Assembly (NCBI GenBank): GCA_937951215.1
Contig: CALFCE010000399.1
Location: forward strand, 1 to 39,208
DNA from: an uncultured Granulosicoccaceae bacterium
Lineage (GTDB): Bacteria; Pseudomonadota; Gammaproteobacteria; Granulosicoccales; Granulosicoccaceae
Length of the DNA: 39,208 nt
Direction of reading: 5' to 3'
In this document: positions 1 through 39,208 of the stretch, in pieces
How positions within the stretch are numbered: the stretch's first letter is position 1
Layout of the letters: the number at the start of each line of letters is the position of its first letter
The notes under the pieces: model-generated
The model's input: only the letters and a program-made list of their open reading frames with translations
Databases searched by the model: none
What the model was told of the DNA's origin: nothing
Translations under genes and position numbers: made by a program

Positions 1-1441
1 CTACAGCTACAGTGACTGGCATATCTTCAACAACAAATTCACGTATGGCCTCCATACCAAGATCTTCGAATGCGACGATGCGAGCATTCTTGATCGCTCT
101 GGAGACAAGATAGGCGGCTCCTCCCACGGCCATCAGGTAAACGGCCTTGTGTTTTTTGATCGATGCGATCGCCTCTGGACCTCGCTCTGCTTTTCCGATC
201 ATGCCCATCAGGCCGGTTTGCCCCAACATCATATCGGTGAACTTATCCATACGTGTGGATGTGGTCGGGCCTGCTGGCCCAACAGCCTCGTCCCGTACCG
301 CATCAACCGGGCCGACATAGTAGATAAAGCGACCATTGAAATCGACGCCCTCCGGCAAGCCTTCTCCACTTTCCAGTAGTTGCTGGATTCGCCTGTGAGC
401 AGCATCGCGGCCAGTCAGCATCGAACCATTCAACAACAAGGTTTCGCCTGGCTTCCAGGTGGCCATCTCTTCCGCGGTCACGGTGTCGAGGTTAACGCGG
501 CGAGCATCTGCACCCGCATCCCACTCGATTTCTGGCCAATCGGATAAATTGGGCGGGGTTTGCAGAGACGGCCCATCACCGGTCAGTGTGAAATGAGCAT
601 GACGTGTTGCTGCACAATTGGGGATCATTGCTACCGGTAAGGACACTGCATGGGTTGGATGGTCTTTGATTTTGACATCCAGTACGGTGGTGAGCCCACC
701 GAGACCTTGAGCGCCAATACCCAGTGCATTAACGCGTTCAAAAATTTCCAGCCTGAGTTCTTCAATTCGGTTCGACGGGCCGCGGTCTTTCAAGTCCTGG
801 ATATCAATTGAATCCATCAGTGAGTTTTTCGCCAGCACGCCCGCTTTTTCAGCTGTACCACCGATACCGATACCCAGCATACCGGGTGGGCACCAACCTG
901 CGCCCATGGTCGGTACTGTTTCAACCACCCAGTCGACGATACTGTCACTGGGGTTGAGCATGACAAGCTTGCTTTTGTTCTCGGAGCCGCCACCTTTGGC
1001 TGCAATTTGGACCTCTACCTGATCTCCTTGAACAACCTCCATATGAATGACGGCCGGAGTGTTATCACCGGTATTTTTTCGTGCCCCCGCCGGGTCGGTG
1101 AGAATCGAGGCCCTCAGTACATTATCCGGCAGCAAATAGGCCCGTCTGACTCCCTCGTTGACCATGTCGGTCACACTCATATCGCATTCCCATGTCACGT
1201 CCATGCCGATCTTCATAAAGACGGTAACAATGCCGGTATCCTGGCACAGCGGTCGTTTGCCAGTGGCACACATGCGTGAGTTGATCAGTATTTGAGCCAT
1301 GGCGTCGCGTGCTGCCGGAGCTTCTTCCCTGAGATAGGCTTTATGAACCGCCTGAATAAAATCGGTTGGATGGTAGTAAGAGATGAATTGCAGAGCGTCA
1401 GCAATACTATCAATCAGATCATCTTGTCGAATGCTAGCCAT
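1..1441 (-). CDS. fumA: Fumarate hydratase class I (iron-sulfur), partial at the left edge
   Basis: Not in the ORF track because it has no stop inside the window; I translated it by hand. It interconverts fumarate and malate in the TCA cycle. From ATG 1441 about 480 codons are open, beginning MASIRQDDLI. The class I signature RPLCQDTG near residue 75 supplies a cysteine for the 4Fe-4S cluster. It is followed by the KGGGSENKSK stretch, GAGWCPPGMLGIGIGG with a second cysteine, PNCAATRH with a third, and a C-terminal beta domain (GPAGPTTSTRMD, KAVYLMAVGGAAYL). The family form without the longer E. coli FumA N-terminus is about 505 residues, so roughly 25 C-terminal residues are missing. GGGAAG lies just upstream of the ATG. 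It is divergent from trpE. A related L(+)-tartrate dehydratase is less likely because both domains are fused. Confidence 0.93.
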   Translation of the reverse strand, partial: MASIRQDDLIDSIADALQFISYYHPTDFIQAVHKAYLREEAPAARDAMAQILINSRMCATGKRPLCQDTGIVTVFMKIGMDVTWECDMSVTDMVNEGVRRAYLLPDNVLRASILTDPAGARKNTGDNTPAVIHMEVVQGDQVEVQIAAKGGGSENKSKLVMLNPSDSIVDWVVETVPTMGAGWCPPGMLGIGIGGTAEKAGVLAKNSLMDSIDIQDLKDRGPSNRIEELRLEIFERVNALGIGAQGLGGLTTVLDVKIKDHPTHAVSLPVAMIPNCAATRHAHFTLTGDGPSLQTPPNLSDWPEIEWDAGADARRVNLDTVTAEEMATWKPGETLLLNGSMLTGRDAAHRRIQQLLESGEGLPEGVDFNGRFIYYVGPVDAVRDEAVGPAGPTTSTRMDKFTDMMLGQTGLMGMIGKAERGPEAIASIKKHKAVYLMAVGGAAYLVSRAIKNARIVAFEDLGMEAIREFVVEDMPVTVAV

Positions 1442-2001
1442 GGGCTTCCCTTTTTTAAAATGTGAAGATTGCCTCATTAATGCGCTGACCGGGTTGAGTA
1501 AACGGGAGCATAGCCAGAATCCGGTGGCAGATGCTCTTGAGGCTTAAGGCCCGGCAGGGTTATTATTGCACCTCAGGCTGGTTCTGTGTAAATCATCAGC
1601 GTTCTACTGATTTACAGATCCTGTCATTTTCTGATCATAGTTGGCTAAAAGCGGTTGTCGTGATTAATCCAGACAGACACAACTTGAATCTCCTTCGCGC
1701 TTCCCGGATGAAGAGCCTGACCGGGAGTTGGCGTGTGGTTGGTAACTGGTCGATCACTTTGATGGCACCCACCTTTTCAAAGTTAGTCGATGTTCGTTCA
1801 AGCATTGACAACACCGTACCTGGCCGTCGTTGGCGAAGCTGGCGCTAAGTTAACCGTCACTCTTGCATGGCCAAGGCCAAAGCTGAGTGTTTTAGCGTTA
1901 GTCTTGCATGAAACCTCCGCGCCTGTTTTATCGCGCAAATACCATTGGTTGGTGTGAGATTAGAGTTTTGATCCACCGTTTTGCCTCAACGGAGCCAACA
2001 A
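1442..2001. other. Divergent spacer between fumarase and trpE
   Basis: This 560-bp spacer must carry the promoters for fumarase (leftward) and trpEGDC (rightward). I see no convincing -35/-10 pair. An inverted repeat lies at 1587-1616, and the nonamer TCTTGCATG occurs twice (about 1862 and 1901). The 105-aa ORF at 1531-1848 has no recognisable domain and crosses the inverted repeat, so I do not call it. There is no short Trp-rich leader followed by a terminator hairpin, so classical trp attenuation is not supported. Confidence 0.6.
1587..1616. repeat. Perfect inverted repeat TGTAAATCA-N12-TGATTTACA
   Basis: Two 9-bp arms (1587-1595 and 1608-1616) are exact reverse complements separated by 12 bp. 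No T tract follows on either strand, so it is not a normal intrinsic terminator. The length and AT-rich arms suit a dimeric regulator site or an RNA hairpin between the divergent fumarase and trpE genes. The regulator is unknown. Confidence 0.6.
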
Positions 2002-3573
2002 ATGAATGCCACCCAGTTTGAACAATTCCAAAAGCAAGGTTACAGCAGAATTCCTGTCAGCCAGGAAGTCCTTGCCGATCTGGAGTCACCACTATCCATC
2101 TACCTGAAACTCGCCCAGGGGCCGGGTACCTTCCTGTTCGAATCGATGCAGGGGGGTGAGAAGTGGGGGCGTTATTCCATTATCGGGCTGCCTTCCCAGC
2201 GGCGAATTGAAATTCGCGGCAACACCATCAAAGTGCTGGAAGCAGGTCGTATTCTCGAACAGTTCGAAAGTGATGATCCATTGGGCTGGATCGAACAATA
2301 CCAGCAAAGCTTCACCCTTCCTGAAATAGCAGGGTTGCCAAGAATTACCGGTGGTCTGGTGGGTTATTTCGGTTACGACACAGTGCGATATATCGAACCA
2401 AGACTTGGGGAGAATCAGGCCGAGGATGAATTGGATTTGCCTGATATCTTGTTGTTGGTGTGCGAAGAAATTTGTGTGTTTGATAATCTCAGCGCGTCTC
2501 TTCAAATTATTTTATTGCCGGATGCCTCGTTACCTGATGCCTATGAAAATGCTCTAAAACGACTTGCTTCCATTGTTGCCAGCCTCGAATCACCTTTGAC
2601 ACTGCCGGCCCAACCGGAAGCCAGGTCAGTTAATGAATCCGATTTTCTCAGTAGTTTTGGAGAGGCACCGTACAAAAAAGCGGTGGAGAAAATTCGCCAA
2701 TACATCACTGATGGTGAATGCATGCAAGTCGTATTATCGCAAAGCCTGCAAACCGATTTTGCAGCAGAGCCTGTCGATTTGTATCGCGCCCTGCGACGAC
2801 TCAATCCATCGCCGTACATGTTTTATCTGGATTTTGGGGACCATCAAGTGGTTGGGTCTTCTCCTGAAATCCTGGTGCGCCTTGATCAAGGCGAAGTGAC
2901 GGTCAGGCCCTTGGCGGGAACGCGACCGCGCGGTGAGACGCCAGAAGATGATGTGCGACTGGAGCAGGAGTTGTTGGCCGACCCAAAGGAAATAGCAGAG
3001 CATTTGATGCTCATCGATCTGGGACGTAACGACATTGGCAGAATTGCCGAAACCGGCAGTGTTCGGGTTACCGATCAAATGGATGTCGAACGTTATTCAC
3101 ATGTGATGCACATCGTCTCGAACGTGACCGGCCAGCTGAAAAGCGGGATGAAACCGATTGATGTGTTGCGCGCTACTTTTCCTGCCGGCACATTGTCCGG
3201 CGCCCCGAAAGTGCGCGCGATGGAGATAATACAAGAGCTGGAACCGGTAAAACGCAGTGTCTACTCCGGGTCGATAGGCTATTTGTCGTGGAACGGGAAT
3301 ATGGATACGTGTATTGCCATACGTACTGCCGTGATTAAAGGCAAAAAACTTCACGTGCAGGCAGGAGCGGGTATCGTTTACGACTCTGACCCGCAGAAAG
3401 AATGGGACGAAACAATGAATAAGGCGCGTGCCATTTTCCGGGCGGTTGCAGTTGCGGAGAACGGAATTCACAGGCAAATGCCCCTAGTGAAACCAGGGGT
3501 GAAACCAAGGGTGAAAAAAGTGGTTGCAGCAGATTCTCCTGACACGAACCAGCTTGAAGGAGGTGCTCAATGA
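2002..3573 (+). CDS. trpE: Anthranilate synthase component I
   Basis: Converts chorismate plus ammonia (delivered by TrpG) to anthranilate, the first committed step of tryptophan synthesis. The tracked ORF begins at a TTG (1981). I prefer ATG 2002, preceded by GGAG at 1991-1994, giving 523 aa. The N-terminal domain has the [15 protein letters not shown] region, corresponding to the LLES tryptophan-feedback motif. The chorismate-binding domain shows [41 protein letters not shown] and [12 protein letters not shown]. The stop overlaps the trpG start (ATGA), so the two subunits are probably translationally coupled. The extreme C-terminus ([13 protein letters not shown]) is a basic tail made by a 12-bp tandem duplication and lies outside the conserved fold. 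Confidence 0.97.
3487..3522 (+). repeat. 12-bp tandem repeat in the trpE 3' end (3 copies)
   Basis: GTGAAACCAGGG, GTGAAACCAAGG and GTGAAAAAAGTG follow one another in frame and encode [12 protein letters not shown]. The unit is a multiple of three, so the frame is kept. It lies after the last conserved motif of TrpE. Confidence 0.75.
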
Positions 3574-4181
3574 TTGCCGTTATTGATAACTACGATTCGT
3601 TTACCTACAACATCGTGCAATACCTCGGTGAGTTGGGAGCCGAGCTGGAGATTTTTCGCAACGATGCGATATCGGTCAGCGATCTTGCGGCTCGTCAGCC
3701 TGCCAAACTGGTCATTTCACCTGGACCTGGCACCCCTGCGGATGCCGGTATTTCGGTTGCTTCTGTAGACTATTTCAAGAACAGAATTCCCATTTTGGGG
3801 ATCTGTCTCGGCCATCAGAGCATTGGTCAGGTGTTTGGTGGCAATATCATCCATGCAAAACAGATTATGCACGGTAAGCTGTCCCGGATTCATCACAATG
3901 GAGTGGGAGTGTTTGCAGGTCTGGAGGCGTCTTACACGGTTACCCGTTATCATTCTCTGGTGATAGACCCGGCAACCTTGCCTGAGTGTCTGGAGTTGAC
4001 CGCCTGGACAGGTGAGTCACATCAGCCTGCAAATGCAGAACAAGACCTTGTCGGTCATCCGGAGTTCGAAATTATGGGGATCAGGCATAAGGAGTATGCG
4101 ATTGAAGGTGTGCAGTTTCACCCTGAATCCATTAGTAGCGAGCATGGTCACGCACTACTGAAGAACTTTGTTGACCAATAG
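3570..4181 (+). CDS. trpG: Anthranilate synthase component II (glutamine amidotransferase)
   Basis: Class I glutamine amidotransferase, 203 aa, that hydrolyses glutamine and passes ammonia to TrpE. Motifs are [16 protein letters not shown] at the N-terminus, [11 protein letters not shown] (oxyanion region), [12 protein letters not shown] with the nucleophilic cysteine near residue 80, and GVQFHPESI carrying the catalytic histidine and glutamate. An insertion around residues 150-170 ([10 protein letters not shown]) is slightly longer than usual. It overlaps trpE by 4 bp and precedes trpD by 43 bp. PabA is the main alternative, since the paralogues are interchangeable in some species, but the trp operon context favours TrpG, possibly serving both. 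Confidence 0.95.
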
Positions 4182-4224
4182 CATTGTTGATCACTAACCG
4201 TGAACTAACAAAAGAGAGGACACG

Positions 4225-5250
4225 ATGAAAATTCAGCAAGCCCTGGATCTACTGCTAGACGGGCAGAATTTGCAACATGATCAAATGACAGCAGTCATGC
4301 GCCAGATTATGACTGGTGAGGCCACACCGGCTCAGATAGGTGGTTTTCTGATCGCATTGAGGATGAAGGGCGAGTCCGTCGATGAGGTTGCCGCTGCAGC
4401 ATCAGTTATGCGAAGCCTTGCGGACCAGGTGCAGCCTGCGGCGACCAACACCGTAGATATCGTAGGCACCGGGGGCGATACAACAAGCACTTTCAATGTG
4501 TCTACTGCCAGCGCTCTGGTCGCAGCAACTGCCGGGGTTAAAATTGCCAAGCACGGAAATCGTTCTGTTTCCAGTAAATCAGGTGCTGCAGATCTGCTGG
4601 AGCAAGCTGGGGTAAATCTTGATCTGGATTCGCAACAGGTGGCGCAATGTGTTGATCAGGTCGGAGTGGGATTCATGTTTGCACAACGGCATCACAGTGC
4701 GATGAAACATGCGATTGGCCCTCGCCGGGAGATGGGTGTACGTACGTTGTTTAACTTGTTGGGACCGTTAACCAATCCAGCAGGGGCACCAAACCAGGTG
4801 TTGGGCGTGTTCGCTAGCCAGTGGGTTCGACCCATGGCCGAAGTGCTTGGAAGGTTGGGCAGTCGTCACGTGATGGTAGTGCACGGTACTGACGGGATGG
4901 ATGAAATCAGTTGTTGTGCGCCAACCCAAGTGGCCGAGCTTTTTGACGGTAAGGTGACCGAGTACGAGATCAACCCCGCTGAGTACCAGATAAGTGGCCA
5001 TCAGTTAGCCGACATACAGGTAGAAGGTGCTGAACAAAGCCTGGAAGTCGTACGATCGGTATTTGCGAACAAACCCGGGGCTGCATTGGATATCGTCAGG
5101 TTAAATGCAGGAGCAGCTATCTATGTTGCCGGTATAGCCGATAGTCTTGCAGGCGGCATCGATGTGGCTGGTAAAACCATTGCCAGTGGAGATGTTGCCA
5201 ACACGCTGGACAGGCTGGTCACATTGAGCCAGTCATTCGCGGAAAAGTGA
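4225..5250 (+). CDS. trpD: Anthranilate phosphoribosyltransferase
   Basis: Transfers phosphoribose from PRPP to anthranilate. The 341 aa match the stand-alone enzyme length. The N-terminal helical domain is followed by the PRPP loop [14 protein letters not shown], then [18 protein letters not shown] and the anthranilate-site region ([26 protein letters not shown]). A strong AGAGAGGA Shine-Dalgarno lies ahead of ATG 4225. It is third in trpEGDC, with 10 bp to trpC. It is not fused to TrpG as in enteric bacteria. Confidence 0.97.
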
Positions 5251-5260
5251 GAGCAAAATA

Positions 5261-6115
5261 ATGAGCACGGTATCAAACAGTGATTCGGCAAACACCCATT
5301 CGGCAAACAGTGATTCGGCTATTCCCGATATCTTGAAAAAAATTGTTGCTCGAAAGTATCAGGAAGTCAGCGAGAGGCAACAACTGGCGCCGATCGCTCA
5401 ACTCCGTGAGCAGGCGCAGAGTGCGGATTCGCCGCGCGGCTTCGTTAAAGCTATCGAGTCGAAGCTGCAACAGGGTAGTCCTGCAGTGATAGCCGAAATT
5501 AAAAAAGCATCACCCAGTAAGGGCGTTCTGCGTGAAAATTTTGATCCGGTTGCGATTGCCAAAAGTTACAGCAGCGCCGGAGCTGCGTGTCTGTCAGTGC
5601 TGACCGATAGTGACTTTTTCCTGGGTAGTGAAGAGAATCTGCTGAAAGCCAGAGGTGCCTGCGAACTGCCGGTGATACGAAAGGATTTTATTGTAGATCC
5701 GTATCAGGTGCATGAAGCTCGAGCCATTGAGGCTGACTGTGTGCTGTTGATTGTAGCCGCGCTGACAGATCAGCAGCTGAATGAACTGAATAATCTCGCG
5801 GTTGATCTGGGCCTGGATGTTCTTATAGAGGTGCACGATAAACAGGAACTCGAGCGTGCGTTGCAGCTTGTACCCCGACTAATAGGCATCAACAACCGGG
5901 ATCTCAGAACCTTTGATGTGTCACTGGATACGACGCTGGGTATGCTCGAGGAAATCCCTTCCAATTGCACGGTGGTTACTGAAAGTGGGATATTGACAGA
6001 ACAGGATGTCGCAGTGATGCGCGACCATAATGTTAATGCCTTTCTGGTTGGAGAGGCCTTTATGCGCGCTGATGATCCTGGCGAGGCATTGTCGAGTCTG
6101 TTCCCGATGTCATAA
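5261..6115 (+). CDS. trpC: Indole-3-glycerol phosphate synthase
   Basis: Closes the ring of carboxyphenylaminodeoxyribulose phosphate to give indole-3-glycerol phosphate. The 284-aa protein is monofunctional with no TrpF domain. Beta-alpha barrel motifs are [12 protein letters not shown] (catalytic lysine), [42 protein letters not shown] and FLVGEAFM. The first about 20 residues ([15 protein letters not shown]) are a low-complexity tail from a 15-bp tandem repeat. A start after that tail is not offered by an in-frame ATG, so 5261 is kept. It ends the operon and converges on crp. trpF, trpB and trpA are not in the window. Confidence 0.96.
5275..5319 (+). repeat. 15-bp tandem repeat at the trpC N-terminus (3 copies)
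   Basis: AAACAGTGATTCGGC, AAACACCCATTCGGC and AAACAGTGATTCGGC are contiguous. The outer two copies are identical. They encode [15 protein letters not shown]. The unit keeps the reading frame and adds a hydrophilic N-terminal extension to an otherwise ordinary enzyme. Confidence 0.8.
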
Positions 6116-6182
6116 ACCGGGGACGACGGCTGCTGTTACACTTTGGCTTGGATTTGTCGAACCGCGTCTGTGATACGGGCAC

Positions 6183-6215
6183 AAAAAAAACCGTCGCGAT
6201 AGGTAAGGCGACGGT
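6183..6215 (-). terminator. Intrinsic terminator of crp
   Basis: On the minus strand, ACCGTCGC and GCGACGGT form a perfect 8-bp stem around a roughly 10-nt loop, followed at once by a run of eight T. It lies about 70 nt past the crp stop. The plus-strand side has only a short T stretch, so it may weakly stop trp transcripts as well. Confidence 0.85.
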
Positions 6216-6287
6216 AGTTTCCGGAGGAGTAAATTTATTCAGGTCAATGCCACTGCAATGGCAGCATTGACAGATCTTGCCTTCAGC

Positions 6288-6932
6288 TTAGCGGGTACCG
6301 AAGATAACCATTGTTTTACCGCGCGCATGAATCAAACCGCGATCTTCAAGTTCTTTTAACACACGGCCTACCATCTCGCGAGAGCATCCAACGATGCGGG
6401 CGATTTCCTGGCGGGTAATGCGGATCTGCATACCGTCGGGATGGGTTATGGCATCAGGCAGCTTCGCCAGATCCAGCAAGGTAGAAGCAACGCGTCCGGT
6501 GACGTCTAGAAACGCCAGGTCACGTACCTTCAGGCTGGTCTTGCGCAGTCTTGCTGCAATCTGGGTGGTAAGAGCCATCAAGATTTCCGGCGTCTCTGCA
6601 GAGAGGCGGCGGAATTGCTCGTAGTTAATCTCGGCAAGCTCGCATTTACTGCGCGCAACAACCCAGGCGCTACGGTTGCCTTCTTCGTCGAACAGCCCCA
6701 TCTCGCCGAAAAATTCACCTGCGCACAAGTAGGCCAATACAATCTCCCGACCATCATCGTCCTCAATAACGACGCTGACCGAACCTTCTACTACATAGTA
6801 GAGTGTCTCGGGCACGTCACCATGATGAATGATGGTGGTTTTTGCAGGGTATTGCCTACGATGGCTGCTGCGAAGAAATATATCAAGCCACTCAACGGGT
6901 GGCGGTGCTATTCGTGGCGCCAGCATACTCAT
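6288..6932 (-). CDS. crp: cAMP receptor protein family regulator (Crp/Vfr/Clp)
   Basis: Global transcription regulator of 214 aa (E. coli CRP 210). Residues about 20-120 form the cyclic-nucleotide-binding domain, with [10 protein letters not shown] and the phosphate-binding [13 protein letters not shown] arginine-serine segment. After the dimerisation helix ([21 protein letters not shown]) comes the helix-turn-helix [28 protein letters not shown] and a C-terminus ending GTR as in CRP. GGAG lies 4 nt before ATG 6932. The position beside trpC and yhfA matches Pseudomonas vfr, so it may bind cAMP as Vfr does. Xanthomonas-type Clp, which binds cyclic di-GMP, is the alternative. Confidence 0.95.
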
Positions 6933-7092
6933 TTATCTCCGTACTAATCGCTGATTCGTCGATTTGAGGCCTTTGGGCCCCAATACACATTTCGTTTGTA
7001 TATGGTTGATCGGCAGCTTTGTTAATATCTTCAACATTCCGGCGCAGATTCCTCAAATTGTCATAAGACGCCAACATTCAGGAGAAAATCAC

Positions 7093-7521
7093 GTGAAAGC
7101 GCGCGTTAAATGGCTGGATCACATGAGCTTCGTTGGTGAATCCGCCTCCGGTCACTCAATTGTCATGGACGGCTCCCCAGAGAACGGTGGTCGTAACCTC
7201 GGGTGTCGTCCCATGGAAATGGTTTTGCTCGGCATGGGCGGATGCACGGCGTATGACGTTGTGCTGATGTTGCAAAAGTCCCGCCAAATAGCCACTTTAT
7301 GTGAAGTTGAGCTGGAAGCTGAGCGGGCAGACGAAATACCGGCTGTGTTCACCCATATCAAAGTCCATTTCAAAGTGGGTGGCGTTGATCTGAAACCGGA
7401 GGCTGTCGATCGAGCGGTCAAGCTCTCAGCGGAGAAATACTGTTCGGCTACCAAAATGATCGAGAAGACAGCGGAAGTTGAATACAGCTGGGAAATCGTA
7501 GAGCAGCCGACAGCAAAGTAA
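7093..7521 (+). CDS. yhfA: OsmC-family protein, YhfA type
   Basis: The tracked ORF starts at 6964, but similarity to E. coli YhfA begins at VKARVKWLD. I therefore place the start at GTG 7093, which has AGGAG 8 nt upstream, giving 142 aa. OsmC/Ohr fold motifs are GESASGHSIVMDG, PMEMVLLGMGGCTAYDVV with one redox cysteine, and the second cysteine in LSAEKYCSATKMIEK. OsmC and Ohr members reduce organic hydroperoxides; YhfA itself has no well-defined substrate. Divergence from crp is conserved across Gammaproteobacteria. Confidence 0.92.
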   Translation: MKARVKWLDHMSFVGESASGHSIVMDGSPENGGRNLGCRPMEMVLLGMGGCTAYDVVLMLQKSRQIATLCEVELEAERADEIPAVFTHIKVHFKVGGVDLKPEAVDRAVKLSAEKYCSATKMIEKTAEVEYSWEIVEQPTAK

Positions 7522-7882
7522 AAATTATATATAAATCATATAGTTATGAATAAATTCATGATTTTTTACCAAGGCTGAACCGTTGCTGGATTCGGCGGTA
7601 CAATGTTGTGATTTGTGATCGAATCCAAGATTCCGGCTTGCCAGGCACTGGCGCTGGTTTGGCTGGCTCAGCGGTTGCTCCATGATTGGCAGTGAGGGTT
7701 GTTCTGGCCCTGGCTCCCCAGATGTTTCAGCGTAACGATCTGTTACGCTGCTTGTTTGGCCCGGTTTCAGACGGCGCTCCGCCAGCTCCCCTATTGTTCA
7801 GCTTTTCTGTCAGGGTATTGTCCGTGGAACTGTCACTGGATTGGCGTCAATAATGGCTGGCAATTTTATCGCCTCATCAGGC
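7522..7882. other. Spacer between yhfA and the rplM promoter
   Basis: No convincing gene here: the 63-aa ORF at 7699-7890 is cysteine- and tryptophan-rich with no domain. The first 50 bp are very AT-rich. A TACAAT hexamer at 7599-7604 and a perfect hairpin at 7728-7750 could delimit a short transcript. Otherwise I see nothing. Confidence 0.5.
7728..7750 (+). terminator. Hairpin, possible intrinsic terminator
   Basis: CAGCGTAAC and GTTACGCTG form a perfect 9-bp stem with the loop GATCT. CTTGTTTGG follows on the plus strand, a modest T content. It could end read-through from yhfA or a small RNA from this spacer. The loop is identical to that of the rpsI terminator at 8862-8884. Confidence 0.45.
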
Positions 7883-7911
7883 TTGAGTAGTCTGCAGAAC
7901 TACACTACAAT
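7883..7911 (+). promoter_or_regulatory. Sigma-70 promoter of rplM-rpsI
   Basis: TTGAGT (7883-7888), a 17-bp spacer and TACAAT (7906-7911) make a near-consensus promoter. It predicts a start near 7918 and a leader of about 68 nt ahead of rplM. Confidence 0.7.
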
Positions 7912-7927
7912 TAGCGGCTTTTCTGTC

Positions 7928-7974
7928 GCCCGAGTACTATCGTTCCGGGCATTGCGGCGTATCGTTGCGACGAT
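7928..7974 (+). promoter_or_regulatory. Structured rplM leader, possible L13 autoregulation site
   Basis: Two small hairpins lie in the predicted leader: GCCCG/CGGGC (7928-7932 with 7946-7950) and ATCGT-TGCG-ACGAT (7961-7974). The second sits right against the GGGAG Shine-Dalgarno at 7976-7980. In E. coli L13 represses its own operon through the leader. Whether this leader does the same is inference. Confidence 0.35.
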
Positions 7975-7985
7975 CGGGAGATATT

Positions 7986-8417
7986 ATGAAGACGACTATC
8001 AGTGCGAAACCCGCTGAAGTCAAACGCGAGTGGTTTGTGATTGATGCTGAGGGCAAAACTCTGGGCAAAGTCGCAACTGAAGCCGCGCACAGACTGAGAG
8101 GCAAGCACAAGCCGATCTATACGCCGCATGTCGATACGGGTGACTACATCGTTGTCATCAATGCATCGAAGGTTGAAGTTACCGGTAATAAAGCCAAAAA
8201 CAAGATGTATTACCGGCATACCGGCTATATTGGCAATCTCAAGTCGATCAACTTTGAACAGCTTCAGGCGCGTTCACCGGAAAAGATTATTGAGCTGGCA
8301 GTAAAAGGCATGTTGCCGAAAAACCCGCTGGGCAGGGAAATGTTCCGCAAGTTGCGGGTATTTGCTGACTCAAAACACACACATCAGGCGCAACAGCCTC
8401 AACCTCTGGAGATATAG
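7986..8417 (+). CDS. rplM: 50S ribosomal protein L13
   Basis: Large-subunit protein that binds 23S rRNA early in assembly; 143 aa against 142 in E. coli. The tracked TTG start (7965) is rejected in favour of ATG 7986, which follows GGGAG and gives the canonical [10 protein letters not shown]-terminus. Family motifs are [52 protein letters not shown] and [19 protein letters not shown]. It is followed 3 bp later by rpsI, the standard bacterial pair. Confidence 0.98.
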
Positions 8418-8420
8418 CAC

Positions 8421-8813
8421 GTGGCAGCACAGGGCTATTACGGTACCGGTCGTCGAAAGTCATCGACCGCTCGGGTGTTCATGAAATCAGGCGCTGGCAG
8501 CATCACGGTCAACAGCAAGCCACTTGACGAGTATTTCGGGCGCAAGACTGCCCATATGATCATTCGTCAACCGTTGGAAACCGTCGATGCGGTTAACAAC
8601 TTCGATTTCAATATTTCAGTAAAAGGCGGCGGAGACAGCGGTCAGGCCGGCGCGATCCGTCTGGGCATCTCCCGGGCCTTGCTATCATACGATGAAACTC
8701 TGCGTCCGCAGCTGCGTGGAGCCGGATTCCTGACTCGAGATGCGCGAGAAGTCGAGCGGAAGAAGGTGGGTCTGCGTAAAGCTCGTAAGGCAACCCAGTA
8801 CTCCAAGCGCTAA
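8421..8813 (+). CDS. rpsI: 30S ribosomal protein S9
   Basis: Small-subunit head protein whose C-terminal tail reaches the P-site tRNA. Length is 130 aa, equal to E. coli. Motifs are [15 protein letters not shown] at the N-terminus, [41 protein letters not shown] and the invariant SKR end. The start is GTG 8421, with GGAG about 9 nt upstream. It shares the rplM transcript and ends at the hairpin at 8862. Confidence 0.98.
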
Positions 8814-8861
8814 ACAGTTCACCCGGGGCAGGTATCTGCCTTGTATTGCGGTTTACCGACG

Positions 8862-8893
8862 AATGCCAGCGATCTGCTGGCATTGTCTTTTCT
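8862..8893 (+). terminator. Intrinsic terminator of rplM-rpsI
   Basis: AATGCCAGC and GCTGGCATT form a perfect 9-bp stem with the loop GATCT, followed by GTCTTTTCT. It lies 49 nt past the rpsI stop. Confidence 0.82.
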
Positions 8894-8964
8894 GCTACGT
8901 CACATCACCACCCTGCAGCTGAACCTGTTTGTCATCGGCTCTGCTTGCGTTTTATACCGCTCAC

Positions 8965-10395
8965 TCAGGTACGATCAAAGATTGAACCTGCTGTTGGTGT
9001 CAACAGCTTGTGATAAAGGCGAGCTGCCGAGACATCAGTCATCGCTGCGATATAGTCGGCAATTGCCCGTAAATCCGGCGAGGACTCGGTGTTTTGGTAG
9101 AGCCTGTAAACATCGGTGGGCAGCAATCTCCGGGGGTTATTGGCAAAAATATCAAACAGCTTGATAACGACCTGTTGCCCTTTGTATTGCAGAGTTTGCA
9201 GTTCTGGCCTAAGTATCACTTCCTGCATAACAAACTGCTTCAGCAATAACAGGATCTTGTAGGCTATGGGGTCCATGCTGGCCTGGTGGCGCAGCAGGGG
9301 GTGCTGGAATTCTTCATTATCGGTAACGCTGATGTGTCTGATAAAAAATCCGACAAGCTTGCTAATGGCGTGCTTAAGCTGCTTGTTGGAGCCACTGAAC
9401 AGTTCTTTGTTGTAAAAATCCAGATCATGTGAAACCGCGTTATCCGGCATTTCCGACAGGATATCAGCGACCTTCGATTGCCAGCTGTCAAAGCTGACCA
9501 ACCCCAAGGCCAACGCATCTTCGAGGTCGTGTACCCCATAGGCGATATCGTCTGCCAGCTCCATAATACTGGTATCAAACGATTTGTGAATGCTGCGTTT
9601 GTGCTTGTTGACGGGACTTTGTAAAGCGGCAAATCTGGCTCGGTCAGCAGATTCAAAAGGTTCCAGTATCCACTCCAGCACCGGGCGCTCTTCGTCGTAA
9701 AGGCACTTGGGAGGTGCCCAGCGGTCAATATTCAGATGCTCATCTACCGCTGCCGATGACTCCGCACCACCTGCAGCTGGAGGGTAGCTCGCTGTGTCAC
9801 TGTAAAAGCAGGGGTATTTGATCGTTCCAAGCTGTGTCCGGCGGGTCAGATCGAGTCCGCAATCCGCTGAATATTCACCCAGCTTTGAGAGGATTCTCAG
9901 CGTCTGACCGTTGGCTTCAAAGCCTCCGTTGTCCTTCATCATGTAATTCAGGGCGACTTCCCCGCCATGGCCGAAGGGTGAATGCCCGATATCGTGAGCC
10001 AGACAAATGGCCTCTATCAGGCTAAAGCTCGGGATCCAGTCCAGATATGCAGCTTGGGTCCCCTGCGATTCAGAATTGTTGCGCAGCCACTCGCAGATAC
10101 CCGAGCCTATCTGTGCGACTTCCAGCGAGTGGGTCAGGCGCGTTCGGTAGAAATCACTCTCCCCGAGGCCCAACACTTGAGTTTTGGATTGTAAACTACG
10201 AAAGGAGGCGCAGTGGATGATACGGGCACGGTCACGCTGGTAGTGACTGTCGACAGACGTGCTGTTGAAGCCTCTACCGGTGTCGGCTTCACGATGACTT
10301 AGTCTTTGCAGCCACTCGTCCAACTTTTCGTTTGCCCTCATGTAATCTCGAAATTTGAAATCGGCCTGACGACACGCATGATTTGCGATAATCAT
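8965..10395 (-). CDS. dgt: dGTP triphosphohydrolase (HD-domain dNTPase)
   Basis: HD-superfamily enzyme that removes triphosphate from dGTP or other dNTPs, so it limits dNTP pools; some family members restrict phage. The N-terminal part has RDRARIIHCASFRSLQSKTQVL and the first metal histidine in RTRLTHSLEVAQIG. The HD pair is in CLAHDIGHSPFGHGGE, and the last aspartate in MELADDIAYGVHDLEDA. At 476 aa it is close to E. coli Dgt (505). The start could also be ATG 10341 (MRANEKLDEW); neither has a strong ribosome site. It is divergent from the Nudix gene, another nucleotide-sanitising type of enzyme. Confidence 0.92.
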   Translation of the reverse strand: MIIANHACRQADFKFRDYMRANEKLDEWLQRLSHREADTGRGFNSTSVDSHYQRDRARIIHCASFRSLQSKTQVLGLGESDFYRTRLTHSLEVAQIGSGICEWLRNNSESQGTQAAYLDWIPSFSLIEAICLAHDIGHSPFGHGGEVALNYMMKDNGGFEANGQTLRILSKLGEYSADCGLDLTRRTQLGTIKYPCFYSDTASYPPAAGGAESSAAVDEHLNIDRWAPPKCLYDEERPVLEWILEPFESADRARFAALQSPVNKHKRSIHKSFDTSIMELADDIAYGVHDLEDALALGLVSFDSWQSKVADILSEMPDNAVSHDLDFYNKELFSGSNKQLKHAISKLVGFFIRHISVTDNEEFQHPLLRHQASMDPIAYKILLLLKQFVMQEVILRPELQTLQYKGQQVVIKLFDIFANNPRRLLPTDVYRLYQNTESSPDLRAIADYIAAMTDVSAARLYHKLLTPTAGSIFDRT

Positions 10396-10517
10396 TTGTG
10401 GTTACTGTCTGGGCGTGATCGTAGCCGGATGGGCCTAAAGATAGCAGATGCCAGTACTATCGCGAACACATTTTAGCGTTATCCACGCTAGCGTTATACC
10501 CTTAGTCGCTACACCTC

Positions 10518-10579
10518 TGATTGCTATAACCCCTGATTGCTATAACGCTTGCCGCTATACAGCCTGGCGGTATACTGGG
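10518..10579 (+). repeat. Degenerate 15-16-bp tandem repeat (4 copies)
   Basis: TGATTGCTATAACCCC, TGATTGCTATAACGCT, TGCCGCTATACAGCC and TGGCGGTATACTGGG are contiguous. Each carries a TATAAC/TATAC core resembling a -10 box. Further upstream TAGCGTTAT occurs twice (about 10475-10497). The array occupies the divergent dgt/Nudix promoter region. Confidence 0.7.
10549..10576 (+). promoter_or_regulatory. Candidate promoter of the Nudix gene
   Basis: TTGCCG (10549-10554), a 16-bp spacer and TATACT (10571-10576) fit sigma-70. Both hexamers fall within the last two repeat copies. The predicted start near 10583 leaves a leader of about 25 nt to the TTG at 10607. Confidence 0.45.
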
Positions 10580-10606
10580 TGACCATGCTCCACATGAGCC
10601 TTCAGT

Positions 10607-11143
10607 TTGACATTGCACACAACCGACCCCCAATCTGAATTACTTGATGTTGTCGACGAGTCTGACCTCGTTATCGAGAGTAAAACCCGGGCTGAAATTC
10701 ACCGCCTGAATCTTCGTCATCGAGCCTGCCATATTGTCGTGTTCGATAGTCAGGGCAGAGTGTGTCTGCAAAAAAGAAGCATGACCAAAGATAACAGCCC
10801 TGGTCTCTGGGACACTGCATGCGCTGGACATGTTGATTCCGGGGAGACCTATATTGATTGTGCGACAAGAGAGCTTGCCGAGGAGCTTGGATTGCAGGTG
10901 ACTGCCGAACAACTGCAAGCCCGCTTCAAGCTTGAGGCGTCAGCTCAGACCGAGATGGAATTTTCCCAGGTTTATACCCTTGTCACAGATGATCCGATGG
11001 ATCCTGACCCGATTGAGATCGAAAAGGTCGAATGGTGCAGACCTGCTGAACTTGATCGCAGGATAGCAGCAAGCCCAGCCGATTTTACACCGGTTTTCAA
11101 GGCTATCTGGGCAAAGCTCGGAGCGCTGGACACGTCGAATTAA
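10607..11143 (+). CDS. NUDIX hydrolase (YfcD/IDI-like)
   Basis: The 178-aa protein hydrolyses a nucleoside diphosphate linked to another moiety, substrate unknown. The Nudix box is complete: GHVDSGETYIDCATRELAEELGL (residues about 80-102) matches GX5EX7REUXEEXGU. Before it lie RHRACHIVVFDSQGRVCLQKRS and NSPGLWDTACAGH, typical of the YfcD and isopentenyl-diphosphate isomerase-like subgroup. There is no in-frame ATG before residue 60. A TGA lies just upstream, so translation must begin at TTG 10607 or 10613 (or a rarer codon), with no clear Shine-Dalgarno. An out-of-frame ATG at 10594 would reach the frame only through an indel. Confidence 0.88.
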   Translation: MTLHTTDPQSELLDVVDESDLVIESKTRAEIHRLNLRHRACHIVVFDSQGRVCLQKRSMTKDNSPGLWDTACAGHVDSGETYIDCATRELAEELGLQVTAEQLQARFKLEASAQTEMEFSQVYTLVTDDPMDPDPIEIEKVEWCRPAELDRRIAASPADFTPVFKAIWAKLGALDTSN

Positions 11144-11354
11144 TATTGTATTTGAGACGAGTGCCAATACCAGCTGGCCTGTCGGCACTGCCTTGAATCG
11201 TGAGCGAATACCTGAAAACCTGCGTAGCCAGAAAATGGTCGCTGGCAGCTTGGATCAAGTCGCAATGAATGGTGTCAAACAGTAAGCTGTAGGCACACAA
11301 TTGTCGTTTGCCCGAGTGATCCTGCTGCCAGAAGCCCATGATCCATTTGGTCAT
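11103..11354 (-). CDS. Possible small protein, unrecognised
   Basis: An 83-aa ORF in the 294-bp gap between the Nudix and flavoprotein genes, on the opposite strand, overlapping the Nudix 3' end by about 40 bp. It begins MTKWIMGFWQQD and its codons look coding-like over most of the length. I recognise no family. Only a weak GGGA precedes the ATG. It may be a genuine small gene, a remnant, or chance. Confidence 0.25.
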   Translation of the reverse strand: MTKWIMGFWQQDHSGKRQLCAYSLLFDTIHCDLIQAASDHFLATQVFRYSLTIQGSADRPAGIGTRLKYNINSTCPALRALPR

Positions 11355-11388
11355 TTCCCAGCGCCGTGAACATCCCGGTGCCCAGAAT

Positions 11389-11422
11389 ATCCCAGAGCCC
11401 TGAACATCCCAGAGCCCTGAAC
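11389..11422 (+). repeat. 17-bp direct tandem repeat upstream of the flavoprotein gene
   Basis: ATCCCAGAGCCCTGAAC occurs twice without a mismatch, and a degenerate copy (GAACATCCCGGTGCCC) precedes it. The second copy ends at the AGGAG ribosome site of the 11438 gene, so the duplication lengthens its 5' leader. Confidence 0.8.
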
Positions 11423-11437
11423 AGGAGCACTCCAGTT

Positions 11438-13897
11438 ATGAATCCCGCTTTTCCCGAAAAAGCCAGCGCCGTTATCGTCGGTGGTGGCGTAACCGGTGCC
11501 AGTGTTGCCTACCATCTGGCCAAGTTGGGCTGGCAGGATGTGGTCTTGCTTGAGAGGCAGCAGTTTGCCTGCGGTACCACCTGGCATGCGGCTGGCCTGA
11601 TTGGCACCATGCGCGCCAATGAAAGCCATGCCCGATTGTGCGAATACTCAATGAGATTGCTGGACGATCTTGAGGTGGAAACCGGGCAATCCACCGGTTT
11701 TCGTCAAGTTGGCAGTCTCAGCATTGCACACAGTGTTGATCGTTGGGAGGAGCTGCGGCGTGTCGCAGCCATGAACAACGCGTTCGGTGTAACCCGCGTG
11801 GATACAGTCACCGCAGAAGAAGTTAAAAATCTTTTCCCGTTGATCACCGCCGACGATCTGATTGGCGGCACCTATGTTGAGCATGATGGCAAGGGCAGCC
11901 CGATTGATATCACTATGGCCTTTGTCAAAGGTGCGAGGAAATTTGGGGCGCAGTGTCTGGAAAATATAAAAGTAGACGATGTCATCATCCGTAACGGAAA
12001 AGTGTGCGGTGTGGAAACCGCACAAGGCTCGATACAAACCGACTTTGTAGTCAATTGCTCCGGCATGTGGGCGCGTGAGTTCGGGCGGCAGTCTGGTGTC
12101 AACATACCCTTGCATGCGTGTGAACACTACTATGCTGTAACTGATAAACATGAGGCGATCACGGCGGATCTTCCGGTGTTGAGTGATCATGACAAGTGTG
12201 CCTACTATCGTGAGGATGCTGGTGGTCTGTTAGTGGGTGCTTTTGAAAAAAATGCCAAGCGCTGGGGAGTTGATGGCATCCCGGATGATTTTTGCTTCGA
12301 TGAAATACCCGGTCACATGGAAGAACAACTGATGCCGGTGCTGGAAGATGCCATGGAGAGAGTGCCGCTGCTGGGAGAGCTGGGCTGGCGCAAATTTTTC
12401 TGCGGCCCGGAATCATTTACACCGGATGATCAGTTTCATTTGGGTGAAGTGCCGGAAGTGTCCGGATATTTCGTGGCGGCGGGTCTGAACTCGGTCGGTA
12501 TCCAGAGCTCGGGTGGTCTTGGAAAGGCTTGTGCTGAATGGATGCATGAAGGTCATGCCCCATTGGATTTGTGGAGTAATGATATTCGCCGGGTGTATCC
12601 GTTTATGGGTACCTCTGCCTTTATTCAGGACCGGGTCGAAGAATCACTGGGTTTGTTGTACGCGCGCCACTATCCGAATCTGCAGTTTGAAACCGCCCGT
12701 AATGTTCGCTTGTCGCCCATTCATCAGTGCTTGCAGCAAGCTAATGCCTGTTTTGGGCAGGTCGCTGGTTGGGAACGTGCGAATTGGTTTGCACCCGAAG
12801 GGGTAGAGCCGGTCTACGAGTACAATTTTGGCAAACAGAACTGGTTTGATTACTCTGCTGCCGAACACAGGGCTGCTCGTGAAGGGGTAGCGCTATTTGA
12901 TCAAAGTAGTTTTTCCAAATATCGAGTCACCGGCCGGGATGCGCTGCAATACTTGCAAAAAATTTGTACAGCTGATGTTGACGTTGCGGCAAACCGTCTG
13001 GTTTATACCCATTGGCTAAATGAACGCGGCGGAATTGAGGCAGATTTGACAGTATTCAGAATTGCCGAGCACGACTTTTTGATTATCAGTGGCGCTGCGG
13101 TCACACACAAAGATCTTGATTGGCTAAAGCGCAATATTCCGGCTGACGCTCATTGTTTCGTCAGTGATGTCACTAATGCCTATGCCATGTTGGGAGTCAT
13201 GGGGCCTGGTGCACGTGAACTGCTAAGCCAGCTGGTGCCTGTCTCGCTGGATACTGAATCCTTCCCGTTTGGCCACACAACCGAGACCGAGATTGGCTAT
13301 GCGCCTTGTCGACTATCACGAGTCTCTTTTGTTGGAGAGTTGGGCTGGGAAGTGATGGTGTCTTCTGAAATGGCAGTGCATGTTGTCGAACAGCTACGAC
13401 AAGTTGATAGCGTTTTGCAGCTGACTATGGCAGGTATGCATGCGCTTGACAGTTGTCGTATTGAGAAGAAGTTTCTGCATTTTGGTCATGATGTCGGTGA
13501 TGAGGATACTCCGTTGGAGGCGGGCTATCGTTTCGTGTGTCACATGGATAAAGCCATTCCGTTTATCGGCCATGACGCCATTGCTCGACAGATCGACGAT
13601 GCAACATTCCAGCAGAAGAGACTTGTCCAGTTCCTGCTTAAAGACCCGGAGCAGGTGCTATATCATCATGAACCGATCATGATGGACGGTGCCTGTGTCG
13701 GCTATCTGACATCCGGCAACTATGGTCACACGCTTGGTGGCGCAGTTGGTCTGGGTTATGTCAAACATCGGGAAGGGGTATCGAAAGAACTACTTTCTTC
13801 GGCCAAGTGGCAGATTGATGTTGGGGGCAAGCTGATCGATGCAGACGCAAGTCTAACGGCGATGTATGACCCACGCGGTGAGAAAATGCGGGGTTGA
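11438..13897 (+). CDS. Dimethylglycine/sarcosine dehydrogenase-like flavoprotein with GcvT domain
   Basis: Predicted to demethylate dimethylglycine, sarcosine or a related N-methyl amine, passing the one-carbon unit to tetrahydrofolate. The tracked GTG start at 11366 lies in a repeat; ATG 11438 with AGGAG upstream gives 819 aa. The N-terminal DAO-type FAD domain has GGGVTGASVAYHLAKLGW and GTTWHAAGL, whose histidine aligns with the covalent FAD-binding histidine of mammalian DMGDH. It runs to about residue 370. A linker domain (FAO_M type) follows. From about 430 comes an aminomethyltransferase (GcvT) module with FDQSSFSKYRVTGRDA, GVMGPGAREL, SFVGELGWEV, HALDSCRIEKKFLHFGHDV and TPLEAGYRF. The substrate cannot be fixed from sequence. 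Confidence 0.9.
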   Translation: MNPAFPEKASAVIVGGGVTGASVAYHLAKLGWQDVVLLERQQFACGTTWHAAGLIGTMRANESHARLCEYSMRLLDDLEVETGQSTGFRQVGSLSIAHSVDRWEELRRVAAMNNAFGVTRVDTVTAEEVKNLFPLITADDLIGGTYVEHDGKGSPIDITMAFVKGARKFGAQCLENIKVDDVIIRNGKVCGVETAQGSIQTDFVVNCSGMWAREFGRQSGVNIPLHACEHYYAVTDKHEAITADLPVLSDHDKCAYYREDAGGLLVGAFEKNAKRWGVDGIPDDFCFDEIPGHMEEQLMPVLEDAMERVPLLGELGWRKFFCGPESFTPDDQFHLGEVPEVSGYFVAAGLNSVGIQSSGGLGKACAEWMHEGHAPLDLWSNDIRRVYPFMGTSAFIQDRVEESLGLLYARHYPNLQFETARNVRLSPIHQCLQQANACFGQVAGWERANWFAPEGVEPVYEYNFGKQNWFDYSAAEHRAAREGVALFDQSSFSKYRVTGRDALQYLQKICTADVDVAANRLVYTHWLNERGGIEADLTVFRIAEHDFLIISGAAVTHKDLDWLKRNIPADAHCFVSDVTNAYAMLGVMGPGARELLSQLVPVSLDTESFPFGHTTETEIGYAPCRLSRVSFVGELGWEVMVSSEMAVHVVEQLRQVDSVLQLTMAGMHALDSCRIEKKFLHFGHDVGDEDTPLEAGYRFVCHMDKAIPFIGHDAIARQIDDATFQQKRLVQFLLKDPEQVLYHHEPIMMDGACVGYLTSGNYGHTLGGAVGLGYVKHREGVSKELLSSAKWQIDVGGKLIDADASLTAMYDPRGEKMRG

Positions 13898-13903
13898 GCA
13901 AGA

Positions 13904-14896
13904 TCAAGCTTGCTTGCTGGCGTTGGATATTGCCTGCGCCAGCAGTTTTTCAAATCCGGGGTAAGTCTGCTGAGTTAGTGAATACTTCTCGACACTCGAC
14001 TGCCATGCCTCACCCTGCTGAATCTGAAGATACAAATTTTCTGAATTTACGATAAAACTGCTGCCAATCACATCGATATTTCTGGCAAATAGCGGATCGG
14101 GAAAGCAGCTCGCACTAGGCCCCACGAGTTCAAAGTGTCTGTCTGCTGCCAGGTTGTCGAGCAGTTGATCGAGTGACTGGTTGATCAGTGTCGAGGCAGT
14201 ACAATGGATGGTCGAACACACATCGAGTGTGGCAGGTTCGCCCGATACCAGTAGTCCGGGCTGCCGGGTATGCAATGTCTTGTCGAGCTCAAGCACGACT
14301 ACGTTGAGTCCTTGATTAAGCAGGCTTTCAATTTTTCGCGAAAAGTAGCCAACCATCCCAACATTGGTGTTGGTGTTTTGGGCAGCCTTGTTATTTGTTG
14401 GGGTTTTTGTCGGGTTTTTTGCAGGGATCTGGGCTGGGGAAAAATTTGCCAGCTTGTAAACGTACTGTGTGAGTGCGTTGATCACCCCGAGTCCGATTCC
14501 GCGACTGAAATCATCACCTGCGCGCAGTAATGCTGCCAGCTCGCACACGCTCTTCCCGCTCAGTGAGGTAGCGATTTCTCGATGGCTTTGGTTAAGCCTT
14601 GTTTCAGCGTCAGCGACTGAACTGTTGTCAGGCGAGGCTCTGGTCAGGTTCTGCGTCTCTATCTGCATCTGTCTCTGCATCTGGGCCGCTGTCAGCGCTT
14701 GCACTTCGAGCAGGCGATAAAAAAGACCGCAGCTACCGTCCTCCAGTACCACTAACCCGAACTTGTCATGTTTCGAATATTGCTCTGACACGCTCAACAT
14801 TCTGTCTGGTAGCAGAACTTCCCTGACAGCGGGCAATGGCAGGCTTTGGTTGAGCAACTCCACCATCGCCAATAGGTCATCGGTTATCGAACTCAT
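13904..14896 (-). CDS. DUF364 (putative heavy-metal chelation) family protein
   Basis: A 330-aa protein. TTG 14899 is replaced by ATG 14896, which has AGGA 6 nt upstream. The N-terminal half fits the DUF4213-like domain that usually precedes DUF364 (KFGLVVLEDGSCGLFY; the GLGVINALTQY core near residue 135). The C-terminal half has VGMVGYFSRKIESLL, the ELDK strand end, CTASTLINQSLDQLLDNL and FELVGPSASCFPDPLF..NIDVIGSSFI, all hallmarks of DUF364. A low-complexity linker (IPAKNPTKTPTNNKAAQNTNTN) separates the halves. Members are proposed, not proven, to chelate metals or sit in molybdenum-related loci. It is convergent with the flavoprotein, only 6 bp between stops. Confidence 0.75.
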   Translation of the reverse strand: MSSITDDLLAMVELLNQSLPLPAVREVLLPDRMLSVSEQYSKHDKFGLVVLEDGSCGLFYRLLEVQALTAAQMQRQMQIETQNLTRASPDNSSVADAETRLNQSHREIATSLSGKSVCELAALLRAGDDFSRGIGLGVINALTQYVYKLANFSPAQIPAKNPTKTPTNNKAAQNTNTNVGMVGYFSRKIESLLNQGLNVVVLELDKTLHTRQPGLLVSGEPATLDVCSTIHCTASTLINQSLDQLLDNLAADRHFELVGPSASCFPDPLFARNIDVIGSSFIVNSENLYLQIQQGEAWQSSVEKYSLTQQTYPGFEKLLAQAISNASKQA

Positions 14897-15126
14897 CAAA
14901 ATTCCTGTTCGACGCAGGTGTAGGAGAAAGGTCTGGCGTCAATAAACCATCATAGAGTTTAAGCTGATGTTTGTACATTATGCGCAAGTAGGGAGAACAT
15001 TTCAGAATCCAGTGTCAATACAACGGCGAGGATGGCTACAAGGCTGGAACGTGTGTTGCATCGACAATTCAGGTGTTTAGAGATACCCTCCATCGGCTAC
15101 AAGCCTACTACTAAAATTAAAGCGCT

Positions 15127-15675
15127 ATGAACGTTGTTGATACCGAGCTCGCGGATGCGAAAATAATCGAGCCCAAGGTTTTTGGAGACCAGCGTGGTTT
15201 TTTTCTCGAATCTTTCAATAAGTCAGTTTATGACGAAGCAGGGTTACCCACTGAATTTGTGCAAGACAATCACAGCCGGTCCGGCAAAGGTGTGCTGCGG
15301 GGTCTGCATTTCCAGTTGAACAAACCGCAAGGGAAGCTGGTTAGAGTAACCCGTGGTGAGGTGTTTGATGTGGCGGTCGACTTACGCAAGTCGTCGCCTG
15401 ATTTCGGAAAATGGGCGGGTGTTGTGCTGTCAGAAGAAAACCAGAAATTGTTCTGGATCCCACCGGGCTTTGCCCACGGCTTCTATGTGTTGTCAGACAT
15501 CGCTGATTTTCAGTACAAATGTACCGAGTACTACCACCCGGAGTTTGAACATACTTTGCAATGGGACGACCCGGCGGTGGCTGTAGAGTGGCCATTGATT
15601 GCGGGGCATGATCCGATTTTGTCTGAAAAAGACTCGGTTTGTCCGCCGTTGGGGGAACTGGAAGTCTATACATGA
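15127..15675 (+). CDS. rfbC: dTDP-4-dehydrorhamnose 3,5-epimerase
   Basis: Epimerises dTDP-4-keto-6-deoxyglucose at C3 and C5 in dTDP-L-rhamnose synthesis. The 182-aa cupin protein has GDQRGFFLESFN, FVQDNHSRSGKGVLRGLHFQ (catalytic histidine), GEVFDVAVDLRKSSPDFGKW, WIPPGFAHGFYVLSD and a C-terminal DPAVAVEWPL. No clear Shine-Dalgarno precedes the ATG. It leads the rfbC-rfbD-rfbB operon and overlaps rfbD by 4 bp. Confidence 0.96.
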   Translation: MNVVDTELADAKIIEPKVFGDQRGFFLESFNKSVYDEAGLPTEFVQDNHSRSGKGVLRGLHFQLNKPQGKLVRVTRGEVFDVAVDLRKSSPDFGKWAGVVLSEENQKLFWIPPGFAHGFYVLSDIADFQYKCTEYYHPEFEHTLQWDDPAVAVEWPLIAGHDPILSEKDSVCPPLGELEVYT

Positions 15676-16535
15676 AAGTTCTGATCACTGGCAGCCTGAA
15701 TGGCCAGTTGAGAGCAGAACTGGAGCGTAGTTGTCCTTCTGAAATCGATCTGGTTTCTCAACCTGAACCACGGCTTGATATTACCAATGCGGAAGCGGTG
15801 CAGGGATTACTTGCGCAACATAAACCGCAGGTGGTTATCAATGCCGCTGCCTATACCGCGGTGGATCGGGCTGAATCCGAACGAGATAAAGCGTTTAGCG
15901 TCAATGCCGACGGTGTTGAAATTCTTGCCAAGGCGGCGACGGCTGTTGGTGCCCGACTGATCCATGTGTCCACGGAGTCGGTATTTGGAATCAGTGATGG
16001 CATGCCCTTCACAACCGGTGCAATGCGACAGCCACTAAGCGTTTATGGCGCCAGTAAACTGGAAGGTGAGAGGAAGTTGGCAGAGATTATGCCTGATAGC
16101 TCCCTGATCGTAAGAACTGCATGGGTTTACTCGTCTGTGGGCAGTAATTTCGTCAAAACGATGTTGCACCTTATGCAGTCACGCGAAGAAATCAGTGTTG
16201 TTGCTGATCAGATTGGTACACCAACTTGGGCCCACAATCTGGCGCATGCGTTGTGGCGAGCCACTGAACTGGATGAAGTAGGTGTTATGCATTGGACCGG
16301 GGCGGGTGTCGCCAGTTGGTACGATTTTGCGGTTGCCATTTATGAAGAGGCTACCGCACTCGAATTACTGAATAAAGATGTGGATGTTCGCGCGATTCGC
16401 AGTGATCAGTACCCGATGTCTGCGAAGCGACCCTCTTTTGGTGTCATGGACACGAGTACAACACAAACAAAACTTCAAATGCGTGCGGTGCATTGGCGCA
16501 AAGAACTCCGATTGATGTTGAGAGAGCTTAAATGA
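15672..16535 (+). CDS. rfbD: dTDP-4-dehydrorhamnose reductase
   Basis: NADPH-dependent last step to dTDP-L-rhamnose. The track starts at an upstream TTG/GTG (15639); ATG 15672, overlapping the rfbC stop as ATGA, gives 287 aa with the expected MKVLITGSLNGQL. The usual GxxGQLG is here GSLNGQL. SDR features follow: VVINAAAYTAVDRAE, HVSTESVFG (normally HxSTDYVFDG), YGASKLEGE with the catalytic tyrosine and lysine, RTAWVYS and the HWTGAGVASWYDFA segment. The altered STESVFG motif is slightly divergent but keeps the fold. It also overlaps rfbB by 4 bp. Confidence 0.93.
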   Translation: MKVLITGSLNGQLRAELERSCPSEIDLVSQPEPRLDITNAEAVQGLLAQHKPQVVINAAAYTAVDRAESERDKAFSVNADGVEILAKAATAVGARLIHVSTESVFGISDGMPFTTGAMRQPLSVYGASKLEGERKLAEIMPDSSLIVRTAWVYSSVGSNFVKTMLHLMQSREEISVVADQIGTPTWAHNLAHALWRATELDEVGVMHWTGAGVASWYDFAVAIYEEATALELLNKDVDVRAIRSDQYPMSAKRPSFGVMDTSTTQTKLQMRAVHWRKELRLMLRELK

Positions 16536-17638
16536 AACGATTGTTGGTAACAGGTGGAGCCGGGTTCATAGGTTCGAATTTCGTGCACTACTGGCTCGAA
16601 AAATACCCGAACGATCATGTTGTTGTATTGGATGCACTGACCTATGCTGGCAATGCATCGAATCTGACTGCGCTTGACGATGTACAGAACTTTGAATTCG
16701 TACATGGTGACATCAACGATACCTCCCGTGTAGAGGCGCTACTGCGTGAGCAGGAGCTCGATACCATTGTGCATTTTGCCGCCGAGAGCCACGTCGACAG
16801 GTCAATCGAAGGCCCCGATGCGTTTATAACAGCCAATATTCTCGGCACTCACAGCCTGTTGAAGGCTGCCCGTCAGGTTTGGTTGTCAGAGGGTAAATGT
16901 CCCCTGGATCACCGTTTTCATCACGTTTCGACCGATGAAGTGTTCGGCAGTCTCGAGACAGGCGACCCCGGTTTTTCCGAGCAGACAGCCTATGCTCCCA
17001 ATTCACCTTATTCAGCGAGTAAAGCATCTTCTGATTTTCTGGTTCGAGCTTATCACCACACTTACGGTTTGAATGTGACAACCAGTAACTGCTCGAATAA
17101 CTACGGACCCTATCACTTTCCGGAAAAACTGATACCGCTGGTGATGATTAATATTCTGCATGGAAAGAATTTACCGATCTACGGTAACGGGATGAATATT
17201 CGCGACTGGTTGTATGTTGAAGATCATGCCTACGGGATCGATCTTGTGATCAACTCCGGAAAAGTGGGAGAAACCTACAATATAGGCGGTTGTAATGAGT
17301 GGACCAATATCGATATCGTCAATTTGATTTGCAAGTTGATGGACGAAAAATTTGCCTCCAACGATTTGTTGAAAAAACGTTTTCCGACAAGCCCCGCAAG
17401 CGCAGGTAAAGATTCAGCATCCCTGATCGAGTATGTTAAAGATCGCGCCGGACATGATTTTCGCTACGCGATAGATACCTCGTATATCGAAGCCGAGCTG
17501 GGTTACCAGCCTAAGGTTACCTTTGAGCAGGGTATTGTCAAAACCCTTGACTGGTATCTTGAAAACGAAGATTGGTGGCAGGCTGTGATGGACGGTAGTT
17601 ACCAGGCCTGGATCGAAACAAACTACAAAGCTGCCTGA
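16532..17638 (+). CDS. rfbB: dTDP-glucose 4,6-dehydratase
   Basis: NAD-dependent dehydratase making dTDP-4-keto-6-deoxyglucose; 368 aa. Motifs are TGGAGFIGSNFVHYWL (nucleotide binding), LDALTYAGNASNL, HFAAESHVDRSI, HVSTDEVFGSL, YSASKASSDFLVRAYHHTYGL (catalytic YxxxK), NCSNNYGPYHFPEKLIPL and NIRDWLYVEDHA. A segment near residues 275-310 (FPTSPASAGKDSASLIEYVKDRAGHD) is longer than in E. coli RfbB. The rfbA thymidylyltransferase needed to start the pathway is not in the window. L-rhamnose is used in O-antigen or exopolysaccharide, but no glycosyltransferases lie nearby. Confidence 0.97.
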   Translation: MKRLLVTGGAGFIGSNFVHYWLEKYPNDHVVVLDALTYAGNASNLTALDDVQNFEFVHGDINDTSRVEALLREQELDTIVHFAAESHVDRSIEGPDAFITANILGTHSLLKAARQVWLSEGKCPLDHRFHHVSTDEVFGSLETGDPGFSEQTAYAPNSPYSASKASSDFLVRAYHHTYGLNVTTSNCSNNYGPYHFPEKLIPLVMINILHGKNLPIYGNGMNIRDWLYVEDHAYGIDLVINSGKVGETYNIGGCNEWTNIDIVNLICKLMDEKFASNDLLKKRFPTSPASAGKDSASLIEYVKDRAGHDFRYAIDTSYIEAELGYQPKVTFEQGIVKTLDWYLENEDWWQAVMDGSYQAWIETNYKAA

Positions 17639-17665
17639 CTAAGCGACGAGATCAATCCCTCGAAT

Positions 17666-18136
17666 TTACTTCGGTGGGGGTATCGGGCCTATCAACCAGT
17701 GCGCTTGAGCTTCAGCCACGGTATCTCCCTGTTCATCGTAGACGTTGGCAGAGATGATAAATTCCTGCTGCGAATCCGGCGATGGGATCTCACAGCGGGA
17801 TTCAGCCAGCAGGGTTCCACGCGCCTTCTTCAGGTAGGTTACATCCAGTTTGGTGAGTATCCCGCGAGCGTTGTCAGGCATGCCTGAAAGGGCTGCGAGG
17901 CCTGTCGACAGCTCTGCGAGATTTGCCAGCGCAATAGCGTGTACAGAATTCAGATGGTTTCTGACCTTGCGCCTCTCACGCAAGGCTACCCGAGAATGAC
18001 CGGGCTCAAGGCTCTGCACGATTGCCCCGATCGATCCGGTGTAGGGGATGTAGAGACCAAGAAGCTTGCTGAACAGGAATTTGCCAGCAGGCAAGGACTG
18101 CAACCGCGACCACATTTTCATAGCCTTTGCCCCCAT
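17666..18136 (-). CDS. DUF4442 hotdog-fold thioesterase-like protein
   Basis: A probable acyl-CoA thioesterase of the hotdog superfamily; substrate unknown. The tracked TTG start (18277) adds 47 residues without family similarity. ATG 18136, preceded by AGGA, gives 156 aa, the usual length; ATG 18193 is the alternative. Family motifs are IPYTGSIGAIVQSLEPGHSRVALRERRKVRNHLNSVHAIALANLAELSTGL, including the NHLNSVHA catalytic-site segment, and LDVTYLKKARGTLLAES. It converges on rfbB with a 27-bp gap and lies downstream of chrR on the same strand, over 200 bp away, so co-transcription with chrR is possible. Confidence 0.82.
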   Translation of the reverse strand: MGAKAMKMWSRLQSLPAGKFLFSKLLGLYIPYTGSIGAIVQSLEPGHSRVALRERRKVRNHLNSVHAIALANLAELSTGLAALSGMPDNARGILTKLDVTYLKKARGTLLAESRCEIPSPDSQQEFIISANVYDEQGDTVAEAQAHWLIGPIPPPK

Positions 18137-18246
18137 GGAGTTTCCTGCAGGGGCTGGGGTGCGGCTTGATGAGGTTTTGGCAGGGCTGGTCATGGGATGT
18201 TTGGGAATCTCTGGGAAAGTGTATTCAAGCAGAGATGATAGACCCA

Positions 18247-18274
18247 AAACCAATAACTCTAAACCAATAACTCT
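18247..18274 (+). repeat. 14-bp tandem duplication
   Basis: AAACCAATAACTCT occurs twice head to tail without a mismatch, in the spacer between the DUF4442 gene and chrR. Confidence 0.75.
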
Positions 18275-18369
18275 CAAATTAGCTGATCAGGGCTGAAAAC
18301 TTCCAGTTTGAATCTCTGGCTACTTCTCCACGCAAGAGGTGCCGCCAGACAGGCCGGATTCAACTCAGG

Positions 18370-19086
18370 TCAAATACCGATGAAGGGTTGCATGATTCTA
18401 CCGACCATGCCGGTATATTGGGCCGGTGAGTTGGTTGCCACAACTGCAATACAGGGCTCGTTACTATCAATAACAGGGCAGTGGGTGACGTCGGCTCCCA
18501 GGTCGGCAACGTCGCCTACGCCGTAGCGCCCGGTTGAATCGGAATACGATCCTTTCAGTACCAGCGTCAATTCGATATCTCCATGACTATGCTCGATCAG
18601 CTTGACACCGGGTTGAAGTTTCAGAAGTTTAAAAGCCCCGGTCCTGTGATTGCTTTTGCTGCCGTCTGCATGTCTGAGTGTGTAGTGTTTTATGCCTTTG
18701 GCCATGGTGCTCCAGGGTAGCGCATCGAGGTCTGCCGGAATTCGTCTGGCAAGAGGCCGTGGGACATCTGTTGACAGGAAGCGCGCATTATCAGTCTCTT
18801 GAGCGGGTTTCTGAGTTGTTTTAAGGCTCTGCAATTGGTCCGCTGCTGTATCGTCGGTTTCTGAATTGCGCAGGCGATTCAGGAGATCGCTGGCAGAGTG
18901 CGATACCTCGACAGGTTTCGTGGCATCGAGCAAATGACCGCCGACATGATCTGCGGTGTGGGAGCGCTGACGACAGTGCGAACACAGGGTCAGGTGACTG
19001 GCCACCACAACCTCAAGTGCTTCATTGAGGTTTCCTGATGCGTACTCAATCAGAGTTTCGTCGCTTAAGTGATGTGTAATATTCAT
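18370..19086 (-). CDS. chrR: ChrR-type zinc anti-sigma factor
   Basis: Binds and silences the neighbouring ECF sigma factor until singlet oxygen or related damage triggers its release. ATG 19086 rather than 19101 makes the protein start MNITHHLSDE and puts zinc ligands at H6, H31, C35 and C38, the same positions as in Rhodobacter sphaeroides ChrR; 238 aa. The N-terminal ZAS domain contains HLTLCSHC. The C-terminal cupin domain has HSHGDIELTLVLKGSYSD (HxHxxxE metal site) and a later histidine in DVTHCPV, again as in ChrR. The end (IMQPFIGI) also matches. The linker (residues about 60-110) is longer and low in complexity. An unusual 157-bp gap separates it from rpoE. Confidence 0.93.
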   Translation of the reverse strand: MNITHHLSDETLIEYASGNLNEALEVVVASHLTLCSHCRQRSHTADHVGGHLLDATKPVEVSHSASDLLNRLRNSETDDTAADQLQSLKTTQKPAQETDNARFLSTDVPRPLARRIPADLDALPWSTMAKGIKHYTLRHADGSKSNHRTGAFKLLKLQPGVKLIEHSHGDIELTLVLKGSYSDSTGRYGVGDVADLGADVTHCPVIDSNEPCIAVVATNSPAQYTGMVGRIMQPFIGI

Positions 19087-19111
19087 TACGTTCTCTGTCA
19101 TGTGTTCATAA

Positions 19112-19140
19112 TGATTTGGTACAAATTAAGGTCCAAATCA
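19112..19140. repeat. Inverted repeat upstream of chrR
   Basis: TGATTTGG (19112-19119) and CCAAATCA (19133-19140) are perfect 8-bp arms with 13 bp between. It begins 26 bp upstream of the chrR start inside the long rpoE-chrR gap. It could be an operator, an RNA hairpin lowering chrR expression relative to rpoE, or a remnant promoter region. Confidence 0.55.
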
Positions 19141-19242
19141 GGAGCCAAAAATTCTCGTCGTGAGTCAAATCTGACTACTACTTGTTAATTTTTATCTACT
19201 CTACAAGGCCCAATTCTGGAAGCCCAACTCATAAAGCCAAGT

Positions 19243-19887
19243 TCAGGTTTTTCGGGAAATAGCACCAGCACCTTTGGGCAGTTGCATTCCTTCTCTTATA
19301 CTTTGCATCGCCAATCTGATTCGTGATTTCACTGTACCCACCGGCAAATCCAGCCACAGAGCGATGTCACCATGTGACTGCCCTCGAAAGTAGGACAGAT
19401 GCATGACCTGCTGTTGCTCGTTCGGGAGCTTGCTCAAAGCTTCCGACAGCTTCCGGGTGTCCTGTTCCCGAATAGCAAGTGTCTCCATGGAATCGGCATC
19501 GTGATGGCTATCCGGTCCATGCTCGAGCAACGAATCATCCAGCTCTACCTCGACTCTCGAATTCCCTCTCAGATAATCGATCCTTTTGTTTCTGGCTATC
19601 GTGAAAATCCACGTGCTTGCAGCAGCCTTGCCCGGGTCATAGCTGGAGGCCCGACGCCATACAACCAGCATGATTTCCTGCATCAGCTCTTCGGCAGTAT
19701 CGATTTCCATTCCCTTGCCGAGCAGGAAGGATTTCACGCGACCGGCAAAATGTTCGTAAATAGTTGCAAACGCCGTCTCGTTTTGCGTTCGCCCGATCGC
19801 GACAAGACAGTCGTTGAGCTTTTTCCTTTCAGTGTCCTGCTTCGAACCCCCGGTTCCGAGGTCCAGAGCGGGTTTAACTTCTGTCAT
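19243..19887 (-). CDS. rpoE: ECF sigma factor, RpoE of the ECF11 (ChrR-partner) type
   Basis: Alternative sigma factor that directs RNA polymerase to TGATC-type promoters. The tracked GTG (19899) is passed over for ATG 19887, which has GGAG 6 nt upstream; 214 aa. Region 2 (residues about 35-105) contains FATIYEHFAGRVKSFLL, AEELMQEIMLVVWRRASSYDP and STWIFTIARNKRIDYLR. Region 4 (about 150-200) has LSKLPNEQQQVMHLSYFRGQSHGDIALWLDLPVGTVKSRIRLAM. The STWIFTIARNxRID block and the ChrR partner place it in ECF11. It is probably autoregulated through the promoter at 19905-19933. Confidence 0.93.
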   Translation of the reverse strand: MTEVKPALDLGTGGSKQDTERKKLNDCLVAIGRTQNETAFATIYEHFAGRVKSFLLGKGMEIDTAEELMQEIMLVVWRRASSYDPGKAAASTWIFTIARNKRIDYLRGNSRVEVELDDSLLEHGPDSHHDADSMETLAIREQDTRKLSEALSKLPNEQQQVMHLSYFRGQSHGDIALWLDLPVGTVKSRIRLAMQSIREGMQLPKGAGAISRKT

Positions 19888-19904
19888 TTCTGGCTCCACA
19901 TGCT

Positions 19905-19933
19905 GGTTACGCTCTCCAATGGCAGATAGATCA
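19905..19933 (-). promoter_or_regulatory. ECF-type autoregulatory promoter of rpoE
   Basis: On the minus strand TGATCT (19933-19928) is followed by 15 bp and then GCGTAACC, so TGATCT-N18-TAACC. The -10 ends about 18 bp before ATG 19887, leaving a very short leader that still includes the GGAG ribosome site. The design equals that of the divergent promoter at 19949. Confidence 0.68.
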
Positions 19934-19948
19934 GTGACACTAGTGCAA

Positions 19949-19978
19949 TGATCCGCAAGGCTGAAATTGCCGTAATCC
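19949..19978 (+). promoter_or_regulatory. ECF-type promoter of the FAD/DUF1365/Cfa/DUF3833 operon
   Basis: TGATCC (19949-19954), 15 bp, then CCGTAATCC, so TGATCC-N18-TAATCC. It is back to back with the rpoE promoter; the two -35 hexamers are 15 bp apart. TGATCC is the -35 element of Rhodobacter sigma-E promoters. Confidence 0.7.
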
Positions 19979-20013
19979 CGCTATACATGGAAAAGGCGTA
20001 GTAGAATAGGGTA

Positions 20014-21525
20014 ATGGTAACCAAAAGCCGACAGAAGGTGGGAATTATTGGCAGTGGAGCAGCCGGATTATCGGCGGCCTGGCTGCTGAATCACGTGCAC
20101 GAAGTCACGTTGCTGGAGCATGAGAATCGCTTGGGCGGACATGCGCACACGGCTTGGATCGATTCCGTCACAAATAAGCTGGTGACGCAAGATCAACTGC
20201 CGCACTCAGGCATTCTGCCAGAGGGTGTTGCCGACAATCTCGCTGGTAGTAACGCTATGAATCACGATCATGGCGTTGATAATCTGACGGCTATCGATAC
20301 CGGTTTCATTGTATTCAACCACCACACCTATCCCAATTTTTGTGCCTGGCTCGATGCCTTGGGGATCTCCTCGGAAGAGAGTGACATGTCGTTTGCGGTG
20401 TCACGTGACGGTGGTGGGTTCGAGTATGCAGGAGGCATACGTGGCGGCTTGACAGCGCAACCTGCAAATCTCCTGAAGTTAAGGTTCTGGCGCATGCTGA
20501 TTGACCTTGTGCGCTTTTACCGAAATGCATCTTCAGTGGATACGATAGATGACCGGTTGACCCTGGGGCAATTCCTTCGCGATGGTGACTACAACCAACC
20601 GTTTATCCGGGATCACCTGTTGCCTTTTGGAGCAGCTATCTGGTCCACATCGCAGGCAAAAATGCTTGACTATCCGGTCGGCGCTTTTATCCGGTTCTGT
20701 CAAAATCACAGCTTACTCAAACTCTCTGGCCGCCCGAAATGGCGTACTGTCACTGGCGGCAGTGCCAGCTACGTTAATGCCGTTGGGAGGGCCTTGGGTG
20801 CAAACCGTATCCGTTGTGATTTCAGTGTTGAATCGGTTGAACGTTCTACTGAGGGTGTCAAGGTGCGTAGTGCGGCTGGTGAGTCGCTGGAATTTGATCA
20901 AGTGGTATTTGCCTGCCACGCGGATCAGGCCTTGGCAATGCTGGCGCAGCCTGATGCCGCGGAGCAGTCGCTGCTTGGCGCGTTCCGCTACGACGAAAAT
21001 CTGGCGTACTTGCATACCGACAAGCGATTTCTGCCGAAAAGGCGAGCAGCCTGGGCCAGCTGGAATTACATCGAGCACGGAGAACCTGATCTCGAGGCCA
21101 AGCCCGGTGTTAACTACTGGATGAATCAGCTGCAGAATCTGAAGGGAGACACTGACTACATCGTCTCTCTGAACCCGTCTATCGAACCTTCACCAGAGCT
21201 GGTCTTGCGCAGTACCACTTATACTCACCCGATATTCAACGCCGAGACGTATCAGTCGCAACAGTCACTTTGGCAGCTGCAGGGTATAAATCGGAGCTGG
21301 TTTTGTGGCAGCTACTTTGGCTCGGGTTTTCATGAAGATGCCATCCAGTCCGGGTTCGCGGTGGCTGAACAGCTGGGTGGAATATCGCGGCCCTGGAGTG
21401 TCGAAGGTGAGTCAGCTCGAATATTTGTCAACAGGTCTCCGCTTTCTTCGGCAAACCCGTCAACAAATCAGGTTGCTGATCCAGTTGGGGCCGAGGTTAC
21501 TTCCCGGGACAAAACACCGGCATGA
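20014..21525 (+). CDS. FAD-dependent amine-oxidase-like protein (COG2907 type)
   Basis: Predicted flavin oxidoreductase acting on membrane lipid chains; 503 aa. The N-terminus has the dinucleotide fold VGIIGSGAAGLSAAWLL followed by the TLLEHENRLGGHAHT segment of the amine-oxidase/desaturase family. Other family motifs are DTGFIVFNHHTYPNFCAWLDALGI, SDMSFAVS, FGAAIWST, WRTVTGGSASYVNAV and a C-terminal FAD segment (WFCGSYFGSGFHEDAIQSG). A homologue is a member of the Rhodobacter RpoE-ChrR regulon and has been tied to furan fatty acid formation there; applying that here is inference. It has an ECF promoter and overlaps the next gene by 4 bp. The C-terminal about 45 residues are polar and not conserved-looking. 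Confidence 0.85.
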   Translation: MVTKSRQKVGIIGSGAAGLSAAWLLNHVHEVTLLEHENRLGGHAHTAWIDSVTNKLVTQDQLPHSGILPEGVADNLAGSNAMNHDHGVDNLTAIDTGFIVFNHHTYPNFCAWLDALGISSEESDMSFAVSRDGGGFEYAGGIRGGLTAQPANLLKLRFWRMLIDLVRFYRNASSVDTIDDRLTLGQFLRDGDYNQPFIRDHLLPFGAAIWSTSQAKMLDYPVGAFIRFCQNHSLLKLSGRPKWRTVTGGSASYVNAVGRALGANRIRCDFSVESVERSTEGVKVRSAAGESLEFDQVVFACHADQALAMLAQPDAAEQSLLGAFRYDENLAYLHTDKRFLPKRRAAWASWNYIEHGEPDLEAKPGVNYWMNQLQNLKGDTDYIVSLNPSIEPSPELVLRSTTYTHPIFNAETYQSQQSLWQLQGINRSWFCGSYFGSGFHEDAIQSGFAVAEQLGGISRPWSVEGESARIFVNRSPLSSANPSTNQVADPVGAEVTSRDKTPA

Positions 21526-22421
21526 ATCAATTTTTTGGCAAGCGAGGGCAGCAGACTCCGGTTGGCCAGCCAGTCGCAGAAGTCACTCCCAAATCCATTG
21601 AGAAAAACAACGTTTTGTATCAAGGGAGTGTGCTTCACAAGCGCTTTCGTCCACGTCGACACAGCTTGAAATATCATGTATTTTCATTGCTACTGGATAT
21701 AGATCAACTAGATCAAATCGACAGGAAGATTCGCTGCTTTTCGAGAAACAAATGGAACCTGTATAGCTTTCATGATGTTGACTTTGGCAATCGGGATGGT
21801 GAACCGCTCAGGCCTTATGTACTGGAAAAACTGGCTGAAGCAAACATCGCTGTTTCTGTAGGAACCATAAAATTGCTTTGTTATCCGCGTATGCTTGGAT
21901 ATGCGTTCAATCCGCTGAGTATTTATTTTTGCTACAGCGCTGATCAGCCCGATTCGGAATCTGCGGATGTTGTGGCTATCCTGTACGAGGTTCATAACAC
22001 CTTCGGTGAAACTCACACTTACGTCATTGATCCAACAAAGACTGGCAACAATCTATCAAATACTGACAGGACTGCGGATGAAACAACCCATGCTTTGTCT
22101 CGTGGCAAAATTGCGCGTCACAGTTGTGATAAAAAAATGCATGTATCGCCATTTGCTCCGATGGACATGAACTACCGGTTTCGTATCAGCTATCCCGACG
22201 ACAATCTTTCGCTGGCGATACAATTGTCCAATGCACAGGGCATGATGCTGACAGCATGTTTCAATGGCATAAGACATGATCTTTCGCAAAGAGCGTTGTT
22301 GCGAAATTTGTTTTCTTATCCGCTCATGACGGTAAAAATTATTGGTGGCATTCACTGGGAAGCTTTGTTGCTGTGGCTCAAGGGAGTGCCGTTGTTCCGA
22401 CATGTCAAGCAAACATCCTGA
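21522..22421 (+). CDS. DUF1365 family protein
   Basis: A 299-aa protein of a family almost always found between an FAD amine-oxidase-like gene and a Cfa-like gene. Signatures are VLYQGSVLHKRFRPRRHSLKYHVFSLLLDID, LLCYPRMLGYAFNPLSIYFCYS and AILYEVHNTFGETHTYV. Later come MHVSPFAPMDMNYRF and the closing ALLLWLKGVPLF. The first about 28 residues and a central insert (residues about 170-195) are variable. The molecular function is unknown; the context implies a role in modifying phospholipid acyl chains. It overlaps the upstream gene as ATGA and is 75 bp from the methyltransferase. Confidence 0.88.
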   Translation: MNQFFGKRGQQTPVGQPVAEVTPKSIEKNNVLYQGSVLHKRFRPRRHSLKYHVFSLLLDIDQLDQIDRKIRCFSRNKWNLYSFHDVDFGNRDGEPLRPYVLEKLAEANIAVSVGTIKLLCYPRMLGYAFNPLSIYFCYSADQPDSESADVVAILYEVHNTFGETHTYVIDPTKTGNNLSNTDRTADETTHALSRGKIARHSCDKKMHVSPFAPMDMNYRFRISYPDDNLSLAIQLSNAQGMMLTACFNGIRHDLSQRALLRNLFSYPLMTVKIIGGIHWEALLLWLKGVPLFRHVKQTS

Positions 22422-22496
22422 ACCCGTTGACTACAGGACTTGACTGTCGATCTTTTGGAATTCTTAGGGAATAATCAGAAAGGGAATAATTAAAAA

Positions 22497-23855
22497 ATGA
22501 GCATTGATGAAATGAAATTCGCTGGACAAGTTGAATCCAACAATCGACTTGTAAGGAATAGCGAGATAACTGCCTCTTCACTTGCTGAACATGGTCATGA
22601 GACTAGTACTGTTTTGAAAAATAGCATCGACAAATTGATGAGTACCGCGTTGCAAACACGCTTTTCAAAAATTGTTAGTGGTTTTGAAGAGGGTTATCTT
22701 CGTGTTCAGTGGCCCGATGGTTCGATCACTGAACACGGCGAAGACAATCCGGTTGGTGAACCGGTTGAAGTCATTTTGCATGACTACGATCCCATCAAAC
22801 GGATGGCACTCAATGGCAGTATTGGATGGGCAGAGTCCTATATGGATGGGCACTGGAGTACCAACGACATATTCGAATTGTTTATGCTGTTCCTGAAAAA
22901 TGAACACCGATTCCCTTCGGCCGTAAGAGGCTCATGGTTTGCGAAGTTGGGCAACACACTGTTGCATCGCTGGAATAAAAACACACTGAGCGGCTCCAAA
23001 AAGAATATTGCCAGACATTATGATCTTGGCAATGATTTCTATCGCATTTGGCTGGACGGCAGCATGAGTTATTCATCTGGTGTCTACAATTCTGAAGATG
23101 ATTCGCTGGAGCAGGCACAGAAGAACAAGATCCAGATGGTTCTGGACGCCGTCGATTCAAAGCCTGGTGATCGCGTTCTCGAAATTGGTTGTGGATGGGG
23201 GGCCATGGCTAATGCGTTAACCAGCCGCAATAATTGCGAAGTGACTGGTATTTCACTGTCCAAAGAGCAGTTGCAGTATGCCAACGAAAACCTGCTTCCC
23301 GCACCGCACGCAGACAATGCCAAGGCATCCGGTGGAGAATTGTCGCCAGTGAATCCACCGAAGTTCGCATTTTGTGACTATCGAAAAATGTCCGGGCGGT
23401 TTGACCATATTGTTTCAATTGAGATGTTTGAAGCGGTAGGACGTGAATACTGGGACGAGTATTTCAGCACGCTAGCGAATTTGCTGGATAAAGGTGGCAG
23501 CGCGGTTTTGCAAATCATCACTATTCTGGAAGAGAGATTTGACGACTATTGCAAACGACCGGATTTCATCCAGAAATATATTTTTCCCGGTGGTATGTTG
23601 CCCACCCGAGAGCAGCTCAATGAGCTCGCTTCAAAGCACGGTTTTGAAGTGCGGCACACAGAATCGTTTGGCCTGAGTTATGCCCGTACCTTACGTGATT
23701 GGCGTGATCGCTTCGACAGCTCTTTGGGTGAAGTCAAGTTGCAAGGTTTTGATGACAGTTTTATCAGGATGTGGCGTTACTATCTAACCTATTGTGAAGC
23801 AGGCTTCACTACAGGAACCACTGATGTCGGTCTGTGGAAGCTGGTTAAACGGTGA
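22497..23855 (+). CDS. Cyclopropane-fatty-acid-synthase-like SAM methyltransferase
   Basis: Adds a methyl or methylene group from SAM to the double bond of phospholipid acyl chains. At 452 aa it is longer than E. coli Cfa (382), with an N-terminal extension of about 50 residues. The N-terminal lipid-binding part contains GYLRVQWPDGS and WAESYMDGHWSTNDIFELF. The catalytic domain has the family block ARHYDLGNDFYRIWLDGSMSYSSG, SAM motif I LEIGCGWGAMA, VTGISLSKEQLQYA, FDHIVSIEMFEAVG and YIFPGGMLPTREQL. In Rhodobacter the homologue in this regulon (UfaM) methylates vaccenate en route to furan fatty acids. True Cfa activity is equally possible from sequence. A GGGA site lies 11 nt before the ATG. 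Confidence 0.9.
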   Translation: MSIDEMKFAGQVESNNRLVRNSEITASSLAEHGHETSTVLKNSIDKLMSTALQTRFSKIVSGFEEGYLRVQWPDGSITEHGEDNPVGEPVEVILHDYDPIKRMALNGSIGWAESYMDGHWSTNDIFELFMLFLKNEHRFPSAVRGSWFAKLGNTLLHRWNKNTLSGSKKNIARHYDLGNDFYRIWLDGSMSYSSGVYNSEDDSLEQAQKNKIQMVLDAVDSKPGDRVLEIGCGWGAMANALTSRNNCEVTGISLSKEQLQYANENLLPAPHADNAKASGGELSPVNPPKFAFCDYRKMSGRFDHIVSIEMFEAVGREYWDEYFSTLANLLDKGGSAVLQIITILEERFDDYCKRPDFIQKYIFPGGMLPTREQLNELASKHGFEVRHTESFGLSYARTLRDWRDRFDSSLGEVKLQGFDDSFIRMWRYYLTYCEAGFTTGTTDVGLWKLVKR

Positions 23856-23888
23856 TCCAGCCTGTCCGCTCTATCGTAGTGATCACTA

Positions 23889-24506
23889 ATGAAAACGAAA
23901 TGGACTCAGCGCCCGGCTTTACCCCTAATGTTCCGTTCGGCGGCACTGTCGGTACTAATTGCGCTCTCGGGTTGTTCAAGTATGAAAATTGATAAAGTAG
24001 CCTCTCAAGAACCTGTGTTTGATTTTAAGGCCTACTTCCTGGGGCATACCAAAGCTTCCGGTTGGTTTGCTGACAGGTTTGGTTCGGTCAAGCGCCATTT
24101 TTGTGGTGATTTTGTTGGTAGCTATGACGGCGATGTCTTTGTGCTTGATGAGATTCTCTATTACACAGATGGGATAGTAGAGGAAAGACAATGGCGGGTT
24201 ACCATCTCTGACGACGGTGAATTCAAAGCGGTCTCTGATTCCCTGGTGGGCGATGCCAGCGGTACTTTGCAAGGCAACGCTCTGCAGATGGCCTACCAGA
24301 TGAAAGTGAAGGTCAAGGAAGACAAAGAATGGATTTTGACAATGGACGATTGGATGTTCTACCAACCCGATGGCAGCTTGCACAACGTGACCAACGTCTT
24401 GAAATGGGGTGTGAGAATAGGCACAGTATCCACCCAGTATGCAAAGATAACCAGCGCTAACGACGATTCAAACGATGTCAAATCAGCCTGCGGCGAGAGC
24501 GCCTGA
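23889..24506 (+). CDS. DUF3833 lipoprotein
   Basis: A 205-aa protein with an N-terminal signal and lipobox (VLIALSGC, lipid-modified cysteine near residue 29), so probably an outer-membrane lipoprotein. The mature part has the DUF3833 pattern: FDFKAYFLGHTKASGWFADRFGSVKRHF, LDEILYYTDGIVEERQWRV, LVGDASGTLQGNALQMAY, ILTMDDWMFYQPDGSLHNVTNVLKWGVRIGTV. The fold is thought lipocalin-like, which would suit binding of a modified lipid; that is inference. It closes the ECF-controlled operon, 33 bp after the methyltransferase. No terminator is obvious before the convergent SDR. Confidence 0.85.
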   Translation: MKTKWTQRPALPLMFRSAALSVLIALSGCSSMKIDKVASQEPVFDFKAYFLGHTKASGWFADRFGSVKRHFCGDFVGSYDGDVFVLDEILYYTDGIVEERQWRVTISDDGEFKAVSDSLVGDASGTLQGNALQMAYQMKVKVKEDKEWILTMDDWMFYQPDGSLHNVTNVLKWGVRIGTVSTQYAKITSANDDSNDVKSACGESA

Positions 24507-24601
24507 CTGTTCGGTTTTGTGCTTTTGTGCTAGGTTAAATTTTGTTCGGCACTGTTAAATTCTGAGCTGCATGTTCGAGCAGGTTTGAAAATAGGGGCCG
24601 G

Positions 24602-25360
24602 TCAAAGTAGTTTTTTAGTGAGTAGAAAATACAGCGGGTAAGGCAATATCCGCATCAGTTTGAACCACCAGGTAAAACGTCTTGGGAACGTCACCTCAAA
24701 TTTTTTCGCCTCTATCCCGCTAAACATCCTCTTGGCAGCATCCTCAGGTTCCAACATAAAGGGCATTGAAAAGGTGTTGAGATCGGTCAGGGGTGTTTTT
24801 ACAAACCCTGGGTTGACCACGGTTATCGTGATGTTGTGAGACTCGCATTCATGTTTAAGGGATTCTGCCATATGAATAAGGGCAGCCTTTGACGATCCAT
24901 AAGCCGCAGCCCTTGGCAAACCACTGTACCCTGCAATAGAGGACACCAGTACCACTTGTCCCCCCTGACTGCGTGCCCGAAAGGCTGTCAACATCGGGAT
25001 CAGACAACGCACGACTCCGCGAAGATTGACATCGTAAGTTCTTTCAAAGTGTTCCAGAGTAACTTGCTCAAGCTCAAGAGGCTCGTAGTAGCCAGCATTC
25101 AAAATTGCCACGTCTGGCTGTCTGTTGAATTGCTGCTGCATCTGATCAACAGCAGCAGTCACCGATTCTTCACTGGTTACATCAACGGCAACAGCCACTA
25201 TCGTACCTGTCAAGGCTTCCGCTGCGGCAACAAGCGATGCCAGCTTGTCGACACTTCTGGCTGACGCTACAACGGTATGTCCATGCTCGGCATATTGCAG
25301 CGCCAACGAGTAGCCGATACCAGTGCTTGCACCGGTGATCCAGACCAGCTTGTTACTCAT
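24602..25360 (-). CDS. Short-chain dehydrogenase/reductase
   Basis: Classical SDR of 252 aa with the NAD(P) motif GASTGIGYSLALQYAEHG, the ILNAGYYEP strand (NAG), SSIAGYSGLPRAAAYGSSKAAL with catalytic serine and YxxxK, and VNPGFVKTPLT. The C-terminal hydrophobic tail (WWFKLMRILPYPLYFLLTKKLL) may associate with the membrane. The start overlaps the end of the upstream DUF6134-like gene by 8 bp, so they form an operon. SDRs of this type accompany RpoE-ChrR clusters in other Proteobacteria, which supports a shared lipid-related role. The substrate is unknown. Confidence 0.9.
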   Translation of the reverse strand: MSNKLVWITGASTGIGYSLALQYAEHGHTVVASARSVDKLASLVAAAEALTGTIVAVAVDVTSEESVTAAVDQMQQQFNRQPDVAILNAGYYEPLELEQVTLEHFERTYDVNLRGVVRCLIPMLTAFRARSQGGQVVLVSSIAGYSGLPRAAAYGSSKAALIHMAESLKHECESHNITITVVNPGFVKTPLTDLNTFSMPFMLEPEDAAKRMFSGIEAKKFEVTFPRRFTWWFKLMRILPYPLYFLLTKKLL

Positions 25361-26126
25361 TAATAACGTACTCTATTGCGCTGCCGTCTTCACCTTTGAA
25401 GAGGAGCTTGACCCAGCGTCCATTGGCGTCATACCAGGTTTCAGCCGACAGAGCGCCAGTGTAAATGTAGTGGTGGGCCTCGATTGTGGACGAACCCGTT
25501 TTGATGGTATCAGGGCCTGCGTCTTCTATGATCACCTTGTTCGGTTTACCTGTGAGTGTATTAAAAATGGTTTTACTGCTCAGGACACCAGGATTCCAAT
25601 GGTTACTTGAAAACGGCACTTCATCGACAACCGTGCTACCTGACTCGTTAGTCAAACGATAACCGCCAGCCTCTTTTTTAAGGGTGTTCTTCCGACTCTT
25701 GCCTTTTTCGGTCACGCGGGCGTTGACTTCGATTAATTGCCCGTTCTCCCATTTTTCCGTAGCCGCATAGTTAAACTTGAACACTGGCACTTTAAGCACT
25801 GTTACCACGATGTCGGATTTAACTCGCACCATCACAGCGTCACCATTAACCTCGAAACTCACTGAGTGCGAACCGATTCTCTTACCTTTTCGAAAAATCT
25901 TGTAGTTGGTTGTCGGCGCGTAGACGGCGAGAGGGTTTTGAGAATCGAAGTTTTCGAACCCCATTGCGTTTGTCTGTTTCGCAGCGAGTAGCATCAATGC
26001 AGTGAGCAACATCAAGGATGTCATCAGCAAGCTGTTTCTTGCCTGGTATTTTCGATTAACTCCGGCATGCACTAGCCAGGTATAGGCCAGGCCGGGGCGG
26101 AAAAATCTGTGTTTGGATGATCTCAT
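25353..26126 (-). CDS. Exported DUF6134/DUF3108-like protein
   Basis: The tracked GTG start (26231) is rejected for ATG 26126, which has AGGAAG 7 nt upstream; 257 aa. A long basic N-terminus (about 30 residues) leads into the hydrophobic signal segment SLLMTSLMLLTALMLLAA ending near QTNA, so the protein is probably periplasmic. The mature part matches the DUF6134 outline: YKIFRKGKRIGSHSVSF, VKSDIVVTVLKVPVFKFNYAATEKW-NGQLIEV, SNHWNPGVL, TWYDANGRWVKLLFKGEDGSAIEYV. The family has no known function and resembles DUF3108 beta-rich envelope proteins. It shares a transcript with the SDR and has its own ECF-like promoter. Confidence 0.75.
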   Translation of the reverse strand: MRSSKHRFFRPGLAYTWLVHAGVNRKYQARNSLLMTSLMLLTALMLLAAKQTNAMGFENFDSQNPLAVYAPTTNYKIFRKGKRIGSHSVSFEVNGDAVMVRVKSDIVVTVLKVPVFKFNYAATEKWENGQLIEVNARVTEKGKSRKNTLKKEAGGYRLTNESGSTVVDEVPFSSNHWNPGVLSSKTIFNTLTGKPNKVIIEDAGPDTIKTGSSTIEAHHYIYTGALSAETWYDANGRWVKLLFKGEDGSAIEYVINE

Positions 26127-26261
26127 TGTCTGGCTTCCTGTTTCCGGGTAATAGATCGATGCTAACCTTTGCGGGACTGGCTGGAAAGATGTTTGACGGG
26201 GATTGCTTGGAATTTTGGTCAGTATCAACACGGTTCCATCGAGTTTGCCAATTTATGTAAT

Positions 26262-26290
26262 ATTATACGGTTCAAGCACTCGGTGGATCA
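26262..26290 (-). promoter_or_regulatory. Candidate ECF-type promoter of the DUF6134-SDR operon
   Basis: On the minus strand TGATCC (26290-26285) is followed by 14 bp and CCGTATAATA. The -35 and the CCGTA match the two promoters near rpoE with a spacer one base shorter. The same bases also contain TATAAT, so sigma-70 could use the -10. The -35 abuts the start codon of the divergent ProX gene. Confidence 0.5.
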
Positions 26291-26899
26291 ATGAAGGAAA
26301 TGTCCGATAACAACTCAAGCTCAGGAAAAACAGTGGAAGTTAGCTCAGTTCCGGCAGCTCCCACGTCTTTGGATCAAGGTACCTTGCTTGATGGAAAACC
26401 TCCGGCATTGCCGGAAGAAGTTCACCGTAAGCTGGACTCACTGGCTATTGAGTTCACCTGTATCGATCACCCTCCCATGCGCACGGTTGAAGATTCGAAA
26501 CACTATCGGGGTGATGTGGCAGGTGGCTATTCCAAGAACCTGTTTTTGCGAAACAAAAAGGGCAAAATGTGGTTGGTCACCCTGCATGAAGACCGTGTTA
26601 TTGATCTGAAAATACTGGGTGAACTGATTGGTTCAGGCAGAGTGTCGTTTGCCAGTGAAACAAGGCTAATGAATTATTTGGGTATCAGGCCAGGTGCGGT
26701 AAGCCCATTGGCGGTGATTAACGATACCAGTCTGTCGGTAGCTGCTGTACTCGACGCATCACTTCTGCAGCATGACCCATTGCATTTTCATCCTTGTGAT
26801 AACAGTAAAACCACCACAGTGGCAGCGCAGGATTTGCTGCGCTATATGTCTGCCTGCCAACACACACCCGACATTATCGATTTTGACACAGCCCGTTAA
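26291..26899 (+). CDS. YbaK/ProX-type aminoacyl-tRNA deacylase
   Basis: Trans-editing enzyme that hydrolyses mischarged tRNA, typically Ala-tRNA(Pro) in the ProX (PrdX/ProXp-ala) group; 202 aa. After a variable N-terminus (about 45 residues, Ser/Pro-rich) the domain shows FTCIDHPPMRTVEDS, KNLFLRNKKGKMWLVTL with the conserved lysine, GSGRVSFASETRLMNYLGIRPGAVSPLAVIND and HFHPCDNSKTTTV. ATG 26291 follows GGTGG at short spacing; ATG 26300 has no proper site. It converges on tmcA. Confidence 0.9.
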   Translation: MKEMSDNNSSSGKTVEVSSVPAAPTSLDQGTLLDGKPPALPEEVHRKLDSLAIEFTCIDHPPMRTVEDSKHYRGDVAGGYSKNLFLRNKKGKMWLVTLHEDRVIDLKILGELIGSGRVSFASETRLMNYLGIRPGAVSPLAVINDTSLSVAAVLDASLLQHDPLHFHPCDNSKTTTVAAQDLLRYMSACQHTPDIIDFDTAR

Positions 26900-26946
26900 C
26901 TGGGCTTGTTAACTGGGCCTGTTTACTGCGGCTGTTGACACCGGCA
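26895..26946 (+). repeat. 13-bp tandem repeat at the ProX 3' end (4 degenerate copies)
   Basis: GTTAACTGGGCTT, GTTAACTGGGCCT, GTTTACTGCGGCT and GTTGACACCGGCA follow one another. The first copy includes the TAA stop of the ProX gene, so the duplication spread into the convergent ProX/tmcA spacer. Confidence 0.75.
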
Positions 26947-27016
26947 GTATAGATAAATGATATCAGCCAAGCCAAGCTGCTCGAATTGACGCTGCAAACC
27001 TTTAACGACAGCTTTT

Positions 27017-29197
27017 TCAGGACAGTTGTCGAAGCGTGTCGCGCAGCAGTTCGGTCGCTCTTTTTTTTCCCTCAATATCCAGCGCATCGGCCAGCAAGCT
27101 TGCCGAGATCGGCCTTTTCGAGCAAAGCTTTAAAAGTTGCATGGTGAAAGCCTTGTCTGCATCAGCGGGCAGTGTCGACATCGAGGCTGGAGCTGATCCC
27201 AGCAGTTGAATGCATACTCTAACGATGCTGGATTGGCTGTCTGCCAGTGAGCGTTGCCCGTTGGTAAAAGCGTCGATAATATTCTTGTCGATCTTTTTCC
27301 AGTGATCGATTCCGTGCCGAACTGAATTCTCGTCATTGTCGTCAGGCAAGGTATTGCCTGTCTCATGCTTGAAGTTGTCGACAAACAATTCCTCGGCATC
27401 GCGTTGCACTGTTTGAGCTGCTGAAGAAAATGCTTTTACAAAGGTTGTTGAATGTCTGCCGCTGCTGTTGTTTCTTCGATAGCTGGTATGAACTTGCTTG
27501 AAGCCGTTTTTATTCCAGAAATTAACCAGGTCCCTGTGATCTCCAAACATGGCGCAGCATGCATCAGGTTGCTGATACAAATTGTTCCCTGTATTGCCCG
27601 GCCTGTTATCACTCTGCAGCTCTGAGCAAAGTTGATCCAGCATGGAAGAGCCGATGCCCAGACGCTGGTACAGCGGATGTACCGCGATCCGCACAATGCG
27701 TGCAAATTGGAGCTCAAGTACTGACTCTCTTAGCAACCACTGGGATAGTAGTTGCGGCGTCAGGTGCCCGCGAGGGCGGCGTTCCTTTTTGACTATCTGT
27801 TGGCGCAATGCCTGATTTTCGAGTGGTCCCTCGAATGCAACCAACGCTGCGGCCACAACACTCTGTTGCTGCCAGCCAGCAAAAATACGCAGATTGTTAC
27901 CGTCCAGAATATGCCGCAAATCCAATGGTTTTGTTTGGTAATGAGCTTGGATCAGAATGGCAAAGAGTTGCCTCAGCAGAGGCTCGTTTTGCTGCAGTTC
28001 TGCCTGTGTTATCTCCTGTAAACGAAGTTCATCTGGAGTAAAACCGGTTTGCGAGATTTGCTTTTTTCCTCTTTCTGGCGCAGCGGTGGACGGAAGTTTT
28101 ATGTCGGTATTGAGCAGCAAACTGTTATTAACAAAATCCTCCAACGGATCTTCTGCACCCCATCGCATAGGCAACTGCAACTCATAATGCGTGGCAGTGA
28201 TATTGGTTTGCTGAAGAAAAGATAAAAACTTGATTGCAAATCCTCTGCCTGCACCTTCATAGCCTTGTACCGTGGTTGCCAGCACCACCTTTGGAAAGCT
28301 GCTGACCAGTGATTGCAGCACAGGCTGTGGGATCGCCGCTGCTTCATCGATCAGCAAAACAGCTGTCTTGTCAGCTTTTTGCAACAAAATATCGGGTGGT
28401 ATAAATTCCAGACAGTTCAGATGCCCGATATCCTGGCTTTCTTGCTCAACTGCCGCTTGGAAAAACTCTCTGAGAATTTTGACTGAATGTTTGCTGGGTG
28501 CGGTCAGGGTAATGCCGGGGTGTTCTGTGCGGCTTTCTTTGTCTGGATTAATCCTGAGATCATTCTCAATTGTATGTCGGCAAATCAGTCTCGCCGCCAA
28601 CAGGCCCAACATGGCTGATTTGCCGCGTCCGCGGTCTGCTGTCACGATCCAGCATCCCTGTTGTGCCGATCCCAGTTTGCTGACAATCTCCCCAATCAAT
28701 CGCGATTGTTGCTGTCTAGCTTCAGAATTCAGCTGCGGCTGATGGTTTGGCTGGAGTGAGACATTCCGGGTTTGTCCGATAGCGATCTGATTGTCAGCCG
28801 TGTTGAGTAGTCGAAGTCGGGTATTTTTGCCGGGATTGGCGACGTCATGGCAGGTATCCAGGAGTTGCTGGCAAAACCGTTCCAGGAAGCGGCTGCGTGC
28901 TCTGAGTTGCAGTCCATGGACTGCAACCCGTTCTTTTTGAATTTTGTCGCCTTCAGGCCAGTTGGCAGGCGGTGGTGTCAGCAGCAACAGGATTCCGCCA
29001 GCTCTTACCGTTCCTGATATGGCTGCGAAAACGTCACAATCAAAGCTCAGCCAACTGTTGTAAATAACAACATCGTGTTCAGTCCCGAGAACTTGCCGCG
29101 CCTGATTTTCTGGAAGTTTGCTGGTGTCGGCAGGTGCGTCCGGCCCAATCCAGAGTATTTTGGGTAATTTTGCTACATCCGCGCTGGCCACCTGCAT
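27017..29197 (-). CDS. tmcA: tRNA(Met) cytidine acetyltransferase TmcA
   Basis: Forms N4-acetylcytidine at the wobble position of elongator tRNA(Met) using acetyl-CoA and ATP. From ATG 29197 it has 726 aa (E. coli 671). Motifs are Walker A TADRGRGKSAML, LLIDEAAAIPQPVLQ (Walker B), ATTVQGYEGAGRGF, LQLPMRWGAEDPLEDFV, and the GNAT acetyl-CoA site RIAVHPLYQRLGIGSSMLDQL. The frame stays open 74 codons upstream to a TAG at 29420-29422. That extension (YPPSIHHRQLAWVSGHQDSV) resembles the missing start of the DUF1726 domain (RRLLVLSG in E. coli). It holds no ATG, GTG or TTG. GGAG lies 9 nt before an in-frame ATC at 29350, with an ATT at 29344. The true start is therefore probably non-canonical. Confidence 0.95.
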   Translation of the reverse strand: MQVASADVAKLPKILWIGPDAPADTSKLPENQARQVLGTEHDVVIYNSWLSFDCDVFAAISGTVRAGGILLLLTPPPANWPEGDKIQKERVAVHGLQLRARSRFLERFCQQLLDTCHDVANPGKNTRLRLLNTADNQIAIGQTRNVSLQPNHQPQLNSEARQQQSRLIGEIVSKLGSAQQGCWIVTADRGRGKSAMLGLLAARLICRHTIENDLRINPDKESRTEHPGITLTAPSKHSVKILREFFQAAVEQESQDIGHLNCLEFIPPDILLQKADKTAVLLIDEAAAIPQPVLQSLVSSFPKVVLATTVQGYEGAGRGFAIKFLSFLQQTNITATHYELQLPMRWGAEDPLEDFVNNSLLLNTDIKLPSTAAPERGKKQISQTGFTPDELRLQEITQAELQQNEPLLRQLFAILIQAHYQTKPLDLRHILDGNNLRIFAGWQQQSVVAAALVAFEGPLENQALRQQIVKKERRPRGHLTPQLLSQWLLRESVLELQFARIVRIAVHPLYQRLGIGSSMLDQLCSELQSDNRPGNTGNNLYQQPDACCAMFGDHRDLVNFWNKNGFKQVHTSYRRNNSSGRHSTTFVKAFSSAAQTVQRDAEELFVDNFKHETGNTLPDDNDENSVRHGIDHWKKIDKNIIDAFTNGQRSLADSQSSIVRVCIQLLGSAPASMSTLPADADKAFTMQLLKLCSKRPISASLLADALDIEGKKRATELLRDTLRQLS

Positions 29198-29630
29198 ATC
29201 CGGGTCTGTTGCTTTTCCGCAAGCCAGTGCGCAAAAAGCGCTTGCTGTCTGCAGGACGCTATCCTGATGACCGGAAACCCACGCGAGTTGCCTGTGATGA
29301 ATTGACGGCGGATAGTGCAGGGTTTGGCATAATAGTTCTGGAATCGAGATTTTTTGTCGCTCCGGAGTGAATTTTGACCAACTGGTGTTAATTTGTCGTG
29401 CTTTTAACGAATGTGTGTGCTATAAAAATAGTTGTTAAGGATCATAAGCTAACGGAGTGTATATGCGTATGAACTTTAACTCAGTTTATGCTTTTTAATG
29501 ATGGAGTCATCGTTTCGACGAGCCGAGATGATCCAGGGTAAGGATCCCCGGCAAGGCCTCAGCACTGATTAACAGGGGCTTCGAAAGGCTTCATGCCGCT
29601 GACCCATCCAGCTGCAGGTCTCCGGACTGT

Positions 29631-29687
29631 GCCCAGGTTGTGTCTGGTTGGCCCAGTTGTCTCTTGTAGGCCCAGTTGTCTCTTGTT
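29631..29687 (+). repeat. 19-bp tandem repeat (2 copies plus a degenerate third)
   Basis: GGCCCAGTTGTCTCTTGTA (29650-29668) and GGCCCAGTTGTCTCTTGTT (29669-29687) differ at one base. GCCCAGGTTGTGTCTGGTT just upstream is a degenerate copy. Confidence 0.75.
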
Positions 29688-29890
29688 GCTTGGGCACAAC
29701 AGTACAGGCGGATTATCGCCAGATCAACAGCGTCGAAACCGTTTTCGATGTTGAACAGAACCTCCTCCAAGTGGTATTTGAAGTAGGGAAGCTACATCAT
29801 GGCCAAGGACGGCTAAGCTTTTTCCGCAAACCAAAATTTATCAATACCCGTTTTATCCAGCCCCGTTTAATCAATCCCCGTTTTATTTAA
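29648..29890 (+). CDS. Doubtful small ORF, possibly exported
   Basis: An 80-codon ORF starting at TTG, without a Shine-Dalgarno. Residues 4-20 (LSLVGPVVSCCLGTTVQA) resemble a signal peptide ending in an AxA-like site. The middle (YRQINSVETVFDVEQNLLQVVFEVG) has plausible codon use. The end (FINTRFIQPRLINPRFI) comes from a 15-bp tandem repeat. It matches no family I know and may be chance. Confidence 0.18.
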   Translation: MAQLSLVGPVVSCCLGTTVQADYRQINSVETVFDVEQNLLQVVFEVGKLHHGQGRLSFFRKPKFINTRFIQPRLINPRFI

Positions 29891-29895
29891 TCTAT
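29837..29895 (+). repeat. 14-16-bp tandem repeat, AT-rich (4-5 degenerate copies)
   Basis: TTTATCAATACCCG, TTTTATCCAGCCCCG, TTTAATCAATCCCCG and TTTTATTTAATCTATG are contiguous, and TTTATCAATTTTTGG follows. The alternation of AT-rich and CCCCG parts is regular. No function is evident. Confidence 0.65.
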
Positions 29896-30186
29896 GTTTA
29901 TCAATTTTTGGTTTGGTTAAAACCCAGTATTACGGGTTCGTACTGCTCAGACCCTTGGCGTTAATCCAGATCTTGTTACCATAACGAAGTCAGCAAGTGG
30001 GCTCTGATGTTCAACATTCCCGGCGGCAAATCGTCTAAGTGAAAACATCTTTGCACTAAAACTGGGAAAACCTGGAAAAGTAGTCTATGAATTATAAGAG
30101 GCTTTGGGTCCCAACCATCGCTGGCTATGGGCTGTGAGCGACTGCATGACAGCAACACAACTTTTCGACACGACAGAGGAAATTAA

Positions 30187-31257
30187 ATGATCAAACGCTA
30201 TCTTGGAATAACGCTGGTCGCCGCAAGCTTGCTGGTGGTTGGTTGTTCATCTAGTGATGATGAGGGTGATCCCATGGATACCACCACGGGTGGAACCGAG
30301 GGTGGCACAGAAGGTGGTACTGAGGGTGGCACCGAAGGTGGTACTGAGGGTGGCACCGAAGGCGGTACTGAGGGTGGCACCGAAGGCGGTACTGAGGGCG
30401 GCACCGAAGGTGGTACTGAGGGCGGCACCGAAGGTGGTACAACTGGTGCGCCGACCACAACAGGTGGTGGGGACGAAACAACTGGCGGTGGTACATCTCT
30501 TAGCGTTTCCAATGCAACGAATGCGACTGGCGGCGGCAACGCTTCTGTATGGGTAGTTCATGCCAGTGGTAATGGACCCGCACTTGAAATGATTGCTGAT
30601 GGTGACGACACCGTTACATTTTTCGGCTCTCCAACTGATCCGGGTGCACAACTCGCCTATCAGGGTGATACAACCGCTCGTGGTCGTATTGACTTGATTC
30701 AGCTGTCTGTTCCACCTGCAGCCTACGATCTGGATATCATCAACGACTTTTATGCTGGAAACCGATCTCCTGTCGCTGAAGTAGCGCTGGACGCAGGTGC
30801 TGGATCAGCAACGTTGCTGGTTGCCCGTGGAGACATTGGTGATGCGGAAACACCGTTCGAGCTGAGATCCTTCACCGCTGAGCCGAAACCTGATGATCCC
30901 AATAATGCAAAAGTACGGGTCATCCATGCAGCACGAGGCTTGAATATCCTTTTTGGTGGATGTAACTGTGCCACGACCGACCTGGATATATACCTTGATG
31001 TCACTGGTACCGAGCCACTGAGCAGCACTCCAATACCGCTGTCTTATGCTTCTGTGTCTACCGGTTACCTGGAAATAGTCGGTGCGTCCTATACGATCTC
31101 GGCTACCGAGCGCGGTGTCCCGGACAATGTCCGTCTGCAGTTGACGGATATCAATCTGGCTGGTGGAACCGTTACCTCTTTTGTCGTCAAGGATAGAGCT
31201 GGCGGAGTATTCGGTGTCGAAGGTGATGTACTGGGTATCAACGATATCCAGCAGTAG
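30187..31257 (+). CDS. DUF4397-type lipoprotein with a Gly-Gly-Thr-Glu repeat stalk
   Basis: A 356-aa secreted lipoprotein. The signal ends in the lipobox LLVVGC (cysteine at residue 20), followed by SSSDDEGD, an acidic +2 region compatible with outer-membrane sorting. Residues about 35-82 are twelve perfect GGTE units plus GGTT, then a Thr/Gly-rich linker to about residue 115. The rest resembles DUF4397: ASVWVVHASGNGPALEMIADG, LIQLSVPPAAYDLDI, then a second half starting AKVRVIHAARGLNI, LDIYLDVTG, GYLEIVGASYTISATE. The two halves are likely Ig-like beta domains. The stalk probably holds them off the membrane. AGAGGA precedes the ATG. The gene stands alone between the spacer and a hairpin. 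Confidence 0.82.
   Translation: MIKRYLGITLVAASLLVVGCSSSDDEGDPMDTTTGGTEGGTEGGTEGGTEGGTEGGTEGGTEGGTEGGTEGGTEGGTEGGTEGGTTGAPTTTGGGDETTGGGTSLSVSNATNATGGGNASVWVVHASGNGPALEMIADGDDTVTFFGSPTDPGAQLAYQGDTTARGRIDLIQLSVPPAAYDLDIINDFYAGNRSPVAEVALDAGAGSATLLVARGDIGDAETPFELRSFTAEPKPDDPNNAKVRVIHAARGLNILFGGCNCATTDLDIYLDVTGTEPLSSTPIPLSYASVSTGYLEIVGASYTISATERGVPDNVRLQLTDINLAGGTVTSFVVKDRAGGVFGVEGDVLGINDIQQ
30289..30444 (+). repeat. 12-bp minisatellite, 13 units, with a 24-bp higher-order period
   Basis: Twelve 12-bp units each encode GGTE; a thirteenth encodes GGTT. From the third unit on they alternate GGYGGTACTGAG and GGYGGCACCGAA, giving a 24-bp super-repeat. This means the array grew by doubling a two-unit block. 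Changes between copies are almost all synonymous. Unit loss or gain keeps the frame. Confidence 0.92.
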
Positions 31258-31275
31258 CAGTCACCGTACTGAAGC

Positions 31276-31302
31276 AACCGCTGGCCATTTAGGCTAGCGG
31301 TT
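31276..31302 (+). terminator. Hairpin downstream of the lipoprotein gene
   Basis: AACCGCTGGCC and GGCTAGCGGTT form an 11-bp stem with one G-T pair and an ATTTA loop, 19 bp past the stop. Only GTTCCCG follows, so it is a weak intrinsic terminator at best, or an mRNA-stabilising 3' hairpin. Confidence 0.5.
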
Positions 31303-31343
31303 GTTCCCGTACAACCTTCCGTACAACAGTAAGATCAAGCTGC

Positions 31344-31363
31344 GGAACCCGATATCGGGTTCC
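31344..31363. repeat. Perfect 20-bp palindrome GGAACCCGATATCGGGTTCC
   Basis: Both strands read the same with no spacer. It lies between the convergent lipoprotein and fghA genes. It could extrude as a bidirectional transcription stop or bind a dimeric protein. TTATAG on the right and GCAGC on the left give no T tract. Confidence 0.6.
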
Positions 31364-31401
31364 TTATAGATGGAAGTTGAGTTTTATCAGGCTTTTTGCT
31401 A

Positions 31402-32247
31402 TCAGGCTTTTTTCAGTGCTCTGGCATGGAAGGTCATATGATCGCCAAAGTAGGTAGCAATGAAATGATAGCTGTGGTCGTATCCGTCTCGCAGGTTGTA
31501 GTCGAGAGATAATCCTTGCTTTGCGCATGCCTCTACCAGAGCCTCTGGTGCGAGGTAATCCGCCAAAAACTCATCGTCCCCTCCCTGATCTACCTTCAGC
31601 GGCAGATCGGCAGAACCATTCCCGGCGTTAACCAGACAGGTGGCATCGTAACTTTTCCAGGCTTCAAGATCGTCTCCCAGATAAGCGTCAAAACAGCCTT
31701 TGCCCCAATCACAATTGATCGGGTTGCAGATAGGGGCAAACGCAGAAGCTGATTTGTACATCCCTGGATTTTTCAACGCACAAATCAACGCACCGTGACC
31801 GCCCATGGAATGACCGCTGATGGCCCGCCGTGTACCGTCCAGCGGTAATTTGCTCTCCACCAGCGCCGGCAACTCCGAAACAATATAGTCATACATCTGA
31901 AAGTTCTTTTTCCAGCGTTCGGTGGTGGAATTGACGTAAAACCCTGCGCCATGACCCAGATCATAGCGTTCAGGTTCATCGGGCACGTCATCACCGCGCG
32001 GGCTGGTATCCGGAATGACCAAAGCGATGCCATGTTCTGCCGCATAGCGTTGGGCACCTGCCTTGGTGCGGAAGTTGTCGTCAGTACAGGTTAGGCCTGA
32101 AAGCCAGTACAAAACCGGTACGCTACCGGCAGTGGAAGCTGCCGGCAGGTAAACCGAAAACGTCATTTCACACTGGCAGGTTTTGGACTGGTGGGTATAA
32201 CGATTGAGCCAACCGTCCCACTCCTTTACGGACTCGATTTGTTCCAT
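31402..32247 (-). CDS. fghA: S-formylglutathione hydrolase
   Basis: Hydrolyses S-formylglutathione to formate and glutathione, the second step of formaldehyde detoxification. The 281-aa esterase-D-family alpha/beta hydrolase has PVLYWLSGLTCTDDNF, the nucleophile motif GHSMGGHGALICALKNPG, SAFAPICNPINCDWGKGCF, the DEFL acid region and the catalytic histidine in YDHSYHFIATYFGDH. The start codon overlaps the adhC stop (TGATG), so the two are translationally coupled. Confidence 0.96.
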   Translation of the reverse strand: MEQIESVKEWDGWLNRYTHQSKTCQCEMTFSVYLPAASTAGSVPVLYWLSGLTCTDDNFRTKAGAQRYAAEHGIALVIPDTSPRGDDVPDEPERYDLGHGAGFYVNSTTERWKKNFQMYDYIVSELPALVESKLPLDGTRRAISGHSMGGHGALICALKNPGMYKSASAFAPICNPINCDWGKGCFDAYLGDDLEAWKSYDATCLVNAGNGSADLPLKVDQGGDDEFLADYLAPEALVEACAKQGLSLDYNLRDGYDHSYHFIATYFGDHMTFHARALKKA

Positions 32248-33356
32248 CAGAAAGTAACCACTGAACGAATGCTCTCACCCGAGTGCATCAGGTCAAAAGC
32301 GGTGTTGATTTCTTCAATAGGCATGGTGTGCGTGACCATGGTATCCAGTTCGATCTTGCCATCCATGTACTGATCGACGTAGCCTGGCAGCTGGGTTCGA
32401 CCCTTGACACCACCGAAGGCGGTACCTTGCCAGCGTCTACCAGTGACCAGCTGGAAGGGGCGTGTGCTGATTTCCTGACCTGCACCGGCCACACCGATAA
32501 TGGTTGATACACCCCATCCCATGTGACAGCACTCAAGCGCTTCGCGCATCACGTGAACATTACCAATGCATTCAAATGAGTAGTCGACTCCACCATCCGT
32601 CATGTCAACGATTGCCTCGGTCAGGCCAGTGCTCAAGTCCTTCGGGTTTATAAAGTCAGTTGCTCCCAGCGCTTTGGCCATGTCAAATTTGGCCGGATTC
32701 ATATCAATAGCCAGAATACGTCCCGCTTTTGCCATAACAGCACCCTGAATAACCGACAGGCCTATTCCACCCAGCCCGAAAACGGCCACGGTTGAACCAG
32801 GCTCCACCTGAGCTGTGTTGAGGACTGCGCCGATGCCGGTCGTCACACCGCAGCCGAGAAGACACACTTTGTCCAGTGGGGCCGCAGGATTGATTTTGGC
32901 GAGTGCGATTTCAGGTACCACGGTGTATTCAGCGAAAGTGGAACAGCCCATGTAATGGTAGATCGGCTTTCCGTTTTGCGAGAATCGACGCCCACCATCC
33001 GGCATAAATCCGGTCCATACAGTACCGGCGATTTTCTGGCACAGGTTGGTTTTGCTGGATTGGCAAAATTTGCACTCTCCACACTCGGAGATGTACAACG
33101 GGATGACATGGTCGCCCGGTTTGAGATCTTTCACACCGGGCCCGCACTCAACGACTTCGCAGCCACCTTCATGGCCGAGTACTGACGGAAAGACTCCCTC
33201 AGGATCTTCGCCCGACAGGGTAAAGGCATCGGTATGGCAAACACCTGACGCTACCACTTTCAGCAGCACCTCGCCTTCTTTTGGGCCTTCAACATCTATC
33301 ATTTCGATGGAAAGCGGTTTCTTCGCTTCCCAGGCAACGGCAGCCTTCGCTTTCAT
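32247..33356 (-). CDS. adhC: S-(hydroxymethyl)glutathione dehydrogenase / class III alcohol dehydrogenase
   Basis: Oxidises S-hydroxymethylglutathione (formaldehyde adduct) with NAD; may also reduce S-nitrosoglutathione. The 369-aa length is typical. Zinc ligands are visible in [12 protein letters not shown] and LGHEGGCEV (catalytic) and in [16 protein letters not shown] (structural). The NAD fold is [15 protein letters not shown]. The segment [17 protein letters not shown] is also diagnostic of class III. GGAG lies 9 nt before ATG 33356. No FrmR-type regulator lies nearby. Demethylation by the 11438 flavoprotein would be one formaldehyde source, though the loci are 18 kb apart. Confidence 0.97.
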
Positions 33357-33509
33357 TAGTTGTCACTCCGTGGTTTAAAATGGCATGAAAATTTTGGTCG
33401 AGAAAGCCTAACAGCATCCGTCCAAGTCGTCGATGTCAGCCCACTGACGAATGCGCGACATTTTTTCTCAATTTTGGTTATTTGGGGTTTTTTAAGCAGC
33501 TTACCACTC

Positions 33510-33531
33510 TCCGAACGCCATTGCGCTCGGA
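33510..33531 (-). other. Hairpin downstream of amn
   Basis: On the minus strand TCCGAGCGC and GCGTTCGGA pair over 9 bp (one G-T) around an AATG loop, about 30 nt past the amn stop. No T tract follows, so it may be a 3' stabilising hairpin or a Rho-assisted stop between amn and adhC. Confidence 0.45.
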
Positions 33532-33561
33532 TAAGGGGGCTACAGTCTGCACCAGAGTCTG

Positions 33562-35076
33562 CTATTGAAAGGCGGTTTCGAAGAAGCTGCGCAGCTTGCG
33601 CGAGTGGAGTTTCTCGGGGGACATGGCCGCCAGCCGGCGCAAGGCATTGATGCCTATTTCAAGATGTTGAGCGACCTGCCGGCGATAAAATTCTGATGCC
33701 ATGCCGGGTAGCTTGAGCTCCCCCTGCAGAGGTTTGTCGGACACACAAAGCAGAGTACCGTATGGCACACGTAACCTGAAGCCGTTTGCTGCAATGGTCG
33801 CGGATTCCATGTCCAGAGCGATAGCCCTGGATTGGCTTAGCCGTCGGACGGGCTCCCTCTGGTCCTGTAGCTCCCAGTTGCGATTGTCATTTGAGGCAAC
33901 CGTACCCGTGCGCATAATCTCTTTTAGATCGATGCCATCGAGGCCGGTCACCTCCGCTACTGCTGATTCCAGCGCTTGCTGTATCTCGGCCAGTGCGGGG
34001 ATAGGGACCCAGACCGGGATATCATTGTCGAGCACATGGTCTTCGCGTACGTAGGCATGAGCCAACACGTAATCGCCCAGCCGCTGGGTATTGCGCAAAC
34101 CGGCGCAGTGTCCGAGCATCAGCCATGCATGGGGGCGCAATACCGCTACGTGGTCGGTGATGGTCTTGGCATTGGAAGGCCCTACACCGATGTTAATCAG
34201 TGTGATGCCACGATTGCGTTCAGCCACAAGGTGGTATGCAGGCATTTGAGGCATTCGATCGGGCGCATCGCCGTGGGCTGGAATCTTTGCTCCCCTTGGT
34301 GTCACCACATTTCCGGGTTCAACAAAGCACTGGTATTGCACGTCCCCATCTTTTCCGTCCGCATCCGCCATCAGGGACTTGGCGTAGCGACAGAACTCAT
34401 CGATATAAAACTGGTAGTTGGTGAACAGGATAAAGTTCTGGAAGTGTTCCGTGTTGGTGGCAGAGTAATGCACCAGCCGGTGCAGCGAGTAATCGATGCG
34501 CTGTGCTGGAAAAGGTGCCAAGGGTACTGGCAGCCCGGGGATCGGATCATAGGTACCGTTAACGATGTAGTCGTTAACGTGACTAATGTCGGGTACATCA
34601 AAGCAGTCACGCAGTGATTCGATGTTATTTCCTTGCCCATCCGGATGCGAGGATGCGGTCAGGGCCTCTCCCGGTTCAAGTGCAAAGTGCAAGGGAATAG
34701 GAATGTTTGACTCGGTAATCTGAACTTCCTGGTGATGATTTTCCATTAGCAAGCTGATTTGATCGATCAGATAGCTGCGGAAGAGCAGCGGCGCGGTGAC
34801 CGTTGTTGAATAGCTGCCGGGCTGATCAACATGCCCGTACGACAACCTCGAGCGAGTGTGAGAATAGGAGAAATTCTGAAACACGATTTCCGGGTAGCAC
34901 GCTCGATGTCGCCTGGTCAATGTACCGGCATTGGCCTTTTGCAGATAGGCTTGAAACGAACTTCTGAGAAACTCAGTGTTACGGGTGTATATTTCAGTCA
35001 GATAGTCGACTGCAAGTGATGCATCTTTGAACGAACGGGTGGGGAGTTTTTCCGGGGAAAGAAAAGTCTCTGTCAT
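33562..35076 (-). CDS. amn: AMP nucleosidase
   Basis: Splits AMP into adenine and ribose 5-phosphate and so controls adenylate pools; 504 aa against 484 in E. coli. The N-terminal domain shows YPEIVFQNFSYSHTRSRLSYGHVDQPGSYSTTVT and the middle FILFTNYQFYIDEFC. The C-terminal phosphorylase-like domain has TLINIGVGPSNAKTITDHVAVLRPHAWLMLGHCAGLRNTQRLGDYVLAHAYVREDHVLD and a MESATIAANGFRLRVPYGTLLCVSDKP segment. It lies 77 bp downstream of the transporter gene on the same strand, so co-transcription with the ATP-grasp cluster is possible. Confidence 0.95.
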   Translation of the reverse strand: MTETFLSPEKLPTRSFKDASLAVDYLTEIYTRNTEFLRSSFQAYLQKANAGTLTRRHRACYPEIVFQNFSYSHTRSRLSYGHVDQPGSYSTTVTAPLLFRSYLIDQISLLMENHHQEVQITESNIPIPLHFALEPGEALTASSHPDGQGNNIESLRDCFDVPDISHVNDYIVNGTYDPIPGLPVPLAPFPAQRIDYSLHRLVHYSATNTEHFQNFILFTNYQFYIDEFCRYAKSLMADADGKDGDVQYQCFVEPGNVVTPRGAKIPAHGDAPDRMPQMPAYHLVAERNRGITLINIGVGPSNAKTITDHVAVLRPHAWLMLGHCAGLRNTQRLGDYVLAHAYVREDHVLDNDIPVWVPIPALAEIQQALESAVAEVTGLDGIDLKEIMRTGTVASNDNRNWELQDQREPVRRLSQSRAIALDMESATIAANGFRLRVPYGTLLCVSDKPLQGELKLPGMASEFYRRQVAQHLEIGINALRRLAAMSPEKLHSRKLRSFFETAFQ

Positions 35077-35153
35077 ATTCTCAACCTTTCGCGATAATTA
35101 TAGCAGTCAGGTGCCACCTTATCAATTCAAGGTTTATCAATTTATGGTTCAGT

Positions 35154-36380
35154 CTATTTCGGTTTTAGGGTTATTGCTTGATCTGTTGAACTCGTTAGCT
35201 GCTCCGTCGGACGTCGGTAGTAGAAATAGACTAGTGATGCAACAGCTGCGATTCCGTAAATTATTTGCAGGCTGAGGCGCTCATCTGCAATCAGGTAAGT
35301 CAATATGGCCAGAAGCAGAAACACGATAAAAACCGCCATTTGGGTGTAATAGCTTTTAACGATCAGATAGTGATTACCTGAGGTGGCATTGGCTATATCG
35401 AAAAATCGTTTGTTAAAAACCAGCCTGAAAAAAGACGTACAAAAAGTGATAAGCAATAATCCCGACACCATCCAGACTGCCGATGTTTCTTCTGACAGCA
35501 TTATCCTGAATGACCAGCCTGCGCAATAGAGCAGCACTGCGAGCTGAAACAGGTATGAGCCGGCAACACGATCAATCGTATTTTTTGCGGTAAAAAACAC
35601 GACACCAAACAAGGCTGCCAGCACGATCACGACAATGCCGAAACTTGCAAAGTTCTGATTGCTGATCAAGAAAAGCGAAATTGTCCACAGGTGGCTTTCG
35701 AGAAACAGAAAAAGGCCATCGATGACAAAGATGCGTCTGGAGTGCAAGGGGTCTCGGTATTGGATCAAGCTTTTCAGATCAATGGATTTCTCGTACCGAA
35801 TTTGCATGATCGGTTGCGGGTGATTGCGGTGGTAAAAGTAGAACGCCATCGCCAGCGTCAAACTCGCAGAGAGCAAGAATATCCATAGAAAATTATCCGT
35901 TTCCAGTAGTAAACCACCAAACAGGATACCGGCCTTGAGGAAAAGGCTGACAAAAATTTGCAGGTTACCGTACTGTCGTCCGGAATTGCTCGATGTCACC
36001 AGCTGCAAAAACAGGCAGCGCTGTGTGGTCCAGAAAAAGCAGTTGTAGAATCCGTTGGCAATAGCCAGCGGGACTATCATGTGATTGGTCGCGCTTGTCT
36101 GCGATGCCAGTGCGACGATCGTCAGTTCCAGAAAGAAGGTCAGCAGCAGCACGGAGATAATACTTTGGTGCCTGGCAACGTGCTCCCAGAGACGCAGGCC
36201 GATGCAAAAACTCAGACCGGAGCCTGACACAAAAAGGCAGATAACCGGTAAAGGCTGTCCCATTTGCCAAAGCCAAACAGGAATGAAGAACGGGAACAAT
36301 CCAATCAGTAGCGAGTGGGCACCCAGAAACTGGTAAAAAAACAGAAATCGGGACTTACCGTTTGTCGCCTGTTTATTCAA
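35154..36380 (-). CDS. Multi-pass membrane transporter, MFS-like
   Basis: A 408-aa integral membrane protein with about 12 hydrophobic segments. Examples are SLLIGLFPFFIPVWLW, VICLFVSGSGLSFCIGL, SIISVLLLTFFLELTIVALA, FLWIFLLSASLTLAMAFYF, FGIVVIVLAALFGVVFF and FIVFLLLAILTYLIA. A central cytoplasmic loop (RNHPQPIMQIRYEKSIDLKSL) splits two six-helix halves, as in the major facilitator superfamily. I see no substrate motif. The only in-frame start before helix 1 is TTG 36380. Upstream of it the frame is open back into the end of the ATP-grasp gene, so coupling to that gene is likely. The context suggests it exports the ligases' product. Confidence 0.75.
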   Translation of the reverse strand: MNKQATNGKSRFLFFYQFLGAHSLLIGLFPFFIPVWLWQMGQPLPVICLFVSGSGLSFCIGLRLWEHVARHQSIISVLLLTFFLELTIVALASQTSATNHMIVPLAIANGFYNCFFWTTQRCLFLQLVTSSNSGRQYGNLQIFVSLFLKAGILFGGLLLETDNFLWIFLLSASLTLAMAFYFYHRNHPQPIMQIRYEKSIDLKSLIQYRDPLHSRRIFVIDGLFLFLESHLWTISLFLISNQNFASFGIVVIVLAALFGVVFFTAKNTIDRVAGSYLFQLAVLLYCAGWSFRIMLSEETSAVWMVSGLLLITFCTSFFRLVFNKRFFDIANATSGNHYLIVKSYYTQMAVFIVFLLLAILTYLIADERLSLQIIYGIAAVASLVYFYYRRPTEQLTSSTDQAITLKPK

Positions 36381-36445
36381 GCCAGGCTGCTCATCCGGGG
36401 AATGGTCTGACCAGCCTGAGTTGCCAGCGGGGAACGAACAGGCTC

Positions 36446-37354
36446 CTAGAAGGTGTCGTTATCAACAACAGCCAGTTGCTCCATTCGCCCATAAAACCCG
36501 CTCAGATCCTCTTTGTCACCGTAGCGCGGGTAGTCATGCATCTTCATATACGGCCGTGAATTGACTTCCAGCAAGATGCACTTTTGGTCGCCATGAGGCT
36601 GCTCTATGCCGTTCTCGAAAATAACATCGACACCGAGCACATTGGCGTCGAATAGTCGAACAACTTTCTGGAACAGTTCCACGTTCTCTTGCGGCAAGGA
36701 TTTCTTGTCGATAATTTCTACCACCCCACCTGGTGCCAATGCGACGCGGTTAAAGAGATAGATTCGTTCTCCAGCAGCCGGCACGCTGGATAAATCCAGG
36801 CCTTGCTTTTTGAGGTAATTTGAAACCGCCTGACTCTTTTTTATCGGATAGATCGTTGGGTGAAGCTGCATTTCCTGTCTGATCTTGTTTTCCTGATCAA
36901 TCAAATCGTCGATTGAGTGCTGGCCGTCACCATCAATGAAAGGCGGGTAGCGCCTGATCACCGAAACGATTTCGTCTTTGGTCGTCAGCACTCGATAGTT
37001 GGCTCCCAGCAGGTATTGCTCCACCACGCTGGTAGGCCACCACACTTTAACCATCAGGGCTGCTTTCCAGAGCTCAGCATAGTTGGTTATCGGAAAATGG
37101 CTGCCGCGTGAAAAACCGCTGACGTTAGGCTTGATGACCAAAGGGAAGCCGTGCTGATCTGCAAATTTTTTGGCTGTCCAGGGATTCAGGAATATTTTTC
37201 CTTTGGCGTGCGGAACCTGGTTCTCGCTGAACATGTCGCGTGCCTGCGCCTTGGAGCGACAGCTTTTTCTGACCTGCAGCGAGTTGTAGTTGCTGCATCC
37301 ATCCATGTATTTTTTGCTGATCCATGCATACAGCCACTTTTTGGGAGAATTCAT
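36446..37354 (-). CDS. ATP-grasp ligase, cyanophycin-synthetase-like
   Basis: Predicted carboxylate-amine ligase of about 302 aa (ATG 37354; the tracked start 37366 is a GTG). Residues about 20-60 carry the SKAQARDMFSENQVPHAKG segment preceding the fold. Next come the ATP lysine in FPLVIKPNVSGFSRGSHF, VVEQYLLGANYRVLTTKDEIVSVIRRYPPFIDGDGQHSIDDLI, ERIYLFNRVALAPGGVVEI, NVLGVDVIFENG and the metal-binding LLEVNSRPYMKMHDYP. The GDGxHSIDDLI and GGV-EI pattern is close to the ATP-grasp domains of cyanophycin synthetase and GshF, but neither a second domain nor a Mur ligase domain is present. Substrates are unknown. It lies between the membrane-proximal ATP-grasp gene and the transporter. Confidence 0.82.
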   Translation of the reverse strand: MNSPKKWLYAWISKKYMDGCSNYNSLQVRKSCRSKAQARDMFSENQVPHAKGKIFLNPWTAKKFADQHGFPLVIKPNVSGFSRGSHFPITNYAELWKAALMVKVWWPTSVVEQYLLGANYRVLTTKDEIVSVIRRYPPFIDGDGQHSIDDLIDQENKIRQEMQLHPTIYPIKKSQAVSNYLKKQGLDLSSVPAAGERIYLFNRVALAPGGVVEIIDKKSLPQENVELFQKVVRLFDANVLGVDVIFENGIEQPHGDQKCILLEVNSRPYMKMHDYPRYGDKEDLSGFYGRMEQLAVVDNDTF

Positions 37355-37404
37355 TTTATGTCTCACAGGTCTGGAACGCTGGCGAAGACGTTTCTACAAC
37401 TTGG

Positions 37405-37441
37405 GGTCAGCAATAACCGCCGGTAGCAGCATTTGCTGACC
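37405..37441. repeat. Inverted repeat between the two ATP-grasp genes
   Basis: GGTCAGCAA (37405-37413) and TTGCTGACC (37433-37441) are perfect 9-bp arms with a 19-bp loop, starting 2 bp past the upstream gene's stop. No T tract follows on the minus strand. It may tune relative expression of the two ligases. Confidence 0.5.
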
Positions 37442-37443
37442 AG

Positions 37444-38289
37444 CTATAGAAAACTTCGCAATACCATGCCGATCGGGCGAGTTCTGCGGCTGTAGAGCAT
37501 CATCCTGGTGAATACCGGATGGGATGGCTGGCTGGAGGGTATAGCCCGGGTTGCACGTGCGAGAGATCGACCGACTCGCAAGATGAATTTCAGTTTGCGT
37601 TGCCAGGTATAGCTGCGGTCCAGCAGGTTGATCGGCATGGGGGTAAACAGGTTCAACTCGATAACGTGAAAGTTGCCGGCAATAAGATCCTCCAGGGAAT
37701 CTGCTCTGACGCTGAGTCTGGATTGGCCAAATTTGCCAATTTCCTTTTTATATGAGATCAGGCGTTGCAGATCGCCCAGGCTGAACTGGTGGGTAATATC
37801 GCGATAGTCCGTGTCAGCGTTATTGATGCTGTTGATCGGATACTGATCCGTTGTGTTGATGGCTTCAGTGACGGTGACAACATCAGCGTAGTCGAAGCTG
37901 GAATCGGCGAAGGTTGAGAAGATTTCAAACTCGCGCCGTTCTGTCGCGGCTTGCTGGACAATGTAAGTGGTATCTGCGGAAGCAAGTCGAAATTTTATGC
38001 GTTCGAGTGCGTGCTCGTCATCGGCACGCTCGATACCATTACCGTTTTGTCCCCATTCAGGCTTGATAAATACCGGGTAATGGCTGGTTTTGAAGTCGTC
38101 AGACAGACGTTGCTGCAGAAGCTGCCACTTGTGCGGAACCATCTTGTCTATGGCAATTTTTGAGAAAATACCTTTATCCCGCGAGAACAAGCGCGCATTG
38201 ATCTGGAAGTATTTCCATGGCGCGGTACGCAGCCGCAAACAACAAAGGATGTAGCAGCCAACGATAAGCGCAGAGATAAAACTTTTCAT
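37444..38289 (-). CDS. Second, atypical ATP-grasp protein with a hydrophobic N-terminus
   Basis: A 281-aa protein I place in the ATP-grasp fold on three segments. These are YPVFIKPEWGQNGNGIERADD (ATP lysine and glycine loop, residues about 70-90), TYIVQQAATERREFEIFSTF (strand with the adenine-contact region), and FHVIELNLFTPMPINLLD, in which ELN corresponds to the metal-binding ExN. The N-terminal stretch FISALIVGCYILCCL looks like a membrane anchor or uncleaved signal. The C-terminal about 50 residues are basic. It is only distantly similar to its neighbour, so the two probably act on different substrates or successive steps. A TATAAT on the minus strand at 38348-38343 may be its -10, without a clear -35. 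Confidence 0.65.
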   Translation of the reverse strand: MKSFISALIVGCYILCCLRLRTAPWKYFQINARLFSRDKGIFSKIAIDKMVPHKWQLLQQRLSDDFKTSHYPVFIKPEWGQNGNGIERADDEHALERIKFRLASADTTYIVQQAATERREFEIFSTFADSSFDYADVVTVTEAINTTDQYPINSINNADTDYRDITHQFSLGDLQRLISYKKEIGKFGQSRLSVRADSLEDLIAGNFHVIELNLFTPMPINLLDRSYTWQRKLKFILRVGRSLARATRAIPSSQPSHPVFTRMMLYSRRTRPIGMVLRSFL

Positions 38290-38466
38290 TTTCAGTTTAG
38301 GCTCGCGAGGCGTTAGTAGTAGACCGAACCGTTTACGGCAGAATTATAATAGGAATTCCAGTCTAAGCACGATAGAAAAATCACCTGAACCCCTCCCATT
38401 TTTATGATTTTGCTCTCAGGCACTGCTATCAGATCAGCCTTGGGGATCGCCAAGCTGAACTGAACC

Positions 38467-38691
38467 TTAAATTCCCGTTGGTTCGAGCGCTTTTCGAGTC
38501 AAATGCTGCTGGCAGCCATGAGCATTCAGACGCGGATACATGTGTTTGGTTCCCGAACTTCTATAGAGATTTTTCCACACGCTGTCCAACAGGCTGACCT
38601 GACTTTCGAACATTGAAGATTCAGGATCGAAATCTGCAGGAACTGTATGAATATAGTAAAAAAATCCATATTTGCCGAACGCGAGTAACAT
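38467..38691 (-). CDS. Small hypothetical protein after the retropepsin gene
   Basis: A 74-aa ORF whose ATG lies three bases past the stop of the protease gene (TGA ATC ATG), an arrangement that favours translational coupling. The sequence has an aromatic start (FGKYGFFYYIHTVPADFDP) and a basic end (HLTRKALEPTGI). I recognise no domain, signal peptide or precursor-peptide core. Codon use is compatible with coding. It may be a real partner of the protease or chance. Confidence 0.4.
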   Translation of the reverse strand: MLLAFGKYGFFYYIHTVPADFDPESSMFESQVSLLDSVWKNLYRSSGTKHMYPRLNAHGCQQHLTRKALEPTGI

Positions 38692-38694
38692 GAT

Positions 38695-39208
38695 TCAGGG
38701 CTCTGCAACAGTCAGCAGATCTCCGCGCTGGCTTAAATCGAAATGTCGTAAAAAGGACATCCCCAGCAACACCTGTTCGCCTCCCATGTGAGGGTTTATG
38801 TGACCTTCAACACGCTCGCGACGAAGCTCACCCAGACTGACGCTCGGGATGAGGACGCTGGACACCGTTACGGTACCGTTAGCTGTGCTGGCGAGGTGCT
38901 CACCGAGCACAGGCAAATCCAATTTTGCAGCCACTTTTGCCGGAATACTGATTCGGGTAGCCCCGGTGTCAAGCAGGAAGGTCACCGGCACGCCATCCAG
39001 CATGCCGCTGGCAACGTAATGCCCCTGGCGATCACTCTCAAGAACGACGGCTTTTCTGCCCTCATTGACGATGGTGGTGATGGAATTATTGGGATTTTCC
39101 TGTTTTTCGTACCACTTCTGGCCGAACCAGGTCAGCATCACCAGCAGCAAAACCCAGACACCTGCGATCATCCATTTGCCGGTGGCAGCCAGTTCCTGAT
39201 CAGAATTG
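38695..39208 (-). CDS. Retropepsin-like aspartic protease (TIGR02281 family), open at the right edge
   Basis: A membrane-anchored single-domain aspartic protease of clan AA. The tracked start is ATG 39171, but the frame is open to the window edge (NSDQELAATGKWM...). Relatives have a short polar stretch before the helix, so the true start is probably outside. One transmembrane helix (IAGVWVLLLVMLTWFG) is followed by GHYVASGMLDGVPVTFLLDTGATRISIPAKVAAKL with the catalytic DTG. Next are STANGTVTVSSVLIPSVSLGELRRERVEGHINPHM and the second hallmark VLLGMSFLRHFDLSQRGDLLTV. It probably acts as a dimer facing the periplasm; substrates are unknown. Confidence 0.88.
   Translation of the reverse strand, partial: NSDQELAATGKWMIAGVWVLLLVMLTWFGQKWYEKQENPNNSITTIVNEGRKAVVLESDRQGHYVASGMLDGVPVTFLLDTGATRISIPAKVAAKLDLPVLGEHLASTANGTVTVSSVLIPSVSLGELRRERVEGHINPHMGGEQVLLGMSFLRHFDLSQRGDLLTVAEP

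Follow-up and report, generated by a model that had tools for sequence, protein, structure and literature searches.

Among the closest described systems, the bacilysin cluster is a small dipeptide cluster that combines an ATP-grasp ligase with an MFS exporter (BacD/BacE), and other ATP-grasp relatives are found in cyanophycin synthetase (CphA), in the glutathione synthetase domain of GshF/GshAB, in N-acetylglutaminylglutamine synthetase (TIGR03103), in D-Ala-D-Ala ligase (Ddl), in the LysX/ArgX lysine-arginine system and in graspetide clusters. In Ddl-type ATP-grasps, an Asp is one of three metal ligands. Taurine is abundant in the sea. A bacterial taurine pathway has been described that consists of cysteine dioxygenase (CDO) and cysteine sulfinate decarboxylase (CSAD) (Agnello 2013, cited in PMC8153620).

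Here we describe a gene cassette in a 39,208-nt stretch of DNA (the window) from an uncultured Granulosicoccaceae bacterium, comprising genes for two ATP-grasp proteins, A and B, and for a transporter. We conclude with high confidence that the three genes function as a single unit made up of two ligases and a transporter. Since they travel together across many marine bacteria and relatives of deep-sea clam symbionts with genomes of 1 Mb, the cassette very probably builds and moves a small molecule, perhaps one that contains taurine or hypotaurine. Literature searches for ATP-grasp proteins together with hypotaurine, taurine, YHS or DoxX returned no description of this cassette.

Gene content of the locus

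The three genes lie head to tail on the minus strand, with the open reading frames placed as in the initial annotation (Table 1).

Table 1 Features of the cassette and its surroundings in the window.
Feature	Position	Strand	Size, score or basis
A, divergent ATP-grasp protein, N-terminally membrane-anchored	37444..38289	-	281 aa; AlphaFold (AF2) model, Foldseek and invariant residues
Inverted repeat, 9-bp arms 37441-37433 and 37413-37405	37405..37441	-	between A stop and B start; read from sequence
B, stand-alone ATP-grasp ligase, kin of the CphA/GshF ligase domain	36446..37354	-	302 aa; TIGR02068 match and conserved residues
MFS transporter	35154..36380	-	408 aa, TTG start; profile and predicted fold
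Promoter-like site TTGATA-17-TATAAT	35125-35097		just upstream of AMP nucleosidase
AMP nucleosidase, neighbour judged outside the cassette	33562..35076	-	720.9 bits

Sequence searches with A retrieved no solved structures and only weak ATP-grasp profile matches, TIGR01205 (D-Ala-D-Ala ligase) giving an E value of 1.5e-4. Its AlphaFold model (pLDDT 91.0, pTM 0.88) shows an ATP-grasp fold, with Foldseek matches to D-Ala-D-Ala ligases (E 2e-8, probability 1.00, TM about 0.5) and further matches to PsnB, ArgX and CphA. Lys44, Lys76, Glu120, Glu122, Arg191, Glu211 and Asn213 were invariant in 32 homologues, and the strongest hydrophobic segment was N-terminal in most homologues (KD17 2.24 at residue 4 in the window copy), in agreement with the initial annotation of A as an atypical, membrane-tethered ATP-grasp protein with K/ExN sites (here K44, K76, E211 and N213). 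At the presumed position of the Ddl metal-ligand Asp, placed by means of the R-x-D pattern of Ddl, all 32 homologues carry Ser, Gly, Ala or Cys. With this ligand seemingly missing, A may not be a standard ligase, while the invariance of both lysines and the E-x-N pair across phyla suggests that it retains ATP chemistry.

B matched the cyanophycin synthetase profile TIGR02068 (E 1.6e-43, over residues 36-288 only) as well as CphA and glutathione-synthase structures (E 1e-25 to 1e-22), with weak similarity to RimK, and its residues D247, E267 and N269 were invariant in 32 homologues. Judged by its sequence, B is an ATP-grasp, as its earlier description as cyanophycin-synthetase-like had implied. 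The ATG at 37354 was favoured as its start over the GTG at 37366 chosen by the ORF caller, on account of the family length (homologues are mostly 302 aa) and the alignment. A profile comparison of A and B aligned only 19 columns, so that the two are not recognisably similar and homology between them was rejected, in line with their claimed dissimilarity. An apparent A-B fusion at one locus (L116) was rejected, the sequence containing two frames with stops.

The transporter scored 34.1 bits against PF07690 (cut-off 33.4), and its AF2 model (pLDDT 90) showed a 12-helix MFS fold with Foldseek matches to many unrelated MFS transporters, which gave no hint of substrate. A TTG at 36380 is plausible as its start, so that the proposal of a TTG-started, MFS-like transporter stood. 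The adjacent AMP nucleosidase, considered earlier as a possible member of the unit, was ruled out: it adjoins the cassette only in Granulosicoccaceae, even there not in all, and has its own promoter-like site. No Rfam RNA, riboswitches included, was found in the window.

Conservation and distribution

A and B were present in the identical 32 of 95 relatives, and at 94 of 98 distinct A loci B lay no more than 400 bp downstream on the same strand; A occurred without a nearby B at two SAR324-type loci. An MFS or VTT-domain transporter came next in 78 of 83 loci, and the order A-B-MFS was kept in Granulosicoccaceae, Oceanospirillaceae, Psychromonas, Colwellia, Endozoicomonadaceae, Sedimenticola, SAR324 and Desulfobulbaceae. 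All three genes thus co-occur in distant genomes, the pattern that the initial annotation had named as support for a system. Of the two outcomes that it had set as refuting, failure of A to model as an ATP-grasp and separation of the three genes in other genomes, neither was observed. The carriers are overwhelmingly marine and comprise marine Gammaproteobacteria (Granulosicoccus, Neptunomonas, Psychromonas, Colwellia, Osedax symbionts and Ca. Ruthia), SAR324 and Desulfobacterota; the cassette is absent from many marine relatives.

In the order of Ca. Ruthia, where a VTT-domain protein takes the place of the MFS protein, genomes of about 1.02-1.03 Mb retain the complete operon, whose genes overlap wall to wall and offer no space for a precursor peptide. 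A VTT-disulfide-reductase fusion adjoins A in Osedax symbionts, Nitrincolaceae and one SAR324-group genome. In the remaining loci, where the systematic search covered ORFs of about 60 aa and longer, no precursor peptide was found at the cassette either, and no LysW-like gene lay beside it, which together with the lack of a Mur domain matches the absences listed at the outset. PADLOC models gave no matches to the cassette at E 0.01, and an anti-phage defence system was rejected on that ground; a mobile or viral origin was dismissed on the absence of A relatives from IMG/VR and plasmids.

Linkage to cysteine dioxygenase and decarboxylase genes

In one well-supported cross-phylum clade of the A tree (95/86), genes for a cysteine-sulfinate-decarboxylase-like protein and a cysteine dioxygenase lie directly upstream of A; the clade has members in Thermodesulfobacteriota, in SAR324 and in two families of Gammaproteobacteria, and losses within it are few. 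Given that the A tree shows one clade with losses, this physical linkage has a single origin and counts as one event; most cassette loci, including that of the window, have no CDO or decarboxylase gene alongside. In the order of Ca. Ruthia, the clade decarboxylase was intact in 20 of 23 A-positive versus 0 of 60 A-negative genomes, with broken remnants in two of the latter. A related decarboxylase was found in 13 of 31 A-positive and 2 of 17 A-negative Granulosicoccaceae genomes (p about 0.05, uncorrected for kinship). The window's genome encodes, away from the cassette, a CDO-like and CSAD-like pair comparable to that of the clade (L167), the CSAD-like protein having CSAD as its best PDB match (E 3.5e-75).

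The cassette dioxygenase scored 31.5 bits against PF05995 (cut-off 23) and aligned with mammalian CDO (CDO1), including the YTRN and SLHxYS stretches. Among structures, GAD, GADL1 and CSAD were nearest to the cassette decarboxylase, and the enzyme of the order of Ca. Ruthia had glutamate decarboxylase as its best PDB match by a small margin. At the published three-residue selectivity motif, cassette decarboxylases read W-S-C and the protein of the window's genome W/S/Y, compared with F-S-Y in human CSAD; the second position in the cassette enzymes is Ser, as in CSAD, whereas GAD has Asn. Dioxygenase and decarboxylase of the clade would together constitute a hypotaurine route, although with W-S-C instead of F-S-Y, the decarboxylase substrate could be cysteate or aspartate instead.

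Candidate function and known systems

We propose that the cassette carries out two ATP-dependent ligations at the membrane, with hypotaurine or taurine as a likely building block, followed by export, and we assign this explanation as a whole a probability of roughly 50%. B would act as a soluble ATP-grasp ligase, and A would be tethered to the inner membrane via its N-terminal helix. Each would convert a carboxylate to an acyl phosphate and couple this to an amine, yielding a small amide- or peptide-like molecule, possibly lipid-linked, which the MFS protein, or its VTT-domain counterpart in the order of Ca. Ruthia, would carry across the membrane. Hypotaurine or taurine would be the likeliest amine building block, given that the cross-phylum clade operon has its own CDO and CSAD/GAD-family decarboxylase: CDO would convert cysteine to cysteine sulfinate, and the acidic-amino-acid decarboxylase would convert this to hypotaurine, while other carriers could make the precursor at a separate locus or take it up from their surroundings. 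Such a substrate appears slightly favoured in the clade with the CDO/CSAD pair, and has somewhat less than an even chance in the window's version. We advance only tentatively the bolder idea that the cassette makes and exports a new class of (hypo)taurine lipid or conjugate through two inner-membrane ATP-grasp steps, widespread in marine bacteria and retained as a full cysteine-to-product operon in strongly reduced genomes related to chemosynthetic clam symbionts.

The product might instead be a membrane lipid, for which A would link an amine, for example taurine, to a fatty acid or lipid carboxylate, B would extend or cap the conjugate, and the MFS or VTT protein would flip it outward. The hydrophobic helix found on most A homologues would suit this role, but it may merely localise the protein; no acyltransferase gene is linked to the cassette, the MFS model is similar to a wide range of unrelated transporters, and no ATP-grasp enzyme is known to act on fatty acids. 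The VTT substitution in the order of Ca. Ruthia and the VTT fusion adjoining A elsewhere speak for a lipid, some VTT-domain (DedA superfamily) proteins being lipid flippases (PMC12893004), as do the sulfur-containing aminolipids of other marine bacteria, whose N-acylation gene is still unidentified (PMC8319176, PMC11631085); on balance we regard this reading as rather unlikely. A soluble, peptide-like compatible solute or antioxidant, akin to N-acetylglutaminylglutamine amide, glutathione or carnosine, its level only adjusted by the transporter, would accord with the marine habitat of the carriers, with the proximity of B to small-peptide and polymer ligases (GshF, N-acetylglutaminylglutamine synthetase and CphA) and with the animal route to carnosine, in which an ATP-grasp enzyme works alongside the acidic-amino-acid decarboxylase GADL1 (PMC7367687). 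Yet an osmolyte would call for neither a conserved exporter of its own nor a ligase tethered to the membrane, and many marine relatives do without the cassette, leaving this reading unlikely.

Fewer bonds would be formed if A were no longer a ligase and instead anchored B to the membrane or regulated it, which would leave a single bond-forming step. The residues that replace the Ddl Asp in all 32 homologues, at a position inferred from the R-x-D pattern, and the intact D247, E267 and N269 of B are consistent with this, but the lysines and the E-x-N pair of A are invariant across phyla, which makes it improbable. It is very improbable that A and B act on a peptide or protein substrate, by graspetide-like or RimK-like tailing, in place of joining two small molecules: A does match the graspetide ligase PsnB and ArgX and B weakly resembles RimK, but A resembles PsnB no better than Ddl, the overlapping operon in the order of Ca. 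Ruthia has no room for a precursor, and a LysW-like gene is lacking.

As an unannotated gene unit of broad phylogenetic spread, the cassette is retained in genomes of about 1 Mb that are stripped of most other genes, which suggests a product of importance to marine bacteria and perhaps also to their hosts. A concrete, testable precursor candidate follows from the CDO/decarboxylase link, which would connect an orphan pair of ligases with marine organosulfur chemistry.

Compared with known systems, residues 36-288 of B align with the ATP-grasp domain of CphA (PDB 7wac, E 1e-25), but B has 302 aa against about 870 aa, lacks the N-terminal and Mur-ligase domains and falls below the curated family cut-off (148.9 versus 850 bits). 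GshF/GshAB and TIGR03103 share the ATP-grasp branch of B, whereas the cassette has no glutamate-cysteine ligase or GNAT domain and partners B with a second, unrelated ATP-grasp and a transporter. Ddl gives the best fold matches of A and has the conserved Lys and E-x-N residues in common with it, but A differs in its N-terminal hydrophobic helix, the lack of a full Ddl N-terminal domain, the presumed loss of the Asp ligand and a score below the family cut-off (20.8 versus 245.65 bits). Unlike the LysX/ArgX system, the cassette has no LysW carrier, and B scores below the LysX family cut-off (26.5 versus 275.6 bits); it also lacks the precursor peptide gene required of a graspetide cluster. The enzyme pair of the bacterial taurine pathway immediately precedes A in one clade, and the window's genome encodes it at another site, but the cassette version shares an operon with two ATP-grasps and a transporter and carries W-S-C, not F-S-Y. 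With bacilysin BacD/BacE, the cassette shares the logic of an ATP-grasp ligase combined with an MFS exporter, while possessing two dissimilar ATP-grasps, one of them membrane-anchored, and a broad, ancient spread that includes streamlined symbiont-type genomes.

Fold and catalytic residues of the ATP-grasp proteins

All three open reading frames described in the initial annotation were present in the window. ATP-grasp family profiles matched A, the divergent membrane-anchored protein, only marginally, and a sequence search of the PDB returned no match for it. An AlphaFold model of A, built on an alignment of 32 homologues, was confident (pLDDT 91.0, pTM 0.88), and its top structural matches were D-alanine-D-alanine ligases (Ddl; E 2e-8, probability 1.00, TM about 0.5), with PsnB, ArgX and cyanophycin synthetase ranking next; this bears out the proposed ATP-grasp assignment. 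In the 32-homologue alignment, Lys44, Lys76, Glu120, Glu122, Arg191, Glu211 and Asn213 were invariant, and the N-terminal helix was the hydrophobicity peak in most homologues. Ddl-type enzymes carry an Asp after the Arg in an R-x-D pattern; at the presumed equivalent site, assigned by position and not by superposition, A has Ser, Gly, Ala or Cys, unlike B, which retains Asp247 together with Glu267 and Asn269.

The sequence of B places this stand-alone protein among the ATP-grasp ligases, in the branch of cyanophycin synthetase and GshF, with matches in the PDB and to the cyanophycin synthetase profile TIGR02068 (E 1.6e-43), the latter confined to residues 36-288. Because most of its homologues have a length of 302 aa, we placed its start at the ATG at 37354 and not at the GTG at 37366. 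A and B, described as dissimilar ligases, did not align with one another, and the third gene encodes an MFS transporter by both profile and predicted fold, in agreement with the earlier assignment.

Features of the window and of two related loci
Feature	Coordinates	Strand	Remark
A, ATP-grasp protein	37444-38289	minus	281 aa
A-B gap	37405-37441		perfect 9-bp inverted repeat, GGTCAGCAA ... TTGCTGACC
B, ATP-grasp ligase	36446-37354	minus	302 aa
MFS transporter	35154-36380	minus	
AMP nucleosidase	33562-35076		
Putative S-formylglutathione hydrolase and class III alcohol dehydrogenase	31402-33356		named from ORF reading; putative glutathione-dependent formaldehyde detoxification pair, adjoining AMP nucleosidase only in the window and one relative
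Lipoprotein-like protein	30187-31257		long GGTE repeat; in relatives, this position is occupied by different repeats and by fasciclin-like sequence (cluster F6)
Consecutive genes for putative ECF sigma factor, ChrR-like cupin, amine oxidase, DUF1365-like protein and cyclopropane-fatty-acid synthase	18370-19899 and 20014-23855		named from ORF reading; appears to resemble a photo-oxidative stress cluster
VTT domain fused to pyridine-nucleotide disulfide oxidoreductase, beside A	L142:6572-8737; L226:5734		loci in Oceanospirillaceae and a SAR324-group genome

Conservation and distribution of the cassette

A, B and the transporter form a genuine unit. Among 95 relatives, A and B occurred in an identical set of 32 genomes (31 Granulosicoccaceae, window included, and 1 of another family), a count that leaves out far weaker B matches to generic ATP-grasps, and the gene order A-B-MFS was conserved. 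Scanning one genome per species for relatives of A gave 167 candidates, from which 80 loci were kept, in Granulosicoccus, Neptunomonas, Amphritea, Psychromonas, Colwellia, Oleispira, Parendozoicomonas, Osedax symbionts, Ca. Spongiihabitans, Ca. Ruthia, Sedimenticola, SAR324 and Desulfobacterota. Across 101 distinct A loci, B lay downstream on the same strand within 400 bp in 94 of the 98 where space allowed, and the gene that came next encoded an MFS or VTT protein (a membrane protein of the DedA superfamily) in 78 of 83, so that the genes claimed as one system indeed stand together in distant genomes. Of the four loci that broke this pattern for B, two belonged to the SAR324 group and had no B nearby, one was a decaying operon, and in one B stood at a distance of 640 bp. 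The cassette is sparse overall, a phylum-wide sample of 398 genomes having yielded a full match in 1 other genome, and no relatives of A were found in viral and plasmid collections. In the tree of A, the version of the cassette at L063, in the Granulosicoccaceae genome G029, clusters with those of other gammaproteobacterial families, which suggests horizontal transfer.

AMP nucleosidase, put forward as a possible member, lies outside the unit: it adjoins the cassette in most Granulosicoccaceae, a promoter-like site (11/12 matches, TG ahead of the second hexamer) immediately precedes it, and its non-adjacency at loci L041, L043 and L063 and in other families ruled it out. Outside Granulosicoccaceae, a small membrane protein marginally similar to DoxX and a secreted protein with a YHS domain often precede the cassette, while DinB and TANGO2/NRDE-family proteins often follow it; the 73 loci with both flanks held DoxX-like (38), YHS (33), DinB (17), TANGO2 (10), cysteine dioxygenase (CDO)-like (15) and decarboxylase (15) neighbours.

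Linkage to cysteine dioxygenase and decarboxylase genes

Directly upstream of A, seven loci of the first survey carried a CDO-like cupin and a PLP decarboxylase, the closest structures to the latter being GADL1, cysteine sulfinate decarboxylase (CSAD) and GAD. In the taxonomic order of Ca. Ruthia, the full operon runs, with overlapping genes, from a DoxX-like protein through decarboxylase, CDO, A and B to a VTT protein; genomes of 1.02-1.03 Mb (L209-L211) preserve it intact, and in L216 (genome G554) it is decaying. Within this order, an intact decarboxylase of the cassette clade was present in 20 of 23 A-positive genomes, G554 included, versus 0 of 60 A-negative genomes, two of which held broken remnants (Fisher p 2e-16, genomes counted without kinship correction). 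This asymmetry, in which the cassette occurs without the decarboxylase and not the reverse, is as expected of precursor supply for A and B. In a maximum-likelihood tree of A, every CDO/decarboxylase-linked locus fell within one clade (95/86) spanning Thermodesulfobacteriota, SAR324, Sedimenticolaceae and Pseudothioglobaceae, so the link had a single origin and was afterwards inherited or transferred en bloc. On another contig of the window's genome, a CDO-like gene is paired with a CSAD-like one, the latter with the motif W-S-Y and with CSAD as its best match in the PDB. Within Granulosicoccaceae, the association of a related decarboxylase with A is weak (13/31 A-positive versus 2/17 A-negative, p about 0.05). 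Separately, in Amphritea and Neptunomonas (L173 and L174; genomes G499 and G498), a second GAD/CSAD-like decarboxylase gene neighbours a LysR regulator and histidinol-dehydrogenase-like and DegT-type aminotransferase genes, possibly another sulfonate pathway.

At three selectivity positions, the cassette decarboxylases carry Trp-Ser-Cys, or Trp-Ser-Gly in one. The motif F-S-Y reportedly denotes CSAD and S-N-F GAD, and the aligned PDB chains have Phe-Ser-Tyr and Ser-Asn-Phe, respectively; the cassette enzymes thus share Ser with CSAD and differ from GAD in having Ser in place of Asn. This Ser suggests a sulfinate-like substrate, although the substrate may instead be aspartate or cysteate. A passage of PMC8153620, citing Agnello 2013, describes three active-site positions as setting decarboxylase selectivity.

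Proposed product and relation to known systems

The analysis establishes the gene linkage, folds, conserved catalytic residues and CDO/decarboxylase link. Beyond this, we propose that A and B would each make an acyl phosphate and pass it to an amine, with (hypo)taurine as a candidate building block. The product would be handled at the membrane, since A is membrane-anchored and a membrane transporter is nearly always encoded next to the ligases. A serious rival is that the product is a lipid, since the VTT/DedA superfamily, which supplies cassette-adjacent proteins, includes lipid flippases (PMC12893004), and a VTT-disulfide-reductase fusion is a neighbour of A in Osedax symbionts, Nitrincolaceae and one SAR324-group genome. 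Roseobacter sulfur-containing aminolipids offer a precedent for aminosulfonate head groups, their N-acylation gene being still unknown (PMC8319176, PMC11631085); the 80 kept loci included no roseobacter cassette.

The open-access papers searched contained no description of the cassette. Its breadth of distribution and retention in reduced genomes give it above-ordinary interest. By kind, it would belong to ATP-grasp-based small-molecule biosynthesis, assembled from component families already known in a combination of A, B and transporter that appears undescribed.
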